NCBI RefSeq assembly: GCF_036237315.1
Contig: NZ_CP108356.1
Span: 2,600,501-2,664,500, forward strand
DNA length: 64,000 nucleotides
From: Streptomyces sp. NBC_01351
Lineage (GTDB): Bacteria; Actinomycetota; Actinomycetes; Streptomycetales; Streptomycetaceae
Direction: 5' to 3'
The position numbers were made by a program, and so were the translations under genes. Below the pieces are notes generated by a model that did not search any database, was not told the origin of the DNA, and saw nothing but the letters and a program-made list of their open reading frames with translations. Position 1 is the stretch's first letter; every line of letters starts with the position of its first letter. Positions 1 to 64,000 of the stretch are shown here, piece by piece.

Positions 1-2290
1 CCTGGTTCCGGGTGCGCAGGCCGGTGTAGGAGCCGAGCCACCAGCCGAAGGCGTGCCCCGAGTCCTCCGTCGTCAGGCTGTACACGGGCATGGCGAACTC
101 CATGGCGGCGGTCCGCGACGGCACGGAGACGTCCACGGGCTCGGTGGTGCGCGCGTCGAGGGTCACCGTGGTGTCACCGGCGATCTCCAGCGAGGGCTGG
201 GTGATCCAGTCGGCCCCGCGGGTGAAGTCGTTCGGGTCGACGAGGATGTTCGCGTTGAGCAGGTAGCCTCCCGCCGGCACCCGCAGGGTGTCCGAACCGG
301 AGCTCGTGCTCCACGAGAAGCGCCGGCCCGCGGCGCCGCCCGTCAGGCCCCGGAGGTCGGAGGCGTAGGTCGTGGCGGTCTGTCCGTCCCGCCCGAGGTG
401 CTTGAGCGTCAGGTCGTACGACTCGGCCTCGCGCTCGACGGCCACGGCGGTGCGGACGCTCTGCCCGGCCGGGCCGGTGGCCACCACGTACGTCGTGTAG
501 GTGCCGTCCACCGAACCGCCCAGCCGGGTGTCGACGACGACGCCGACGGAGGCACTGCCGCCGGCCGGGACGGTCACCCTGGGGGCGTCGAAGGTGACGA
601 TGCCGGCCGGGGCGGGCTTGTCGTCGGGGTCGGTGACGGTGGCGGACAGGTCGAGGGTGACCGGGGCGGTGCCCAGGTTTCGGTAGCCGAGCTGCTTCTT
701 CTCCGGGGTGTCGTCGTGGTGCGGCCACTGCTGGCCGGCGAAGACCAGCGAGATCGGTTCGGCGACGAGCTCCAGGCGCAGCGCGTTGTCGACCGCGATC
801 CTGCCGCTGCCCTGCTGGTACGCCCCCGAGCGGCGGGGTTTCGCGGACCCCGCGAGGACGCCCTTGAGCTCGGTGCCGGTCCACTGCGGGTGCTGCTGCT
901 TGAGCAGCGCGGCGGCGCCGGCGGCGTGCGGGGCTGCCATCGAGGTGCCGGAGATGGTGAGGTAGCCCGCCGGGTTCTGGCCGTTGTCCCCTTCGAGGAC
1001 GCTGCCGTCGGCGGCGGCTGCGGTGATGTCCACGCCCGGGGCGGTGACGTCCGGCTTGATCGCGCCGTCGCCGAGCCGGGGGCCGACGCTGGAGAACTCG
1101 GCGAGGGCGTCGTTGTCGTCGACCGCGCCGACGGTGAGCGCGGCGTCCGCGCTGCCCGGGGAGCCGATGCTGCCGCGGCCGGCGCGGCCGCGGTTGCCCG
1201 CCGCGATGGCGAACAGCACGCCGCGCTCGGTGCTCAGCTCGTTCACGGCCGCTTCGAGCGGGTCGATGCCGGGGGTGTCGACGGTGCCGAGGCTGAGGTT
1301 GACGACGTGCGCGCCCTGGGCGACGGCCCATTCCATGCCGGCGAGGATGCCGGAGTCGTCGCCGGAGCCGCGGTCGTCGAGGACCTTGCCGCTGAGCACC
1401 TTGGCTCCGGGGGCGACGCCCTTGAACGCGCCGCTCGATTTGGCGCCCGTTCCGGCGGCGATGGAGGCGACGTGGGTGCCGTGCCCGTGCCGGTCCTTCG
1501 CGTCGGCGGCGGCGGAGAAGTTCTGTTCGGCGACGACCTGCCCGGCGAGGTCGGGGTGGGTGGCGTCGACGCCGGTGTCGAGCACGGCGACCTTGACGCC
1601 GGTGCCGTCGTAGCCGGCGTTCCAGGCCTGGTCGGCGCCGATCTGCCGGGTGCTCTTGTCGAGGGTCGCGACGCGTACGCCGTCCAGCCAGACGGTGGCG
1701 ATGCCGGGGGCGGCGGCGCGGGCCCGGTCGCCGGTGAGGGCGGTCCAGACGGCCGCCGCCGCGTCGGGGCTCGCGCTGACGGCCTCGGCTCCGAGGAAGT
1801 CGTACGTACGGTCCACCCGGAGCCCGCCGGCCGCGCGCAGCCCGGACTTGGCCGCGGGGGCCGCGCCGGCCTCGTAGCGGACGATCAGCTTGAGCCGGTC
1901 GCCGCGGGTCTCCCGGTACTCGGGCCTGCTGAGCTCGGTGATGTCGAAGAGGCGCGGGTCGAGACGGCCGGCGTCGATCAGGGGCCGGGCGTCCGCCGGG
2001 ACGAGGCTGGTCCGGTCGCCGCTGCGCTCCACCGAGACGGGCGTCTTCTCGCGTCCCGGGGCGGGCCGGAAGCCGATGGGGCGGCCCTCGGCGTCGACGG
2101 TGACCCGGTCGCCGGTGATGAGGGTGAGGTGGGTCGGGCCCTGCCGGGCGGGCTGGTGGCGCTGCCCGGCACCGGACGGGCCGGGTGTGGGTGCGGCCGA
2201 GGCGGGGACGGTCAGGCCCGCCGCGAGCGCGATGGCGGCGAGGACGGCCGTCGCGGCCGCTCCCGTCCGCCGTTTGCGATGTGTCCGCAC
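1..2290 (-). CDS. Secreted subtilisin-like serine protease (S8), C-terminus beyond the window
   Basis: About 763 codons are present and the 3' end lies off the left edge. The GTG at 2290 is chosen because an AGGGGGA ribosome site lies just upstream and it is followed by a signal peptide (basic RTHRKRR, hydrophobic stretch, AxA site). A propeptide of roughly 200 residues follows, then the S8 catalytic domain: Asp in VLDTGVDATHPDL (about residue 238), His in HGHGTHVA (about 270) and Ser in GTSMAAPHAAG (about 450). Residues after about 480 look like beta-rich C-terminal domains of large streptomycete subtilases. The role is extracellular protein degradation. No neighbour suggests a dedicated substrate. 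Family assignment is firm; specificity is unknown. Confidence 0.93.
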   Translation of the reverse strand, partial: MRTHRKRRTGAAATAVLAAIALAAGLTVPASAAPTPGPSGAGQRHQPARQGPTHLTLITGDRVTVDAEGRPIGFRPAPGREKTPVSVERSGDRTSLVPADARPLIDAGRLDPRLFDITELSRPEYRETRGDRLKLIVRYEAGAAPAAKSGLRAAGGLRVDRTYDFLGAEAVSASPDAAAAVWTALTGDRARAAAPGIATVWLDGVRVATLDKSTRQIGADQAWNAGYDGTGVKVAVLDTGVDATHPDLAGQVVAEQNFSAAADAKDRHGHGTHVASIAAGTGAKSSGAFKGVAPGAKVLSGKVLDDRGSGDDSGILAGMEWAVAQGAHVVNLSLGTVDTPGIDPLEAAVNELSTERGVLFAIAAGNRGRAGRGSIGSPGSADAALTVGAVDDNDALAEFSSVGPRLGDGAIKPDVTAPGVDITAAAADGSVLEGDNGQNPAGYLTISGTSMAAPHAAGAAALLKQQHPQWTGTELKGVLAGSAKPRRSGAYQQGSGRIAVDNALRLELVAEPISLVFAGQQWPHHDDTPEKKQLGYRNLGTAPVTLDLSATVTDPDDKPAPAGIVTFDAPRVTVPAGGSASVGVVVDTRLGGSVDGTYTTYVVATGPAGQSVRTAVAVEREAESYDLTLKHLGRDGQTATTYASDLRGLTGGAAGRRFSWSTSSGSDTLRVPAGGYLLNANILVDPNDFTRGADWITQPSLEIAGDTTVTLDARTTEPVDVSVPSRTAAMEFAMPVYSLTTEDSGHAFGWWLGSYTGLRTRNQ

Positions 2291-2382
2291 GTCGATTCCC
2301 CCTGAGTGAGCGGTGAACGGTGACTCCGCGGGGCGCAGCCGGCCCGGCGGATCCCGCAGTATCACTCAGGGGTGACGAACAC

Positions 2383-3402
2383 TCAACTATGCGATAGAAC
2401 AGCGCTGTTGGGGCGACTGAAGGTTCGCCGATAGGCGATCGGCGAGATCCCGATGGCGGAACGCATGTGCGCCCGGAGGGAGTTGGCGGATCCGAAGCCG
2501 GAGCGGTGGGCGACCAGGTCGATCGGCAGGTCGCTGGACTCCAGCAGGTTCCGCGCGATCTCCAGGCGTTGGGCGGTGAGCCACTGGACCGGTGTCACGC
2601 CGACCTCGTCACGGAAGCGCCGGGTGAAGGTGCGCAGGCTCATCCGGGCGTGGGCGGCGAGCTCGGCGAGGGTCAGCGGTTCGGCGAGGTGTTCCAGGGC
2701 CCAGGCGCGCGTCGCGGTCGTGGTGGCGACGGTGGGCTCCGGGACGGGCCGGTCGATGTACTGGGCCTGCCCGCCGTCGCGCCAGGGCGGTACGACGCAC
2801 ATGCGGGCGGCGCGGTTGGTGACGGCGGCTCCGTGGTCGCGGCGGATCAGGTGCAGGCACAGGTCGACACCGGCGGAGACCCCGGCGGAGGTCAGGATGT
2901 CGCCGTCGTCGACGAAGAGGACGTCCTCGTCGACGAGGACCCGGGGGTAGGCCCGGCGGAACTCGGGGGCGAGGTTCCAGTGCGTGGTCGCGGGGCGGTC
3001 GTCGAGGAGTCCGGCGGCGGCGAGCACGTAGGAGCCGGTGCAGATCGAGACCAGGCGGGTGCCGGGCCGGATGCCGGCGATGGCCGCCGTCACCTCGGGC
3101 GGCAGCGGGCCCCCGCGGGCCAGCTCGGGCATGGCGTGGGTGGGCGGGATGATCACGGTGTCGGCGGCGGCGAGGGCCTCGGGTCCGGCGGCGGGCTGGA
3201 TGGTGAACCCGGAGTCGCTCATCACCGGGCCGCCGTCGGCGGTGCAGACGACGACCTCGTACAGGGCCCCGCCGTCCTCGTCCACGGCGCTGCCGAAGAC
3301 CCGGGAGGGGATCCCGAGCTCGAAGGGCGGAAACCCGGGCAGGGCGAGCACCGCGATCCGGTGCCGGCCCGGTCCGCCGCTCTCCGCACGCACATCGTCC
3401 AT
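2383..3402 (-). CDS. GlxA-type transcriptional regulator (DJ-1/PfpI domain plus AraC HTH)
   Basis: A 339-residue protein with two parts. The N-terminal half (about residues 15-190) is a DJ-1/PfpI-like fold, with a conserved stretch around VSICTGSYVLAAAGLL. The C-terminal part (about 230-330) is an AraC-type double helix-turn-helix with typical text such as MSLRTFTRRFRDEVG and GFGSANSLRAHM. This architecture is that of GlxA-family activators, whose ligands are mostly unknown. It is divergent from the MDR oxidoreductase at 3529 across a 126-bp gap, the usual arrangement for a regulator controlling its neighbour. That control is inferred. The ATG start is preceded by only a weak ribosome site. 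Confidence 0.9.
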   Translation of the reverse strand: MDDVRAESGGPGRHRIAVLALPGFPPFELGIPSRVFGSAVDEDGGALYEVVVCTADGGPVMSDSGFTIQPAAGPEALAAADTVIIPPTHAMPELARGGPLPPEVTAAIAGIRPGTRLVSICTGSYVLAAAGLLDDRPATTHWNLAPEFRRAYPRVLVDEDVLFVDDGDILTSAGVSAGVDLCLHLIRRDHGAAVTNRAARMCVVPPWRDGGQAQYIDRPVPEPTVATTTATRAWALEHLAEPLTLAELAAHARMSLRTFTRRFRDEVGVTPVQWLTAQRLEIARNLLESSDLPIDLVAHRSGFGSANSLRAHMRSAIGISPIAYRRTFSRPNSAVLSHS

Positions 3403-3422
3403 GGCCAGATCCTGTCACATAG

Positions 3423-3436
3423 TGGCCATCAGGCCA
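3423..3436. promoter_or_regulatory. Short inverted repeat in the GlxA/MDR divergent gap
   Basis: TGGCC and GGCCA flank four bases in the 126-bp gap between the divergent regulator and oxidoreductase genes. It is a candidate operator for the adjacent AraC-type regulator. A five-base arm is short and may be chance in G+C-rich DNA. Confidence 0.3.
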
Positions 3437-3528
3437 ATACCGCGCCTGCCGGGCCGGCCCGATGCTGGAGGCACATCAGCGGTCGGAACCGGCCGGGAAC
3501 TGCGGAAACCGTTCGAGGAGAAGAAGAA

Positions 3529-4452
3529 ATGCGTGCAGTCGTCGTAAACCAGTGGGGCGGCCCCGAGGTCCTGTCCGAGACCGAGATCGAGCGGCCCGAG
3601 CCCGGCCTGAACGAGATCCTGGTGCGCGTCCACGCGGCCGGCGTGAACCCGGTCGACTGGAAGACCCGGGCCACCGGCGGACTGATCACCTGGGGCGAGA
3701 CCCCGATCGTCGGCTGGGACGTCTCGGGCACCGTCGAGGCGGTCGGCCCCGGCGTGACCCTGTACGCCCCGGGCGACGAGGTGTACGGCATGCCCCTCTT
3801 CCCCCGGCAGGCGGGCGGTTACGCCGAGTACGTGGTGGGCCCGGCCCGGCACTTCGCCCGCAAGCCCGCCTCGCTGGACCACGTGGGTGCGGCCGCGCTG
3901 CCGCTGGCGGCACTGACCGCCTGGCAGGCGCTGGTGGACACCGCCGGCGTCTCGGCCGGGCAGCGGGTGCTGGTGCACGCGGCGGCCGGCGGGGTCGGCC
4001 ACCTGGCCGTACAGATCGCCAAGGCGCGGGGCGCGTACGTGATCGGCACCGCGAGCGCGGGCAAGCACGAGTTGCTGCGCGAGCTGGGCGCCGACGAGGT
4101 GATCGACTACCGCACCACGGACTTCGAGGACGTCGTCACGGACGTGGACGTCGTGATCGACGCCCTCGGCGGGGACCACGGGCGGCGCTCACTGAAGGTG
4201 CTGAAGCCGGGCGGCCACCTGGTGACCCTGCCCTCCCCGGACGACGTACCGGCCGACGCGGACGGCGTGCACACCGGCTGGACCCTGGTGGAGCCCGACC
4301 ACCGGGGCCTGATCGAGATCGCGGCCCTGGTCGACCAGCAGAAGCTGCGCCCGGTCATCGACACCGTGCTGCCGCTGGAGCAGGCCGCGAAGGCCCACGA
4401 ACTGGGCGAGCAGGGCCGGACCACCGGCAAGATCGTCCTGACGGTGGCCTAG
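3529..4452 (+). CDS. Zinc-independent MDR oxidoreductase (quinone reductase-like)
   Basis: 307 residues, the usual length for zinc-independent medium-chain dehydrogenase/reductases. The N-terminal GroES-like fold starts MRAVVVNQWGGPEVL and contains the family text VHAAGVNPVDWKTR. The Rossmann half has the nucleotide loop VHAAAGGVGHLAVQIAKARG, and no zinc-binding Cys set is visible. Such proteins reduce quinones or activated enones with NADPH. The ATG at 3529 follows a GAGGAGAAG ribosome site. The open frame extends far upstream without a stop, but that part is non-coding overlap with the opposite-strand regulator. The divergent GlxA regulator probably controls it. The natural substrate cannot be told from sequence. 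Confidence 0.9.
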   Translation: MRAVVVNQWGGPEVLSETEIERPEPGLNEILVRVHAAGVNPVDWKTRATGGLITWGETPIVGWDVSGTVEAVGPGVTLYAPGDEVYGMPLFPRQAGGYAEYVVGPARHFARKPASLDHVGAAALPLAALTAWQALVDTAGVSAGQRVLVHAAAGGVGHLAVQIAKARGAYVIGTASAGKHELLRELGADEVIDYRTTDFEDVVTDVDVVIDALGGDHGRRSLKVLKPGGHLVTLPSPDDVPADADGVHTGWTLVEPDHRGLIEIAALVDQQKLRPVIDTVLPLEQAAKAHELGEQGRTTGKIVLTVA

Positions 4453-4644
4453 GCCGCCCCCGCGCCCCGGGCCAGTCCCCGCAGGCTCGGACGGGGCCGG
4501 GTGTGTGTCGGGGCGTCCCCGCAGGGCGTCGAACGCAACCCCGCTCGGCCCACCGACCCCTGGAACCGTTCGACGCCCGAGGAGACGCCCCGGCGCGCGC
4601 CCGGCCACGGCCGGGCCGCCCCGCGCGCTGGGGGAAGAAGCCGC

Positions 4645-5793
4645 CTAGGCCTGGGCGGAGGCCGAGACCGACGCCGCCCGCGTCGTCGTCGCGATGGTGG
4701 CGGAGCCGACCACGCGCGTGCCGTCGTACAGCACGATCGCCTGGCCGGGGGCCACACCGCGGACCGGCTCCGTGAAGGAGACCCGCAGCTCGCCGTCCAC
4801 GAGCTCGGCGAAGACCTCGGTCTCGCCGCCGTGGGCGCGCAGCTGCGCGGTGTAGGTGCCCGGGGCCGCGGCCGTCGATCCGCACCAGCGGGGGCGGATC
4901 GCGGTGAGGGCGCTGACGTCGAGGGCCTCGACGGGGCCGACGGTGACGGTGTTGTTCACCGGGGAGATGTCGAGGACGTAGCGCGGCTTGCCGTCGGGAG
5001 CCGGGTGGCCGATGCGCAGGCCCTTGCGCTGGCCGATGGTGAAGCCGAAGGCGCCCTCGTGGGTGCCTACCTTCTCACCGGTCGCCGCGTCGACGATGTC
5101 GCCCTCCGCCTTGCCCAGGCGGTTCGCGAGGAAGCCCTGGGTGTCGCCGTCGGCGATGAAGCAGATGTCGTGGCTGTCGGGCTTCTTCGCGACGGCCAGA
5201 CCCCGCTCCTCGGCCTCGGCGCGGATCTCTTCCTTGGTGGTGAGGGTGTCACCGAGCGGGAAGAGGGCGTGGGCGAGCTGCTTCTCGTCGAGGACGCCGA
5301 GCACGTACGACTGGTCCTTGGCCATGTCGGAGGCGCGGTGCAGCTCGCGGGAGCCGTCCTCGTTCAGCACGACGGTGGCGTAGTGGCCGGTGCAGACGGC
5401 GTCGAAGCCGAGGGCGAGGGCCTTGTCGAGCAGCGCCGCGAACTTGATCTTCTCGTTGCAGCGCAGGCAGGGGTTCGGGGTGCGCCCGGCCTCGTACTCG
5501 GAGATGAAGTCCTCGACGACGTCCTCGCGGAAGCGCTCGGCGAGGTCCCAGACGTAGAAGGGGATGCCGATGACGTCGGCGGCGCGGCGGGCGTCACGGG
5601 AGTCCTCGATGGTGCAGCAGCCGCGGGCGCCGGTCCGGAAGGACTGCGGGTTCGCGGAGAGCGCCAGGTGGACGCCGGTCACGTCGTGCCCGGCTTCGAC
5701 CGCGCGGGCGGCGGCGACGGCGGAGTCCACTCCGCCGGACATGGCGGCCAGGACGCGGAGGGGGCGGGCGGTGCGCGGCAGGTTCTCAGTCAT
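4645..5793 (-). CDS. mnmA: tRNA 2-thiouridylase MnmA (TrmU)
   Basis: 382 residues. MnmA adenylates and thiolates U34 of tRNAs for Lys, Glu and Gln in the cytoplasm. The PP-loop [10 protein letters not shown] is at about residues 19-28. The two catalytic cysteines are visible as NPCLRCN (Cys109, Cys112) and DICFIAD (Cys211), matching the family's persulfide pair. The sulfur donor is normally a cysteine desulfurase, and one is encoded at 6550-7713 on the same strand, with an opposite-strand amidase gene between them. Length and motifs are complete and the identification is secure. Confidence 0.97.
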
Positions 5794-5861
5794 AGCACCG
5801 TCCAGGGTACGGGGAACCGCAAGGAGTCACAGCGCGTTATCGCGTGTGGGGGGTGGATCAC

Positions 5862-6521
5862 GTGGTGAAGCAGGGCAATGAGGGGAAGAAGCCGCCGGGG
5901 CGGACCCGCAGGGCGGTGCTGTTCGGGGGGCTCGGGGTCTTCACGGTGGCGGCGATCGCGGGCCGGGAGGAGATCGGCCGGGCCTGGTGGCTGGTGCCGG
6001 GGGTGGCCAAGCCGCGCAAGGAGGGTGAGATCGACCACCCGGGCGCGAGCTGGACGGCGGCCTCGCCGGCGAACTGGCGGCTCGCGGACCGGCCCGACGA
6101 CTACCGGGTCGACCGGATCGTCGTGCACGTCACACAGGGCGGCTTCGAGTCCTCGGTGGGCGCCTTCAAGAACCCGTGGCACAAGGCGTCGGCGCACTAC
6201 ATCGTGCGCGGGGACGGGCACGTGGAGCAGATGGTGCGCGAGCTCGACGTGGCCTTCCACGCGGGGAACCGCTCGATGAACGAGCGGAGCGTCGGCATCG
6301 AGCACGTGGGCTTCGTGGACCGGCCGAAGGACTTCACGGACGCGATGTACGAGGCCTCGGCCCGGCTGGCCGCCGACATCTGCCGCCGCTACGGCATACC
6401 CGCCGACCGCAAGCACATCGTGGGCCACTCCGAGGTCCCGGGCGCCGACCACACGGACCCCGGCCGCCACTGGGACTGGAACCGGTACATCCGCCTCGTC
6501 AAGGACGCCCTGGGCTCGTGA
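5862..6521 (+). CDS. Secreted N-acetylmuramoyl-L-alanine amidase (PGRP/Amidase_2)
   Basis: About 219 residues. The N-terminus contains RTRRAVLFGG followed by a hydrophobic helix, a likely twin-arginine export signal. The Amidase_2 domain spans about residues 60-215, with zinc-ligand candidates in RIVVHVTQGG and GHSEVPGADHTDPG, plus the conserved SAHYIVRGDG and GNRSMNERSVGIEHVG segments. It should cleave the amide bond between MurNAc and the stem peptide. GTG at 5862 is preferred because a G-rich ribosome site sits about seven bases upstream; GTG at 5844 is an alternative. It lies between mnmA and the desulfurase gene but on the opposite strand. Confidence 0.88.
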   Translation: MVKQGNEGKKPPGRTRRAVLFGGLGVFTVAAIAGREEIGRAWWLVPGVAKPRKEGEIDHPGASWTAASPANWRLADRPDDYRVDRIVVHVTQGGFESSVGAFKNPWHKASAHYIVRGDGHVEQMVRELDVAFHAGNRSMNERSVGIEHVGFVDRPKDFTDAMYEASARLAADICRRYGIPADRKHIVGHSEVPGADHTDPGRHWDWNRYIRLVKDALGS

Positions 6522-6524
6522 CGC

Positions 6525-6544
6525 CCGCCGCGGCCGTGCGGCGG
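6525..6544. terminator. Bidirectional hairpin between convergent genes
   Basis: CCGCCGC, six-base loop, GCGGCGG lies directly after the amidase stop and just before the end of the convergent desulfurase gene. Seven-base-pair stem, no strong T-run; a plausible shared terminator. Confidence 0.5.
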
Positions 6545-6549
6545 CAGCG

Positions 6550-7713
6550 CTAGCTGAGGCCCGCCGTGCGGGCGCGGTCCACGGCCGGGCCGATGGCTGC
6601 CGCCAGGGCCGCCACGTCCTCCTTCGTGGAGGTGTGGCCCAGGGAGAAGCGCAGGGTGCCGCGGGCCAGCTTCGGGTCGGTTCCGGTGGCCAGCAGGACG
6701 TGGCTGGGCTGGGCCACGCCGGCGGTGCAGGCGGAGCCGGTGGAGCACTCGATGCCCTGGGCGTCGAGCAGGAGCAGCAGGGAGTCCCCCTCGCAGCCGG
6801 GGAAGCTGAAGTGGGCGTTGGCCGGGAGCCGGTCGTCGGGGTCTCCCCCGAGGACGGCGTCCGGCACGGCCGCGCGGACGGCGGCGACGAGTTCGTCGCG
6901 CAGGGCGCCGATCTCCGTGGCGAAGCGTTCCCGCCGCTCGGCGGCGAGTACGGCGGCCACCGCGAAGGAGGCGATGGCCGGCACGTCGAGGGTCCCGGAG
7001 CGTACGTGCCGCTCCTGGCCGCCGCCGTGCAGGATGGGTACGGGGGTCTGGTCCCGGCCGAGCAGCAGGGCGCCGATGCCGTAGGGGCCGCCGACCTTGT
7101 GGCTGCTGACGGTCATGGCGGCGAGGCCGCTGTCGCCGAAGTGGACGTCGAGCTGCCCGAAGGCCTGGACGGCGTCGGAGTGCAGCGGGATGCCGTACTC
7201 ACCGGCGACGGCCGCCAGTTCGCGGACCGGCATGACGGTGCCGATCTCGTTGTTGGCCCACATGACCGTGGCCAGGGCCACGTCGTCGGGGTTTCGTTCG
7301 ACGGCTTCGCGGAAGGCCTCGGGGTGCACGCGGCCGTAGCGGTCGACGGGCAGGTACTCGACCCGCGCGCCCTCGTGCTCGGCGAGCCAGTGGACGGCGT
7401 CGAGCACGGCGTGGTGCTCGACGGGGCTGGCGAGGACCCTGGTCCGGGCGGGGTCCGCGTCGCGCCGGGCCCAGTACAGGCCCTTGACGGCGAGGTTGTC
7501 GGCCTCGGTGCCGCCGGCGGTGAAGACCACCTCGCTCGGGCGGGCGCCGACCGCTTCGGCGAAGGCCTCGCGGGCCTCCTCGACGGTACGGCGGGCCCGG
7601 CGGCCGGCGGCGTGGAGGGAGGACGCGTTCCCCGTGGCGGAGAACTGCGCGGTCATCGCCGCGGCGGCCTCCGGCAGCATCGGGGTGGTGGCGGCGTGGT
7701 CGAGGTAGGCCAT
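6550..7713 (-). CDS. Cysteine desulfurase (NifS/IscS-like)
   Basis: 387 residues of a class V PLP enzyme that removes sulfur from cysteine, leaving an enzyme persulfide. It begins [12 protein letters not shown], the family start. The PLP lysine is in [10 protein letters not shown] and the persulfide cysteine is in [10 protein letters not shown] near residue 320. Its closeness to mnmA, one gene away on the same strand, suggests sulfur delivery to tRNA thiolation, though it may also serve Fe-S assembly. Length is typical and the identification is secure. Confidence 0.95.
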
Positions 7714-7784
7714 GATCCCCCGATTCTACGAGGCCGTAAGCGCCGCTCTGCCCCGCGGGACCTCGGCCCTCCCGGGCGGGTGCC

Positions 7785-7816
7785 GCGGATGCGTGCGGGC
7801 GCGGATGCGTGCGGGC
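7785..7816. repeat. Two perfect tandem copies of a 16-bp unit
   Basis: GCGGATGCGTGCGGGC occurs twice head to tail upstream of the desulfurase gene and continues into GCGG. It lies in the 259-bp gap between the desulfurase and thioesterase genes. No function is evident; slippage is the simplest origin. Confidence 0.75.
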
Positions 7817-7867
7817 GCGGGGCCGCTCCGCGGAGCTGGTCACTACAGCGGCCTGGCGGCCGCCCCG

Positions 7868-7930
7868 GGGCTCCGCCCCGGACCCCGCGCCTCAAACGCC
7901 GGCGGGGCTGGATTTTGCCCGGCGGAGCCG
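7868..7930. repeat. Dispersed G+C-rich intergenic repeat, copy 1
   Basis: It contains the self-complementary GGGGCTCCGCCCC and the shared core CTCAAACGCCGGCGGGGCTG, ending in GATTTTGCCCGGCGGA. The same blocks recur near 9.7, 18.3, 33.1 and 54.7 kb, always outside genes. Confidence 0.8.
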
Positions 7931-7972
7931 GAGGCACGGCGGGGGCGCAGCGGGAGCGGGCGGCGGCCTCGG

Positions 7973-8830
7973 TCAGACCTGGCGCGGGGCGCGGGCCAGT
8001 TGGCGGGACTGGGCGACCAGGTGGTCCGCGGAGTCCCAGACCTCGGCGTCCTCTTCCAGGAAGCCGCCGGCCAGGTTCCGGGTGGTGATGGAGACGCGGA
8101 GCGGGCCGGGGGCGGGGCGACGGCGGATGTGGGTGGTGAGTTCCACCGTGGGGGCCCAGCCGATCAGGCCGAGGTCGAAGACGGTGGGCGGCAGCGCGTC
8201 CACGGCGAGGAGCATGGACAGCGGGTCGGCGTCGCGGCCGTCGGCCAGCTCGAACCAGGCCCGCATCTCGCCCTTGCCCGAGGGTGCGCCGACGGCCCAG
8301 CCGGCGGTCGCCGGGTCCAGGCGCAGCCGGAGCCGGTCGACGATCGCGGAGCTGCCGGGGATTGGGGCCGGACCGGCCTCCGCGCCGAGGCAGTCCTCGT
8401 AGGCCGGCATGACGGGCACGGCGGCGGTGGTGCGGACGTCGTCCGGGAGCGAGGCGAGGTCGCCGAAGGAGGCGAGGACGCGGATGCGCTCGACCTCGGC
8501 GCCGCTCTCGTCGTACTGGAACAGCGAGGCCTGGCCGGTGGAGAGGGTGCGGCCGACGCGGACGACCTGCGTGCGGATGACGGCGGGGCCGGGCACGGAG
8601 GAGGTCAGGTAGTGCGCGGAGACGGTGAACGGGTCCGGGTGCGGCAGGGCCGCGGACAGGGCCCGGCCGACCAGGGCCAGCAGGTAGCCGCCGTTGACGG
8701 CGGTGATGATCGTCCAGCCGGCGGAGAGTTCCGCGTCGTACACCCCGGGCTCGCCCGCGCGGGCGGTGATGGTGGTGTCGCGGTCGAACTCGCTGTCGCC
8801 GATGGACGCCTTGGCAGCTGCGTGTGACAT
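7973..8830 (-). CDS. TesB-like thioesterase family protein
   Basis: 285 residues starting at the ATG at 8830 (MSHAAAKAS). The sequence shows a double hotdog pattern: an N-terminal half with GWTIITAVNGGYLLALVGRA and a C-terminal half with LIGWAPTVELTTHIRRRPAP and GGFLEEDAEVWDS. This is the layout of acyl-CoA thioesterase II-like actinobacterial proteins. The expected role is cytoplasmic acyl-CoA hydrolysis, but many members have no tested activity. The open frame runs on upstream to 9724 but has no streptomycete character there. The gene precedes a run of dispersed repeat and the desulfurase gene. Confidence 0.8.
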   Translation of the reverse strand: MSHAAAKASIGDSEFDRDTTITARAGEPGVYDAELSAGWTIITAVNGGYLLALVGRALSAALPHPDPFTVSAHYLTSSVPGPAVIRTQVVRVGRTLSTGQASLFQYDESGAEVERIRVLASFGDLASLPDDVRTTAAVPVMPAYEDCLGAEAGPAPIPGSSAIVDRLRLRLDPATAGWAVGAPSGKGEMRAWFELADGRDADPLSMLLAVDALPPTVFDLGLIGWAPTVELTTHIRRRPAPGPLRVSITTRNLAGGFLEEDAEVWDSADHLVAQSRQLARAPRQV

Positions 8831-8877
8831 GTAAACGACGGTACACCCGCTCACTACTAAGCGGTAGCTTTGTTGGG

Positions 8878-9534
8878 TTACGGCTCTTCGGCCACCGACG
8901 AGCGGCGGTTCCAGGCCAGCGGGGCCCGCCAGTGGTAGCGCATGGCGAGGAGGCGCAGCACGAAGGTGGTGACGATCGCCAGGCCGGTGGTGAAGGCGTT
9001 GAGGGACTCGAAGGCGATGGAGAGCGCGACGATCGCGGCCCCGACGACGGCGGGGACGGCGTACATCTCGCGGTCGCGGAGCAGGGACGGCACCTCGTTG
9101 ACGAGCACGTCGCGCAGGACGCCGCCGCCGACGGCCGTGGCGACGCCGAGCGCGGCGGAGGCGGTGAGACCGAGGCCGTACTCGTAGGCCTTGGTGGTGC
9201 CCGTCACGCAGAAGAGGGCGAGGCCGGCGGCGTCGAAGACGTTGATGGCGCGGTTGATCCGCTGGACCTCGGGGTGCAGGAAGAAGACGATCGCGGCGGC
9301 GATCAGGGGGGTCACGAAGAAGCTGAGCTCGCCGAAGGCGGCGGCGGGGGTCGCACCGATGACGAGGTCGCGGAAGAGGCCGCCGCCGAGGGCCGTGACC
9401 AGGGCGAGGACGGCGATGCCGAAGACGTCGAAGTTCTTGCGGACGGCGAGCAGCGCGCCGGCGGTGGCGAAGACGAAGATGCCGGCGAGGTCCAGCGCAT
9501 GCTGGATCCCGGGCGGGAAGAGATCGTGGAGCAC
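8878..9534 (-). CDS. Trimeric intracellular cation (TRIC) channel family membrane protein
   Basis: 218 residues from the GTG at 9534, with about seven hydrophobic segments. The two halves are internal repeats, each carrying a glycine-rich turn followed by Arg-Asp: ALGGGLFRDLVIG and AVGGGVLRDVLVNE. This is diagnostic of the UPF0126/TRIC family, which forms cation channels in the bacterial membrane. The frame stays open upstream to 9717, but that stretch is part of a dispersed repeat and has Pro/Gly-rich low-complexity content, so the internal GTG is preferred. No strong ribosome site is visible. The physiological ion is unknown. Confidence 0.85.
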   Translation of the reverse strand: MLHDLFPPGIQHALDLAGIFVFATAGALLAVRKNFDVFGIAVLALVTALGGGLFRDLVIGATPAAAFGELSFFVTPLIAAAIVFFLHPEVQRINRAINVFDAAGLALFCVTGTTKAYEYGLGLTASAALGVATAVGGGVLRDVLVNEVPSLLRDREMYAVPAVVGAAIVALSIAFESLNAFTTGLAIVTTFVLRLLAMRYHWRAPLAWNRRSSVAEEP

Positions 9535-9661
9535 CGAGCCATTGTCGCCTGCGGCGCGCTCGCTGAACGCCGGGGCCGCCGGGCCGGTGCCCGCGGGCCG
9601 CCGGCCGGTGCCGCCCGGCTGCGGGCCGCCGGGGCTGAGGCCGCCTGCCTGCGCGGCTCCA

Positions 9662-9764
9662 AGCCCTGGGGCTCCGCCCCAGACCCTCCCCCAGACTCCG
9701 TCCGGGGGGACCCCCACGCCTCAAACGCCGGCGGGGCTGGATTTCGCCCGGCGGAAGCGAAGAA
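9662..9764. repeat. Dispersed intergenic repeat, copy 2, inside a 383-bp gap
   Basis: The gap 9535-9917 holds no gene. This copy carries GGGGCTCCGCCCC, then AGACTCCGTCCGGGGGGACC, then CTCAAACGCCGGCGGGGCTG and GGATTTCGCCCGGCGGA. The order of blocks is the same as in copy 1 but with an extra middle block. Apart from this repeat and the terminator at 9872-9904 I see nothing in the gap. Confidence 0.8.
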
Positions 9765-9871
9765 CCGCGGGCGGGCCTGACGTGACCGCGCAGCGGGTGT
9801 GCCTACAGAGCCGGGAGCCGGGGCAAGCGTGCGCAGCGGGCCGGGCGAACCCGCAGGGCAGGCGTGCCGGT

Positions 9872-9904
9872 GGGGCCGGGGGCCGTTGTGGGCTCCCCGG
9901 CCCC
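9872..9904. terminator. Hairpin terminator at the end of the peptide ABC operon
   Basis: GGGGCCGGGG and CCCCGGCCCC form a ten-base-pair stem 14 bases past the stop codon of the last ABC gene. A T-rich stretch follows on the plus strand, so it may act in both directions. Confidence 0.65.
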
Positions 9905-9917
9905 GTCTTTTCGGCCG

Positions 9918-11042
9918 CTACTCCGAAATCGTGTCCACCGCGTCCGCCGCGCCCGGCAGGGGCTTGTCGCCCGGGGCCTGGTCGGGGGCGTTCTCCGGGT
10001 GGTGGCAGGCCACCTGGTGGCCCGTCTTCAGGGCCACCAGCGGCGGCTCCTGCGTCGTGCAGACCTGCGTGGCCTTCCAGCACCGCGTGTGGAAGCGGCA
10101 ACCACTCGGCGGCGAGATCGGCGACGGCACGTCGCCCTTGAGCAGGATGCGGCCGCTCTTCGCACCGCGCCGGCGCGGGTCCGGGACCGGGACCGCCGAC
10201 ATCAGGGCCGTCGTGTACGGGTGCATCGGCGCCTCGTACAGGGACTTGTTGTCGGCCAGCTCGACGATCTTGCCGAGGTACATCACCGCGATGCGGTCCG
10301 AGACGTGCCGGATGACGGACAGGTCGTGCGCGATGATCACGTACGTGAGGCCGAGCTCCTCCTGGAGGTCGTCCAGCAGGTTGACCACCTGGGCCTGGAT
10401 GGAGACGTCGAGGGCCGAGACGGGCTCGTCCGCGACGACCAGCTTCGGCTTGAGAGCCAGGGCCCGCGCGATGCCGATGCGCTGGCGCTGCCCGCCCGAG
10501 AACTCGTGCGGGTAGCGGTTGTAGTGCTCGGGGTTGAGGCCCACGAGCTGCAGCAGCCGCTGCACCTCCGCCTTGAGGCCGCCCTCCGGGGTGACCTTCT
10601 GGAGCTTGAACGGCGCCCCGACGATGGCACCCACGGTGTGGCGCGGGTTCAGCGAGCCGTACGGGTCCTGGAAGATCATCTGCACGTCGCGGCGCAGCGG
10701 GCGCATGCCCGTCACCCCGAGGTGCGTGATGTCCTTGCCGCCGAACTCGATCTTGCCGCCGGTCGGTTCGAGCAGCCGCGTGATCAGCCGACCCATGGTC
10801 GACTTGCCGCAGCCGGACTCGCCGACGACGCCGAGGGTCTCACCGCGCCGGACGTCGAAGTCGAGACCGTCGACGGCCTTGACCGCGCCCACCTGCTTCC
10901 TCAGCAGCCCCTTCGTGATGGGGAAGTGCTTCGTCAGGCCGGTGACCTTGAGCAGCAGCTCCGGAGCGTCGGCCGAGTCCGTGGCCTGCGCGGGGATGGC
11001 GGCGGCCGCGGCCGTCTTCTTGGATTCGGGCGTCTCGGTCAC
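9918..11042 (-). CDS. Peptide ABC importer ATP-binding protein (OppF/DppF-type)
   Basis: 374 residues from the GTG at 11042. Walker A is GESGCGKST, the ABC signature [10 protein letters not shown] and Walker [13 protein letters not shown]. The C-terminal oligopeptide/dipeptide transporter extension carries the cysteine cluster [16 protein letters not shown], expected in this family to bind an Fe-S cluster. It is the last gene of the importer operon; its start overlaps the stop of the OppD-like gene by four bases (GTGA), so translation is probably coupled. An alanine-rich leader of about 35 residues precedes the ABC domain. It powers peptide or peptide-like solute uptake. Confidence 0.93.
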
Positions 11043-12160
11043 AGCTTCGGCGCAATCTCTTCGGTCCAGATCCGGGTCCGCTCTTCCTGCGACATGTGGC
11101 AGGCGGACCAGTGGCGGCTGCCGTCCTCCTCTACCAGCTCCGGCCGTACCGTGCGGGTCACGTTGCCCTTGGGTACGTCGGCGTACGGGCAGCGCGGGTT
11201 GAAGGCACAGCCGCTGGGGATGTTGATGAGGCTGGGCGGCGAACCCTTGACCGGGATGAGGCGCTCGGTCTGCTCGCGGTCGATGCGCGGCATCGAACCC
11301 AGCAGCCCCCAGGTGTAGGGGTGCCGGGGTTCGTAGAAGACCTTCTCGGCGGTGCCCCGCTCGATGCACCGGCCGCCGTACATCACGAGGATCTCGTCGG
11401 CCATCTCCGCGACCACGCCGAGGTCGTGCGTGATCATGATGACCGCCGAGCCGAACTCCTTCTGCAGATCCCGGATGAGGTCGAGGATCTGCGCCTGGAC
11501 GGTGACGTCCAGGGCGGTCGTCGGCTCGTCCGCGATGAGCAGTTCGGGGTTGTTGACGAGCGCCATCGCGATCATCGCGCGCTGGCGCATGCCGCCGGAG
11601 AACTCGTGCGGGTACGCGTCCACGCGCCGGTGGGGCTCCGGGATGCCCACGCGGTCGAGCATCTCGACGGCCCGCTTGCGGGCCGTCTTCTTGTCGACGC
11701 CCTGGTGGGTCCGGTAGGCCTCGACGATCTGCGCGCCGACCGTGTAGTACGGGTGCATCGCGGAGAGCGGGTCCTGGAAGACCATGGCCATCTTGCGGCC
11801 GCGGAGCCTGCGCACGTAGTCGGCGTCGGCGCTGACGAGCTCCTCGCCGTCGAGGATCACCTCGCCCGAGATGTGCGGGCGGCTGCGCGCGTTGCCGGTG
11901 CGGTGCAGGCCCATGATGGCCAGGGAGGTCACCGACTTGCCGGAACCGGACTCGCCGACGATCCCGAGCGTCTTGCCGCGCTCCAGGTCGAAGGTGAGCC
12001 CGTCGACGGACTTGACCAGTCCGTCGTCGGTCGGGAAGTGCACCTTGAGGTCGCGCACGGAGAGGAAGGATCCGTCCCGCGGCCCGGCCTGCTGTGGGAC
12101 GAAGGCCGGCTCGCCGGAGGTGGCGGAGGTGCCGGAGGAAGAGGCGGGGGTCTCGGTCAC
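11039..12160 (-). CDS. Peptide ABC importer ATP-binding protein (OppD/DppD-type)
   Basis: 373 residues from the GTG at 12160. Walker A GESGSGKS, signature [10 protein letters not shown] and Walker [13 protein letters not shown] are intact, and the C-terminal extension has [12 protein letters not shown]. The first 35 residues are a Ser/Pro/Ala-rich leader starting VTETPASSS, similar to the start of the downstream ATPase (VTETPESKK), which suggests old duplication. It overlaps both the permease gene upstream and the second ATPase downstream by four bases. It forms the heterodimeric motor of the importer with the OppF-like protein. Confidence 0.93.
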
Positions 12161-13158
12161 GTCAGCCTCACGCGCGGGTCGATGACGGCGTACAGCAGGT
12201 CCACGATCAGGTTGGCCATCACCACGAAGAGCGCGGCGAGCAGGGTGACTCCCATGATCACGGGGAGGTCGCCGGCGCCGATCGCCGCCACGGCGGCCGT
12301 TCCCAGACCCTGGAAGTTGAAGGTCGTCTCGGTGAGCACCGCGCCGCCGAGCAGTCCGCCGAGGTCGAGGCCGAACATGGTGACGATCGGGGTGAGGGTG
12401 GAGCGCAGGGCGTGCTTGCGGATGACCACGCCTTCCGTGAGGCCCTTGGCGCGGGCCGTACGGATGTAGTCCTCGCCGAGGACCTCCAGCATCGTGGCGC
12501 GGGTGATGCGGGCGTAGGTGGCGGCGAAGAGGAAGGCGAGGGTGATCCAGGGCAGGATCAGGCTGTTGAGCCAGGCCACCGGATCCTCGGTCAGAGGTTT
12601 GTAGTTGGAGACCTCCAGCCAGCCGAGGCCGTAGACGAAGATCGCGGGGGCCACCATGCCGGTGAAGAAGATCGGCAGGGAAACGCCGGCGAGCGCTCCG
12701 ATCATGACGGTGCGGTCGAGGGCGGTCCGGCGCTTGAGCGCCGAGACCACGCCGGTGGCCACACCGGCGATCACCCAGATCACGGCCGCCCCGAGGGCGA
12801 GCGAGAGGGTGACCGGCATCCGGTCGAGCATGGTCTCCCAGACGGGCGCCTCGGTCTTGAAGGAGTAGCCGAAGCAAGGCGCCGCGCAGTGCGTGACATC
12901 CGTGCCGCCGTCGTAGTCGCGGCCGGCGAAGATGCCCTTGAGGAAGAGCAGGTACTGCTCGGAGATGGGCTTGTCGAAGCCCATCTTCACGCGGATGCCC
13001 GCCAGGGCGGTCTCGTTGGTCTCGCGGCCCGCGTACATGAGTGCGGGGTCGCTGCCGGTCAGCTTCGGGACCGCGAAGAAGATGCCGAAGGTGACCACGG
13101 AGACCACCAGCAGCGTGGCGACGACATTGAACAGCCGCCGTATGAGGTAGACGAGCAC
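12157..13158 (-). CDS. Peptide ABC importer permease (OppB/DppB-type)
   Basis: 333 residues with six predicted membrane helices; the first is in [20 protein letters not shown], the usual OppB start. The cytoplasmic EAA loop is [17 protein letters not shown] periplasm-side insert at about residues 75-105 carries two cysteines (THCAAPC). It lies downstream of the binding-protein gene, separated by a strong hairpin, and is translationally coupled to the OppD-like gene. It forms the membrane channel with the OppC-like permease. Confidence 0.92.
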
Positions 13159-13179
13159 TGCAGTCGGCCGCCCGGGGCG

Positions 13180-13214
13180 GGTGGCCGCCGTCCCTCGTGG
13201 GGACGGCGGCCACC
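13180..13214 (-). terminator. Strong internal hairpin between binding-protein and OppB-like genes
   Basis: GGTGGCCGCCGTCCC pairs perfectly with GGGACGGCGGCCACC (15 bp). It sits in the 135-bp gap after the binding-protein stop (13294) and before the permease start. It may act as a partial terminator or as a 3' stabiliser, giving more binding protein than permease. Confidence 0.6.
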
Positions 13215-13293
13215 GCCTGCGGCCTTCACCTGCCCTTCGGACTAGCGCATGTGCGGTGAAGGCACTTACTTGCGTGCTTTGTTGGGCCTGCGG

Positions 13294-15057
13294 TTACTTG
13301 ACGACGCCGAGGACGGCGAGGTCGATCTTGCCCAACGAGTCGTTGAAGTAGACGTTGGTCAGGCGCGGGTTGTGGTACACGAACGCCTTGTCGAAGTTGA
13401 TCGGGAGGTAGAGGGCCTTCTCCATGATCTTCTTGTTGATGTCCGTGTAGAACGGGGCTGCGGCCTCGGGCGTCGCGGCGGCGGCGGCCTTGTCGAAGAG
13501 CCCGTTGACCTCGGGGTCGTCGAGCATCGAGAAGTTGTTGTTGGCGTTCTGGGCGATGAACGACCCGTCGACCAGCGGCTGCAGGAAGCCGGCGCCGGAG
13601 TTGTAGTCGGCACCCCAGCCCATCACGATGATGCCGTAGTTCTTCTTCTTCACGTTCTCGGGCGAGCCGATCACGGAGGAGGAGAGCTTGCCGTCGTACT
13701 GGTCGATCGTCGCCTTGATGCCGACCTTGGCGAGCGCCGCCTGGAGGGACTCGGCGGTCTTCACCTCGGGGGCGCGGTTGTTGCGCACCGCGATGGTGGT
13801 CTCGAAGCCGTCCGGCTTGCCACAGGCCGCGAGGGCCTCCTTGGCCTTGGCCTCCTGCGGCTCGCCCTTCGTCAGACCGTAGGGGTCGTAGGACTTGTCC
13901 GAGCCGGGGATGCCGGGCGGCAGCATGTTGGCGCCGAGGTCACCGCTGGTCGGGCCGCCGCGGGCGGTCTGCAGGGACTTCGGGTCGGCCGCGTAGATGA
14001 CGGCCTTGCGGCACTCGATGTTGTCGAACGGCGCGACGGTCTGCGGGAAGACGAAGTAGCGGATGTAGCCCGTGAACGGGTTGTCCGCGTTCTTCTTCAG
14101 CTCCTCGTCCTTGAGGACCTTGTTCTTGCCGGCCTGCTGCATACCGGTGCCGTCGACCGCGAGGTCGATGTCGCCGGACAGCAGACGCTGGTCCATGTCG
14201 TCCGGGTTGGTCGTCACCGTGAAGGAGACCTTGTCCGGCAGACCCGTGCGGATCGTGTCCGTCTTCGGGTCCCAGTGCTCGTTGCGGACGAAGGTCGCAC
14301 CCTTGCCCGCGGTGAAGCTCTCGACCTTGTACGGGCCGGTGGAGACCGGCTTGTTGGTGTACGTCGCGCCCTCGTCCTTGCTCATCGGGACCGGCGAGGA
14401 GGACGGCATGGCCAGCAGGTAGCTGAAGTCGGAGTTGGCGCTCGCCAGGTTGAAGACGATCGTCTTGTCGTCCGGCGTCTCGACGGACTTCAGACCCATC
14501 TTGTTGGGGTCGCTGTCCTTGTACGGGCCGGGGTACTTCTGGCCCTGGTCGAGCAGGTCGATCAGGTACGTGGGACCGCCGGACAGCACGTCCTGCGCGA
14601 AGACGCGCTCGATGCCGTACTTGAAGTCCTTCGAGGTGATCGGCGTACCGTCCTCGAACTTCACGCCGTCCTTGATCTTGACGGTGTACGTCTTGCCGTC
14701 GTTGCTCAGGACCGGCAGGGCCTCGGCGAGGTCCGGGACCAGCTTGGTGCCGTCCTTGCCCGGCTTGCTGTCGTACGCGAGCAGCTGACGGATGTAGAGG
14801 CGCTGCATGTTCCAGACGAAGCCGTAGTAGGCACGCGCCGGGTCCAGGTAGTCGACGTCCTGCGGCGACCAGAGCTTGAGCTCGCCACCCTTGGTGGTCG
14901 ACGGGTTCACGACGCCGGTGGTGGCGGCGTTGAACGCGGCGGCACCGCCGGTGTTCTTGCCCTCGGTCTTCTTGCCGTCTTCGCCACCGCACGCGGCGGT
15001 CAGCGACAGGGCGGCGATCACGGCGGTGATCGCGAGTGCCTGCTTTCTGCGGATCAC
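13294..15057 (-). CDS. Peptide-binding lipoprotein of an ABC importer (SBP family 5)
   Basis: 587 residues from the GTG at 15057, which follows a GGAGG ribosome site by ten bases. The signal peptide IRRKQALAITAVIAALSLTA ends in a lipobox with Cys23, so the protein is membrane-anchored outside the cell. The body is a family 5 solute-binding protein, seen in LKLWSPQDVDYLDPARAYYG, GVKFEDGTPITSKDFKYGIE and FNLASANSDFSYLL. These proteins capture oligopeptides, dipeptides or similar solutes. It is the second gene of the operon. The frame is open to 15141, but the lipoprotein signal fixes the start. Confidence 0.93.
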   Translation of the reverse strand: MIRRKQALAITAVIAALSLTAACGGEDGKKTEGKNTGGAAAFNAATTGVVNPSTTKGGELKLWSPQDVDYLDPARAYYGFVWNMQRLYIRQLLAYDSKPGKDGTKLVPDLAEALPVLSNDGKTYTVKIKDGVKFEDGTPITSKDFKYGIERVFAQDVLSGGPTYLIDLLDQGQKYPGPYKDSDPNKMGLKSVETPDDKTIVFNLASANSDFSYLLAMPSSSPVPMSKDEGATYTNKPVSTGPYKVESFTAGKGATFVRNEHWDPKTDTIRTGLPDKVSFTVTTNPDDMDQRLLSGDIDLAVDGTGMQQAGKNKVLKDEELKKNADNPFTGYIRYFVFPQTVAPFDNIECRKAVIYAADPKSLQTARGGPTSGDLGANMLPPGIPGSDKSYDPYGLTKGEPQEAKAKEALAACGKPDGFETTIAVRNNRAPEVKTAESLQAALAKVGIKATIDQYDGKLSSSVIGSPENVKKKNYGIIVMGWGADYNSGAGFLQPLVDGSFIAQNANNNFSMLDDPEVNGLFDKAAAAATPEAAAPFYTDINKKIMEKALYLPINFDKAFVYHNPRLTNVYFNDSLGKIDLAVLGVVK

Positions 15058-15097
15058 GGTTGTCCAACCTCCATAGGTGGGTGAATCGTTGAGCGGT

Positions 15098-16090
15098 TCA
15101 GCTGCCCTTGGGGTCGAGTGCGTCACGCAGCCCGTCCCCAAAGAGGTTGAACGCCAGGACGGTGATGAAGATCGTGATACCGGGGACCACCATGTACATG
15201 GGGTCGTCCTGGTAGATGGGGATGGCGTCGGACAGCATCTTTCCCCAGGAGGCCGTCGGCGGCTTGACGCCGGCGCCGAGGAAGCTGAGGGCCGCTTCCG
15301 TCAGGATGTTGGTCGGGATGATCAGCGTCGAGTAGACGAGGATCGGGGCGACCAGGTTGGGCAGCAGCTCCTTGATCAGGATGTAGCCGCGCCCGGCGCC
15401 GAGGCTGCGAGCGGCCTCGACGTACTCGCGCTCCCGCAGGGAGATCGTCTGCCCCCGGACGATGCGGCCGATGTACGGCCACCCGAAGAATCCGATGACG
15501 ACGACCAGCACGCCCATGCGGACGCCCGAACCCGAGAACCCCCAGAGGGAGTTGGGGACGACGGAGACCAGCGCGATGGTGAACAGCAGCTGCGGGAAGG
15601 CCAGCAGCAGGTCCATCACGCGGCTGATGACGCCGTCGACCCAGCCGCCGAGGAACCCGGCGAGCGCACCGAGCAGGACGCCGATGACGACCGACACGAA
15701 GGCCGCGAGGAACGCGACGACCAGGGAGATCCGGGCGCCGTAGACGATCCGGCTGAACACGTCGCGCCCGTTGGTGGGTTCGACGCCCAGCAGGAAGTCG
15801 GAGCTCATGCCGCCGAAGGAGCCGATCGGCGTGCCGAGGTCCGGGTCGATCAGGTCCTCGTGGAACTCGTTGGGCGGGTGGCCCAGCAAGCTCACGATCT
15901 GCGGCGCGAATACCGCCACCAGGATCAGGAGGATCACGACCACGCCGCCGGTGAGCGCGACCTTGTCGCGCTTGAGCCGCATCCAGGCGATGCGGCCGGG
16001 CGAGCGGCCTTCGATGGCCTTGGCAGGGACGTCGGCTACGGACACGGGTGCGGGTGTTTCCGCGCTCGTGTCATGCAGTGGTGCCGTCAT
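15098..16090 (-). CDS. Peptide ABC importer permease (OppC/DppC-type), first gene of the operon
   Basis: 330 residues from the ATG at 16090. A cytoplasmic N-terminal tail precedes the first helix (LTGGVVVILLILVAVF), as is typical for OppC. The EAA loop is REYVEAARSLGAGRGYI. Unlike the common A-B-C-D-F order, this gene comes before the binding protein and OppB. It probably receives the operon promoter, which should lie in the 390-bp region upstream. The substrate type is inferred from family 5 binding proteins; the exact peptide is unknown. Confidence 0.92.
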   Translation of the reverse strand: MTAPLHDTSAETPAPVSVADVPAKAIEGRSPGRIAWMRLKRDKVALTGGVVVILLILVAVFAPQIVSLLGHPPNEFHEDLIDPDLGTPIGSFGGMSSDFLLGVEPTNGRDVFSRIVYGARISLVVAFLAAFVSVVIGVLLGALAGFLGGWVDGVISRVMDLLLAFPQLLFTIALVSVVPNSLWGFSGSGVRMGVLVVVIGFFGWPYIGRIVRGQTISLREREYVEAARSLGAGRGYILIKELLPNLVAPILVYSTLIIPTNILTEAALSFLGAGVKPPTASWGKMLSDAIPIYQDDPMYMVVPGITIFITVLAFNLFGDGLRDALDPKGS

Positions 16091-16480
16091 CGTGGTGGGG
16101 ACCCCTCTCGGCCGACGGGTGGCCGGCCCATGCCCGCCGCTGTAGCGGCGTTGGTGCGGAGTGGCGCTCGGAGTGCGTGGGATACACAGGACGCGTGTGA
16201 AGTGCAGGAAGTGCTCGGTGGAACAACAAGCGAAGTGCACGTACAGAGCTGGTCTTCCGGGACTGACCCGGGCTCTTGGGTGGGGAGTCTTCATCGGGCA
16301 CTCAATCGGCCGCCAGACCTGCCGGGGATGTGATGCGCAACCGTGATCTGCACCGACAGCTTCCGTTATCCGAACGATCGGCTCTGTTGAGCGGTGAAAC
16401 ACCGCACGTTCGGCGCGGAACGGACATCCTGCCCAACTGCCATTTCAGGCAAGGATCTTGGGTGGATTCGGTGGATATGA
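16091..16480 (-). promoter_or_regulatory. Leader/promoter region of the peptide ABC operon
   Basis: A 390-bp gene-free stretch upstream of the OppC-like gene, noticeably richer in A+T than its surroundings. It holds the inverted repeat GCGGTG-AAA-CACCGC at 16391-16405 and three copies of GAAGTGC at 16199, 16208 and 16232. I cannot place -35/-10 boxes confidently. The repeats are candidate protein-binding sites; no regulator gene is adjacent. Confidence 0.4.
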
Positions 16481-16515
16481 CGAAGGCCGCACCGATGCGT
16501 TCGGTGCGGCCTTCG
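16481..16515. terminator. Perfect 15-bp hairpin terminator
   Basis: CGAAGGCCGCACCGA and TCGGTGCGGCCTTCG pair perfectly around TGCGT. It lies 81 bases past the stop of the leftward SseB-like gene and upstream of the ABC operon, insulating the two. No long T-run, as usual in this genus. Confidence 0.75.
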
Positions 16516-16595
16516 AGATGGATGTCTCAATATGCGGATGTCTGGAAGTCGACGTTTCTACTCGTAAGTAGGCATCTGCCGGAGGGTGCGCCCGG

Positions 16596-17336
16596 TCAGT
16601 ACGCAGGTGCCTGGCCCTCGCGGTCGTAGAAGGGGCGGGTCTGCGCGCGCAGCCACATCGCGACGGGGTCGTGCTCGTCCGCGAGCGCCACCGTGCACAC
16701 CGGTACGCCCTCGGGAACGACGCCGACCGACTGGCGCATCATCTCCCGTACGGACTCCAGGGCGGGCGCCGAAGCGTCGTACAGGTCGAGCCCCACCGCG
16801 AGGTACGGGGACCCGAGCGCCGGCTGCACCCACGCGCGGCGGAGCGAGCGGACGGCGGGCGTCCGGTGGGCGTGCTGGGTCAGCAGCCCGTAGAACTGCG
16901 GGAGCTCGATGGCGGGCTCGGACAGCCGCAGCGGCCCGGCCGGCATCCGCTCCAGGCCCGTGGCGATCCGGCGCAGGTCCGCCCACGGGACGCCGAGGCC
17001 GCCGCCCTGGGCGTGCGGGTTGAGCCACAGGCCCCAGCGGTCGGGGTACAGCGCGCGGGCGATGTCCCGGCCGGTGACCACCTCGTAGCCCCGGTTCCAG
17101 CCACTAGCGGCCAGCTCCTGCGGGGAGGTCACGCAGGGCGCGTACCCGAGGCCCTCGACCTCCATGCCGCCGTACTGGGCGTCCGGGGAGCCCGGCTGCC
17201 CCTGCCACAGCAGCATCCACAGCCGGCCCTCGGAGAGGGCGTGCAGAAGCGACTCGTAGATCTCGTAGCGCCCGGGAGTCACCTGGCGCAGCTTGTGCTC
17301 GACCTGCCCGGCCGCGGCCGTGCCTGACGCACTCAC
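16596..17336 (-). CDS. SseB-like protein, copy 1
   Basis: 246 residues from the GTG at 17336, chosen because GAGGAGGGG lies at good spacing. The N-terminal part (about 20-130) matches the SseB N-terminal domain (LHALSEGRLWMLLWQG) and the C-terminal part the SseB C-domain, ending AMWLRAQTRPFYDREG. SseB was named for enhanced serine sensitivity in E. coli; its molecular role is unclear. A second SseB-like gene lies upstream on the same strand, and the serine/glycine genes follow at 19.6 kb, which fits the name. No membrane segment or signal peptide is visible. Confidence 0.8.
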   Translation of the reverse strand: MSASGTAAAGQVEHKLRQVTPGRYEIYESLLHALSEGRLWMLLWQGQPGSPDAQYGGMEVEGLGYAPCVTSPQELAASGWNRGYEVVTGRDIARALYPDRWGLWLNPHAQGGGLGVPWADLRRIATGLERMPAGPLRLSEPAIELPQFYGLLTQHAHRTPAVRSLRRAWVQPALGSPYLAVGLDLYDASAPALESVREMMRQSVGVVPEGVPVCTVALADEHDPVAMWLRAQTRPFYDREGQAPAY

Positions 17337-17397
17337 CCGGTACCCCTCCTCGTCTCTGCTTCCGCCCGACGTCAACGAGTGAACAGCTTAAGCGGCC

Positions 17398-18141
17398 CTA
17401 CGGGAGGTAGAAGGGGCGTACGCGCTCACGAATCCAGTCCGTGACCGGGTCCTCGGCGGCGTCGAGCAGGATCAACTGCACCGGCCAGGGCGGCGGAACA
17501 CGGGTCAGGGCCCGGCCGAGGGCGTCCATCGGGGCATTGCGGGTCCCTGGCTCCCATCCCACCAGTCGGACACCGATGAACAGCTGCGGCTCCCCGCCCT
17601 CGACGCTCGCGAGGCAGCGGTAGGCCGCGGAGACCACGCCGGTGGCGCGGAACTCCTCGGCGGCGGCGCTCAGGAAGTCCACCGGTTCCTCCTGCCAGTC
17701 CGGCTCGTAGAGCCGCACGCGGCCGCCGGTGGCGGGTCCGTCGAGGGGGCTCCGGCCGGTGCGGCAGAGCTCCGCGACGGCGGGCGGGGGCAGGGGGACG
17801 CCGACGGCGCCCTCGGGGTTGAGGGCGATGCCGAGCTGCGGGGGCAGGCCGCGGGCGAACTCGACGGCGGGGGCCACGGCGAAGTCCATGCCGGGGCCGA
17901 CGCAGGCGAGGAACTGGGCCTCCGAGCTGTACACCGGGACGTACGCGGCTCCGCCGATGTCCATGGTGGGCAAGGTCAGCCCCTCGGCGCCGCCCTGCCC
18001 TTGGCCTCCGCCGGCGGGCAGGGGCACCCAGACCTGGCTCCGGCCGAGCACCTCCAGGATCCGCCCGCCGGCGTCCGGCTGCCCGAGCGCCGCCCCGAGG
18101 ACCTGCTCCAGCTCGTTCCCAGGCCAGCCGCCGCCGTGCAT
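17398..18141 (-). CDS. SseB-like protein, copy 2
   Basis: 247 residues starting MHGGGWPGNELEQVLGAALG at 18141, with GGAGG upstream. It shares the SseB arrangement and the ending seen in copy 1, here TDWIRERVRPFYLP. It is transcribed before copy 1 with a 61-bp gap, so the two probably form an operon and arose by tandem duplication. The frame is open far upstream, but that part is repeat DNA. Cytoplasmic; biochemical role unknown, with a tentative link to serine metabolism from name and position. Confidence 0.8.
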   Translation of the reverse strand: MHGGGWPGNELEQVLGAALGQPDAGGRILEVLGRSQVWVPLPAGGGQGQGGAEGLTLPTMDIGGAAYVPVYSSEAQFLACVGPGMDFAVAPAVEFARGLPPQLGIALNPEGAVGVPLPPPAVAELCRTGRSPLDGPATGGRVRLYEPDWQEEPVDFLSAAAEEFRATGVVSAAYRCLASVEGGEPQLFIGVRLVGWEPGTRNAPMDALGRALTRVPPPWPVQLILLDAAEDPVTDWIRERVRPFYLP

Positions 18142-18237
18142 GTACCCCTGCCTCCGTCGTCCCGCCGATGTCGTGCCCGAGGCTATCGGCCCGAGCCGCG
18201 CCGCACGCCCCCGGGCCGGTCCGTTCTGCGGCGCCGC

Positions 18238-18478
18238 CGCGCAAGCGCCCCCGGGCTGCGCCCGGGCCCCGCTCCTCAAACGCCGGAGGGGCTGAATTCC
18301 CGCCCCGCCGGGCTGGAATTGCCCTGCGGGCCCACCGGCCGCACCTGGCGGCCGGCACCAGCCACAATCCGGCCTGGCCGGCGTTTGAGGCGTGGGGGTC
18401 CCCCCGGACGGAGTCTGGTGGGGGCACCTCCCAGCGGTAGCTGGGGGAGAGAGTCCGGGGCGGAGCCCCGGGAACGGC
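18238..18478. repeat. Dispersed intergenic repeat, copy 3, as an inverted pair
   Basis: Within the 353-bp gap 18142-18494, one unit (18238-18320, with CTCAAACGCCGGAGGGGCTG) is followed by a unit in the opposite orientation (18370-18478, with CCGGCGTTTGAGGCGTGGGG, then GGCGGAGCCCCGGG). The two face each other across about 50 bp and could form a large hairpin. I see nothing else in the gap. Confidence 0.8.
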
Positions 18479-18494
18479 GCCGCGCCCCGCCGGG

Positions 18495-19181
18495 TCAGTC
18501 GTGGAAGGCGATGCGCGCCACCGCGGCAGCGGAGCGGCGGTCCAGGAGGGTGGCCGAGGCGCAGCCCGCCGGGGGGCGACCGGCTTCCGCTTCGCGCAGG
18601 AGGCGGTTCACCGCACCCCGGTGCCTGGCGAAGGCGTACGCCGACACCCGCCGCCCCCGCGCCGCCTGACCCGACAGCGCCTCCTCGGGGCTGCTGTCCA
18701 GGAGGAGGAGGTGCAGGGCCCGGCCCCGCCGCCGCGCCACCGCCGCGAGGAGCGCCCGCACCCAGCTCTGCGTACCGCAGTCGTGGACGACGACGGAGCG
18801 CCCGGAGCGGAGCGTGCGCCACAGCCCCCAGTAGTGCGCGGCACGCACCAGCGGCCGGTACACCGCGTACGGCAGCGCCCCCGGCATGCGGCGCTCCCAG
18901 CGCTCTCGGGTGTCCTGGGAGTCGATGGCGCCGCCCTCGGACCCGCCCTCGGCCGCGGCCCGCTTGATCAGCGTGCTCTTGCCGCCGCCCGGCAGGCCGG
19001 AGACGACCACGATGTCGCCCTGGGCGAAGCGGAGCCGCTGCGGGCCCCGGACGCCCGGCCCGCGCAGGTCCCGTACGGGCCCGGCGTCGTGTCCGCGCGC
19101 ACGCGTCGCGCCGCCGCCACGCTGCGTCGGTACCGCGCCCACGCTTCCCGCGGCCGCCGCCACGCCTACGAATCTCCGCAC
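18495..19181 (-). CDS. P-loop ATP/GTP-binding protein (AAA/zeta-kinase-like)
   Basis: 228 residues from the GTG at 19181, behind a GGGGGAGG ribosome site. A Walker A motif, GLPGGGKST, lies at residues 62-70. SVVVHDCGTQSWVR is in the place of a second strand, and LHLLLLDSSPEEAL is followed by an Arg-rich lid. This is the outline of small P-loop kinases related to zeta toxin or polynucleotide kinase-like proteins. The first 50 residues are Gly/Arg-rich and match nothing I know. It is divergent from the glycine riboswitch operon. Substrate unknown. Confidence 0.75.
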   Translation of the reverse strand: MRRFVGVAAAAGSVGAVPTQRGGGATRARGHDAGPVRDLRGPGVRGPQRLRFAQGDIVVVSGLPGGGKSTLIKRAAAEGGSEGGAIDSQDTRERWERRMPGALPYAVYRPLVRAAHYWGLWRTLRSGRSVVVHDCGTQSWVRALLAAVARRRGRALHLLLLDSSPEEALSGQAARGRRVSAYAFARHRGAVNRLLREAEAGRPPAGCASATLLDRRSAAAVARIAFHD

Positions 19182-19396
19182 AGTGTTCGCCTCCCCCGAA
19201 TCGGGTCACCAGGACCCTTGCCCACTGAGTGTAAAGAGACGGTAATCCGGCAGTCCCGGTTCCGGTCGGCTCCGGTCCACTCCCCGGACACCGCACGATC
19301 TTTCGGACCCACCCACCCGATCACCACCACGGCGTGCAATGATGTGCGCCATCTGGACCAACCGCATCACCAATTGCATACCGGCCGCTTGAATCC

Positions 19397-19600
19397 GCGC
19401 GGGAGAGTCCCGGCACGCCGCAAGGCCGTGCGTGGGCGCCGAAGGAGCAAGAACCTCCCTTGAATCTCTCAGGCCCCGTACCGCGTGGATGAGGCAGATC
19501 TGAAAAGCGAGCTGTTCGGCAGCTCCACCCAAGGTGCAAGTCGCAGATCCCTGACATCTCAGGAACTCTCGGCGAACCTCTCAGGTTCCGATGACAGATG
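19397..19600 (+). ncRNA. Tandem glycine riboswitch upstream of gcvT
   Basis: Two glycine aptamers in series. Aptamer 1 (about 19397-19484) has GCGGGAGAGTCC, GGCGCCGAAGGAGCAA and AATCTCTCAGGCCCC. Aptamer 2 (about 19490-19600) has TCTGAAAAGCGAGC, CACCCAAGGTGCAAG and AACCTCTCAGGTTCCGATG. In this class glycine binding usually turns on glycine-cleavage genes. It ends about 50 bases before gcvT. Whether it acts on transcription or translation is not clear; GGGAG before the gcvT ATG could be the controlled ribosome site. Confidence 0.92.
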
Positions 19601-19651
19601 GGGAGGACCTCTCCTCGTCATGTCATGCCCTGGGACCCGGGAGCCACACCC

Positions 19652-20767
19652 ATGAGCACTGCCCCCCGCCTGACCGCCCTCGATGCGCTGCACCGTTCCC
19701 TCGGTGCGACCATGACCGACTTCGCGGGCTGGGACATGCCCCTGCGGTACGCCAGTGAGCGCGACGAGCACAACGCCGTCCGCACCAAGGCCGGTCTCTT
19801 CGACCTCTCCCACATGGGCGAGATCACCCTGACCGGCCCGGAGGCCGTCAAGGCCCTGGACTACGCGCTGGTCGGCAACATCTCGACCGTCGGCGTCGGC
19901 CGGGCCCGCTACACGCACATCTGCCGGGAAGACGGCGGCATCGTCGACGACCTGATCGTCTACCGCCTCGGCGAGACCGAGTTCATGGTCGTCGCGAACG
20001 CCTCCAACGCCCAGGTCGTCCTCGACGCCCTGACCGAGCGTGCCGCCGGCTTCGACACCGAGGTCCGCGACGACCGCGACGCGTACGCGCTGATCGCGGT
20101 GCAGGGCCCGGAGTCCCCCGGCATCCTCGCCTCCCTCACCGACGCCGACCTGGACGGGCTGAAGTACTACGCAGGCCTCCCGGGCACCGTCGCCGGCGTG
20201 CCCGCGCTGATCGCGCGCACCGGCTACACGGGCGAGGACGGCTTCGAGCTGTTCGTCTCCCCCGAGCACGCCGTGGAGCTGTGGCAGGCGCTGACCAAGG
20301 CCGGCGAGGGCGTCGGCCTGGTCCCGGCCGGCCTGTCCTGCCGCGACACCCTGCGTCTGGAAGCGGGCATGCCGCTGTACGGGCACGAGCTGACCACCTC
20401 CCTCACCCCCTTCGACGCGGGTCTGGGCCGGGTAGTCAAGTTCGAGAAGGAGGGGGACTTCGTCGGCCGCGCCGCGCTGGAGGCCGCCGCCGAGCGCGCC
20501 GCCACGAACCCGCCGCGCAAGCTCGTCGGCCTGATCGCCGAGGGCCGCCGCGTCCCGCGCGCCGGCTTCCCCGTCGTCGCCGACGGGCAGGTCATCGGAG
20601 AGGTCACCTCGGGCGCCCCGTCCCCGACGCTGGGCAAGCCGATCGCGATGGCGTACGTCGACGCGGCGCACGCCGCGCCCGGCGCCTCCGGCGTCGGCGT
20701 CGACATTCGCGGTACGCATGAGCCGTACGAGGTCGTCGCTCTGCCGTTCTACAAGCGGCAGAAGTAG
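19652..20767 (+). CDS. gcvT: Glycine cleavage system T protein (aminomethyltransferase)
   Basis: 371 residues. GcvT transfers the methylene group from aminomethyl-lipoyl-GcvH to tetrahydrofolate and releases ammonia. The ATG at 19652 follows GGGAGCCACACCC and gives the conserved start SLGATMTDFAGWDMPLRY, then FDLSHMGEI. YTGEDGFELFV and the C-terminal GEVTSGAPSPTLGKPIAMAY are typical of the family. First gene of the riboswitch-controlled block with gcvH and glyA. The P protein (gcvP) is not in the window. Confidence 0.97.
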   Translation: MSTAPRLTALDALHRSLGATMTDFAGWDMPLRYASERDEHNAVRTKAGLFDLSHMGEITLTGPEAVKALDYALVGNISTVGVGRARYTHICREDGGIVDDLIVYRLGETEFMVVANASNAQVVLDALTERAAGFDTEVRDDRDAYALIAVQGPESPGILASLTDADLDGLKYYAGLPGTVAGVPALIARTGYTGEDGFELFVSPEHAVELWQALTKAGEGVGLVPAGLSCRDTLRLEAGMPLYGHELTTSLTPFDAGLGRVVKFEKEGDFVGRAALEAAAERAATNPPRKLVGLIAEGRRVPRAGFPVVADGQVIGEVTSGAPSPTLGKPIAMAYVDAAHAAPGASGVGVDIRGTHEPYEVVALPFYKRQK

Positions 20768-20869
20768 TCCTTGTAGTCAGGCCTGCCGCCCGGGTGCCCC
20801 GTGCGGCGATGTCCCAGTACCCAAGACCACCGTTCGTTTCCACTGCCCCGCATCCAGGAGAATCAGGCC

Positions 20870-21250
20870 ATGAGCACCCCCCAGCAGCTGCGTTACACCA
20901 AGGAGCACGAGTGGCTGTCGGACGTCGAGGACGGCGTCGCGACGGTCGGCATCACGGAGTTCGCGGCCAACGCGCTCGGTGACGTCGTCTACGCCCAGCT
21001 CCCCGAGGTCGGCGAGACCGTGACCGAGGGCGAGACCTGTGGCGAGCTGGAGTCGACGAAGTCGGTCAGCGACCTGTACTCCCCCGTCTCGGGCGAGATC
21101 GTCGAGGCCAACCAGGACGTCATCGACGACCCGGCCCTGGTGAACTCCGCTCCGTTCGCGGGCGGCTGGCTGTTCAAGGTGCGCATCTCGGAGGAGCCCA
21201 AGGACGTGCTCTCCGCCGAGGAGTACGCCGCCCTCACCGCCGGTAACTGA
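20870..21250 (+). CDS. gcvH: Glycine cleavage system H protein
   Basis: 126 residues. The small lipoyl carrier shuttles the aminomethyl intermediate between P, T and L proteins. The lipoyl lysine lies in [15 protein letters not shown], near residue 64. The N-terminus [10 protein letters not shown] and the ending [11 protein letters not shown] are family hallmarks. An AGGAG ribosome site precedes the ATG. It is 102 bp after gcvT and 15 bp before glyA, so the three genes probably form one riboswitch-controlled transcript. Confidence 0.97.
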
Positions 21251-21265
21251 CCCCAGGGGATCCTG

Positions 21266-22522
21266 ATGTCCGTACTGAACACCCCTCTCCACGAACTCGA
21301 CCCCGATGTCGCCGCAGCCGTCGACGCCGAGCTCGTGCGCCAGCAGTCGACCCTGGAAATGATCGCGTCGGAGAACTTCGCTCCGGTCGCCGTCATGGAG
21401 GCCCAGGGCTCGGTCCTGACCAACAAGTACGCCGAGGGCTACCCCGGCCGCCGTTACTACGGTGGCTGCGAGCACGTCGACGTGGTCGAGCAGATCGCGA
21501 TCGACCGCATCAAGGCGCTGTTCGGCGCCGAGGCCGCGAACGTGCAGCCCCACTCGGGCGCCCAGGCCAACGCCGCCGCGATGTTCGCGCTGCTGAAGCC
21601 GGGCGACACGATCATGGGCCTGAGCCTGGCCCACGGCGGTCACCTGACCCACGGCATGAAGATCAACTTCTCCGGCAAGCTCTACAACGTGGTCCCGTAC
21701 CACGTCGACGAGACCGGCCGTGTGGACATGGCCGAGGTCGAGCGCCTCGCCAAGGAGACCCGCCCGCAGCTGATCGTCGCGGGCTGGTCCGCCTACCCGC
21801 GCCAGCTGGACTTCGCCGCCTTCCGCCGCATCGCGGACGAGGTCGGCGCGTACCTGATGGTCGACATGGCGCACTTCGCCGGCCTGGTCGCCGCGGGTCT
21901 GCACCCGAACCCGGTACCGCACGCCCACGTCGTCACCACCACCACGCACAAGACCCTCGGCGGTCCGCGCGGCGGTGTCATCCTGTCGACGCAGGAGCTG
22001 GCCAAGAAGATCAACTCCGCGGTCTTCCCGGGTCAGCAGGGCGGCCCGCTGGAGCACGTGATCGCGGCCAAGGCCGTCTCCTTCCTGGTCGCGGCCTCGG
22101 ATGACTTCAAGGAGCGCCAGGTCCGCACCCTGGAGGGCGCGAAGATCATCGCCGAGCGCCTGGTCCAGCCGGACGTCACCGAGGTCGGCGTCTCCGTCCT
22201 CTCCGGCGGCACGGACGTGCACCTGGTCCTGGTCGACCTGCGCAACTCCGAGCTCGACGGCCAGCAGGCCGAGGACCGGCTCCACGAGATCGGCATCACG
22301 GTCAACCGCAACGCCATCCCGAACGACCCGCGGCCGCCGATGGTCACCTCGGGTCTGCGGATCGGCACGCCGGCCCTGGCCACGCGCGGTTTCGGCGCCG
22401 AGGACTTCACCGAGGTCGCCGAGATCATCGCGGCCGCGCTGAAGCCGGCCTACGACAGCGAGAGCCTCAAGGCGCGCGTCTCCGCGCTCGCCGCGAAGTT
22501 CCCGCTGTACCCGTCGCTCTAG
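21266..22522 (+). CDS. glyA: Serine hydroxymethyltransferase
   Basis: 418 residues. The enzyme interconverts serine and glycine with tetrahydrofolate. The PLP lysine is in [14 protein letters not shown]. The N-terminal [16 protein letters not shown] and [20 protein letters not shown] are classic. It directly follows gcvH, so glycine left after one-carbon loading can be turned into serine using the methylene-THF that the cleavage system makes. A strong terminator follows at 22537. Identification is secure. Confidence 0.97.
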
Positions 22523-22536
22523 GCAACGGCCTGAGG

Positions 22537-22574
22537 GGGCCCGGCCTTGTTTTGCACAGGGCCGGGCCCGTTTC
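22537..22574 (+). terminator. Rho-independent terminator after glyA
   Basis: GGGCCCGGCC and GGCCGGGCCC form a ten-base-pair stem around a T-rich loop, followed by GTTT. It lies 14 bases after the glyA stop and ends the gcvT-gcvH-glyA unit. Confidence 0.85.
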
Positions 22575-22590
22575 ATGACCAAAGCCCCAG

Positions 22591-23208
22591 GTGGATGCGG
22601 CCCACGGCTTCTCGATCCTGCTGCTGGTCACCGTCGGCCACAGCTGGGAGGCCCTGGCCGGCGTGGTCTCCGCCGCGATGGTGGTCTCGTACCTGATCGG
22701 CCCGATCGCGGTCGGCGTCTTCCGCAGGACCAAGCCCGAGCTGCCGCGCCCCTTCCGCCTGCCGGCGGCCAGGATCCTGTGCCCCGTCACCTTCGCCTCC
22801 GCCGCCTGCGCCCTGTACTGGTCCAAGTGGCCGGACACCGGCAAGGTGGTGCTGCTCACCCTGGTCGCCGCCCCGATCGCGGCCGTGGTGCTGAAGCGCA
22901 AGGGCGAGAAGAACCTGGCCAGGCAGTTCGCCCCGGCCTGGTGGATGATCGCCTTCCTGCTCTGGCTGGGCACCCTGTCGGCGCTCGGCAGCAAGGAATT
23001 CGGCGGCCACGGGGTCATCCCGGGAGGCGTGGACATCGCCCTCGTGGGCCTCTCGGCCCTGGGCTTCTACTTCTGGGCCGTACGGTCCGGCGTCAAGGCC
23101 CACCTCGCGGGCCTGCCCGGCCCGGACCCGGTCCTGGACGCCACCGACGCCGCCCCCGCCCCCGCCGGGCAGCCCCACGCACCGGAGCGTGAACTGTCCC
23201 GCGCCTGA
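22591..23208 (+). pseudogene. C-terminal remnant of an APC-family amino-acid permease
   Basis: The frame encodes about 205 residues that look like the last third to half of an APC transporter: helices around ILLLVTVGHSWEALAGVVS, VVSYLIGPIAVGVFRRTKPE, then PFRLPAARILCPVTFASAAC, with a hydrophilic tail. Full members have about 12 helices and roughly 500 residues, so the N-terminal part is missing. An in-frame TGA lies 12 bases before the first GTG, directly after the glyA terminator, so the truncation looks like a clean deletion. I see no ribosome site. It was probably a serine or glycine transporter, judging from position only. Confidence 0.75.
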
Positions 23209-23341
23209 TCCCCACCACCGCGCCTCGTCCGGCGGACGAGCCGTTCACCTCACCGCGTTAAGCTCGTCTGCCGGACAAAATCCGCAGATCGTCCCTCCTG
23301 CCCCGCTTCCCACCCACGAGCAGACATAGGAGTCCGCAACC

Positions 23342-24724
<1,383 letters not shown>

Positions 24725-24745
24725 TGCGGTAGCGGCAGGTGTGGC

Positions 24746-24779
24746 GGGAGGGGCCCGGCGTGCGCGCCGGGCCCCTCCC
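24746..24779 (+). terminator. Rho-independent terminator after sdaA
   Basis: GGGAGGGGCCCGGCG and CGCCGGGCCCCTCCC pair over 15 bases around TGCG, followed by a C/T-rich run with several Ts. A strong terminator 22 bases after the sdaA stop. Confidence 0.9.
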
Positions 24780-24886
24780 CTTCGTTTCTCTCCTTCTTTT
24801 TACCCGCCGTGCGGAACCGGGGCATCCGCCCTGGGCGTCCTCATCGGTGTCGCAAGTCCCCGTCTCAGGAGAATCGAGGGGACGTC

Positions 24887-25396
24887 ATGATCCACCGACG
24901 TTTCCGCCGGATCGTGGCCCTGGCCTCCGGCGCCCTGCTCACCGCAACACTCGCCTTCGCCGCTCCGGCTTCGGCCGCCCCGGCTTCCCTCGGCACCCAG
25001 ACCCAGACCCAGACTCCGCTCGTGGTCAACGCCCGCTGGGGCGGGCACCCCACGTTCGACCGGATCGTCATCGACATCCAGGGATACGTCCCCACGGCGA
25101 CCGTCACCCCGGTCCAGCAGCTGTTCTACGACGGATCCGGCAAGCCCGTACCGCTGTCCGGGAAGTACTTCCTGGAGATCCGCCTCAACCCGGCCGCCGC
25201 GCACAACGACGCCGGTGGGAACGTCTACCTCGGGCCCAAGCTGCAGCAGATCAACCTGCCCAAGCTCAAGGGCATCGCACTGACCGGCGACTACGAGGGG
25301 TACGTGACCTTCGGCGCCGCCTTCGACACGCTGCCCTACTACCGCGCCTTCACCCTGCACTCGCCGGAACGGTTCGTCGTGGACATCGCCCGCTGA
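24887..25396 (+). CDS. Secreted AMIN-like domain protein
   Basis: 169 residues with a signal peptide (IHRRFRRIVALASGALLTAT, AxA sites in APASAAPA). The mature part has a single beta-rich domain with DRIVIDIQGYVP, DGSGKPVPLSGKYFLEIRL and a C-terminal HSPERFVVDIAR. This matches the actinobacterial AMIN-like domain, thought to bind cell-wall glycans. There is no lipobox, so it is expected to be free or wall-bound. The ATG at 24887 follows GAGGGG. It converges with the reductase gene one base later. Specific role unknown. Confidence 0.75.
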   Translation: MIHRRFRRIVALASGALLTATLAFAAPASAAPASLGTQTQTQTPLVVNARWGGHPTFDRIVIDIQGYVPTATVTPVQQLFYDGSGKPVPLSGKYFLEIRLNPAAAHNDAGGNVYLGPKLQQINLPKLKGIALTGDYEGYVTFGAAFDTLPYYRAFTLHSPERFVVDIAR

Positions 25397-25397
25397 A

Positions 25398-26141
25398 TCA
25401 CCGGTGCTCGGGGTTCGGAAAGTCGAAACGGCAGCCGGCGTCCCACAGGGAGCGCTGGTTGCCGTGCGCCGGGATCCCGCCCGCGCCCTTGAGGAGGGCG
25501 GCCAGGTGCATGAGGTTCCAGGACATGAAGGCGGTGTTGCGGTTGGTGAAGTCGTTCTCGGGGCCGCCCGATCCCGGGTCGAGGTAGGACGGCCCGGGTC
25601 CGGCCTCGCCGATCCAGCCGGCGTCGGCCTGCGGCGGGATCACGTAGCCGAGGTGCTGGAGGCTGTAGAGGATGTTCATGGCGCAGTGCTTGACGCCGTC
25701 CTCGTTGCCGGTGATGAGCGCGCCGCCGACCCGCCCGTAATAGGCGTACTGGCCCTGCTCGTTCAGCAGGGAGGAACAGGCATAGAGCCGTTCGATGACC
25801 TGCTTCATCACGGAGCTGTTGTCGCCGAGCCAGATCGGGCCGCAGAGCACGAGGATGTCGGCGTCCATGATCTGGCTGTACAGCACCGGCCACTGGTCGC
25901 TCTCCCAGCCGTGCTCGGTCATGTCCGGCCAGACGCCGGTCGCGATGTCGTGGTCGACGGCGCGGATCAGCGAGGTGCGGACCCCGGCCGATTCCATGAC
26001 GGCCCGGCTCTTGGCGATCAGACCCTCCGTGTTGCTGGTCTCCGGTGAACGCTTGAGGGTGCAGTTCACGTAGAGGGCGGAGAGGTTCGAGTAGTCGGGA
26101 CGGTTCGCGGGGACGTCGGTGTCGTCGTTGTCGGCAGCCAC
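25398..26141 (-). CDS. Flavodoxin-fold NAD(P)H-dependent oxidoreductase
   Basis: 247 residues. A flavodoxin-like fold is suggested by the first strand LSALYVNCTLKRSPETSNTE, ending in a phosphate-binding loop, and by ADILVLCGPIWLGDNSSVMK and GALITGNEDGVKH. These are features of NADPH-dependent FMN reductases. The GTG at 26141 is the only upstream start, with GAAGAG immediately before it, so the start is less certain. It is divergent from the cobalamin riboswitch region. The electron acceptor is unknown. Confidence 0.8.
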   Translation of the reverse strand: MAADNDDTDVPANRPDYSNLSALYVNCTLKRSPETSNTEGLIAKSRAVMESAGVRTSLIRAVDHDIATGVWPDMTEHGWESDQWPVLYSQIMDADILVLCGPIWLGDNSSVMKQVIERLYACSSLLNEQGQYAYYGRVGGALITGNEDGVKHCAMNILYSLQHLGYVIPPQADAGWIGEAGPGPSYLDPGSGGPENDFTNRNTAFMSWNLMHLAALLKGAGGIPAHGNQRSLWDAGCRFDFPNPEHR

Positions 26142-26231
26142 CTCTTCAGCCTGGGCGGGGCGGGTCCTCGCCGCCAGCCGGCCACGGCCGTTTGGGGCGG
26201 GTTGTTACCGGTCCGCGCGGCCGACTAGGGT

Positions 26232-26405
26232 CAGTGGGCCTTGGTGTTCGGGAAACCGGTGGGAAACCGGTGCGGCCCTCGCCACTGTGATCGGGAAGTC
26301 CGGCTCCAATCCTGCGGGAAGCCACTGGGCCCGCGCGGGAGACCGCACGGCCCCGGGAAGGCGGAGCCCGGGCATCAGTACCCGTGAGCCAGGAGACCGG
26401 CCGGG
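26232..26405 (+). ncRNA. Cobalamin (B12) riboswitch
   Basis: It contains the conserved elements of the class in order: AAACCGGTGCGGCCCTCGCC, CACTGTGATCGGGAAGTC, CAATCCTGCGGGAAGCCACT, and the B12 box GAGCCAGGAGACCGGCC at about 26386-26402. The aptamer ends about 45 bases before cbiM, so adenosylcobalamin should repress the cobalt transporter. The gap between the reductase and cbiM (26142-26449) is essentially all this element. Confidence 0.95.
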
Positions 26406-26449
26406 GCGCGCTGTCCATCCACGAGGTGCTGGAGAGGTCTTCCCCACTC

Positions 26450-27151
26450 ATGCATATAGCCGAGGGCTTCCTGCCCCCTCTGCACGCGGTCGCCTGGGGC
26501 GCCGCGTCCGCCCCCTTTGTCGTACACGGTGTCCGTGCCCTCACCCGCGAGGTGAAGGAGAATCCGGAGAGCACGCTGCTGCTCGGGGCGTCCGGAGCGT
26601 TCACTTTCGTCCTGTCCGCACTGAAGATCCCTTCTGTGACGGGCAGTTGCTCGCACCCGACCGGCACCGGGCTCGGCGCCATCCTGTTCCGGCCGCCGAT
26701 CATGGCGGTGCTCGGCACGATCACCCTGCTCTTCCAGGCGCTACTGCTGGCGCACGGCGGGCTGACCACCCTGGGCGCGAACGTCTTCTCGATGGCGATC
26801 GCCGGCCCGTGGGCCGGGTACGGCGTCTACCGGCTGCTGCGCCGGTTCGGGCTGCCGCTGATGGTGACCGTGTTCTTCGGGGCCTTCTTCGCCGACCTGA
26901 TCACCTACTGCGTGACCTCGCTCCAGCTCGCGCTGGCCTTCCCGGACCCGGCGACGGGCTTCCTCGGCGCGCTCGGGAAGTTCGGCGGGATCTTCGCCGT
27001 CACCCAGATCCCCCTCGCGGTCAGCGAGGGCCTGCTGACGGTGCTCGTGATGCGGCTGCTGATGCAGTCCAGCAAGTCGGACCTGATCCGGCTCGGCGTC
27101 GCGAAGCTCACCGGGTCGAAGACGAAGCAGCAGGAGGCGACGGCCCGATGA
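26450..27151 (+). CDS. cbiM: Cobalt ECF transporter substrate-specific component CbiM
   Basis: 233 residues starting [16 protein letters not shown]. The N-terminal Met-His of mature CbiM coordinates Co(II), which fixes the start at 26450; an upstream GTG at 26384 lies inside the B12 box and is not used. About seven membrane helices follow, with the family segment [27 protein letters not shown] is 12 bases upstream. It is the first gene of cbiMNQO, under the cobalamin riboswitch, and overlaps cbiN by four bases. The product takes up cobalt for cobalamin synthesis. Confidence 0.95.
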
Positions 27152-27501
27152 CCAGGAACGCGAAGATCAACACCCTGCTGCTGCTCCTGGTGGCGGCCCT
27201 CGCCGTGCTGCCGCTGGCCCTGGGCCTCGGCGAGGGCAAGGAGGAGCCGTTCACGGGCGCCGACGCCCAGGCGGAAGCGGCCATCACCGAGCTGGACCCG
27301 GACTACGAACCGTGGTTCTCGCCGCTCTACGAACCCCCGTCCGGGGAGATCGAGTCGGCCCTGTTCGCCCTCCAGGCTGCGCTGGGCGCGGGCGTGCTCG
27401 CGTACTACTTCGGCGTCCGCAAGGGCCGCCGCCAGGGCGCGGCCGCCGCTGCGGCCGAGGCCGCCGACCCCGCTGCCACGGCCCCCGGCGGGGAGCGCTA
27501 G
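27148..27501 (+). CDS. cbiN: Cobalt transporter subunit CbiN
   Basis: 117 residues with two membrane helices, [18 protein letters not shown] near the start and [20 protein letters not shown] near the end, joined by the extracellular loop [15 protein letters not shown]. The spacing and the [20 protein letters not shown] loop match CbiN, the auxiliary subunit that helps load cobalt into CbiM. The C-terminal tail is alanine-rich. It overlaps cbiM (ATGA) and is followed by cbiQ after three bases. Confidence 0.93.
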
Positions 27502-27504
27502 CCG

Positions 27505-28254
27505 GTGCTGCCCATCGACGCTGCGGCGCACAGCAGCCGCTGGCGCCGCCGGCATCCCCTGGAGAAGGCCCTCCTGGGGCTCGGGCTCACGGTCACGGCT
27601 GTGTGCCTGCCGCCCTGGCCCGGCGGGCCGCTGGTCGGCGCCGCCACGCTGGCCGTGCTGCTCGGGCCGGCCGGGGTGGCCGGGCGGCAGCTGTGGCGGG
27701 CCTTCCGGATCCCGCTCGGCTTCTGCTTCACGGGGGCGCTGCCGCTGCTGTTCGCGGTCGGCGGACCCGCCGGGTGGGTCACGCTGGCCCCCGACGGCCC
27801 CCGGCACGCCGCCGAGCTGCTGCTGCGCACCTCGGCGGCCTCGCTCGGCGTGCTGCTGTTCGCCTTCACCACCCCGGTGTCGGACGTCCTCCCCCGGCTG
27901 GTCCGGGCGGGGGTGCCGGCGCCGGTGGTGGACGTGGCCCTGGTCATGTACCGGATCACGTTCCTGCTGCTCGACTCCCTGACCCGGATCCGCCAGGCCC
28001 AGGCGGCCCGTCTGGGCAACACCGGCCGGGCGGCGGCCTGGCGTTCGGTGGCCGGGCTCGCCGCGACCTCGTTCGTACGGGCCTTCGACCGGGCGGGGCG
28101 GCTCCAGTCGGGCCTGGCCGGGCGGGGCTACGACGGCGCGCTGCGGGTGCTGGTGCCCGAGGCCGCCCTGTCGTGGCGGTTCCTGGGCTGCTCGGCCGCC
28201 CTCCTGGCCGCCCTGGTGGCCGTCACCCTCGTACTGAAGGAGCTGTACCTGTGA
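27505..28254 (+). CDS. cbiQ: Cobalt ECF transporter transmembrane component CbiQ
   Basis: 249 residues from the GTG at 27505. The T component couples ATPase movement to CbiM. Hydrophobic helices are at about residues 20-110 and 225-248. The two coupling helices carry an Ala-Arg-Gly-like motif near the end of the cytoplasmic part (RLQSGLAGRGYDG). The N-terminus LPIDAAAHSSRWRRRHPLEK is typical of CbiQ. It overlaps cbiO by four bases. Confidence 0.93.
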   Translation: MLPIDAAAHSSRWRRRHPLEKALLGLGLTVTAVCLPPWPGGPLVGAATLAVLLGPAGVAGRQLWRAFRIPLGFCFTGALPLLFAVGGPAGWVTLAPDGPRHAAELLLRTSAASLGVLLFAFTTPVSDVLPRLVRAGVPAPVVDVALVMYRITFLLLDSLTRIRQAQAARLGNTGRAAAWRSVAGLAATSFVRAFDRAGRLQSGLAGRGYDGALRVLVPEAALSWRFLGCSAALLAALVAVTLVLKELYL

Positions 28255-29072
28255 GGCCGTTGGTGGAACTGGCCGGCGCCGGCTACGCGTACGAGGACGG
28301 CCCTTCGGTGCTGTCCGGCGTGGACTTCGCCATCGCCGAGGGCCGGGCGCTGGTGCTGCTGGGCCGCAACGGCTCGGGCAAGACCACGCTGATGCGGCTG
28401 CTGAGCGGCGGCCTGCGGCCGGGCTCGGGCGCGCTGCACCTGGACGGCACGGTGGTGACGTACGACCGCGCGGGCCTGACCCGGCTGCGGACGGCGGTGC
28501 AGCTGGTCGTGCAGGACCCGGACGACCAGCTGTTCGCGGCCTCGGTGGAACAGGACGTGTCCTTCGGGCCGATGAACCTGGGGCTGCCGCCGGCGGAGGT
28601 CCGCGAGCGCGTCGACTCCGCCCTCGCCGCCCTGGACATCACCGCACTGCGCGACCGCCCGACGCACCTGCTCTCCTTCGGCCAGCGCAAGCGCGCGGCG
28701 ATCGCGGGTGCGGTGGCGATGGCTCCGCGGGTGCTGATCCTGGACGAGCCGACGGCCGGGCTGGACCCCGACGGGCAGGAACGGCTGCTAGACGTCCTGG
28801 CGGGCCTGCGGGCGGCCGGCACCACGGTGGTGATGGCCACGCACGACGTCGACCTGGCGGTGCGGTGGGCCGACGACGCGGCGGTACTGACCCCGGCCGG
28901 CATCCGCGTGGGCCCGGCCGAAGCCCTGCTCTCGGACCCGGCCCTGCTCGCCGACGCCGGCCTGCGCCAGGCCTGGTCCCCGGCGGTGACGTCCTTCCTC
29001 CGCGCCCACGGCCTGCTGGCCACCGATGCCCCCGGGCCCCGTATTCCGGAGGCGTTGGCCGCCTGGCAGTAG
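28251..29072 (+). CDS. cbiO: Cobalt ECF transporter ATP-binding protein CbiO
   Basis: 273 residues from the GTG at 28251 (GTGA overlap with cbiQ). Walker A is GRNGSGKTT, the Q-loop lies in VVQDPDDQLFAASVEQDVSF, the signature region is LLSFGQRKRAAIAGA and Walker B LILDEPTAGLD. The LSFGQ form of the signature is usual for ECF ATPases. It completes the CbiMNQO cobalt importer. No second ATPase is present, so it probably works as a homodimer. Confidence 0.94.
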   Translation: MRPLVELAGAGYAYEDGPSVLSGVDFAIAEGRALVLLGRNGSGKTTLMRLLSGGLRPGSGALHLDGTVVTYDRAGLTRLRTAVQLVVQDPDDQLFAASVEQDVSFGPMNLGLPPAEVRERVDSALAALDITALRDRPTHLLSFGQRKRAAIAGAVAMAPRVLILDEPTAGLDPDGQERLLDVLAGLRAAGTTVVMATHDVDLAVRWADDAAVLTPAGIRVGPAEALLSDPALLADAGLRQAWSPAVTSFLRAHGLLATDAPGPRIPEALAAWQ

Positions 29073-29087
29073 GTAGGTTCGCGGCTC

Positions 29088-30071
29088 ATGAGGTTGATCG
29101 AGACATCGAGCACGCCCGGATCCCTGCGCTGGGACGGCGACGAACTGGTGGACGCGGCCGGGGCGTTCCGCCGCTGGACCGCGGACGGGGTGGAGCACGC
29201 GAGCAGGTTCGGGTACGGATCCGAGATCGACCGAGCCGTGCACTCGCCCTCCGGCCGCTGGACGGTGGTCTACGAGGAGCGGGGCACGAAGGCCCTGCTT
29301 CTGGACGGGGAGAAGATCGCACGGGAGCTGAACCGGAGCTGCTACCAGGCCGAGAACTACGACTATCCGGTCGCGCTGGGCATCCTGCCGGACGGCAGAG
29401 AGGTCCTGGTGCACTGCCCGGACGCGTACAACGTCCTGGAGATCGAAGACATCGCGAGCGGCGTGCGACTCACCGCGGGGAGCCGCACGCCCCGGGACTT
29501 CTTCCACTCCCGGCTCGCCGTGAGCCCGGACGGGCGGCGCCTGCTGTCCGCCGGCTGGGTGTGGAGCCCGGTCGGCCTCGCGAGCGCCTACGACCTGGAG
29601 GCCGCGCTGACGGATCCGTCGCTCCTCGACGGGCAAGGGGCCCCGGGGAACACGGCGCTGGACGCCGAGGTGGGCGCCGCCTGCTGGCTCGACGCGGACC
29701 GGCTGGCGGTGGCCGCGACGGTCGAGGGCCTGGGTGACGAGGGGGACCGCCAGGCCCTGCGCGTGCGGGAGCTGGGCGTCTGGTCCTGTACCGAGGGGCG
29801 CTGGCTGCACCGGAGCCCGAGCACCGGCGACTGGGGCACGCTCGTCCCCTGCGGCGGGAACCGCGTCCTGTCCCTGTACGGGCACCCGCGTCTGGTCGAC
29901 GCCACCGACGGCACCGTCCTGGCCGAGTGGCCCGACGTGGCGGTCTCCTCCCGGGAGGGGGCGTTCGGGGTCACCCACGTCCCCAGCCCCGTGACGGCCC
30001 TCCACGGCGACGGGACCCGCGTGGCCGTAGCCGTCGAGAAGGGGATCGCGGTCCTCGGGCTGCCCGCCTAG
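29088..30071 (+). CDS. Conserved hypothetical protein, probable beta-propeller
   Basis: 327 residues, no signal peptide. Repeating blade-like segments can be seen: VHSPSGRWTVVYEERGTKAL, LGILPDGREVLVHC, LAVSPDGRRLLSAGWVWSP, CWLDADRLAVAATVEG and TALHGDGTRVAVAVEKG. These resemble WD40/propeller blades. I do not recognise a specific family and give no function. The ATG at 29088 has a poor ribosome site. It sits 15 bases after cbiO on the same strand, so it may be read through from the cobalt operon without being related. Confidence 0.65.
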   Translation: MRLIETSSTPGSLRWDGDELVDAAGAFRRWTADGVEHASRFGYGSEIDRAVHSPSGRWTVVYEERGTKALLLDGEKIARELNRSCYQAENYDYPVALGILPDGREVLVHCPDAYNVLEIEDIASGVRLTAGSRTPRDFFHSRLAVSPDGRRLLSAGWVWSPVGLASAYDLEAALTDPSLLDGQGAPGNTALDAEVGAACWLDADRLAVAATVEGLGDEGDRQALRVRELGVWSCTEGRWLHRSPSTGDWGTLVPCGGNRVLSLYGHPRLVDATDGTVLAEWPDVAVSSREGAFGVTHVPSPVTALHGDGTRVAVAVEKGIAVLGLPA

Positions 30072-30097
30072 GGGCCCGGCAAACCTAGGATGGCGGC

Positions 30098-30649
30098 ATG
30101 TCGCTCCCGCACGCCATCCTCACCGCCCTGCTCGAAAAGCCCTCGTCGGGGCTGGAGCTGACCCGGCGGTTCGACAAGTCGATCGGCTACTTCTGGTCGG
30201 CGACGCACCAGCAGATCTACCGGGAGCTGGGCCGGCTGGAGGAGTCCGGGCTGATCCGGGAGCTGCCCGGCGAGGTGCCGCTGCGGGGGCAGAAGAAGGA
30301 GTACGAGGTGCTGCCGGCCGGGGGCGCCGAGCTCGCGCGGTGGGTCGCCGAGAGCCAGGACCCCAAGCCGATGCGGGATCCGCTGCTGCTGCGCATCCGC
30401 GCGGCGGGCGTCGTGGGGCCACAGGGTCTCGGTCCCGAGCTGCGCCGCCATCTGGAGCTGCACCAGCGGCAGTTGGCCCAGTACGAGGCCATCGAGGAGA
30501 AGGACTTCCCGCCCGGCCGCGACGCGGTGGAGGACCGGCTGCGCCGGCTCGTCCTGCACGGCGGGATCGCCCTGGAGACGTTCTGGCTGCACTGGCTGGA
30601 GGAGGCCCTGACCGAGGTCGAGGACATGACGGAGCCGGACACCCCTTAG
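30098..30649 (+). CDS. PadR-family transcriptional regulator
   Basis: 183 residues. The N-terminal winged helix is typical: ILTALLEKPSSGLELTRRFD, then SATHQQIYRELGRLEESGLI and the wing ending KKEYEVLPAGGAEL. The C-terminal half is helical (ELRRHLELHQRQLAQYEAIE) and should form the dimer, as in the PadR s1 group. Targets are unknown; the only same-strand neighbour upstream is the propeller-like gene 26 bases away. It converges with the EF-hand gene and shares a terminator. Confidence 0.9.
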   Translation: MSLPHAILTALLEKPSSGLELTRRFDKSIGYFWSATHQQIYRELGRLEESGLIRELPGEVPLRGQKKEYEVLPAGGAELARWVAESQDPKPMRDPLLLRIRAAGVVGPQGLGPELRRHLELHQRQLAQYEAIEEKDFPPGRDAVEDRLRRLVLHGGIALETFWLHWLEEALTEVEDMTEPDTP

Positions 30650-30662
30650 GAGGTGTCCGGCT
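30633..30662. terminator. Shared hairpin between convergent PadR and EF-hand genes
   Basis: AGCCGGACACC and GGTGTCCGGCT form an 11-bp stem around an eight-base loop that contains the padR stop codon. It lies between two convergent genes and probably serves both. Confidence 0.75.
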
Positions 30663-30674
30663 GCCGGCGCCGGC

Positions 30675-30887
30675 CTACTTGTTCAGGGAGGCCCAGAACT
30701 CGTCGAAGCTGAGGAGGCCGTCGCCGTTCCCGTCCTTCGACGCGATCACGGCGTCCGCTATCGGGCCCGTGACGAACGGGTCGCCCATGGCCGCCATGGC
30801 CGACTTGAACTCCTCGGCCGTGACGAAGCCGTCACCGTTCACGTCGAACTTGCCGAACGTCGTCCGTGCGCTCTCGATGTCCGCCAC
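30675..30887 (-). CDS. Small EF-hand calcium-binding protein
   Basis: 70 residues from the GTG at 30887 (VADIESARTTFGKF), behind AAGGGG at eight bases. Two canonical EF-hand loops are visible: DVNGDGFVTAEEF and DGNGDGLLSFDEF, with Asp/Asn/Asp ligands and the terminal Glu. The frame is open upstream to 31049, but that part lacks coding character. It resembles the small two-EF-hand proteins of streptomycetes, which buffer or sense calcium in the cytoplasm. It is divergent from the cyclodipeptide synthase, across a 254-bp A+T-richer gap. Confidence 0.85.
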   Translation of the reverse strand: MADIESARTTFGKFDVNGDGFVTAEEFKSAMAAMGDPFVTGPIADAVIASKDGNGDGLLSFDEFWASLNK

Positions 30888-31042
30888 TGGGTCCACCCCT
30901 TCTTGGTGCTTGTTGACCGGCTCAGGGTAGCGGCCGCCCGGATCCGGGCCCGCCGCGGGTCCCGTTCGAGCGGCAGAAAGATATGCCATTACTTTTCCAT
31001 GATGCGGAAGAAAGAACTCCAGACAACAAATCGGAACGCCTC

Positions 31043-31072
31043 TTGTCACGCTCCGGGGTCAGCGCATAACGT
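31043..31072 (+). promoter_or_regulatory. Candidate promoter of the cyclodipeptide synthase operon
   Basis: TTGTCA and TAACGT are separated by 18 bases, close to the streptomycete housekeeping consensus (TTGACN, TANNNT). The site is about 70 bases upstream of the ATG at 31142, in a stretch that is poorer in G+C than the rest of the window. Prediction only. Confidence 0.45.
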
Positions 31073-31141
31073 AACGGCATTGCCGCCACACCAGGAGCGC
31101 AGGGCTCCCAGGGACTAGTGGCATAAAGGGCGATCACACAG

Positions 31142-31891
31142 ATGGCGATCAGCGTCGACGCATCATTCGAAGTTCTGCCCTTCTCCCGCACCTGCCGTCA
31201 CATCTGGGAAGACGGCGACCATGTGCTCATCGGAGTGAGTCCTGGAAACAGCTACTTCACTTCCGAGCGCATCGCCGGCCTCGCCCAGTGGGCCACGACC
31301 CGCTTCGCGCAAGTCGACTTCGTCTACGCGGACCTCCACGTGGACCGGATGTTCTCCGCTTTCGGATACTCCCGGGAGCATGCGCGGAAACGCGCGACGA
31401 AGGAGATCAAAGCGGTCCGGCGGCGGATCCTCAAAGGCGTGGAGGAATCAGGACCTCCACAGGTCGAGATACGCGTGAGGGCACTTTCCGAGTTCCAGTC
31501 GAATCCCGTTTACCAGCTGCTCCACCGGCGCGTTCTGCATTTCCTGGAAACCGACGGCGAATTCCGCAAGGGCTGCGAGCAGATGGCCCTGCACTTCGTC
31601 GGCTCCAAGTTGCCGGAAGGTGAATCGATCACCGACGAACAGTTGCAGGTCTGTTTCGATTACATGGCGGCCGAGCTGCCGTTCTTCGTGGACACCCCGA
31701 GCATCCTCGACGTGCCGTCCTCCGTGGCCGCGTACCACGTCAAGATGCCTCTTACGGATGTCCTGTTCGGGCGCGGCGGGGGCCTGCGCGCCACCCGCAA
31801 CCAGGCGTACGCCGTCGTCCGGCCCGAGACCGACACGGTCCACCAGCACGCCGCGGCCGAAGGGAACGTCGATGAGCGTCGAGCAGCTTGA
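31142..31891 (+). CDS. tRNA-dependent cyclodipeptide synthase (AlbC-like)
   Basis: 249 residues. CDPSs take two aminoacyl-tRNAs and make a cyclic dipeptide by way of an aminoacyl-enzyme on a serine. The motif GVSPGNSYF puts the catalytic Ser at residue 33 and Asn at 36. The second active-site block FDYMAAELPFFVDTP gives Tyr174 and Glu178, and VPSSVAAYH gives Tyr198. All are offset by four from the AlbC residues I recall (Ser37, Asn40, Tyr178, Glu182, Tyr202). An Arg/Lys-rich helix (RKRATKEIKAVRRRILKG) fits the tRNA-binding face. Codons end in A or T more often than in the neighbours. It overlaps the P450 gene by 20 bases, so the P450 very likely acts on its product. The amino acids used cannot be read from sequence. 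Confidence 0.93.
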   Translation: MAISVDASFEVLPFSRTCRHIWEDGDHVLIGVSPGNSYFTSERIAGLAQWATTRFAQVDFVYADLHVDRMFSAFGYSREHARKRATKEIKAVRRRILKGVEESGPPQVEIRVRALSEFQSNPVYQLLHRRVLHFLETDGEFRKGCEQMALHFVGSKLPEGESITDEQLQVCFDYMAAELPFFVDTPSILDVPSSVAAYHVKMPLTDVLFGRGGGLRATRNQAYAVVRPETDTVHQHAAAEGNVDERRAA

Positions 31892-33122
31892 GGGCCGGGG
31901 GGACCGGGAAGTCCGGGAGGAGCAGCCGGTCCTCGACTTCCCGCTCTCGCGGCGCGGTGACGTGCTGCCGGAGGAGTGCGCCTGGCTGCGCGAGAAGGCA
32001 CCGGTCGCCAAGGTCCGTACCCTCACCGGGGATCCGGCCTGGCTGGTGAGCAGCTACGCGCTGGCCAAGCAGGTACTGGAGGACGAGCGCTTCAGCCTCA
32101 AGGACACGGCGAACGCCGGTGTCCCGCGCCAGTACGCACTGACGATCCCGCCCGAGGTCGTCAACAACATGGGGAACATCAACAGCGCGGGCCTGCGCAA
32201 TGCCGTGATGAAGGCGCTGAACCCGCGCCAGAAGGGGCTCCGGGACCACCTGCGGGCCACGGCCGGCGAGCTCGTCGACCGGATCGTCGCGGAGGGGGGC
32301 CCGGCCGACCTCCGGGCCGGCTTCTCCGATCCCTTCTCGGCGGCCCTGCACTGTCAGGTGCTCGGGGTGCCCTTCGAGGACTGGCGCCGGCTGATGTCGG
32401 GGCTGGACGTCGCGTTCATGACCGCGCGCGAGCCGTTCGCCGACTCGGCCCTCAACTGGTACAAGGACGTCGGCTACTTCGCCGACCGGCTGAACGTCCA
32501 GCTCGCTCTGCCCGCCGAGGAGCGTACGGGGCTCCTCGGAAGGTTCGCCGCGCTGAAGGAGGCGGATCCGGAGTCGGCGCACCTGACCGACGACATGTTC
32601 GCCACCGTCGCCGTCTCGCTGTTCGGGGCGGGCGCGGTGTCCACGTCGGCCTTCCTCAACCTCGCGGTCCTCGCGCTGCTGCAGAAGCCCGAGCTCATCG
32701 GCTACCTGCGCGCCCACCCGGAGCGCATGGGCAAGGCCGTGGAGGAGCTGCTGCGCTGGAACCTGTCGGTCGGCGACGGCCTGCCGCGCATCGCGCTGGC
32801 GGACGTGCGGGTCGGCGACGTGCTGGTGAAGGAGGGCGAGCTGGTGCTCGTCCTGCTGGAGGGGGCCAACTTCGACCCCGAGGCCTTCGAAAACCCGGAC
32901 GAGCTGGACCTGGAGCGCGAGGCGGAGAACCCGAACCTCGCCTTCGGCGCCGGCCGGCACTTCTGCCCGGCCTCCGCGCTGGGCCGGGCGCACGCCGAGA
33001 TCGCGTTGGAGGTGCTCGTCGAGCGGCTGCCGGGGCTGCGCCTCGCGGTTCCGGCGGAGAACCTCGTCTGGCGTACGGGCTTCATCAAGCGCCTGCCGGA
33101 GCGGCTGCCCGTCGCCTGGTAG
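31872..33122 (+). CDS. Cytochrome P450, CYP121-like, partner of the cyclodipeptide synthase
   Basis: 416 residues from the ATG at 31872. The heme loop is FGAGRHFCPASALGRAHAEI with axial Cys365. The I-helix reads LFGAGAVSTSAF, without the usual acid-threonine pair, as in Mycobacterium tuberculosis CYP121, which closes a C-C bond in cyclo(Tyr-Tyr). Long stretches agree with CYP121 as I remember it, for instance GDVLVKEGELVLVLLEGANF and PERLPVAW at the end, and the Cys-to-C-terminus distance (51) is the same. Two C-terminal positions that contact substrate in CYP121 (Gln385, Arg386) are Ile405 and Lys406 here. A role in intramolecular oxidation or coupling of the diketopiperazine is likely. Redox partners are not encoded nearby. 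Confidence 0.93.
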   Translation: MSVEQLEGRGDREVREEQPVLDFPLSRRGDVLPEECAWLREKAPVAKVRTLTGDPAWLVSSYALAKQVLEDERFSLKDTANAGVPRQYALTIPPEVVNNMGNINSAGLRNAVMKALNPRQKGLRDHLRATAGELVDRIVAEGGPADLRAGFSDPFSAALHCQVLGVPFEDWRRLMSGLDVAFMTAREPFADSALNWYKDVGYFADRLNVQLALPAEERTGLLGRFAALKEADPESAHLTDDMFATVAVSLFGAGAVSTSAFLNLAVLALLQKPELIGYLRAHPERMGKAVEELLRWNLSVGDGLPRIALADVRVGDVLVKEGELVLVLLEGANFDPEAFENPDELDLEREAENPNLAFGAGRHFCPASALGRAHAEIALEVLVERLPGLRLAVPAENLVWRTGFIKRLPERLPVAW

Positions 33123-33124
33123 CC

Positions 33125-33218
33125 CGAGGCTGGGGGTCCCCCCGGATGGGGGCACTCCCCCAGCCTCCGGCCGGGGGCACCCCCACCAGCGGTAGCCGGG
33201 GGAGAGTCCGGGGGAGGT
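33125..33218. repeat. Dispersed intergenic repeat, copy 4
   Basis: Located directly after the P450 stop. It shares TCCCCCCGGA, GGGGGCA and CAGCGGTAGC-GGGGGAGAGTCCGG blocks with copy 3 at 18.4 kb, including the inverted CCCCCAGCCTCCGGCCGGGGG. It lacks the CTCAAACGCCGG core. Confidence 0.7.
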
Positions 33219-33243
33219 CCCGGGAGCCGTGCGAGCTCCCGGG
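33219..33243. terminator. Hairpin between convergent P450 and propeller lipoprotein genes
   Basis: CCCGGGAGC and GCTCCCGGG form a nine-base-pair stem around CGTGCGA. It is about 100 bases past the P450 stop and 27 bases from the end of the convergent gene. Confidence 0.6.
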
Positions 33244-33269
33244 GCCCCATTCGCGCATCCGCGCGTCCG

Positions 33270-34457
33270 CTACCGGAAGATGCCGGTGTGGCCGAGCGAG
33301 TAGCGGCCGGGCTGCGGGTACACGGCCAGGCCGTGCGGGCCGCCGCCCACCGGGATCCGTGCGAGCTGCTTGCCGGTCACCGTGTCGATGGCGTACACCT
33401 CGGAGTTGTAGCGGCCCGACAGCCACAGCACCTGGCCGTCGGCGGAGACCCCGCCCATGTCGGGGCTGCCGCCGTCGGGCAGCGTCCACTTCTTGGTGAG
33501 CTTGTTCTGCGGGAAGTTGAAGACGGAGATGGTGCCCTCACCCCGGTTGGGGATGTACATCTCCTTGGAGTCACGGCTGATGTAGAGGCCGTGGCAGCCC
33601 TTCCCGGTCGGCAGGAGCTTGGGCGTCTCGAACTTGTCGCCGCTGAGCACCCACACGCCGTGCGCCATCATGTCCGCGACGTAGAAGGTCTTCCCGTCCG
33701 GCGAGACCTTCACGTCCTGCGGCATCGCGCCCTCGAACGGCAGCTTCTGCTGCCCGATGACCTCCATCTTCTCGGTGTCGACCTTGAGGAGCTCGCCGGA
33801 GAACTCGCAGCTCACGATGAAGTAGCGGCCGTCGGCGGAGAAGTCCGCGTGGTTGACGCCGTAGCAGCTCACCGGGACCGTCTTCACCCGGTCCATGGTG
33901 TGCGGGTCGCGGAAGACCAGTTCCTTGTCCATCGAGGCCATGACGATCGCGTACTTGCCGTTGGGCGTGAAGTACAGGTTGTACGGGTCGTGCACCTCGA
34001 CCGGCTTCCCGGCCTCCCCGGTGGCCGGGTTGATCGGGGTGAGCGTGTGGCCCCGGTTGTTGTTGACCCACAGGGTCTTCATGTCCCAGGACGGGACCAC
34101 GTGCTGGGGCTGGATGCCGACCGGGATGGTGTCGATGACCTGGTAGGTCGCCGGGTCGATGACGGACACCGTGTTGGAGTTGGTGTTCGGCACGTAGACC
34201 CGGGACGGGAAGTCCTTGACCACCGGGGAGAGCTTGTTCGGCCGGTCCGCCGCGTAGACGTCGTTGGGGTCGAGGAGGGGCGGCATGCCGGGCAGTCCGG
34301 GCGGGGCGGCGGGTACGGCCTTGACGGGCTTCGCCGGGCCCTTCGTACCCATGGCCTCGGCGGGCCCCTCGGCGGCTGATCCGCAGCCGGCCAGGGCGGC
34401 GAGGACCAGACCGGCGAGCAGCACGGTGGCCTTCCGGGGAAGGCGGATGGTCGTCAT
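33270..34457 (-). CDS. YVTN/YncE-like beta-propeller lipoprotein
   Basis: 395 residues with a lipoprotein signal (ATVLLAGLVLAALAGC, Cys25). The mature protein has seven or so blades of the YVTN type: SRVYVPNTNSNTVSVIDPAT, VIDTIPVGIQPQHVVPSWD, KEMYIPNRGEGTISVFNF and KQLARIPVGGGPHGLAVYPQ. Such propellers are extracytoplasmic and bind proteins or ligands; some bind metals or partner with oxidoreductases. The gene overlaps the stop of the polysaccharide deacetylase gene by four bases (ATGA), so the two are co-translated and probably act together at the cell surface. Confidence 0.88.
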   Translation of the reverse strand: MTTIRLPRKATVLLAGLVLAALAGCGSAAEGPAEAMGTKGPAKPVKAVPAAPPGLPGMPPLLDPNDVYAADRPNKLSPVVKDFPSRVYVPNTNSNTVSVIDPATYQVIDTIPVGIQPQHVVPSWDMKTLWVNNNRGHTLTPINPATGEAGKPVEVHDPYNLYFTPNGKYAIVMASMDKELVFRDPHTMDRVKTVPVSCYGVNHADFSADGRYFIVSCEFSGELLKVDTEKMEVIGQQKLPFEGAMPQDVKVSPDGKTFYVADMMAHGVWVLSGDKFETPKLLPTGKGCHGLYISRDSKEMYIPNRGEGTISVFNFPQNKLTKKWTLPDGGSPDMGGVSADGQVLWLSGRYNSEVYAIDTVTGKQLARIPVGGGPHGLAVYPQPGRYSLGHTGIFR

Positions 34458-35254
34458 GGGGTCAGCAGCTCCGTGGTGGTCACCGCGCGCAGCTTGCGGC
34501 GCGCGAGTTCTTCGAGGAGGGGAGGCATCGCGTCGACCGTGTCCGCGTAGCCGAAGTGCAGGCTCACCACCGATCCGCCGTGGATCGTCCCGGTGACGGT
34601 GCGGATGACGGCCGCGGCGCCGGGCGAGGTGAAGTCGAGGGAGTCCACGTCGTACGAGAGGACGTGCGGGTACCCGGCCCGCTGGGCCAGCTTCCGGACG
34701 AGCGGGGTGGCGTACTGCGTCTGCGAGGGCCGGAACCAGGTGCCGATGGAGCCCGTGAGGCGCTTGAGCCGCTGGGCGCAGCCGGTGATCTCGGCGTAGG
34801 CCTCCGCCTCGGACAGCTCGTTGATCGCGAGGTGGCGCTGGGTGTGGTTGCCGAGCTCGTGGCCGCCGTCGAGGACCCGGCGGGCCATGTCCGGGTGGGC
34901 GTCGAGCCAGCTCCCGATCGCCAGTACGGTCACCCGCGCGCCCGCCTTCTCGGCCTCGGCCAGGACCGCCCGGGCGATGGCGGGGTCCCCGTTGCCGTGG
35001 AAGGTGAGGGCGACCCGGGGGCGGTCGCGCGGACCGTGCCCGATCTCGACGGGCTGCCCGGGGAACCGGCGCGGAGAGGCCGCGGCGGCCCGGGCCGGAC
35101 TGGCCGGACTGGCGGCCGGACCCGGGGGCGGGGCGGAGGGTCCGGTGGCGGGGCGGCCCGATCCGCAGGCGGCGGTGAGGCCGGCCGCCGCCGCGCCGGC
35201 CGTACCGAGGGCGGCCGCGCGCAGGGCCGCGCGGCGGCCTGGATGTGAGAGCAC
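34454..35254 (-). CDS. Polysaccharide deacetylase-like lipoprotein with an altered first motif
   Basis: 266 residues from the GTG at 35254. The N-terminus has GRRAALRAAALG, a possible Tat signal, and a lipobox with Cys30 (AGLTAAC). The NodB-like domain spans about 75-265. The metal-binding HELGNHTQRH is present, as are FRPSQTQY and VVSLHFGYADT. The first motif, normally TFDDG, reads TFHGNGDP, so the catalytic base Asp and a metal Asp appear to be replaced. Activity on acetylated glycans is therefore doubtful; it may be a binding protein or have a modified mechanism. It is coupled to the propeller lipoprotein downstream. Confidence 0.83.
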   Translation of the reverse strand: MLSHPGRRAALRAAALGTAGAAAAGLTAACGSGRPATGPSAPPPGPAASPASPARAAAASPRRFPGQPVEIGHGPRDRPRVALTFHGNGDPAIARAVLAEAEKAGARVTVLAIGSWLDAHPDMARRVLDGGHELGNHTQRHLAINELSEAEAYAEITGCAQRLKRLTGSIGTWFRPSQTQYATPLVRKLAQRAGYPHVLSYDVDSLDFTSPGAAAVIRTVTGTIHGGSVVSLHFGYADTVDAMPPLLEELARRKLRAVTTTELLTP

Positions 35255-35619
35255 CTGCCCATTTAAGGGGTGGATGGCCCGGAAGGTAATGATTGACCCA
35301 ATTAGGGACGTTCGCCGGGAGGGACTCCGAGGGGGGTCCGTCCGCTATCCGGGCAACGATTCACCCGTAGTGTTCGATATTTATTCACTGATTACGAGGT
35401 GAGTGGCCCACCTCACCTAGGATTTAACCTGAAAGTCTTCTGATTTGCACACTTATGTCCGAGTAAGGACTTTTGGCGTTTGAGCCCTCGTCTGCCATAG
35501 TCGGGACCACGACTTCCCATTGACCCGAGCGAAGTCGCCTGCCGAGGATCACACCCCCTTCGATCCTCGGCATTTCCATGAAGCCCCCGCACCGCCCCAC
35601 CACGGCGCCCCCGGGGGCT
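35255..35619. promoter_or_regulatory. A+T-richer intergenic region with inverted repeats
   Basis: A 365-bp gap between the deacetylase start and the end of the HATPase gene. It is clearly poorer in G+C than its neighbours. It holds AGGTGAG-TGGCCCAC-CTCACCT with seven-base arms at 35397-35418 and GTCC-GAGTAA-GGAC near 35458. It should carry the deacetylase promoter and perhaps an unannotated regulatory RNA. A leftward open frame of 50 codons from 35579 lacks G+C bias at third positions and is not called. Confidence 0.4.
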
Positions 35620-36132
35620 TCAGGCGTTCTGGCGGTCGGCGACCCGCATCTCGAACCAGGTGATCTTGCCGCGGGGCAGCAGGTCCGCACCCCAGCGGTC
35701 GGAGAGCTTGTCGACGAGGAAGAGCCCCCGGCCGGTGGTGTCCAGCTCGTGGACCGGCATCAGGCAGGGCAGCCCGCGCGAGGGATCGCGCACCTCCACG
35801 CGGATCCAGCCGCGCCGGCGCAGCATGCGTAAACCGAAGGAGCGGGCTCCGGTATGCCGGACCGCGTTGCCCACGAGCTCCGAGACCAACAGCACGGCAT
35901 GCTCGGCGGTCTGCGGCGAGAGGCCCCAGAGGCGGATCACCACGCACTGGGTGAGCCGGCGAGCCGTGCTCGCCGACTCCGGCATGGACGGCAGCGTCAC
36001 TTCGGCCTCGGCGGGATTCCCGTACGACTCCAGTGCTTTGAGGCCCTGTTCGTCCTCAAGCGCCGCCGTGAGCCGCACGGCCGAAGCGCTACTGCGCTGC
36101 CGCGGCTGTTCCACACCCTCCAGGCCCGCCAT
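35620..36132 (-). CDS. HATPase-domain anti-sigma/regulatory kinase (RsbW-like), with a TTA codon
   Basis: 170 residues from the ATG at 36132. The GHKL ATPase motifs are visible: VSELVGNAVRHTG (N box) and DTTGRGLFLVDKLSDRWG (G box). Streptomycetes have many such single-domain proteins, which act as anti-sigma factors or serine kinases on anti-anti-sigma partners. No partner gene is adjacent. Codon 101 (35830-35832, in FGLRML) is TTA, the rare leucine codon read by the bldA tRNA, so translation may be tied to development. The ribosome site at this ATG is weak; a GTG at 36186 is an alternative start. Confidence 0.85.
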   Translation of the reverse strand: MAGLEGVEQPRQRSSASAVRLTAALEDEQGLKALESYGNPAEAEVTLPSMPESASTARRLTQCVVIRLWGLSPQTAEHAVLLVSELVGNAVRHTGARSFGLRMLRRRGWIRVEVRDPSRGLPCLMPVHELDTTGRGLFLVDKLSDRWGADLLPRGKITWFEMRVADRQNA

Positions 36133-36182
36133 GCACCCATCATGGACGGCCCCACTGCCCTTCCGGGCCGTTCCACAGGAAA

Positions 36183-36216
36183 ACACCCCCCGGATTCAAC
36201 GAATCCAAGGGGGTGT
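36183..36216. promoter_or_regulatory. Long inverted repeat upstream of the HATPase gene
   Basis: ACACCCCC-C-GGATTC and GAATCC-AA-GGGGGTGT pair over 14 bases around AAC, about 50 bases upstream of the HATPase start. It could be an operator or a leader hairpin. No T-run follows. Confidence 0.5.
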
Positions 36217-36315
36217 CCTGTCATATGCGGGAGGCATGAGGAGCGTTGCGGTGCCGCCCTGACCTGCCGTTACGCACCGCACGGAGGTGATCACGGTGAG
36301 TGGATCACCGTTTCT

Positions 36316-36334
36316 CCTTAAGGCCCCCTTAAGG
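36316..36334. promoter_or_regulatory. Two CCTTAAGG palindromes one helical turn apart
   Basis: CCTTAAGG occurs at 36316-36323 and 36327-36334, centres 11 bp apart. A second inverted repeat (GGTGATC and GATCACC, 36291-36308) lies next to it. A+T-centred palindromes with helical spacing are unusual in this sequence and suggest a dimer-of-dimers protein site in the gap between the HATPase and enoyl-CoA hydratase genes. Confidence 0.45.
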
Positions 36335-36406
36335 CCTGGCTAATCCACCCCCAGGGGGGAGCCCCCGAAAGAGGGGACCGCGCCGAGCAGTGCCCGCGGA
36401 CGGGAT

Positions 36407-37174
36407 CTAGAGGAACTTCGCCTTGCCCGGGCCCTCTTCGACGAAGCTGCGCATGCCGCGCTCGCGGTCCTCGGTGGCGAACAGGCCCGCGAACCAGTTG
36501 CGTTCGATGGTGAGTCCGGTGTCGATGTCGGCCTCCAGGCCCGCGTCCACGCACTCCTTGGCGGCGCGCAGCGCGAGCGCCGGCCCCTGGGCCAGCTTGG
36601 CGGCCCAGGCGTGCGCCTGCTCGTACACCTCGGCCGCCGGCACGACCCGGTCGACCAGGCCGAGGGCGAGCGCCTCGTCGGCCTTGACCATGCGCCCGGT
36701 GAAGATCAGGTCCTTGGCCTTGGAGGGGCCGACCAGCCGGGACAGCCGCTGGGTGCCGCCCGCGCCCGGGATCAGGCCGAGCAGGATCTCGGGCTGGCCG
36801 AGCTTCGCGTTGTCGGCGGCGATCCGGTAGTCGGCGCACAGCGCGAGCTCGCAACCGCCGCCCAGCGCGTAGCCGGTGACGGCGGCGACGACGGGCTTGG
36901 GGATGCGGGCCACCGCGGTGAAGGCGTCCTGCAGGCCGCGGGACCGGGCGACCATCGCCCCGTGGTCCATCACCTGCATCTCCTTGATGTCCGCGCCCGC
37001 CGCGAACACCTTCTCGCCGCCGTAGAGGATGACCGCGCGGACGTCCGCCCGGTCGGTGGCCTCCACCGCGAGCTCGCGCAGCCGGTCCTGGGTGGCGATG
37101 TCCAGGGCGTTCATGGGCGGCCGGTCCAGGCGGATGGTGCCGACGCCTTCGGAGACTTCGAGAGAGATGGTCAT
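36407..37174 (-). CDS. Enoyl-CoA hydratase/isomerase family protein
   Basis: 255 residues, standard crotonase length. The oxyanion-hole segments are visible as EKVFAAGADIKEM and VTGYALGGGCELALCADYRI, and the Glu-containing QPEILLGLIPGAGGTQRLSR matches the catalytic region of true hydratases. It should hydrate trans-2-enoyl-CoA in fatty-acid breakdown. ATG at 37174. Adjacent genes are unrelated envelope functions, so the exact pathway is not shown. Confidence 0.92.
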   Translation of the reverse strand: MTISLEVSEGVGTIRLDRPPMNALDIATQDRLRELAVEATDRADVRAVILYGGEKVFAAGADIKEMQVMDHGAMVARSRGLQDAFTAVARIPKPVVAAVTGYALGGGCELALCADYRIAADNAKLGQPEILLGLIPGAGGTQRLSRLVGPSKAKDLIFTGRMVKADEALALGLVDRVVPAAEVYEQAHAWAAKLAQGPALALRAAKECVDAGLEADIDTGLTIERNWFAGLFATEDRERGMRSFVEEGPGKAKFL

Positions 37175-37203
37175 ACGGGCCAGGTTAGCGCCGGTTAACG
37201 CAA

Positions 37204-37240
37204 GGTGGCCCGGTGCTGTGGGTCACAGCACCGGGCCACC
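37204..37240. terminator. Perfect 17-bp hairpin terminator
   Basis: GGTGGCCCGGTGCTGTG pairs fully with CACAGCACCGGGCCACC around GGT. It lies 22 bases past the end of the L,D-transpeptidase gene (37262) and upstream of the enoyl-CoA hydratase gene. Confidence 0.85.
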
Positions 37241-37261
37241 CGGATCACGTAGTGCGCAGGC

Positions 37262-38491
37262 CTACTTGATCCACTCCGCCCAGTCCATGTTCCAGCCGTT
37301 GAGGCCGTTGTCCGGGGCGATCTGCTTGTCCTTGGAGTTCTTCACGACGACCACGTCGCCGATCAGGGACTCGTTGAAGAACCAGGCGGCGGGCTGGTTG
37401 TTGTCGCCGGCGCCGCGCACGTCCTTGAGGCCGACGCAGCCGTGGCTGACGTTCTCCGAGCCGAAGGTGCCGGCGGAGGCCCAGTAGTTGCCGTGGACGA
37501 AGGTGCCCGAGTTCGACAGGCGCATCGCGTGCGGGACGTCGGAGATGTCGTACTCGCCGCCGAAGCCGACGGTCGCACCGTTCATCCGGGTCACCTTGTA
37601 CTTCTCGCTGATGACCATCTGCCCGTTGTAGGTGGTCGTCGACGGGGCGCCCGCGGTGATCGGGATGGTCTTGAGCACCTGGCCGTCGCGGACGACCTCC
37701 ATCTTCTTCTCGGTCGCGTCGACCGTGGAGATCTGCGAGCGGCCGATCTTGAAGGTGACCGTGCGGGTCTGCTTGCCGTAGACCCCGGGGCGGCCTTCGA
37801 CTCCGTCGAGGGCGATCCTCACGGTGACCGTGGTGCCCGCGGCCCAGTACTTCTCGGGGCGGAAGTCGAGGCGGTCGTTGCCGAACCAGTGGCCCTCGAC
37901 GGGTACGGCCGGTTCGGCCGTGACCGTGATGGCCTTCTCGACGGCCTCGGTGTTGGTGATGCCCCGGGTGAAGTTGATCGAGACCGGCATGCCCACACCG
38001 ACGGTCGAGTTGTCCTCGGGGGTGTAGTGGCCGATGAAGGTGTTCTTCGGGGTGAGGGTGGTGAAGGTGGTGTCCTTGGCGGACTCGCGCCCGGCCTCGT
38101 CCTTGGCGACCGCGTGCACCTTGTACTCGGTGGCCGAGGCGAGGTGGCGGTCCGGCTCCCAACTCGTGCCGTCGGCGGCTATCTTGCCCTCGACCGCGTT
38201 GCCCTTGGTGTCGGCGACGGTCACCGTGGTGAGCTTGCCACCCGCGCTGGTGATCTTCAGGACGCCACTGGTGGCGACCTCCTTGGCCCCGTCGTCGGGC
38301 TTGACGCTGACCACGGCCTTGGAGGCCTCGGTACCGGTATTGCCGCCGCCGGTGCCCCCACCGTTGTCTCCGCCACTGCCGCTGCCGTTCCCGCCGCCCC
38401 CGCTGCACGCGGTGGTGAACAGCAGGGCCGCCCCCAGCAGAAGGGCCGGCAGGCCGGTGCGGACGCGACCGCGAATCGGCTGCACGTTCAC
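37262..38491 (-). CDS. L,D-transpeptidase lipoprotein, copy 1 (Ig-like domains plus YkuD)
   Basis: 409 residues from the GTG at 38491, chosen for GGGGAG seven bases upstream; ATG at 38506 is an alternative. The lipobox is LLFTTAC (Cys29), followed by a Gly/Ser linker. Two Ig-like domains (about 55-240) precede the YkuD catalytic domain (about 255-385) with HGNYW and SHGCVGL (catalytic Cys about 352). This is the architecture of actinobacterial LDTs that make 3-3 peptidoglycan cross-links and resist most beta-lactams. A close paralogue with the same length lies at 40391-41620. Confidence 0.93.
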   Translation of the reverse strand: MNVQPIRGRVRTGLPALLLGAALLFTTACSGGGGNGSGSGGDNGGGTGGGNTGTEASKAVVSVKPDDGAKEVATSGVLKITSAGGKLTTVTVADTKGNAVEGKIAADGTSWEPDRHLASATEYKVHAVAKDEAGRESAKDTTFTTLTPKNTFIGHYTPEDNSTVGVGMPVSINFTRGITNTEAVEKAITVTAEPAVPVEGHWFGNDRLDFRPEKYWAAGTTVTVRIALDGVEGRPGVYGKQTRTVTFKIGRSQISTVDATEKKMEVVRDGQVLKTIPITAGAPSTTTYNGQMVISEKYKVTRMNGATVGFGGEYDISDVPHAMRLSNSGTFVHGNYWASAGTFGSENVSHGCVGLKDVRGAGDNNQPAAWFFNESLIGDVVVVKNSKDKQIAPDNGLNGWNMDWAEWIK

Positions 38492-38637
38492 TCGTGTTCT
38501 CCCCATGTCCCCCGCGCGCGGGCAGTCGCGCGCTTGTCGACAGGAAATCACACGGGGGGATCACGAAGAGAAACGGTCGTGTCACCGTTCCGTCCCAAGA
38601 AAGGGCGGAGGGCGAGGGGGGCGGCGCGGGGTGCCGG

Positions 38638-39348
38638 TCAGCCGTCGGTGCCCGGCTTGGTGCCCCAGATGTAGACGGCGTCGCCCTCGGTGAGCAGGTC
38701 CCACAGCCGCTTGGCCTCCGGCTCGGCGAGGTTGACGCAGCCGCCGGAGCCGCCGTGGGCGTAGAGGTGGTCGGAGCGGGCGTGGATGGCCTGCCCGCCG
38801 TCGAAGAACTGGGCGTACGGCATGGGGGCGTTGTCGTACAGGGTGGACTCGTGGTCCTTGCTGCGCCAGTAGATCTCGTGCCAGCCGCGGCGGGTCTCGT
38901 CCTCGTCGCGGCCGGTCCGGATGGCCACGACGGGGAAGACGATCCGGCGGTCCCGCTGCACCCAGAGCAGCTGCCGGTCCAGGTCCACGCACGTCACCCG
39001 GTGGGCGCGGACGGGGCAGTCGCCGTCGGCGTTGGGGTTCGGGCGGGCCGCCACGACGAGCATCGTGCGGTACGTGTCCACGCCCGCGTAGCCGTCGGCC
39101 GGCTCGACCCCGTTCTTCCACTGGAAGGAGCGGATGGCGAGGCAGTCCGCCACCGACTGGGTCCCGTCGACCGGCCGGCGCAGATGGGCCTCCAGCTCCC
39201 GCTGGTAGGGGCCGGTGACGGACCAGCACGCGCTGACCGGCTCACTGCCCGGTGCGGCCGCCGCGGAGGGGAACGCTCCCGCCAGCGCCAGTACGACGGC
39301 GAGAGCGACCGCTCGGGCCGTCACGGCTGTCGTCCGACCTGCGGCCAT
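38638..39348 (-). CDS. Secreted L,D-transpeptidase-like protein
   Basis: 236 residues with a signal peptide (VALAVVLALAGAFPSAAAA). A peptidoglycan-binding-like region (HLRRPVDGTQSVADCLAIRS) precedes a YkuD domain with HARSDHLYAHGGSGGCVNL, whose last Cys is the expected nucleophile. It is much shorter than the two lipoprotein LDTs and belongs to a different branch. It probably modifies cell-wall peptides outside the membrane. It lies between the SpaA-like gene and LDT copy 1, all on the same strand. Confidence 0.87.
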   Translation of the reverse strand: MAAGRTTAVTARAVALAVVLALAGAFPSAAAAPGSEPVSACWSVTGPYQRELEAHLRRPVDGTQSVADCLAIRSFQWKNGVEPADGYAGVDTYRTMLVVAARPNPNADGDCPVRAHRVTCVDLDRQLLWVQRDRRIVFPVVAIRTGRDEDETRRGWHEIYWRSKDHESTLYDNAPMPYAQFFDGGQAIHARSDHLYAHGGSGGCVNLAEPEAKRLWDLLTEGDAVYIWGTKPGTDG

Positions 39349-39461
39349 CCGAGCCTCCTCGGGCCCGCCGGCCGGGCCTCCCTGCCCCCAGCCAACCCGG
39401 CCGGGCGGGGGGAGGGCGCCCGGGGCTGGGCCGGCGGGGTGAACGCGGTCACTCCACCGGC

Positions 39462-40271
39462 TCAGTGGGCCCGCCGGCCGGGCAGTTTGCCGTAGTAGTC
39501 GCGGGCGTGCCGGTGCGTGACGACGAGCCGGCGGCCCGGGGTGCCGGCGTCCAGCCGCATCGGCCCGGACACGGGCCGGTCCGGCAGGACGTACCCCTCG
39601 GGGCCGTCCCGTTCGACCCGGTAGTACGAGCCGTCGGAGAGCCCGCCGAAGTCGCAGGCGCCGTCACCGTCGGACGCGCGGCCGGGGCCGCCGGTCTGCT
39701 GGTCGGCGGCCAGGCCGTGGTCCTGGAGCCCCTTGGTCCCGTTGGTCTCCTTCCAGACCTCGAACACCACGCCGCGCAGCGGCCGGCCGGTCTTGGCGTC
39801 CTTGTTCAGGATCCGGATCGAGCCGCGGTGCACCGCGCCCTTCCTGCGCTGAGGGACGTTGAGGACGATGCCGTCGGGCACGTCGTCCTGCTCCAGGTCG
39901 AAGGGGGTGACCGGGTCCGCCGGCAGCGCGTAGCCCGTGGCGGCTGCGGTCTGCCGCCAGTAGTACGTCTCCCCCACCGGTGGCCCGGCCGTGCACAGGC
40001 CCTTGGCGTCGGTCACGCAGCCGCTGCCGCGCAGCAGGTCGGCGGCCGCGCCGCTGGTCTGGAGCCCGGGCCGGCCGTTGGCCTCCCGCCAGAGCTCGAA
40101 CCGGGCGCCGCGCAGGGGCGCGCCGGTGTCCATGTCCGTCTGCCGCAGCACCACCCTGGCCGTGTCGGCCGACGGGGCCGCGGCGATCACCGCGACGGCG
40201 GCGAGGCCGAGGGACCACGCCCTCGTCCTCGCCCTTGCCTTCGCCCCTGTCCTTGGCGTCCTGCGTGCCAT
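39462..40271 (-). CDS. Secreted protein with two SpaA/prealbumin-like domains
   Basis: 269 residues from the ATG at 40271. A basic start (ARRTPRTGAKARARTRAW) and hydrophobic LGLAAVAVIAAAPSA form an export signal. Two repeated domains follow: VVLRQTDMDTGAPLRGARFE (about 39-140) and IRILNKDAKTGRPLRGVVFE (about 150-255). This is the SpaA/Cna-B-like fold of Gram-positive surface proteins. There is no LPXTG motif or C-terminal membrane helix, so it is not sortase-anchored. It sits between L,D-transpeptidase genes, which hints at a wall-associated role. Function unknown. Confidence 0.75.
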   Translation of the reverse strand: MARRTPRTGAKARARTRAWSLGLAAVAVIAAAPSADTARVVLRQTDMDTGAPLRGARFELWREANGRPGLQTSGAAADLLRGSGCVTDAKGLCTAGPPVGETYYWRQTAAATGYALPADPVTPFDLEQDDVPDGIVLNVPQRRKGAVHRGSIRILNKDAKTGRPLRGVVFEVWKETNGTKGLQDHGLAADQQTGGPGRASDGDGACDFGGLSDGSYYRVERDGPEGYVLPDRPVSGPMRLDAGTPGRRLVVTHRHARDYYGKLPGRRAH

Positions 40272-40390
40272 GACACTCCGTCCGTAGCCCGGGCCTATCC
40301 GCCTGCCCAGGCTGCGGGGAACCTCGTACGGGAGTGCGGGAGGACACTCGTGCGCTACGGCATTCCGATCACACGAATCACCCGTGCGGC

Positions 40391-41620
40391 TCACGCCAGG
40401 GCGGAACCGGCCACCCAGTGGGCCCAGGACATGTTCCAGCCGCCCAGGCCGTTGTCCGGGGCCACCGTCTTGTCCTGCGAGTTCACGACCTCCACCACGT
40501 CCCCGACCAGGGTCCGGTCGAAGAACCAGCCCGCCGGGGTGTCCGAGCCGCCGCCCCGGTCGTCCCGCAGGCCCACGCAGCCGTGGCTCATGTTGCTGGA
40601 GCCGAAGGTGTCGGGGCTGAGCCAGTAGTTCCCGTGCAGGAAGGTCCCGGAGGAGGTGAGCCGCATGGCGTGCGGGACGTCGGGGATGTCGTACTCGCCG
40701 CCGAAGCCGACGGTCTGGCCGTTCATGCGGGTGACGTCGAACATCTCCATCACCACCATCTTCCCGTTGTAGGTGGTGGTCTTGGGCGCTCCGGCGCTGA
40801 TCGGCACGGTCGACAGCAGCTGCCCGCCGCGGCGCACCTCCATGGTGTGCGCGGCCGCGTCCACGGTGGAGATCTGGGAGCGGCCCACCGTGAAGGTGAT
40901 CGTCTTGTCCTGGATGCCGTACGAGCCGGGCGCGCCCTCGATGTCCCGCAGGTCCAGCTTCACGGTGACCCGGGTACCGGGCTTCCAGTAGTCCTTGGGC
41001 CGGAAGTCGAGGCGGTCCTTCCCGAACCAGTGGCCCACGACCTCCACCGGCGGTTCGGAGGTAATGGTGATGGCCCGTTCCACCTCCACCTTGCGCTCGA
41101 TCGCCCGGCTGAAGCTGAAGGAGACGATCATGCCGGTGCCCACGGTGGAGCGGTTCTCCGGCTTGAAGTAGCCGATGAACCGTTCCTCGGGGACGTAGGT
41201 GGTGAAGGTGGTGTGCCGGGCCTGGCGGCGGTCGTGCCCGTCGAGGGCGACGGCGTCCACGGTGTACTTGGCCGCGAGCGCGAGCCGTCCGTACGCCGGA
41301 TCGGGGCTCCAGCTGAGCCCGTCCTCGGCGATGGCGCCGGGGACCTTCTCCTCCTGCGCGTCCTCCACCTTGGTGACCACGACCCGCTCCAGCCGGCCCT
41401 CGGGCACGGTGACCATGAGCCGCCCGTCGGCCGGGACCCCCTTGGCGTTGTCCTCGGGAGTGATCCGGATGGCCTCGTCCGGCGAGCGGGGTTTGCCGGG
41501 CAGTGCGATCTCGACCGGGGAGCGGCCGTCCTCGGTGCATCCGGTCAGGCCGCCGAGCAGACCCGCCCATGCCGCCACGGCGGCCAAGCCCGCCCCTGCC
41601 CGCCTCGTCAGAAGTGTCAC
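40391..41620 (-). CDS. L,D-transpeptidase lipoprotein, copy 2 (Ig-like domains plus YkuD)
   Basis: 409 residues from the GTG at 41620, behind TTGGAGGGATC. The lipobox is GGLTGC (Cys28). Ig-like domains and the YkuD domain align along the whole length with copy 1, including HGNYW, SHGCVGLRD (catalytic Cys about 348) and the ending PDNGLGGWNMSWAHWV. The pair arose by duplication. Expected to form 3-3 cross-links in peptidoglycan. It is the first of four leftward cell-wall genes and is divergent from glgX. Confidence 0.93.
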   Translation of the reverse strand: MTLLTRRAGAGLAAVAAWAGLLGGLTGCTEDGRSPVEIALPGKPRSPDEAIRITPEDNAKGVPADGRLMVTVPEGRLERVVVTKVEDAQEEKVPGAIAEDGLSWSPDPAYGRLALAAKYTVDAVALDGHDRRQARHTTFTTYVPEERFIGYFKPENRSTVGTGMIVSFSFSRAIERKVEVERAITITSEPPVEVVGHWFGKDRLDFRPKDYWKPGTRVTVKLDLRDIEGAPGSYGIQDKTITFTVGRSQISTVDAAAHTMEVRRGGQLLSTVPISAGAPKTTTYNGKMVVMEMFDVTRMNGQTVGFGGEYDIPDVPHAMRLTSSGTFLHGNYWLSPDTFGSSNMSHGCVGLRDDRGGGSDTPAGWFFDRTLVGDVVEVVNSQDKTVAPDNGLGGWNMSWAHWVAGSALA

Positions 41621-41792
41621 GATCCCTCCAACGACCGGGCCCCTCCGGGGGAAACGTGAGCGCGGTCGACGTTCCGGGCACATCAGTCCGGGCAGAACAG
41701 TGTGAAGGACCAGACGGGGGCGGGCCCAGGCCGGGACGCCGGGGCCGCATTCCCCTACCCCCGCCGGTACCGAGGAGCCGTGGAGGCGGGCA

Positions 41793-44081
41793 GTGTCGAG
41801 CGCAGCCGAGCAAGAGGTGGTCGAGTCCGTGGCGGGCGCGGTGGACGCCGCGGACGCCGCCGTGGACTCCGCACGGCCGAACGGCCAGGTCAGGGGCCAG
41901 GTGTTACGGGCGTCCGCGCGCCCGGGGCCACCGGTGTGGCCCGGGTCCTCGCATCCCCTGGGGGCCCGGTTCCACCACGGGCCGGACGGGACGGCGGGAA
42001 CCAATTTCGCGCTCTGGGCCCAGGGCGCGGAGGCGGTGGAGGTGTGCCTCTTCGACGCCGAGGGGGCCGAGACCCGGAGCGCGCTGACCGAGCTGACGCA
42101 CGAGATCTGGCACGGGTTCGTGCCCGGCGTGCGCCCCGGACAGCGGTACGGGTTCCGGGTGCACGGCCGCTGGGACCCGTGGACGGGCGCCCGGTACAAC
42201 CCGGCGAAGCTGCTCCTGGATCCGTACGCGCGGGCCGTGGACGGTGACTTCACGCTGCCGCCGGAGGTGTACGGGCACGTCCGCGACTGGCCGCAGCAGT
42301 ACATCGCGGACACCGTGCGCGACGACCGGGACTCGGCGCCGTTCGTGCCGAAGGGGGTCGTGGTCCACGATGACGACGACTGGGCGGACGACGTCCGGCC
42401 GAAGACCCCCTGGGCCGATTCGGTGATCTACGAGCTGCACGTGCGCGGTTTCACGATGCGCCATCCGGGTGTTCCCGAGGAGCTGCGCGGCACGTACGCG
42501 GGGCTCGCCCATCCGGCCGCGGTCGAGCACCTGCTGAAGCTGGGGGTCACCGCCGTCGAGCTGCTGCCGGTGCACCAGTTCGCGCACGAGGACCACCTGC
42601 TGCGGCGGGGCCTGCGCAACTACTGGGGCTACAACTCGGTCGGCTACTTCGCCCCGCACGCCGGCTATTCGTCGAGCGGGACGGCCGGCCAGCAGGTCGG
42701 GGAGTTCAAGCGGATGGTGCGGGCCCTGCACGCGGCCGGGATCGAGGTGATCCTCGACGTGGTCTACAACCACACGGCGGAGGCGGGCGAGCTGGGTCCG
42801 ACGCTGTCGCTGCGCGGGATCGACAACCGGGGCTACTACCGGCTCCAGTCCGACCAACGGCGGTACTCCGACTACACGGGCTGCGGGAACACCCTGCACG
42901 CGGGGCGGCCGCACGTGCTGCGGCTGATCACGGACTCGCTGCGCTACTGGGTCACCGAGATGGGGGTGGACGGCTTCCGCTTCGACCTGGCGGCGGCGCT
43001 GGCCCGCTCGATGCACGACGTGGACATGTTGTCGCCGTTCCTGGCGGTGATCGCCCAGGATCCGGTGCTGCGGCGGGTCAAGCTGATCGCCGAGCCGTGG
43101 GACGTGGGCTCGGGCGGGTACCAGGTGGGGGCGTTCCCGCCGCTGTGGACGGAGTGGAACGACCGCTACCGGGACGCCGTCCGGGACTTCTGGCGGGGCG
43201 CGCTGCCCGACGTGCGGGACCTCGGATACCGGCTGTCGGGGTCGAGCGACCTGTACGCCTGGGGCGGGCGGCGGCCGTACGCCTCGGTCAACTTCGTGAC
43301 CGCGCACGACGGTTTCACCCTGCGCGACCTGGTGTCGTACGAGCGCAAGCACAACGAGGCGAACGGAGAGGCGGGCCGGGACGGGACCAACGACAACCGC
43401 TCCTGGAACTGCGGGGTGGAGGGGGAGCCTCCCGAGGGCGTCGACCCCCGGATCGGGGTGCTGCGCCGCCGCCAGCTGCGCAACCTGCTGACCACCCTGC
43501 TGCTGTCGACGGGGGTGCCGATGCTGGTCGCGGGGGACGAGTTCGGGCGCACGCAGGGCGGCAACAACAACGCGTACTGCCAGGACAACGAGACGGGCTG
43601 GGTGGACTGGTCGCTGCTGGAGGACCCGGCCTGGCAGTCGCTCTTCGCCCTCACCTCGCGGCTGGTGGCGCTGCGTCACGCCCATCCGGTGCTGCGGCGG
43701 CGGGCGTTCTTCTCGGGGCGGCCGCAGGGCGCGGACGGACTGCGGGACCTGGCATGGTTCACCCCGGCGGGGGTGGAGATGACGGAGCGGGACTGGTACG
43801 CGCCGGCCGCCGCGCTGGGCATGTACCTGTCCGGGCGGGACATCCCGGGGCGTGACGAGCGGGGCCGGCAGGTCACGGACGACAGCTTCCTCGTCCTGCT
43901 GCACACCGGGGACCGGCCGCTGGCCTGGGTGCTGCCGGGGGCGCCGTGGGCGGACTCCTACGAGGTCGTCCTGGACACCTCCCGGGAGGACCAGGCCGCT
44001 CCCCCGGCCACCCGTCACCGGGGCGGGGAGACGGTGACGGTCCCGGCCCGCGCGGTGCTGCTGCTGCGGGTGGCGACCTGA
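41793..44081 (+). CDS. glgX: Glycogen debranching enzyme GlgX, with a TTA codon near the start
   Basis: 762 residues of a GH13 enzyme that removes alpha-1,6 branches from glycogen after phosphorylase trimming. An N-terminal CBM48-like part (about 50-170) precedes the barrel. Catalytic residues are in GVDGFRFDLAAAL (Asp), KLIAEPWDVG (Glu) and FVTAHDGFTLRDLVSYE (Asp). The GTG at 41793 has GGAGGCGGG upstream. Codon 38 (41904-41906) is TTA, inside a variable N-terminal leader of about 45 residues, so expression may depend on the bldA tRNA. It is divergent from the L,D-transpeptidase gene. Confidence 0.94.
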   Translation: MSSAAEQEVVESVAGAVDAADAAVDSARPNGQVRGQVLRASARPGPPVWPGSSHPLGARFHHGPDGTAGTNFALWAQGAEAVEVCLFDAEGAETRSALTELTHEIWHGFVPGVRPGQRYGFRVHGRWDPWTGARYNPAKLLLDPYARAVDGDFTLPPEVYGHVRDWPQQYIADTVRDDRDSAPFVPKGVVVHDDDDWADDVRPKTPWADSVIYELHVRGFTMRHPGVPEELRGTYAGLAHPAAVEHLLKLGVTAVELLPVHQFAHEDHLLRRGLRNYWGYNSVGYFAPHAGYSSSGTAGQQVGEFKRMVRALHAAGIEVILDVVYNHTAEAGELGPTLSLRGIDNRGYYRLQSDQRRYSDYTGCGNTLHAGRPHVLRLITDSLRYWVTEMGVDGFRFDLAAALARSMHDVDMLSPFLAVIAQDPVLRRVKLIAEPWDVGSGGYQVGAFPPLWTEWNDRYRDAVRDFWRGALPDVRDLGYRLSGSSDLYAWGGRRPYASVNFVTAHDGFTLRDLVSYERKHNEANGEAGRDGTNDNRSWNCGVEGEPPEGVDPRIGVLRRRQLRNLLTTLLLSTGVPMLVAGDEFGRTQGGNNNAYCQDNETGWVDWSLLEDPAWQSLFALTSRLVALRHAHPVLRRRAFFSGRPQGADGLRDLAWFTPAGVEMTERDWYAPAAALGMYLSGRDIPGRDERGRQVTDDSFLVLLHTGDRPLAWVLPGAPWADSYEVVLDTSREDQAAPPATRHRGGETVTVPARAVLLLRVAT

Positions 44082-44134
44082 CGGCCCGCGGTCCGCGCCG
44101 GCGCCGCGGCTCAGCGCTTCAGCGCCTCAGCGCC

Positions 44135-44253
44135 TCAGCGGGCGGAGCGCAGCACGCGCAGGAGGACGCGGGCGTGAGGAGCGACTCGGGGCGGCGGACG
44201 AGGCCGACGACCTCGCTGAAGCGGATGTTGACCGCGCCGTCGTGCTGGGCGGC
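44135..44253 (-). pseudogene. Frameshifted C-terminal remnant of an unknown gene
   Basis: In the 331-bp gap 44082-44412, leftward translation gives AAQHDGAVNIRFSEVVGLVR followed by RPESLLTP, then a one-base shift gives RVLLRVLRSAR and a stop. The text reads like a genuine protein C-terminus interrupted by a frameshift. I do not recognise the family. Short TCAGCGCC repeats follow near 44111-44140. Nothing else is visible in the gap. Confidence 0.4.
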
Positions 44254-44412
44254 GCGGGTCCGTCACCACGGAAGCGCAGAGCCCTCCGGCCCTCCGCGTC
44301 TGCGACCGCGTCTCCGACCGCGTCACCGGCAAGTACCCGGCCCAGGGGGAAGCGGCGCAGCCGGAGGCCCCTGCGATGATGTGTTCGACATCGTCACCTA
44401 GGGGGTTGCCGG

Positions 44413-45150
44413 ATGGGCAGAGTCGGAACCGCGCTGCGGGAGCTGCGTGGGGCGCAGAAGTCGGCGAAGGGGGTGTCGCTCTACTCCCGGTTCGTCAACC
44501 GGCCCGTCGGGCGGTACCTGGCGGCCGGTTCGTACGCGCTGGGGCTCACCCCGAACCAGGTGACGCTGATCAGCGCCGCCCTCAGCTTCGCCGCCGTGGC
44601 CCTGGTCGCGGTGGCCGCGCCCTCGTGGGGCCTGGGGCTCGCCGTCTGGGCCGCGCTCGCCCTCGGGTTCGCCTTCGACTCCGCCGACGGCCAGCTGGCG
44701 CGGCTGCGCGGGGGCGGCAGCGCCGCGGGCGAGTGGCTCGACCACGTGGTGGACTGCGCCAAGCTCACCGCCCTGCACACCTGTGTGCTGATCGCTTTCT
44801 ACCGCTTCCCCGAGGCGTACGGGATCGGAGGGGGCGGGACGGGTTCGGACGGCTGGCTGCTGGTGCCGCTGGGCTTCCAGCTCGCCGCGGTGGTCACGTA
44901 CTTCGGCGGGCTGCTGACCGAGAAGCTCAAGCCCAAGCCGGCTCCGGGCAGCCCCGCGGAGGCTCCCTCCACCCTGCGGGCGGTGGCGTTGCTGCCCGTG
45001 GACTACGGGGTGTTCTGCCTGGTGTTCCTGCTGCTCGGCGGCGGGAGTCTGTTCGCCTACGCGTACGCGGCCTTCGGCGCGGTCGCCGCGCTGTTCCTGG
45101 CGGCGTTCCTCACGAAGTGGTTCCGGGAGCTCAGCGCCGTTCGGCGGTGA
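44413..45150 (+). CDS. CDP-alcohol phosphatidyltransferase family membrane protein
   Basis: 245 residues with about six membrane helices. The complete family motif D-x2-DG-x2-AR-x8-G-x3-D-x3-D is present as DSADGQLARL followed by GEWLDHVVD. Members join a CDP-activated lipid or polyol to an alcohol acceptor. It opens the exopolysaccharide locus and its 3' end overlaps the convergent nucleotidyltransferase gene by 20 bases. Because that neighbour should make a CDP-activated alcohol, the pair may build a polyol-phosphate or lipid-linked part of the polymer. Substrates are unknown. Confidence 0.87.
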   Translation: MGRVGTALRELRGAQKSAKGVSLYSRFVNRPVGRYLAAGSYALGLTPNQVTLISAALSFAAVALVAVAAPSWGLGLAVWAALALGFAFDSADGQLARLRGGGSAAGEWLDHVVDCAKLTALHTCVLIAFYRFPEAYGIGGGGTGSDGWLLVPLGFQLAAVVTYFGGLLTEKLKPKPAPGSPAEAPSTLRAVALLPVDYGVFCLVFLLLGGGSLFAYAYAAFGAVAALFLAAFLTKWFRELSAVRR

Positions 45151-45646
45151 GCTGGCCGGGGGGCGCGGGGGCCTCGGCAAGCGCGTCCAGGGCCCGGCGG
45201 AGCTGGGTGCTGGAGGTGTGCACCGTGTACGGGAAGTAGACGACGTCGACTCCGTGGGCGGCGAAGTCCTGCTCCAGCCTGTGGCCCTTGGGGGTGCCGC
45301 GCCAGTCGTCGCCCTTGAAGATGACGTCGAAGCGGACCTGCTTCCAGGTCTCCACCTTGTCCGGGACGGTCTCGACGAAGGCGGCGTCCACGTACTTCAC
45401 GCTGCGGACGATCTCCAGCCGCTCGACGAGCGGGATCATCGGCCGTCGTCCCTTGGCGAGTTCGGCCATCTCGTCGGAGACCACTCCGGCCACCAGGTAG
45501 TCGCACTGGCTCCGGGCGTGCCGAAGGATATTGAGATGTCCTATATGGAATAGATCGTAGGCACCCGGCGCGTAACCGACCCGGTAGGGCCTTGCGTTGT
45601 TTCGCCGCGCGGGCCCACCCAAGTCCGACATGTCCCGCTCCGTCAT
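45131..45646 (-). CDS. TagD-like cytidylyltransferase family protein
   Basis: 171 residues. The nucleotidyltransferase signature is visible in YAPGAYDLFHIGHLNIL (HxGH), and the second part of the site in FKGDDWRGTPKG and HTSSTQLRRAL (the SSTxLR type). These enzymes make CDP-glycerol or related nucleotide-activated alcohols. ATG at 45646 follows GGGGGG. It converges with and overlaps the CDP-alcohol transferase gene, and is divergent from the GT4 gene. A link to the phosphatidyltransferase is inferred. Confidence 0.87.
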   Translation of the reverse strand: MTERDMSDLGGPARRNNARPYRVGYAPGAYDLFHIGHLNILRHARSQCDYLVAGVVSDEMAELAKGRRPMIPLVERLEIVRSVKYVDAAFVETVPDKVETWKQVRFDVIFKGDDWRGTPKGHRLEQDFAAHGVDVVYFPYTVHTSSTQLRRALDALAEAPAPPGQLTAERR

Positions 45647-45772
45647 TCGTTACCCCCCAAAGCCGCACCCCCCGGTGCGGCGGATTAGCAGACAATAGCG
45701 TGCACGTTCCGCACCATGCCGGTGAACGAATAGGGTGGCCTGCGCATCATCCAGGGGTGGAAGGAACGTTCA

Positions 45773-47008
45773 GTGTCGAGATCCGGTAACCGGCGCCTGC
45801 TGCTGGTTTCCACGAATTACGCTCCCGAGCACGCGGGGATTGGGCCGTACGCCACCCAGATCGCGGAGCACTGGGCGGATCTCGGCCACGAGACGCACGT
45901 GCTCGCGGGCATGCCGCACTACCCGGCGTGGTCGGTCGAGCCGGAGTACAAGGGGGCGCTCCGGCGCACGGAACGGCGCGCGGGGGTCACTGTGCACCGG
46001 CGTGCGCACACCGTGCCGGCACGCCAAACCGCCGTGAAGCGGGCCCTGTTCGAAGGATCGATTCTGCTGCACGGCGCCGTGGCCCCGCCCCGGATGCCGA
46101 AGCCGGACGCGATCCTCGCCCAGATGCCCAGCCTGGCCGGCGGAGTGCTCGCCGCCCGGCTCGCGGCGCGGTGGAAGGTCCCGTACGTCCCGGTCGTCCA
46201 GGACCTGATGGGCGCCGCCGCCGCGCAGAGCGGGATCAGCGGCGGCGACAAGGCCGCCGCGATCGCGGGCCGCGCCGAGGCGTACGCGCTCAAGCGGGCC
46301 ACGCTGGTCGGCGTCATCCACGAGACCTTCGTGGACCGGGTCGTCGGCATGGGCGTGGACCCGGCGAAGATCCGTCTGGTCCCCAACTGGTCCCACGTGG
46401 CGCAGCCCACCAAGCCGCGCGACGAGACCCGCCACCACCTGGGCTGGGCCCCCGGCCAGACCGTCGTCCTGCACTCCGGGAACATGGGGCTCAAGCAGGG
46501 CCTCGAAGTCCTCGTGGGCGCCGCCCGCCTGGATCCGGACGTCCGTTTCGTCCTCATGGGCGACGGCAGCCAGCGCTCGGCGCTCGCCGAGCTCGCGGCG
46601 GACGTCCCGAACCTCGACATCATCCCCCCTGCCGCCGACGGAGAGTTCCCCGATATCCTCGCGGCGGCGGACGTGCTCGCGGTCACGCAGCACGCCGCCG
46701 TACTGGACATGAGCGTGCCGTCGAAACTCACCTCCTACTTCCAGGCCGGCAGGCCCGTGGTCGCCTCCGTGGCGGCCGAGGGCGGAACGGCCCAGGAAGT
46801 GGAACGCTCGGGCGCGGGGGTGCTCGTGCCGCCGGAGGACCCCGAGGCCCTGTTGAAGGCCGTACGGATCCTGGCCGAGGACCCCGACGGCGCCGATGCT
46901 CTGGGAGCGGCCGGACCCCGCCACGTGGCGGCCCACCTGAGCCGTGAAGCGGGCCTGGCCCGCATCGACGCACTGATGGACGAAGCACTTGGGGGTCCCC
47001 GGCCGTGA
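45773..47008 (+). CDS. Glycosyltransferase family 4 (WcaI-like)
   Basis: 411 residues from the GTG at 45773. The N-terminus LLLVSTNYAPEHAGIGPYAT is typical of GT4 enzymes, and the C-terminal nucleotide-sugar domain has HSGNMGLKQGLEVLVGAARL and VPSKLTSYFQAGRPVVASV. Cytoplasmic, transferring a sugar to the lipid-linked repeat unit. The sugar is unknown; WcaI-type enzymes act in fucose-containing polymers, and fucose genes lie at 58.7-61.2 kb. It overlaps the Wzz-like gene by four bases. Confidence 0.9.
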   Translation: MSRSGNRRLLLVSTNYAPEHAGIGPYATQIAEHWADLGHETHVLAGMPHYPAWSVEPEYKGALRRTERRAGVTVHRRAHTVPARQTAVKRALFEGSILLHGAVAPPRMPKPDAILAQMPSLAGGVLAARLAARWKVPYVPVVQDLMGAAAAQSGISGGDKAAAIAGRAEAYALKRATLVGVIHETFVDRVVGMGVDPAKIRLVPNWSHVAQPTKPRDETRHHLGWAPGQTVVLHSGNMGLKQGLEVLVGAARLDPDVRFVLMGDGSQRSALAELAADVPNLDIIPPAADGEFPDILAAADVLAVTQHAAVLDMSVPSKLTSYFQAGRPVVASVAAEGGTAQEVERSGAGVLVPPEDPEALLKAVRILAEDPDGADALGAAGPRHVAAHLSREAGLARIDALMDEALGGPRP

Positions 47009-48759
47009 TCGAGACGAACCGCCCTGCAGCGGCCCCGGCCGAGGACGAACCCGACCTCCTCCGGGATCAGTTCCGACAGCTCCTGCGCTACCGCCGGCTC
47101 ATCGGCGCCGGCATCGGGATCGGGCTGCTGGGCGGCGTCTACCTCGGTGTCTCCACGGCCGACACCTACGTCGCGACCGCCGACGTGGTGCTGCGGGCGC
47201 CCACCGACGACCCGTTCAACCCGAGCCTGGCCCCCGACAAGGCGATCAACATCGGCTCGGAGCGCCAGGTCGCGCTCAGCTCCTCCATAGCCAACGAGGC
47301 GGCGAAGAAGCTCGGCGTCTCCCCCTCCGGTTTCGCCGCCCTGCGCAGCGGACTGCAGGTGACCAACCCGCCGCAGACGATGGTGCTCCGCTTCACCTAC
47401 ACCGCGTCCTCCCCGAAGGAGGCCGCCAAGCGGGCCAACGCGATGACCGAGGCGTACCTGCTCAAGCGGCAGGAGTCCCTCGACGCGACCCGCGACAGGA
47501 TGGTCAAGGGCTACCAGGAGCAGCGCGACCCGATCTCCAAGCAGCTCGACGACCTCGCGAAGCAGATCAACGCGATGCCGGCGGGTCCCGCGCGCGACGC
47601 GGCGTACTCCTCCAAGACCGACCTGCAGAGCAAGGTCAACACGCTCAGCGGCAACATCTCCAAGCTCCAGGCCCTCGACATGACCCCGGGCCGGGTCACC
47701 AGCTCGGCGACCGCGCCCGCCGGGGCCGACGGCCCCGGCATCGTGATGTCGCTCGCCCTCGGCGCCGCCGTGGGCCTCGCGCTCGGTCTGCTGGCCGCCT
47801 GGGTCCGGCTCGTCTTCGACCCGGCGCCGCGCTCCGAGGGCGACGTGGCCCGGGCCCTGCGGGCTCCCGTACTCGGCTACCTGCCGCGGGACAAGACGGG
47901 CGGCGGGCCGATGCTCGCGGCCGGCGAGGCCGATCCGCGGCTCGCCGAGGAGTACCGCTCGGTGGCCTTCCGGCTCGCCTACGACTCCCGCTTCGCCGAC
48001 CGGCGCCGCCTCCTCGTCGTCGCCCCGCGCGGCAGCAGCGAGATCGCCGCCGCGGTCGCCGTGAACCTCGCCGCCTCCTTCGCGGAGACCGGCAAGGACG
48101 TGCTGCTCATCGAGGCCGACCTGCGCACCCCGGTGCTGGCCAGCCAGCTCCCCACCGACTCGAGCGGCCGGCCGCGCTGGAGCCAGGCACAGGGCGGCGC
48201 GGCCGCCGGGAAGAGCGGCCCTCAGCACGGGGACGCCGAGTGGCCCGACGGGCGCCAGCTCGTCGTGGACGCCGGGGAGTCCGGCGCCTTCGACCTGATC
48301 CCGGGCCAGCGGGTCCGCAACGTCGCCCGCGCGCTGACCTCCGCGCGCGCCACCCGGCTCGTCTCCGAGGCCGACTCCCCCAACGCCACCGTCGTCGTGC
48401 TCGCGCCGCCCGTGCTCTCCTACGCCGACGCCCTGGCCCTCGTGGACCGCGTCGACGGCGTCCTGGTCGTCTGCGACCCGCGCGCGGTGCACCGCTCCGA
48501 CCTGTCCCGGATCCGCGAGCTCATCAGCGGCGCCGGCGGCACCGTGCTGGGCGCGGTGCTGCACGCGCCGCTGCCCGGTGAGAAGCGCGGCCGGGGCAAG
48601 GACCGCGACGGGGCCGCAGCGGCCGAGCCGGCCGCGGCCTCCGCGACGCGGGCCCAGCCGCAGCCCCAGCCGCTCGCGTACGAGGTCGACGAGCAGCACA
48701 TCCCGGGCGACGGTACGGACACGGTCGCCCTGCGCACCGTCCGTCCGGGCCGGCGGTGA
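47005..48759 (+). CDS. Wzz/BY-kinase-like chain-length protein with degenerate nucleotide motifs
   Basis: 584 residues from the GTG at 47005. A Wzz domain is framed by two membrane helices (LIGAGIGIGLLGGVYLG near residue 33 and [20 protein letters not shown] near 248), with a coiled coil between. The cytoplasmic part resembles the BY-kinase/ParA fold, but the Walker A place reads VVAPRGSSEIAAAVAVNLA without GKT, the A' motif is VLLIEADLRTP with Glu for Asp, and Walker B reads VVVLAPPVL without the usual Asp. It likely regulates chain length without ATP hydrolysis. The tail has few tyrosines. Confidence 0.87.
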   Translation: MIETNRPAAAPAEDEPDLLRDQFRQLLRYRRLIGAGIGIGLLGGVYLGVSTADTYVATADVVLRAPTDDPFNPSLAPDKAINIGSERQVALSSSIANEAAKKLGVSPSGFAALRSGLQVTNPPQTMVLRFTYTASSPKEAAKRANAMTEAYLLKRQESLDATRDRMVKGYQEQRDPISKQLDDLAKQINAMPAGPARDAAYSSKTDLQSKVNTLSGNISKLQALDMTPGRVTSSATAPAGADGPGIVMSLALGAAVGLALGLLAAWVRLVFDPAPRSEGDVARALRAPVLGYLPRDKTGGGPMLAAGEADPRLAEEYRSVAFRLAYDSRFADRRRLLVVAPRGSSEIAAAVAVNLAASFAETGKDVLLIEADLRTPVLASQLPTDSSGRPRWSQAQGGAAAGKSGPQHGDAEWPDGRQLVVDAGESGAFDLIPGQRVRNVARALTSARATRLVSEADSPNATVVVLAPPVLSYADALALVDRVDGVLVVCDPRAVHRSDLSRIRELISGAGGTVLGAVLHAPLPGEKRGRGKDRDGAAAAEPAAASATRAQPQPQPLAYEVDEQHIPGDGTDTVALRTVRPGRR

Positions 48760-49970
48760 GCCGGCGCGGCCTCGGGGCGGTCGCGTCGGTCCTGGACCAG
48801 GCGGCCTCCAGCGCCACGAACATCCTGGTGCTGGTCCTGGCCGCCCGGCTGTCCTCGGCTGCCGGATTCGCCGAGTTCTCGATGGTCTACGTGACCTTCA
48901 GCGTGCTCCTCGGACTGAACATGGCCTACGTGGGCCAGAGCCTGGTCCTGGAGAAGGGCGAACGGCTGGGCGCGGTCTGCCGGTCGGCCGCCGCGTTCAC
49001 CGGGGCCGCCTCGGCCGCAGCCGGCGCGGTGCTCGCGGTCGTCGGCCTCGCGCTGCCCGGGTCCACCGGGCAGGCCTTCCTCGCGCTGGGCCTCGTACTG
49101 CCCCTGGTGCTCCTGCAGGACGGGCTGCGGTACTGCTTCTCCGCACTGCGCACGCCCGAGCGGGCGCTGGCCGCGGACGCGCTGCGGCTGGGGTGCGTGG
49201 TCGCGGCGCTGGTCGCCCAGCCCGAGGGGGCCTCGGCGGGGCGGCTGGTGCTGGTGTGGGGGGTCTCGGCGCTGCCGGCGCTGGCCCTCGGCCTGTTCCT
49301 GCTGCGGCCGTACGTACGGGGCGTCCGCGCGGACCTGCGTCCGTACCTGCGGCGGGGCCACCTGGGGCAGCGGTTCGTGGTCGAGTTCGCGGTGGGCAAC
49401 GGCTCAAGCCAGCTCGCCGTCCTGGGCCTGGGCGTCTTCGCGACCCCCCTCGCCGTCGGCGCCCTCCGGGGCGCGACCACCCTCTTCGGGCCGCTGAACG
49501 TGCTGTTCAACTCCGCGAACGCCTTCGCCCCGCCGGTCCTCGGCCGGCTGCGCGGCAAGCGGGCGACGGTGCGGGCGACGGCCCTGCTCGGCATGGTGCT
49601 GGCCGCGCTCGGCGCGGGCTGGGGGGCCGTGCTCTACGCGCTTCCCGACGGGGTGGGCCGCTCGCTGCTCGGCGACACCTGGTCGGCGGCGTCCGCGCTG
49701 CTGCCCGCCACCGGGGCCCAGTACGCGATCATGGGCCTGGGCACCTGCGCGCTGCTGACCCTGCGCGTGCTCGCCCCGAAGGCCACGCTGTCCTTGCAGG
49801 TGGTCTACTCCCTGCTGGCGGTGGGCCTGCTGCTGGGCGGCTACGCGATGTGGGGCGTGGCGGGCGCCGCGTGGGGCCTGGCGGGCGGCTCGGCGGCGAA
49901 GGCGACCGCCGGCTGGCTGCGGGTGGCCCGCCTCCGGACGCCCGCGCCGGCACTCGCTCCGGCGGCCTAG
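48756..49970 (+). CDS. Polysaccharide flippase (Wzx-like, MOP superfamily)
   Basis: 404 residues from the GTG at 48756 with about 11-12 hydrophobic helices along the whole length, for instance NILVLVLAARLSSAAGFAEF and LALGLVLPLVLLQDGLRYCF. The pattern and position fit a Wzx-type flippase, which moves the lipid-linked repeat unit across the membrane. It is coupled to the Wzz-like gene (GTGA overlap) and its end overlaps the convergent oxidoreductase gene by four bases. Identity rests on topology and context more than on sharp motifs. Confidence 0.82.
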   Translation: MSRRGLGAVASVLDQAASSATNILVLVLAARLSSAAGFAEFSMVYVTFSVLLGLNMAYVGQSLVLEKGERLGAVCRSAAAFTGAASAAAGAVLAVVGLALPGSTGQAFLALGLVLPLVLLQDGLRYCFSALRTPERALAADALRLGCVVAALVAQPEGASAGRLVLVWGVSALPALALGLFLLRPYVRGVRADLRPYLRRGHLGQRFVVEFAVGNGSSQLAVLGLGVFATPLAVGALRGATTLFGPLNVLFNSANAFAPPVLGRLRGKRATVRATALLGMVLAALGAGWGAVLYALPDGVGRSLLGDTWSAASALLPATGAQYAIMGLGTCALLTLRVLAPKATLSLQVVYSLLAVGLLLGGYAMWGVAGAAWGLAGGSAAKATAGWLRVARLRTPAPALAPAA

Positions 49971-51226
49971 TCCGGCCGGATGGTCTCCACGGTGCCCGCG
50001 AGTCGGGCCCGTTCGGCGGCCAGGACGGTCAGGTGGCTGATCAGGGACTCCCGCGGGCCGGACTTCACCAGGGTCCGGTCGCCGGTGGCCACGGCCGCGA
50101 CGAAGGAGGCCATCAGCCCGGCGTCGCCGCCGCCGTGGCCGCCGGCGGCGTCCATCGACCCGCCGGTGGCGAGGTCGATCAGCTCCTCGGTGCGCGTGAG
50201 GAAGTCGTAGACCCTCAGCTGCCTGCCGTCGCCGCGCAGTTCGCCTCGGGTGCCGAATACGCGGGTCTGGCGGTCCGCCTGTTCGGTGAAGGCGGTCATC
50301 GTGAAGGTGGCGGTGGCTCCGGAGGCGAACTCCATGGCCACCACCTGGTGGTCGACCACGTCGTTGTCGCAGGCGTACACGCACCGCCCGTACGGGCCCT
50401 CCCGCAGGGCGGTCTCCAGGGCCCCCGGGGCGAACTCGTCGACGACCACGCCGAGCGGCCAGCCGTGCTCGCCGCGCGCGAGCCGATCCCCGTACTCGCG
50501 CTTGGCGGAGTACGCGCAGGTCGTCTCCACCGCGCAGTCCAGACAGCGGTCGGCGGCGCCGGACGGCCTGTTCTCGGGCCGGAAGTGGGACAGGCGCCCG
50601 AAGCTGGAGACGCGTACCGGCGGCTGCCCGAGCACGTACTGCAGCCAGTCCAGGTCGTGGCAGGACTTGGCCATCAGCATGGTGGTGGCCTCGTCCTCGC
50701 GCCGCCAGTTGCCCCGGACGAAGGAGTGGGCCTGATGCCAGAAGCCGACGGGTTCCAGGTGCTGGACGCTGACGACCTCCCCGAGCCGGCCCGAGTCGAC
50801 GACCTGCTTCAGCGCCCGCGTGTAGGGCGTGTAGCGCAGGACGTGGCCCACCGCGAGGGTCACCCCGGCCTCCTCCACCGCCGCCGCGATGCGACGGCAC
50901 TCCTCCTCGGTGAGGGCCATCGGCTTCTCCAGCATGATGTGGTAGCCGAGCGCGGCGAAGGCCAGGGCCGGTTCCAGGTGGTCCCGGTCCAGCGTGCAGA
51001 TGAGCACCGCGTCCGCGATCCGGCCGCGGGCCGCCAGCTCCCGCCAGTCCGCCACCGCCGCCCCGGCGTCCAGTGCGTGGTCGGCCGCGAACCGGTCCCG
51101 CCGGACCGCGCGCGGCTCGGCGACCGCGACGACCCGGGCCCGGTCCGGACGGGCCAGCGCCCAGCGGGCGTGACCGGTGCCCCGGTCTCCGGCGCCGACG
51201 ACTGCGAGGGTGACGACGGAGGACAT
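49967..51226 (-). CDS. Gfo/Idh/MocA family oxidoreductase with a cysteine cluster
   Basis: 419 residues. The NAD(P)-binding start is VTLAVVGAGDRGTGHARWAL, and the family motif EKPMALTEEECRRI is present. The C-terminal domain contains the insert DRCLDCAVETTCAYSA, with Cys-x2-Cys-x5-Cys, which may bind metal or stabilise a loop. Such enzymes oxidise or reduce sugar nucleotides, inositols or sugar acids. In this locus it may modify a polymer sugar, or it may be catabolic. A LacI-type palindrome lies about 40 bases upstream, which favours sugar control. Confidence 0.88.
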   Translation of the reverse strand: MSSVVTLAVVGAGDRGTGHARWALARPDRARVVAVAEPRAVRRDRFAADHALDAGAAVADWRELAARGRIADAVLICTLDRDHLEPALAFAALGYHIMLEKPMALTEEECRRIAAAVEEAGVTLAVGHVLRYTPYTRALKQVVDSGRLGEVVSVQHLEPVGFWHQAHSFVRGNWRREDEATTMLMAKSCHDLDWLQYVLGQPPVRVSSFGRLSHFRPENRPSGAADRCLDCAVETTCAYSAKREYGDRLARGEHGWPLGVVVDEFAPGALETALREGPYGRCVYACDNDVVDHQVVAMEFASGATATFTMTAFTEQADRQTRVFGTRGELRGDGRQLRVYDFLTRTEELIDLATGGSMDAAGGHGGGDAGLMASFVAAVATGDRTLVKSGPRESLISHLTVLAAERARLAGTVETIRPD

Positions 51227-51261
51227 CCGACCTGCTTCCCGAACCGGTGGCCGACGCGCTC

Positions 51262-51275
51262 GGCAAGCGCTTTCG
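51262..51275. promoter_or_regulatory. LacI-family-type operator candidate
   Basis: GGCAAGCGCTTTCG contains the palindrome AAGCGCTT with the central CG typical of LacI/GalR-family sites. It is in the gap upstream of the Gfo/Idh/MocA gene, between it and the polymerase gene on the same strand. The regulator is not in the window. Confidence 0.5.
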
Positions 51276-51320
51276 GCGGAGAAGGTAGCGACCCGCGGAT
51301 CACCCCGGCAAGGGGTTCGG

Positions 51321-52835
51321 TCAGCGCAGCGTGGTGGCCCGGTCCTGGCGGTACGTGGCCACGAGCGCGAGGCACAGGCCCGCGATGGCGACCCGCCCGG
51401 ACGCCTGGAGCAGCGGCCCGCGCAGCAGGATGAAGGAGTACCCCGCGACCAGGGGCACCACCACCGAGATCAGGCTCCCGGGCGGGGAGCGCCGGGTGGC
51501 GCGTTTCGCGTAGCGGCGGTCCACGCGGGCGGAGGCGTAACCGATGCCGAGCAGGCCGGCCCCCATGCCGATCGGGCCGAAGTCGAGCCAGAGTTCCGCC
51601 CAGATCGGGGAGGAGAGGTTGGTGTTGACCGTGCCCATCCACTGGCCGACCATCACGCCCGTGTCCTTCGCCTTGCCGGGCCACACCGAGCGCGGCACCG
51701 CGAAGAAGATCGATCCCGCGAGCTGGCGGCCGTAGGAATGGCCGGGCCCGGAGTTCGAGTAGGTGATGGTGTTCGCGAACATGCCGATCTGGTCGTAGTC
51801 CTTGAGCGCCATCGGCTCCAGGAAGGAAGTGGTCTCGACGGGCCTGTAGTTCTTCTCGTCGTAGCGGAAGCGGTCCGCGAACGGGAAGACGAGCAGGGCG
51901 ACGATCACCGCCATCGACAGCGCCACCCGGTACATCGCGGCGCTCACCGGGAAGATGGTGAACAGCAGCGCGAACATGACCGTGAGGAACCAGTAGCGCG
52001 GGTTCGAGATCGGGTTGTTGACCACCAGGTTGAGGGCGGCGAGCGCCGCCCAGGTGACGATGACCGACACCTTGCGGCGGGCGAACTTCGAGGTGATCAG
52101 CCAGCGCGTGTACAGCAGCAGCGAGAGCAGCGCCGGCACGGTGCCGAAGCCGCGCAGCAGCGCCTGCCCGGCCTGGCCGTCTCCGTCGGAGATGCCGGCC
52201 TCCTGGATGCCCGCGATGATCTCCTGCCGGCTGGAGAAGAAGACGGCCGGGCCGCCGAGCTTCATGACGAAGACGGCGCTGCACAGGAAGGAGATCACGG
52301 TGAGCAGTTTCAGGCGCCGCCGGTGCGCCATGATCGGGCGCGACACCTTCTGGGAGCCGCCCGCTCGGCCGGCCGGCCGGTGGCGGGCCAGCAGGGCGCC
52401 GACGTCGAACGCGGTGCAGCCGAGGAGGACCAGCCCGATGGCGGCGGTCAGGTCGGAGCGGGGGCCCACGACCGGGGTCGGGACCTGTCCCAGGACGGCC
52501 TGGGCGAGCGGGGCCACGCCCATGGCCATGTAGACGAAGAGCCAGAAGGAGCCCTGCAGCAGCTTGCGGCGGCTGGTGAGCACCATCGCGGAGAGCCGGG
52601 CGCCCGCGTACATGGTGAGCAGCAGCTGGAGCCAGAAGGCCGCGTCGTGCTTGCCGGCGCCGGTCTGGACGGCGACGAAGAGCGGCAGGAAGACGGTGAA
52701 CCCGAGGGCGAGCGGGACGGACAGCGCGCGCGAGAGCAGGGTGCGCGGGGTGGTGACCTTGCCCCACTGCCGCTCGTCCTCGACGGCGGCGGGCGGTGTC
52801 GGTGCGATCGGGGGCTTGCGTACGTCCGTTGCCAC
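51321..52835 (-). CDS. O-antigen/exopolysaccharide polymerase-like membrane protein (Wzy-type)
   Basis: About 504 residues from the GTG at 52835, preferred because GGGGTGGGGG precedes it; GTG at 52847 is the alternative. It has many membrane helices separated by one long loop (about residues 320-400, with RPVETTSFLEPMALKDYDQ), the usual picture of Wzy polymerases and oligosaccharide repeat-unit polymerases. Sequence motifs in this class are weak, so the call rests on topology, size and cluster context. It would join repeat units on the outer face of the membrane. Confidence 0.8.
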   Translation of the reverse strand: MATDVRKPPIAPTPPAAVEDERQWGKVTTPRTLLSRALSVPLALGFTVFLPLFVAVQTGAGKHDAAFWLQLLLTMYAGARLSAMVLTSRRKLLQGSFWLFVYMAMGVAPLAQAVLGQVPTPVVGPRSDLTAAIGLVLLGCTAFDVGALLARHRPAGRAGGSQKVSRPIMAHRRRLKLLTVISFLCSAVFVMKLGGPAVFFSSRQEIIAGIQEAGISDGDGQAGQALLRGFGTVPALLSLLLYTRWLITSKFARRKVSVIVTWAALAALNLVVNNPISNPRYWFLTVMFALLFTIFPVSAAMYRVALSMAVIVALLVFPFADRFRYDEKNYRPVETTSFLEPMALKDYDQIGMFANTITYSNSGPGHSYGRQLAGSIFFAVPRSVWPGKAKDTGVMVGQWMGTVNTNLSSPIWAELWLDFGPIGMGAGLLGIGYASARVDRRYAKRATRRSPPGSLISVVVPLVAGYSFILLRGPLLQASGRVAIAGLCLALVATYRQDRATTLR

Positions 52836-52930
52836 TGCCGCCCCCACCCCATGTGCCTGATCCGCGCGCAGTCTAGTCTGAGCGCGCGGCGCCCGGGGAG
52901 GCGCCGGGGTGGAGATGATCGGGGCTTCAG

Positions 52931-53470
52931 TTGCGTGACCTTCCTGCCTTCACGCTGGCCGGATACGACAAGGGGCGCGGGCGGCTGACGCAGGCGCTCT
53001 GGTTCGCCGTGATGAACACGCTGTTCATGAGCTGGTTCTGCCCGGCGCGGCTGCGGGTCGCGCTGCTGCGGGCCTTCGGGGCGAAGATCGGCGAGGGCGT
53101 GCTGATCCGCCACCGGGTGCGGGTGCTGTGGCCCTGGAAACTCACGGTCGGGGACCACACCTGGATCGGCGAGGGCGCCTGGCTGCTGAACCTGGAGCCG
53201 GTGACGATCGGCGCGAACGTGTGCCTCTCGCAGGAAGCCCTGCTGTGCACCGGCTCGCACGACCACCGGGCCGCCGACTTCCGCTACCGCAACGCCCCGA
53301 TCACCGTCGAGGACGGCGCGTGGGTCGCGGTGCGGGCTACCGTGCTGGCCGGGGTGACCGTGGGCCGCTGCGCGGTCGCGGGAGCGGGCTCGGTCGTGCA
53401 CCGGGACCTGCCCGAGCTGACCCTGCAGACCCAGGACGGGCGGCGCCGCCCGGTCAAGGAGCCGAAGTGA
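52931..53470 (+). CDS. WcaF-like acyltransferase (left-handed beta-helix)
   Basis: 179 residues. Hexapeptide repeats typical of O-acetyltransferases are seen: KLTVGDHTWIGEGAWLLNLE, VTIGANVCLSQEALLC and ITVEDGAWVAVRATVLAGVT, with GSHDHRAADF near the active-site His. The start is probably the TTG at 52931: no ATG or GTG precedes the conserved FTLAGYDKGRGRLTQALWF, and the next Met is 28 residues in. It should acetylate a sugar of the polymer, as WcaF does in colanic acid. It overlaps the next GT4 gene by four bases. Confidence 0.87.
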   Translation: MRDLPAFTLAGYDKGRGRLTQALWFAVMNTLFMSWFCPARLRVALLRAFGAKIGEGVLIRHRVRVLWPWKLTVGDHTWIGEGAWLLNLEPVTIGANVCLSQEALLCTGSHDHRAADFRYRNAPITVEDGAWVAVRATVLAGVTVGRCAVAGAGSVVHRDLPELTLQTQDGRRRPVKEPK

Positions 53471-54603
53471 GTACGGGTTCGAGCCTCCGGGTCCTGCACG
53501 CCGTCACCCTGCACTCCCCCTCGCACGCCTTCGGCGGGCCGGTCCGGGTCGCGCTGAACCTGGCCAAGGGGCTGCGGGCGCGCGGTCACGAGGCGCGGCT
53601 GCTGGCGCTCGGCGAGGGCTTCGGGGAGCCGTGGCCGACGGAGGTGGAAGGGGTCCCCGCGGAGCTGTTCCCGGCCCGCCGGCTGCTGCCGCTCGGCTTC
53701 AGCGGGATGACCTCGCCCGCGCTGCTGGCCTCGGCCGGCCGCCTGGTGCGGGAGGCCGACGTGGTCCACGTCCACCTGGCGCGGGACCTGGTGACCCTGC
53801 CGGTGGCCCTGGCGGCGCTGCGGGCCGGCAAGCCGCTGGTGCTGCAGACCCACGGGATGGTGGACCCGAGCGAGAAGCTGCTGGCGAAGGTGCTGGACGC
53901 GGTGGCCGTACGCCGGGTGCTGCGCGGCGCGGACGCCGTGCTGTACCTGACCCCGTACGAACGGGAGGGCCTGGACGCGGTGGTGGGCATGCCGCTGGCG
54001 CGGGCCGTACGGCTCGTGAACGGGACCCCGGCGCAGGAGGAGCGGCCCCCGCTGAGCGGCCCTCCCCGCATCCTGTACTCGGCGCGCCTGCAGGCCCGCA
54101 AGCGGCCGGTGGACTTCGTGGACGCGGCGCCGGCCGTGCTGGCCGTGCACCCGGACGCGCACTTCGTGGTCGCGGGCCCGGACGAGGGCGAGCTGGCGGG
54201 CGTACGCGCGCGCATCGACGCCCTGGGTCTCGCGTCCCGCTTCACCGTCCCGGGCGCGCTGTCGAGCGGGGAGGTTCTGGCGGAGCTGCGGCGCGCCCAC
54301 GTGTACGTACTGCCCTCGGTGGACGAGCCGTTCCCGATGTCGGTGCTCGAGGCGCTGTCGGTGGGCGTGCCGTCGGTGGTGACGCGCTCCAACGGGCTGG
54401 CGCGTGACGTGGAGGGGGCGGGGGCCGGGCGGGTCGTGGACCCGGGTGCGGAGGGTGTCGCGTCGGCGGTGCTGGCCCTGCTGGACCCTGCGGCCAACCG
54501 CTCCGCTTCGGGGGCGGCGCGCGAGCTGGCCGGGGCCGCCTTCTCGATGGACTCGGTCCTGGACACGCTGCTGCCGGTGTACGAAGGGGCCCTGCGGGGC
54601 TAG
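53467..54603 (+). CDS. Glycosyltransferase family 4
   Basis: 378 residues from the GTG at 53467 (GTGA overlap). The N-terminal acceptor domain has LHSPSHAFGGPVRVALNLAK and VVHVHLARDLVTLPVALAAL. The donor domain has RILYSARLQARKRPVDFVDA and VYVLPSVDEPFPMSVLEALS, the GT4 Glu motif region. It should add a sugar to the lipid-linked repeat in the cytoplasm. The frame is open upstream, but the overlap start is the natural one. Donor and acceptor are unknown. Confidence 0.9.
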   Translation: MSTGSSLRVLHAVTLHSPSHAFGGPVRVALNLAKGLRARGHEARLLALGEGFGEPWPTEVEGVPAELFPARRLLPLGFSGMTSPALLASAGRLVREADVVHVHLARDLVTLPVALAALRAGKPLVLQTHGMVDPSEKLLAKVLDAVAVRRVLRGADAVLYLTPYEREGLDAVVGMPLARAVRLVNGTPAQEERPPLSGPPRILYSARLQARKRPVDFVDAAPAVLAVHPDAHFVVAGPDEGELAGVRARIDALGLASRFTVPGALSSGEVLAELRRAHVYVLPSVDEPFPMSVLEALSVGVPSVVTRSNGLARDVEGAGAGRVVDPGAEGVASAVLALLDPAANRSASGAARELAGAAFSMDSVLDTLLPVYEGALRG

Positions 54604-54643
54604 CCCCACCCCGCCCTTCCACCGTTCCCCGGGCGCCGCCCGG

Positions 54644-54872
54644 ACCCGCGCCTCAAACTCCCCCAGCTACCGCTGGGAGGTGCCCCCTGGCGGGGCTGAA
54701 AGAAGCGGGCTCCGCCCGAGCCCGGTCCTCGAACGCCGGACGGGCTGGAAATGCCGCCGGCGGGGCTGGTTGCCCGGAGGGCGATTCCAGCCCCGCCGGC
54801 GTTTGAGGCGTGGAGGTCCCCCCGGACGGAGTCTGGGGGAGGGTCTGGGGCGGAGCCCCAGGAGGCCGACGG
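54644..54872. repeat. Dispersed intergenic repeat, copy 5, complex inverted array
   Basis: After the GT4 stop come CGCGCCTCAAACTCCCCCAG, a CCCAGCTACCGCTGGG palindrome, a partial unit CTCGAACGCCGGACGGGCTG, and then an opposite-oriented unit with CAGCCCCGCCGGCGTTTGAG, ACGGAGTCTGGGGGAGGGTC and GGGGCGGAGCCCC. It contains more partial units than any other copy, and fills most of the 277-bp gap. Confidence 0.8.
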
Positions 54873-54880
54873 CAGTTGGA

Positions 54881-55558
54881 CTACGCGGGGATCCAGGCGT
54901 AGCAGCCGACCGAGTTGAACTCGGCGGTGCCCGCCGGGATCGTGGCCGTGATCTTGTCGCCGGGCTGCGGCGCGGCCTCGGGGCTCGCGGCGAGGACCGT
55001 GCCGTCCTTGCCCTTCGCCTCCCACTTGCAGGTCGTGGCCTGCGTCAGCGCCCGGTACGTGCCCGCCGCGGGCGACGGGCGGGTGCCGTCCGGGAAGCCC
55101 TTCTCGGCCGCCGCGAGGATCGGCTTCTGCTCCGGGCACAGGTGGTTGATGGCGTCCTTCGCGCCCGCGATCTCCCCGGCGATGATCGATCCGGTCGCCG
55201 CGTCCTTGTCGTGCTTCGCGGTGCGCGCCACCCGCTGGCAGGCCTCCTGGCCGCTCTGCAGGACGGCCGCCGGGTCCATCTTCTCCGGGACCCGTCCGCT
55301 CAGGTACTGCTTCTCCTGCGCGGTGAAGGTGCCGGTCTTCGGGGTGAGCTTCGCGTCGGGCAGGACGGGGCCGGCCGGCTTCGCGTTCGGGTCGGCCGAC
55401 GGCGCGGGGGTGTCCGCCGGGTCGGGGGCCGCCGAGGAGGCCGGGGGCTTCGCCTTGGCCTCCGCGCCGGAGTCGGCCTTGTCCCCGTCCGAACTGCAGG
55501 CGGTCAGCGTCAGGGCGGCGGCCAGCAGAACAGCAGCCGCTGCGGAGCGTCGGTACAT
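54881..55558 (-). CDS. Lipoprotein of unknown function
   Basis: 225 residues with a lipoprotein signal (AVLLAAALTLTAC, Cys21) and a Pro/Ala/Lys-rich linker to about residue 70. The mature domain has four cysteines (EACQRV, HLCPEQK, TTCKWEAK, VGCYAWIPA) that could form two disulfides. I do not recognise the family. It lies downstream of the large LamG protein gene but is separated from it by a strong terminator. Its place inside the polysaccharide locus suggests an envelope role, which is inference. Confidence 0.8.
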   Translation of the reverse strand: MYRRSAAAAVLLAAALTLTACSSDGDKADSGAEAKAKPPASSAAPDPADTPAPSADPNAKPAGPVLPDAKLTPKTGTFTAQEKQYLSGRVPEKMDPAAVLQSGQEACQRVARTAKHDKDAATGSIIAGEIAGAKDAINHLCPEQKPILAAAEKGFPDGTRPSPAAGTYRALTQATTCKWEAKGKDGTVLAASPEAAPQPGDKITATIPAGTAEFNSVGCYAWIPA

Positions 55559-55599
55559 CGGGTGGCTCCCGTACTTACGTGCTGGTTGTTGACAGGGGT

Positions 55600-55632
55600 G
55601 CGGGGCCCGGCCGAGGTGCGGCCGGGCCCCGC
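55600..55632 (-). terminator. Strong hairpin between the LamG protein and lipoprotein genes
   Basis: GCGGGGCCCGGCCG and CGGCCGGGCCCCGC pair perfectly over 14 bases around AGGTG, starting eight bases past the LamG-protein stop. Confidence 0.85.
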
Positions 55633-55640
55633 TCCTACGG

Positions 55641-58418
55641 CTACTTCGCGCCGAAGGTGAGCACCAGCTGCGGGGCGCCCTCCGCCGCGGTGGACTCCGA
55701 GGACCAGAGCCACAGCGGGTCGGTGCCCGTGCTCGTCAGGGCCAGGCTGTAGCTGCTGCCCAGCACCGCGGAGAGCGCGGTGGTGTCCAGCGTGACGTTC
55801 TGGACCGCGGAGCCGTCCGGCACGCTCGCGATGCTGCCGAGCGGGGTGGTGCCGAGCGTGGGCTTGGTGTTGAAGGTGGTGCCCGCGCCGCTCCAGGTGC
55901 CGGTGACCGGGACCACGGACACCGTGTCGGCGGTGCCGGCGCCCGTCTGCGTCGTGGTCTTGAACTGGAGGGAGGCCGACTTCAGGACCTGACCGGCCGG
56001 GGCGGCCGGGAGGTTGAAGCGCAGGTACGACTCGTACGCCGAGGTGCCGCGCACCGCGAGCGAGGTGGACGTGCCGTAGGCGGTGCTCGGGGCGCCCTGG
56101 TTGATGTAGGTGTCCTCGGTCGCCTTGACCGTGGAGACCGTGTCGGTGGGGGCGGTGGCCAGGTCGAAGTGGTTCTTGACCTGGGCCTGGGTGAGCACCG
56201 ACGGGTAGACGGCCGTCTCGTCGAGCTGCCCGGCGAAGAAGTTGCTCGTCGGGCGGTTCGGCCAGCTGGCGAGGTTGTCGCCGCCGACGTGCCAGTAGCC
56301 CGCGTAGGCCTGCGAGGTGGTCACGTTGAGCGTGCCCTTGCTCTGGCCGTCGACGTACAGGGCCATGCCGCCGGGGCCCTGGGTGGCGACCACGTGGTGC
56401 CACTTGTTGTCGTTGTACGTCTCGAACAGACCGGTGGTGATGGCCTTGGTCCCGCCGCTGTAGACGCCGAAGACCAGACGACCGGTGTTGGTCATGTAGA
56501 TGTGCTTGTCGTACGAGCCGCTGTTGCGGGTGGTGTTGTTGCCGAAGCCGATCAGCTTCCCGCCGCGGACCGAGTTCGTCTTGAACCAGGTCTCGATGGT
56601 GAAGGAGCTGCCGACCGTCTGGCGGCGGTCGCTGTGCAGCTTCTGGCTCGTGCCGTTGAAGCCCATCGCGGTGCTGGTACCGGAGATGGCGCCGGGCGAC
56701 TGGCGCAGGGCCGGGGCGTTGTGCTGGAGGCCGCTGTTGTTGCCGCTGTTGGAGGAGTCGGCGACGTACGGACTGACCGTGTCGTCGTAACGCCAGTACA
56801 TCTGGGCGCCGTCCGCGCGGACCTGGTTCGGGTACCCGTGGACCGCGGTCGGGACCGTCGCCGAGGCGGTGGCCGACAGGGCGCTGGTGTTGCCCGCCGC
56901 GTCGGTTGCGGTCACGCGGTAGGTGTACGTCTGGCCGGCCTTGACCGTGGTGTCGGTCCAGGAGGCCTGGGGGCGCTCCCACTCCAGCGAGTTCGCGGTG
57001 ACGGTGGCGGCCGGGGTGGCCGAGCCGTTGCGGTAGATGCGGTACGTCAGCTTGCTGTCGTCCGCGTCGTAGCTGGTGCGCCAGCGGACCTGGGCCTCGC
57101 CGGGCTTGACGCTGCCGACGCTGACCACCGGGCTGGTGGGCGCGCCGCGGTCGCCGGTGGAGGCGAAGCGGGTCAGGCCCTGCTGGGCCTTGCCGTTGAT
57201 GAGGGTGAACTCACCGCCGACCCACATGTACTTGACGTCGCTCTTCTCGGCCACGGCCATGACGCGCGGGCCGATGCCCTCGCCGAGTCCGTCGTTGGCC
57301 GTGGGGTGCCAGCCGAGCTTGCCGGGGCCGCGGACGAAGCCGTCCGCGGGCGCGGGGGCGGCGCCTTCGTGGTTGGTCGGCTGGGCCAGCAGGAAGTGCC
57401 GCTTGCCGTCGGGGAACTCCAGCTCGGTCTCGCAGTTGTGCGCGTGCGAGGAGCTGTAGAGCACTCCCTGGTACGGCAGCACGAACTGGGTCGCGCCGAG
57501 GCAGCGGTCGCGCCACTTCTCGCTGAAGTCGCTCAGGTTCAGGCCGATGCGGCCGTCGAAGACACCGCCGCCGGAGCCCTCGTTGCCCGTGTAGAAGCCG
57601 GTGGCGTCGGTGGAGATGTCCTTGACGACCGAGTTCGACGGGATGTTGGTGTAGGTCTTGGTGACCGCGCCGGTGCCGGCGTCGACCACGGCCAGGGCGT
57701 GGCTGTTCTTGCCGTTGACCGTGAAGAAGTCGCCGCCGAGCAGCACGTTCTTGCCGTCGGGGGTGACCTCGACCGCGCGGCCCGGCTCGTCCACGTTGGC
57801 GACGAACGGCTTCAGCGCTCCGGAGCCGGCGTCGATCGCGGCGAACCGCTCGCGCGTCTGGCCCTCGACGGAGGTGAAGTCGCCGCCCGCGTACAGGGTG
57901 TCGTCGGTGACGGCGAGCGCGCGCACGGTGGCGGGGAAGCTCGGGTGGAACGAGGCCTTGGGGGTGCAGCTCGCGATGTCGATCGCGGCGAGGCTGGAGA
58001 CCGGGGTGCCGTTGACGGCGCCGAAGGAGCCGCCCGCGTAGAGGGTCTTGTTGTCCTTCGAGACGGCCAGCGTGCGCACGGTCGCGGTGCCGTCGCCGAT
58101 GGTGAAGGCCAGCTTGCAGGAGGTGGGGTTGCCCGTCGCGGCGTCCAGCGCGACGAAGTTCACGGCCTCCTGCTCGGCCCCGGCGGTGCCCTCGGGCGGG
58201 CGCACGGCGGAGAAGGTGCCGCCGGCGAAGACGGTGCCGTTGGCCTGGGCCATCGCCCAGACGATGCCGTTCGGCTGCCACGTGGGCAGCTCGTCGGCGG
58301 TGAACGCCACTGGCGCCGTGATGGCGGACGCCTGCGGCATCAGCACCAGGCCTATTCCGGTGCCGGCACCGGCCAGTGACAGGACGAGGGCAGCAGTCAG
58401 CCCTCTGGATCTACGCAT
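55641..58418 (-). CDS. Large secreted propeller/FN3/LamG/DNRLRE protein
   Basis: 925 residues with a signal peptide (LTAALVLSLAGAGTGIGLVL, cut near residue 32). Residues about 40-420 repeat blade-like units such as LAVSKDNKTLYAGGSFGAVN and LAVTDDTLYAGGDFTSVEGQ, a beta-propeller. An FN3 domain (about 430-520, VRWRTSYDADDSKLTYRIYR) follows, then a LamG/concanavalin-like domain (about 545-745, SFTIETWFKTNSVRGGKLIG, WHHVVATQGPGGMALYVDGQ). The last 165 residues resemble a DNRLRE-type domain (TEDTYINQGAPSTAYGTSTS). It is likely an extracellular glycan-binding or adhesive protein. No sortase signal or catalytic motif is seen. Confidence 0.87.
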   Translation of the reverse strand: MRRSRGLTAALVLSLAGAGTGIGLVLMPQASAITAPVAFTADELPTWQPNGIVWAMAQANGTVFAGGTFSAVRPPEGTAGAEQEAVNFVALDAATGNPTSCKLAFTIGDGTATVRTLAVSKDNKTLYAGGSFGAVNGTPVSSLAAIDIASCTPKASFHPSFPATVRALAVTDDTLYAGGDFTSVEGQTRERFAAIDAGSGALKPFVANVDEPGRAVEVTPDGKNVLLGGDFFTVNGKNSHALAVVDAGTGAVTKTYTNIPSNSVVKDISTDATGFYTGNEGSGGGVFDGRIGLNLSDFSEKWRDRCLGATQFVLPYQGVLYSSSHAHNCETELEFPDGKRHFLLAQPTNHEGAAPAPADGFVRGPGKLGWHPTANDGLGEGIGPRVMAVAEKSDVKYMWVGGEFTLINGKAQQGLTRFASTGDRGAPTSPVVSVGSVKPGEAQVRWRTSYDADDSKLTYRIYRNGSATPAATVTANSLEWERPQASWTDTTVKAGQTYTYRVTATDAAGNTSALSATASATVPTAVHGYPNQVRADGAQMYWRYDDTVSPYVADSSNSGNNSGLQHNAPALRQSPGAISGTSTAMGFNGTSQKLHSDRRQTVGSSFTIETWFKTNSVRGGKLIGFGNNTTRNSGSYDKHIYMTNTGRLVFGVYSGGTKAITTGLFETYNDNKWHHVVATQGPGGMALYVDGQSKGTLNVTTSQAYAGYWHVGGDNLASWPNRPTSNFFAGQLDETAVYPSVLTQAQVKNHFDLATAPTDTVSTVKATEDTYINQGAPSTAYGTSTSLAVRGTSAYESYLRFNLPAAPAGQVLKSASLQFKTTTQTGAGTADTVSVVPVTGTWSGAGTTFNTKPTLGTTPLGSIASVPDGSAVQNVTLDTTALSAVLGSSYSLALTSTGTDPLWLWSSESTAAEGAPQLVLTFGAK

Positions 58419-58590
58419 GAGCCCCCCAGGGCAACAGCCCGGTTTTGATGGCTGGAACTATCCGAACAGCCATATGTACAGGCGCAGACTAGGGCGCGCG
58501 AAACGGCCCGGTCACCTTGCTTGACCCATTGCATACCAAGTTGGAATCAACAGGTTCCGCATGGAGGGTGCACTTCGGACATACGGCAGG

Positions 58591-58633
58591 TTTGCCCCGG
58601 TCATTCCTGACGGAGTGACCGGGACACGGCAAA
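58591..58633 (-). terminator. Hairpin terminator after gmd
   Basis: CCCGGTCA and TGACCGGG pair, with an outer TTTGCC/GGCAAA extension and a small bulge, 22 bases past the gmd stop. The remaining gap 58419-58654 should carry the LamG-protein promoter; GGGGGG precedes its ATG. Confidence 0.7.
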
Positions 58634-58654
58634 TCGTAGGCGAAATATAAGGCC

Positions 58655-59668
58655 TCAGCGGTCGATGCGGACCGTCGCGCCCGCCAGTTGGTCCTCGACC
58701 TGGCGGATGTCGGCGTCCACCATGATCTGGGCCAGTTCCGCGACCAGGACCGTCGGCTTCCAGCCGAGCAACTCCTGGGCCTTGGAGGCGTCTCCAATGA
58801 GGGCGTCGACCTCGCTGGGGCGCTCGTACTTGGGGTCGTAGCGCACGTGCTCGTTCCAGTCGAGACCGGCGTGGGTGAAGGAGGCCTCGACGAACTCCCG
58901 GACGGTCGCGGCGACACCGGTGGCGACCACGTAGTCGGTGGGCTCGTCCTGCTGGAGCATCCGCCACATCGCGTCCACGTACTCGGGGGCGTAGCCCCAG
59001 TCACGGACGGCGTCGAGGTTGCCGAGGTAGAGCTTCTCCTGGAGGCCTGCCTTGATGCGGGCCACCGCGCGGGTGATCTTGCGGGTCACGAAGGTCTCTC
59101 CGCGGCGCGGGGACTCGTGGTTGAAGAGGATCCCGTTGACGGCGAACATGTCGTACGCCTCGCGGTAGTTCACCGTGGTCCAGTACGCGAACACCTTCGC
59201 GGCGCCGTAGGGGCTGCGCGGGTGGAACGGGGTCCCCTCGTTCTGCGGGGGCGGGGTGGCGCCGAACATCTCGGAGGACGAGGCCTGGTAGATGCGGGTG
59301 TCGACACCGCTGGCCCGGATGGCCTCCAGCAGGCGCAGCGCGCCGAGGCCGGTCACGTCGCCGGTGTAGAGCGGGGCGTCGAAGGACACCCGGACATGCG
59401 ACTGCGCGCCGAGGTTGTAGACCTCGTCGGGGCGTATCTCACGGAGCAGGTTCACCAGGGCGACGCCGTCGGAGAGGTCGGCGTGGTGCAGGACGAAGGA
59501 CCGGTTGGCGGTCTGCGGGTCCTGGTAGATGTGGTCGATGCGCTCCGTGTTGAAGCTGGAGGACCGCCGCACGAGCCCGTGCACCGTGTAGCCCTTGGAG
59601 AGCAGCAGTTCGGACAGGTACGAGCCGTCCTGTCCGGTGACGCCGGTGATCAGTGCGGTCTTGCCCAT
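58655..59668 (-). CDS. gmd: GDP-mannose 4,6-dehydratase
   Basis: 337 residues of an extended SDR. The nucleotide loop is [20 protein letters not shown], and the catalytic Ser/Tyr/Lys are in QASSSEMFG and [12 protein letters not shown]. The substrate-binding [19 protein letters not shown] and [20 protein letters not shown] are hallmarks of Gmd. It makes GDP-4-keto-6-deoxymannose, which the divergent fcl gene product at 60241 turns into GDP-L-fucose. Precursor supply for the polysaccharide is the likely role. GDP-rhamnose or perosamine routes could also start here, but the fcl neighbour favours fucose. Confidence 0.96.
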
Positions 59669-59950
59669 GCGGTCCCCCAGGGATGTGTTGCGCTTTGTGC
59701 GTCGTGGTTCGTCGTACTGAGCCCCTGCCGGGGGCTACGGGTGTACGGGCTTCCTGCGGCCCCGTGGCGGCCGTGGCCCGGCGGTCGCGGTCTTCGGGCG
59801 GGCCGGTCCGGCAGGAACGCGGGGCTGGATGCGTACCGTACACGCCGGTCCCGCCCGGATGCGCTGCGCGCCCACCCGGCGGTCGGCCCCCGGGGTATGC
59901 ACCGGGCGCGTGGGCTCGCGCGGACCGCCGTCCCGCCGCCACCCCACCCC

Positions 59951-60227
59951 GCGGGAGCGCAACGGCGCAGCCGAGCGCGGCACCTGGCCCGCCGGCCCCG
60001 CCGCGGCGCGGCAGAGCCGCGGAACCGACCCTGCCCACCCGCGCGGAACGCAACGGCGCAGCCGAGCGCGTGGCCCACCCGGCCCACCCGGCCCGGCGCA
60101 GGCCCGGCGCAGGCATGGCGCAGGCATCTCCGGCTGCGCAGCCGGGCCGGCCGAATGCCGGCCGCCACCCGCGCGGGAGCGCGACGGCAAGGGACCCCGG
60201 GGCAGCACCCCCGCGGGAGCGGACTGG
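59951..60227. repeat. Local degenerate direct repeats in the gmd-fcl gap
   Basis: The 572-bp gap 59669-60240 has no credible gene. A motif built on GCGGGAGCGCAACGGCGCAG-CCGAGCGCG occurs at 59951-59980 and, with GCGGAACGCAACGGCGCAG, at 60041-60070. Shorter copies, GCGCGGGAGCGCGACGGC (60171-60188) and CCGCGGGAGCGGACTGG (60211-60227), lie near the fcl start. Each is preceded by CACCC or ACCCC. The rest of the gap is Pro/Arg/Ala-coding-like low-complexity sequence in all frames. Confidence 0.65.
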
Positions 60228-60240
60228 CATCATCGGCGGT

Positions 60241-61194
60241 ATGACAAGTACGCCTCTCCTGCCCCCGAACGCCCGTGTCTTCGTCGCGGGACACCGCGGC
60301 CTCGTGGGCTCCGCGGTCGCCCGGCGGCTCACCGCCGACGGCCACGAGGTGCTCACCCGGGTCCGCGCCGACCTCGATCTGCGGGATGCCACCGCGACCG
60401 GGGCGTACCTGAAGGACGTCCGCCCGGACGCGGTCGTGCTGGCCGCGGCCAAGGTCGGCGGCATCATGGCGAACAGCACGTACCCGGTGCAGTTCCTGGA
60501 GGAGAACCTCCGGATCCAGCTCAGCGTGATCGCCGGCTCGCACGCCGCGGGCGTCGGCCGGCTGCTGTTCCTCGGCTCGTCCTGCATCTACCCCAAGCTG
60601 GCCCCGCAGCCCATCCACGAGGACGCCCTGCTGACCGGCCCCCTGGAGCCGACCAATGAGGCGTACGCCCTCGCGAAGATCGCCGGCATCGTGCAGGTCC
60701 AGTCGTACCGCAAGCAGTACGGGGCCTCGTACATCTCGGCGATGCCCACGAACCTCTACGGTCCGGGCGACAACTTCGACCTGGAGTCCTCGCACGTCCT
60801 GCCCGCCCTGATCCGGCGGTTCCACGAGGCCGCCGCGGAGGGCCGCGAGGAGGTCACCCTGTGGGGGTCGGGTACCCCGCGCCGGGAGTTCCTGCACGTG
60901 GACGACCTCGCCGCGGCCTGCGCCGTGCTGCTGAACTCGTACGACGGCGACGAGCCCGTCAACATCGGCTGCGGCGAGGACCTGACCATCAGGGAACTGG
61001 CCGAGACGGTCGCCGAGGTGACCGGCTTCCGCGGCCGGCTCGCCTGGGACACCTCCAAGCCGGACGGAACGCCCCGCAAGCTGCTGGACGTCGGCCGGCT
61101 GACCTCCCTCGGCTGGAAGCCGGGCATCCCGCTGCGCGACGGCATCGCCTCCACCTACCGGTGGTGGCGCGAGCAGAGCGGGCAGCACGGCTGA
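60241..61194 (+). CDS. fcl: GDP-L-fucose synthase
   Basis: 317 residues from the ATG at 60241. An SDR epimerase/reductase with nucleotide loop VFVAGHRGLVGSAVARRL, catalytic segments LFLGSSCIYPKLAPQPI and NEAYALAKIAG (Tyr-x3-Lys), and the typical AAAKVGGIMANSTYPVQFLE. It converts GDP-4-keto-6-deoxymannose to GDP-L-fucose with NADPH. It is divergent from gmd across the repeat-rich gap. The frame is open far upstream, but that portion is low complexity and lacks a start with a ribosome site. Converges with the sugar transferase gene. Confidence 0.95.
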   Translation: MTSTPLLPPNARVFVAGHRGLVGSAVARRLTADGHEVLTRVRADLDLRDATATGAYLKDVRPDAVVLAAAKVGGIMANSTYPVQFLEENLRIQLSVIAGSHAAGVGRLLFLGSSCIYPKLAPQPIHEDALLTGPLEPTNEAYALAKIAGIVQVQSYRKQYGASYISAMPTNLYGPGDNFDLESSHVLPALIRRFHEAAAEGREEVTLWGSGTPRREFLHVDDLAAACAVLLNSYDGDEPVNIGCGEDLTIRELAETVAEVTGFRGRLAWDTSKPDGTPRKLLDVGRLTSLGWKPGIPLRDGIASTYRWWREQSGQHG

Positions 61195-61210
61195 TCCCAC
61201 CCGGAGCCCT

Positions 61211-62686
61211 TCAGTACGCTCCGCGACCGTCGACGACGGCGCGGAGGGTACGGCCCATGACGTCGACGTCACTGGTGAAGGACCAGTTGTCGACGTACTG
61301 CAGGTCGAGCTGGATCGTTTCGTCCCACGACAGGTCGGAGCGCCCGCTGATCTGCCACAGCCCCGTCATCCCGGGCCGCACGGTGAGCCGGCGCAGCTCG
61401 ACCTCGTCGTACTTCGCCACCTCCTCCGGCAGCGGCGGGCGCGGGCCGACCAGCGACATGTGGCCGGTGAGCACGTTGATCAGCTGGGGCAGTTCGTCCA
61501 TCGAGGTGCGGCGCAGCAGCCGGCCCACGCGGGTCACCCGGGGGTCGCGGCGCATCTTGAACATCAGGCCGTCGTTCTCGTTGGCCCCGGACAGTTCGGC
61601 CTTCAGCGCGTCGGCGTCCACGACCATCGTGCGGAACTTCCACATGGTGAACGGAGCACCGTCGCGGCCGATGCGGCTCTGCCGGTAGAAGGCCGGGCCG
61701 CGCGAGCCGAAGCGGATGGCGAGGACGATCCCGAGGAAGAGCGGTGCGAGCAGCACCAGTCCGGCCGCGGCGCCCGCCCGGTCCAGGAGGGACTTGAGCA
61801 GGGGCTGAACGCCCCGGCTGACCGGCGGCGCGACCCGCAGGACGGCGAGCCCGCCCGCGGAGAGGGTCTCCAGCCGCTTGACGGAGATCTCCACGAGTCC
61901 CGGGAAGACGGCGAGTTCCAGTCCGGCGTCGTGCAGGGCCCAGGCGACCCGGCGCAGCCGCTCCCCCGAGATCCGCGCGCCGGGGGCCACCAGCACCAGG
62001 TCGGCGTGGAGGTCGTGGACGGCGCCGAGCACGGCGGCGGAGTCGCCGTTCGAGGCCTTGGGCATGCCGTCGCCGAGCCGGGCGGCCACGGGCACCCCGC
62101 TGGCGAGCGGGCCGTCGCCGACCGGGACCACGCCGACCACCACGTAGGGGTGGTCGGTGCGCGAGGCGAGGTGCGCGATGACGTCCTCGGCGGCGTCGGG
62201 CTCGCCCACGACCAGGACGCGGCTGACCGCGTGGGCCTCGCGGCGGGCGGCGGTGAGGTGACGGTAGGTCAGTTTGTGGCAGGCGACGGTGATGAGGAGG
62301 GCGGGCAGCAGCGCGCCCAGGGCGGACAGCCGCGGCGTGGACTCCTCGGTCACCACACGGGCCACGGCCAGAACGCCGATCAGAATCAGCCAGTCGTGTA
62401 CGACGGGCAGCACTCCGCGGGACTCCCCGAGGACCCGGGTCGCGTACCGCCGGCGCAGCGCCTGCACCCCGGTCCACGCGAGCGCGGCGGCGAGGGCGCA
62501 GGAGAGGGGTCGTGCCTGCTGGGCGGCCTGGAAGACGAGGGCTACGGGTACCGCGGCTCCGAGGAAGTCGGCGGCGAGGGCGGCGGGCAGGTACCAACGG
62601 GCCTTGTCGCCGAGGTGCCGCGCGGGCACCAAGGAGTCACGGGCCGTCTTGGCCACTCTTTGCGCAGGAATATGGACATGCCTCAT
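61211..62686 (-). CDS. Polyprenyl-phosphate glycosyl-1-phosphate transferase (WcaJ/CpsE-like)
   Basis: 491 residues from the ATG at 62686 behind AGGGGGG. Four or five N-terminal membrane helices are followed by a CoA-binding-like domain (about 170-290, SRVLVVGEPDAAEDVIAHLA). The C-terminal bacterial sugar-transferase domain has GPAFYRQSRIGRDGAPFTMW, the KFRTM segment, RRTSMDELPQLINVLTGHMS and VGPRPPLPEEV, then PGMTGLWQISGRSDLSW. It starts the repeat unit by moving a sugar-1-phosphate to undecaprenyl phosphate. Its presence marks the locus as lipid-linked synthesis. Glucose or galactose is usual. Confidence 0.94.
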   Translation of the reverse strand: MRHVHIPAQRVAKTARDSLVPARHLGDKARWYLPAALAADFLGAAVPVALVFQAAQQARPLSCALAAALAWTGVQALRRRYATRVLGESRGVLPVVHDWLILIGVLAVARVVTEESTPRLSALGALLPALLITVACHKLTYRHLTAARREAHAVSRVLVVGEPDAAEDVIAHLASRTDHPYVVVGVVPVGDGPLASGVPVAARLGDGMPKASNGDSAAVLGAVHDLHADLVLVAPGARISGERLRRVAWALHDAGLELAVFPGLVEISVKRLETLSAGGLAVLRVAPPVSRGVQPLLKSLLDRAGAAAGLVLLAPLFLGIVLAIRFGSRGPAFYRQSRIGRDGAPFTMWKFRTMVVDADALKAELSGANENDGLMFKMRRDPRVTRVGRLLRRTSMDELPQLINVLTGHMSLVGPRPPLPEEVAKYDEVELRRLTVRPGMTGLWQISGRSDLSWDETIQLDLQYVDNWSFTSDVDVMGRTLRAVVDGRGAY

Positions 62687-63068
62687 GGGCCCCCCTGGCA
62701 CGTGGTCTATGACAGTGGCGAGTGTCCACGGCTTCCCCGGGCAACGGACATCTGTCGCACCGAGAAACAGTACGACAAACGCCAGTACGGTTAATGCCGT
62801 TTGCCGCAACACGGCCTCTCGTTGCCCAAGTGTTAGCAACCGGTACCAGTTGTTCCGAATGCTGGGCGCCCCGGCATGCACGCACATGTGAACAGTCCGC
62901 ATACCGGATATGTCTCTTCGGACAACGAACCGTTTTTGGCCAATCATTTGACGCGGTCCTGACATTAATCGCCGCGGGTGGCACTCTTCGACCGTTCATC
63001 GCACCAGCCCTGATCTGCCCGGAGGCCCACCCAGCCATCCGGAACCCCCCTTGCAGAAGGAGTCTGCG
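62687..63068. promoter_or_regulatory. A+T-richer divergent gap between the sugar transferase and M4 protease genes
   Basis: 382 bp without a gene, with lower G+C than the coding regions. It should carry promoters for both divergent genes. TTGACG occurs at 62948-62953, but no -10 box lies at a normal distance, so I place no promoter. No clear operator or RNA element is seen. Confidence 0.4.
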
Positions 63069-64000
63069 TTGAGTCCCACCCCCCAAAGGCGTGCCACTGC
63101 GGTCGGCGCGCTCGTAGCCGCGGCAGCCCTGCTCGCCGTCGGCATACAGGCCACTTCCGCAACCGCCGACGCCACCGCGTCGAAGGCACCCGCGGCCGCC
63201 AAGTCCAATCCGGGCGCGGCCAACCTCAAACTCAGCGCTTCGGAGCGTGCGACGCTCCTCGCCGAGGCCAACTCGACCACGGCGCAGGCCGCCAAGACCC
63301 TCGGCCTCGGCAGTGGCGAGAAGCTCGTCGTCCGTGACGTGGTCAAGGACGCGGACGGCACCACGCACACCACGTACGAGCGCACCTACGACGGTCTGCC
63401 CGTCCTCGGCGGTGACCTCACCATCCACGCCAAGGACGGCGTCACCAAGAGCGTGACGAAGGCGACCCACCACGAGATCAAGGTGGACACCACCGCCACG
63501 GTCACCCCGGCCGCCGCCGAGAGCCAGGCGATATCCGCCGCCAACGCCGAGGGTGCCAAGGACGCCAAGCCCTCCAAGAACGCCCGCAAGGTGGTCTGGG
63601 CCGCCGAGGGCGCTCCGGTCCTCGCCTTCGAGACCGTCGTCGGCGGCATGCAGCACGACGGCACCCCGAGCGAGCTCCACGTGGTGACCGACGCCAAGAC
63701 CGGCGCCAAGATCACCGAGTGGCAGGCCGTCGAGACCGGCACCGGCAACACCATGTACAGCGGCCAGGTGACCATCGGCACCTCGCAGTCGGGCAGCAAC
63801 TTCACGCTGAACGACGCCACCCGCGGCGGCCACAAGACGAACAACCTCAACCGGGCCACCTCCGGCACCGGCACCCTCTTCTCCGGCACGGACGACATCT
63901 GGGGCAACGGCCTGCCGGCCAACCTGGAGACGGCCGCCGCCGACGCGCACTACGGCGCGCAGGTGACGTGGGACTACTACAAGAACGTCCACGGCCGCAA
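63069..64000 (+). CDS. Secreted M4 (thermolysin-like) metalloprotease, 3' end beyond the window
   Basis: 310 codons are present. The TTG at 63069 is the start: AAGGAG lies six or seven bases upstream and the following SPTPQRRATAVGALVAAAAL leads into a signal peptide. The FTP domain (about 75-125, TTYERTYDGLPVLGGDLTIH) and a PepSY-like propeptide (VVWAAEGAPVLAFETVVGG, then ELHVVTDAKTGAKITEW) are visible. The first part of the M4 catalytic domain follows (GNTMYSGQVTIGT, ETAAADAHYGAQVTWDYYKN). The HExxH zinc site lies past the right edge, so catalytic competence cannot be checked. Confidence 0.92.
   Translation, partial: MSPTPQRRATAVGALVAAAALLAVGIQATSATADATASKAPAAAKSNPGAANLKLSASERATLLAEANSTTAQAAKTLGLGSGEKLVVRDVVKDADGTTHTTYERTYDGLPVLGGDLTIHAKDGVTKSVTKATHHEIKVDTTATVTPAAAESQAISAANAEGAKDAKPSKNARKVVWAAEGAPVLAFETVVGGMQHDGTPSELHVVTDAKTGAKITEWQAVETGTGNTMYSGQVTIGTSQSGSNFTLNDATRGGHKTNNLNRATSGTGTLFSGTDDIWGNGLPANLETAAADAHYGAQVTWDYYKNVHGR

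Follow-up and report, generated by a model that had tools for sequence, protein, structure and literature searches.

The window, a 64,000-nt stretch of the genome of Streptomyces sp. NBC_01351, contains a cyclodipeptide synthase (CDPS) gene overlapped by a cytochrome P450 gene, and this pair probably constitutes a guanitrypmycin-type operon equipped with its own regulatory leader. By its sequence relationships the pair is placed in the known guanitrypmycin-type pathway, with a predictable product class; close relatives occupying the same slot in many Streptomyces identify it as a new member of that pathway. The element upstream of the genes is well supported as an RNA structure, its function as a switch is putative, and it represents a candidate new cis-regulatory RNA family. 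The first-pass annotation, which spanned 31142–33122, covered both genes and left out this leader (Table 1).

Table 1 Features of the operon and its leader (positions within the window)
Feature	Position	Strand	Basis
TTGTCA, possible -35 box, 18 nt upstream of the -10 box	31043..31048	+	sequence, inferred
TAACGT, possible -10 box (TANNNT)	31067..31072	+	inferred; similar boxes before the element in relatives
Conserved structured leader element	31068..31132	+	covariance model R1, E 1.2e-14 in the whole genome
P1 helix 5' strand, pairs with 31118-31123	31081..31086	+	minimum-energy fold, compensatory changes
P2 hairpin 5' strand GGAGC, pairs with 31104-31108	31094..31098	+	fold, compensatory changes
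P2 hairpin 3' strand GCTCC	31104..31108	+	fold, compensatory changes
P1 helix 3' strand, abuts AAAGGG	31118..31123	+	fold, compensatory changes
AAAGGG, ribosome-binding-site-like	31125..31130	+	sequence, inferred
Cyclodipeptide synthase (CDPS), cyclo(Trp-Trp) predicted	31142..31891	+	249 aa, Pfam CDPS PF16715, 288 bits
Cytochrome P450, cyclo(Trp-Trp)-nucleobase-coupling group	31872..33122	+	416 aa, PF00067, ATG at 31872

The gene pair and its chromosomal slot

The CDPS stop and the P450 start overlap by 20 nt, and the identical overlap is found in 24 of the 50 CDPS-bearing loci among L001–L057. This recurrent overlap, together with the PDB sequence matches of the P450 (the four best kinds being 9o4d with 651, PtmB with 581, GymB1 with 495 and CYP121 with 475 bits), indicates that the gene pair is real and did not arise by chance. 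The compact two-gene CDPS–P450 pathway proposed in the first-pass annotation is supported, and so is the place of the P450 in the wider CYP121 family.

The five active-site residues named earlier for the CDPS (Ser33, Asn36, Tyr174, Glu178 and Tyr198) are all present and align with AlbC residues 37, 40, 178, 182 and 202, which corresponds to the offset of four given in that annotation. The catalytic Ser, Asn, Tyr, Glu and Tyr, together with an N-Y-H trio, assign the enzyme to the NYH subfamily. In the P450, 51 residues separate the heme ligand Cys365 from the C-terminus, just as they do for Cys345 in the 396-residue CYP121. The I-helix (SLFGAGAVSTSAF) had been described as lacking the acid-threonine pair; the acid is indeed absent, but the alcohol is kept as Ser at CYP121 position 237.

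The pair is flanked at one side by a PadR-type regulator and an EF-hand protein (minus strand), and at the other side by a beta-propeller protein, a polysaccharide deacetylase, an ATPase-domain protein, an enoyl-CoA hydratase and an L,D-transpeptidase. None of these neighbours resembles a pathway partner, consistent with the earlier description of the flanking genes as unrelated. Synteny and tree analyses covered L001–L057 of the 63 loci found, the other six (L058–L063) being of 30–44% identity. A CDPS was detected by tblastn in 50 of the 57 loci, the beta-propeller neighbour in 41 and the EF-hand gene in 40, so the pair occupies a fixed chromosomal slot in Streptomyces. The Kitasatospora loci L037–L042, L046 and L051, as well as L043, L044, L047, L049, L053 and L054, have none of those neighbours.

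Among 199 Streptomyces genomes, 45 encode a CYP121-family P450 at E 1e-90. A Trp-type copy, typed by identity (at least 69% to the window protein), is present in 16 of the 45, and seven of these 16, this genome included, carry a second copy at 57–61%. The second pair of this genome (G000:C1:7173746-7175603) has a cyclo(Tyr-Tyr) pocket and a P450 with 86% identity to GymB1.

Substrate pocket, P450 branch and predicted product

Gondry and co-workers (PMC5816076) relate the product of a CDPS to 15 positions of its substrate pockets, eight in P1 and seven in P2. With the register calibrated on AlbC and Rv2275, the P1 pocket of the window CDPS reads LGVALFFA, compared with VGVTMLFN in Rv2275, and all 15 pocket letters are the same as in S. 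xanthophaeus NRRL B-5414 and S. lavendulae CCM 3239. In Table 2 of PMC5816076, LGVALFFA occurs in only two rows, both labelled Trp/Trp; these rows are assigned by pocket letters only. The P2 pocket, MLHGVMP in the register of that table (AlbC 152, 154, 155, 158, 204, 206 and 207), is identical to the first Trp/Trp row, whereas the register fitting the Tyr enzymes gives MHFSVMP. The third and fourth P1 letters agree with the V/I-A of Trp-accepting pockets, and the window CDPS departs from the Tyr pattern VG(I/V)TMLFN. The pocket is therefore of the Trp type. In E. coli, according to the same report, cyclo(Trp-Trp) made up 62% of the output of the S. lavendulae CDPS, alongside several cyclo(Trp-X), 73% for the NRRL B-24484 enzyme and 100% for that of S. 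purpureus. There is one inconsistency: the pocket of S. purpureus JCM 3172 matches a row labelled Trp/Tyr, yet its CDPS is reported there as cyclo(Trp-Trp)-only.

The P450 is 93% identical to the protein of S. xanthophaeus NRRL B-5414 and 89% to that of S. lavendulae CCM 3239, followed by PDB 9o4d (77%), PtmB (68%), GymB1 (59.5%) and CYP121 (56%). The 9o4d sequence shares 99.7% of its residues with the S. purpureus protein, and over the part compared PtmB does not differ from the Kitasatospora mediocidica locus. A tree of 47 P450s sets 13 Tyr-type proteins (GymB1, CYP121 and 11 P450s paired with a Tyr-pocket CDPS) apart on one side of a 100/100 branch. The first-pass annotation had called the P450 CYP121-like and had named a position outside the CYP121 branch as a refuting result; the window P450 falls outside this branch and groups with S. 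xanthophaeus, S. sp. TBY4 and S. sp. ISL-94 (98/90), within a group supported at 100/99. The tree carries a warning on five long rows (L057, L054, CYP121, L053 and L049), and a 43-row tree from which four of these were removed, CYP121 being kept, again places the Tyr rows on one side of a 100/100 branch. The Trp-type rows do not form a single group in either tree.

Twenty-two alignment columns, including the ligand-touching CYP121 positions 229 and 385 (PMC11084333, accessible part), split 56 Trp-type from 28 Tyr-type P450s with no letter in common. This count leaves aside L053 and L054, whose P450s are more distant and whose CDPSs are Trp-like, and it describes the two groups without testing the window, since the window protein is among the 56 and is typed by its CDPS. 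The 33 differences (4 gaps) between the window and S. xanthophaeus P450s include none at the CYP121 ligand-contact positions considered (PMC11084333, accessible part). A structure model with a mean pLDDT of 71 and weak ends was used only to find PDB titles. PtmB in complex with cyclo(Trp-Trp) and hypoxanthine was the match ranked first, in a tie with CYP121, which came within 1 Z of it; 9o4d was absent from the 50 structure matches listed.

PMC13122648, PMC10092475 and PMC7954767 describe cyclo(Trp-Trp) adducts with hypoxanthine or guanine from S. lavendulae, S. xanthophaeus, S. purpureus and Kitasatospora clusters, and mycocyclosin and guatyromycines from gym clusters. As the expressed relatives yield guanitrypmycins, the earlier statement that the product cannot be predicted was too pessimistic. 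The gut2774 and gut5414 clusters (GutA-GutD) of S. lavendulae NRRL B-2774 and S. xanthophaeus NRRL B-5414 likewise have a CDPS–P450 pair with a Trp pocket in the same slot, the likeness to gut2774 resting on the CCM 3239 protein (89%) and not on strain NRRL B-2774. Identities to GutD5737 are given in PMC7954767 as 75% for GutD2774 and 57% for GutD5414. The CCM 3239 P450 is 76.1% identical to the S. purpureus protein, which fits the GutD2774 figure, whereas the sole candidate P450 in the S. xanthophaeus NRRL B-5414 assembly, which has one CDPS, is 75.8% identical, against the published 57%. Given this mismatch, the link to the characterised GutD5414 is tentative. PtmA-PtmB of K. mediocidica, solved with cyclo(Trp-Trp) and nucleobases, is a Trp-type pair like that of the window, but lies in another genomic place with its leader 440 nt upstream of the CDPS. 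In the gym (GymA-GymB) and Rv2275-CYP121 pairs, as in the window, the CDPS precedes a P450 belonging to one and the same superbranch, but these pairs have a Tyr-type pocket and a separate P450 branch.

Taken from these sequence comparisons, the operon products very probably join two tryptophans into a ring and couple this ring to a nucleobase. The CDPS would convert two Trp-tRNAs into cyclo(L-Trp-L-Trp), and the P450 would form a C-N or C-C bond that links an indole of this cyclodipeptide to hypoxanthine or guanine. Judging from the S. lavendulae enzyme, a hypoxanthine adduct resembling guanitrypmycin C3-3 should predominate, accompanied by smaller amounts of guanine adducts. It is unlikely that a pathway of the same family instead gives another regiochemistry or a mixed cyclo(Trp-X) as its main product: the cyclo(Trp-X) by-products of the S. 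lavendulae CDPS and the different hypoxanthine attachment reported for GutD2774 and GutD5414 (PMC7954767) speak for such a variant, but the pocket letters equal those of the nearest relatives and the P450 contact positions considered are unchanged. The mycocyclosin/guatyromycine route of M. tuberculosis and gym (cyclo(Tyr-Tyr) formation followed by a C-C cross-link), with which the first-pass annotation had drawn its parallel, is highly improbable, for although the P450 belongs to the wider CYP121 family and the NCBIfam cyclodityrosine synthase model scores 267 bits on the CDPS (below its cut-off of 300), the pocket is Trp/Trp, the P450 lies outside the CYP121/GymB branch, the 22 columns part the Trp-type P450s, the window protein included, from the Tyr-type ones, and this genome has a separate Tyr-type pair.

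Structure and distribution of the leader

Both CDPS–P450 operons of this genome open with the same element of about 65 nt, which ends just before the ribosome site; comparison of upstream regions reveals it as a near-invariant stretch directly before the CDPS. Its fold is composed of helix P1, an internal loop, two C-G pairs and hairpin P2 with a five-base loop, and the minimum-energy fold of the window RNA corresponds exactly to this P1/loop/P2 arrangement (-19.9 kcal/mol). The z-scores are modest, at -2.5 for the window, -1.6 for the second operon and -0.07 and -1.9 for two leaders of LuxR-type genes. Between the operons, whose CDPSs are about 41% identical, the letters of the internal loop (CACACC and GGGAC) hardly change. 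The first bases of the element overlap the putative -10 box, and the RNA therefore probably starts near 31079.

Among 40 CDPS leaders, 89.6% of the cells pair, compared with 32–52% in slid registers. Cells changed on both sides number 28 against a shuffle mean of 10.6, a value as high being reached in 0/500 shuffles, and 11 against 3.6 (0/500) in the Trp-type leaders alone; kinship of the sequences inflates these shuffle tests. Two of the five covariation measures are unremarkable in both sets: pairs with any double change number 5 in the 40 leaders (reached by 56/500 shuffles) and 3 in the Trp-type leaders (82/500), and pair types number 10 (489/500) and 7 (315/500). At columns 13-58, the outermost P1 position examined, 31 of the 40 leaders do not pair. 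The leader thus displays conserved structure with covariation, as is asked of a riboswitch, though not on every measure. When the upstream regions of the two operons in this genome are simply compared with each other, the signal is weak: identity is 69% in the element and 54–57% in the flanks, while random 65-mers under gapped alignment average 60% and reach up to 72%. The case for the leader therefore rests on covariance models and controls.

In this 8.9 Mb genome, model R1 finds two strong sites, upstream of the two CDPS–P450 pairs, and its next match has E 0.5. Since R1 was trained on the leaders of both operons, model R3 was built from 25 leaders of the Trp-type slot. With no Tyr-type leader in training, R3 detects the second operon at E 1.6e-11 (next match E 4.1) and recovers 24/24 Tyr-type loci at E 5e-4 or better, and the Tyr-type Streptomyces loci tested thus share the leader of the window. 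Across the 199 Streptomyces genomes, R1 gives 58 matches at E 0.01, and 50 of the 54 CYP121-family P450 places have a match within 2 kb upstream. The four places without one at this cut-off are in G126, G085, G052 and G040, of which G126 shows a weak match when searched alone. One further match lies upstream of a CDPS whose P450 is truncated; of the remaining seven, three precede a small LuxR-type protein. L186 is a remnant in which the first 19 CDPS residues are fused into the last 19 of the P450, L190 retains only a P450 piece 1.6 kb downstream of the leader, and the L187 locus holds no CDPS or P450 remnant. The match at L189 precedes a secreted protein and is perhaps due to chance. Matches to model R2 occur in 108 of 392 Streptomyces genomes; among 394 genomes of the class, 14 have one, including a single genome from another genus. 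Within the stretches covered, the 71 R2 places typed, which are newly assigned or retrieved loci (G060 repeating an R1 match), comprise 61 with a CDPS, 8 with a LuxR gene, one with a P450 and only the start of a CDPS, and one CDPS remnant.

Counting its own locus, the LuxR-type regulator (PF00196, about 115 aa) has 11 places in the 199 genomes when an identity of at least 58% across 93 residues or more is required. At E 0.01, R3 matches five of these 11 places, 0/7 weaker LuxR relatives and 0/3 other loci. In 10 of the 11 LuxR leaders the P1 arms are widely different in sequence yet pair, and L219 has no recognisable leader core. The arms pair with their own partners better than in 5000/5000 swaps, for the 10 LuxR leaders, for 31 CDPS leaders and for all 41 together; this test and alignment A3 exclude L219 and 9 of the 40 CDPS leaders. 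With CDPS and LuxR leaders combined, 44 cells are changed on both sides (0/500 shuffles as high), and double-change pairs and pair types rise to 9 (14/500) and 20 (21/500). The LuxR protein is an unlikely binder of the element, as this genome encodes no such LuxR at E 1e-15. No conserved partner gene of the LuxR regulator was seen among the 40 rows listed for 17 loci; the LuxR loci share in these rows only the LuxR gene itself, overlapping frames and a few downstream frames common to about six loci.

A leader peptide (..PPHQERRAPRD*) was considered and ruled out, its TAG stop being AAG in most relatives. Like the cis-regulatory families of Rfam 15, the window leader is a structured 5' leader at a ribosome site, but none of the 4227 models matches it (window stretch to E 10, leader loci to E 3); five chance-like matches fall elsewhere at the leader loci to E 3. 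The literature search, which lay mostly outside subscription journals, found no description of the leader, the accessible part of PMC11610984 included.

Possible function of the leader

The transcript would open with an RNA of about 50 nt consisting of P1, an asymmetric conserved internal loop and P2, the 3' side of P1 running up to the ribosome site. Translational control is suggested by three features: the promoter is housekeeping-like, the 5' end is short and structured, and a ribosome site directly follows P1. In such control the stability of P1 may set protein output in answer to a protein, a ligand or a small RNA. The distance from leader to start codon is 21–31 nt in Streptomyces CDPS loci with the adjacent layout. 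In 12 loci (Kitasatospora, Nocardiopsis and some Streptomyces), the leader lies 124–518 nt before the CDPS and hence cannot cover its ribosome site, an argument against direct control of CDPS initiation at these loci. In eight of these 12, another start codon is located 20–22 nt past the core and opens a small frame, seven of these frames beginning alike (MRNRE.AV.AACR-like). Because the spacing to a start codon is kept, this arrangement lends mild support to a translational role.

Joint control of the Trp and Tyr operons and of the LuxR regulators by the leader, as a new ligand- or protein-sensing class of cis-regulatory RNA, is advanced here tentatively, at somewhat less than even confidence. 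Hairpins at the 5' end can stabilise mRNA, and a constitutive stabiliser that senses no signal would agree with the fold, for which neither a terminator nor an alternative structure is shown here; this explanation appears rather improbable, as the near-invariance of CACACC and GGGAC across such divergent CDPS operons exceeds what stability needs. That the element acts as a DNA operator or promoter feature instead of an RNA structure is improbable: it overlaps the probable -10 box and start region, its inverted repeat could bind a dimeric regulator and some covariation measures are no better than shuffles, but pairing is kept while the letters change, even between the dissimilar P1 arms of the LuxR leaders, the conserved unpaired letters are asymmetric, and a start codon follows at a near-constant spacing, both in the adjacent layout and in eight of the 12 other loci.

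For the enzymes, close characterised relatives settle the product class, and no new chemistry is implied. The leader is the part of potential consequence. One native cluster of this kind seemed silent under standard conditions (PMC13122648). The leader alone flags new and decayed clusters in genomes, and a compact RNA common to Trp and Tyr operons offers a testable handle on cluster control. If the proposal is true, the leader would be the switch that holds these clusters silent in culture.

P450 genes that have outlasted the neighboring CDPS

In six species, at the same chromosomal place, the cyclodipeptide synthase (CDPS) gene persists only as fragments, and the P450 is still an open frame accompanied by the leader, the candidate cis-regulatory RNA (L028, L029, L030, L048, L050, and L052, stretches of 5.7–6.0 kb). 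Ligand-contact residues, for example Asn85, are altered in the P450s of L048 and L050. Elsewhere in these six genomes 12 CDPS matches were found, eight of which were typed by their pockets. Seven of the eight possess a pocket of the cyclo(Tyr-Tyr) kind and one carries another pocket; none of these typed CDPSs has a cyclo(Trp-Trp) pocket. In Streptomyces sp. NBC_01214 (L055), split matches were obtained for a P450 adjoining a CDPS, and this P450 looks disrupted.

The window operon and its genome

At 63.3%, the G+C content of the window's CDPS gene is lower than that of the P450 gene (71.4%) and of the window as a whole (71.7%). The same genome harbors a second CDPS–P450 pair (L064, L150) of the mycocyclosin/guatyromycine type, and the same leader is found at both pairs. 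Two other RNA elements are located in the window, and the genes downstream of the cobalamin riboswitch form a cobalt/cobalamin-transport-like set.

Location of features in the window (NBC_01351, G000) and in other sequences
Feature	Location	Score (bits)
Glycine riboswitch	window 19390-19493	65.6
Cobalamin riboswitch	window 26225-26419	83
CDPS gene	window 31142-31891	
Second CDPS–P450 pair	G000:C1:7173746-7175698	
Weak leader match, L189	G042:C2:301054-301117	

The leader before other genes and at fused remnants

Leader relatives lie directly 5' of the start of small LuxR-type regulators at L194-L201, L218, and L221. At seven further loci (L037, L038, L040, L041, L042, L046, and L047), a small open frame begins 20–22 nt past the leader and some 240–520 nt upstream of the CDPS, and these frames share a similar, MRNRE.AV.AACR-like beginning. 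The weak match at L189, which is followed about 4 nt downstream by a secreted-protein gene, may be due to chance.

At L186 (G084) the start of the CDPS is fused into the end of the P450, and at L283 (G763) into its second half. At both loci the leader has outlived its cluster.
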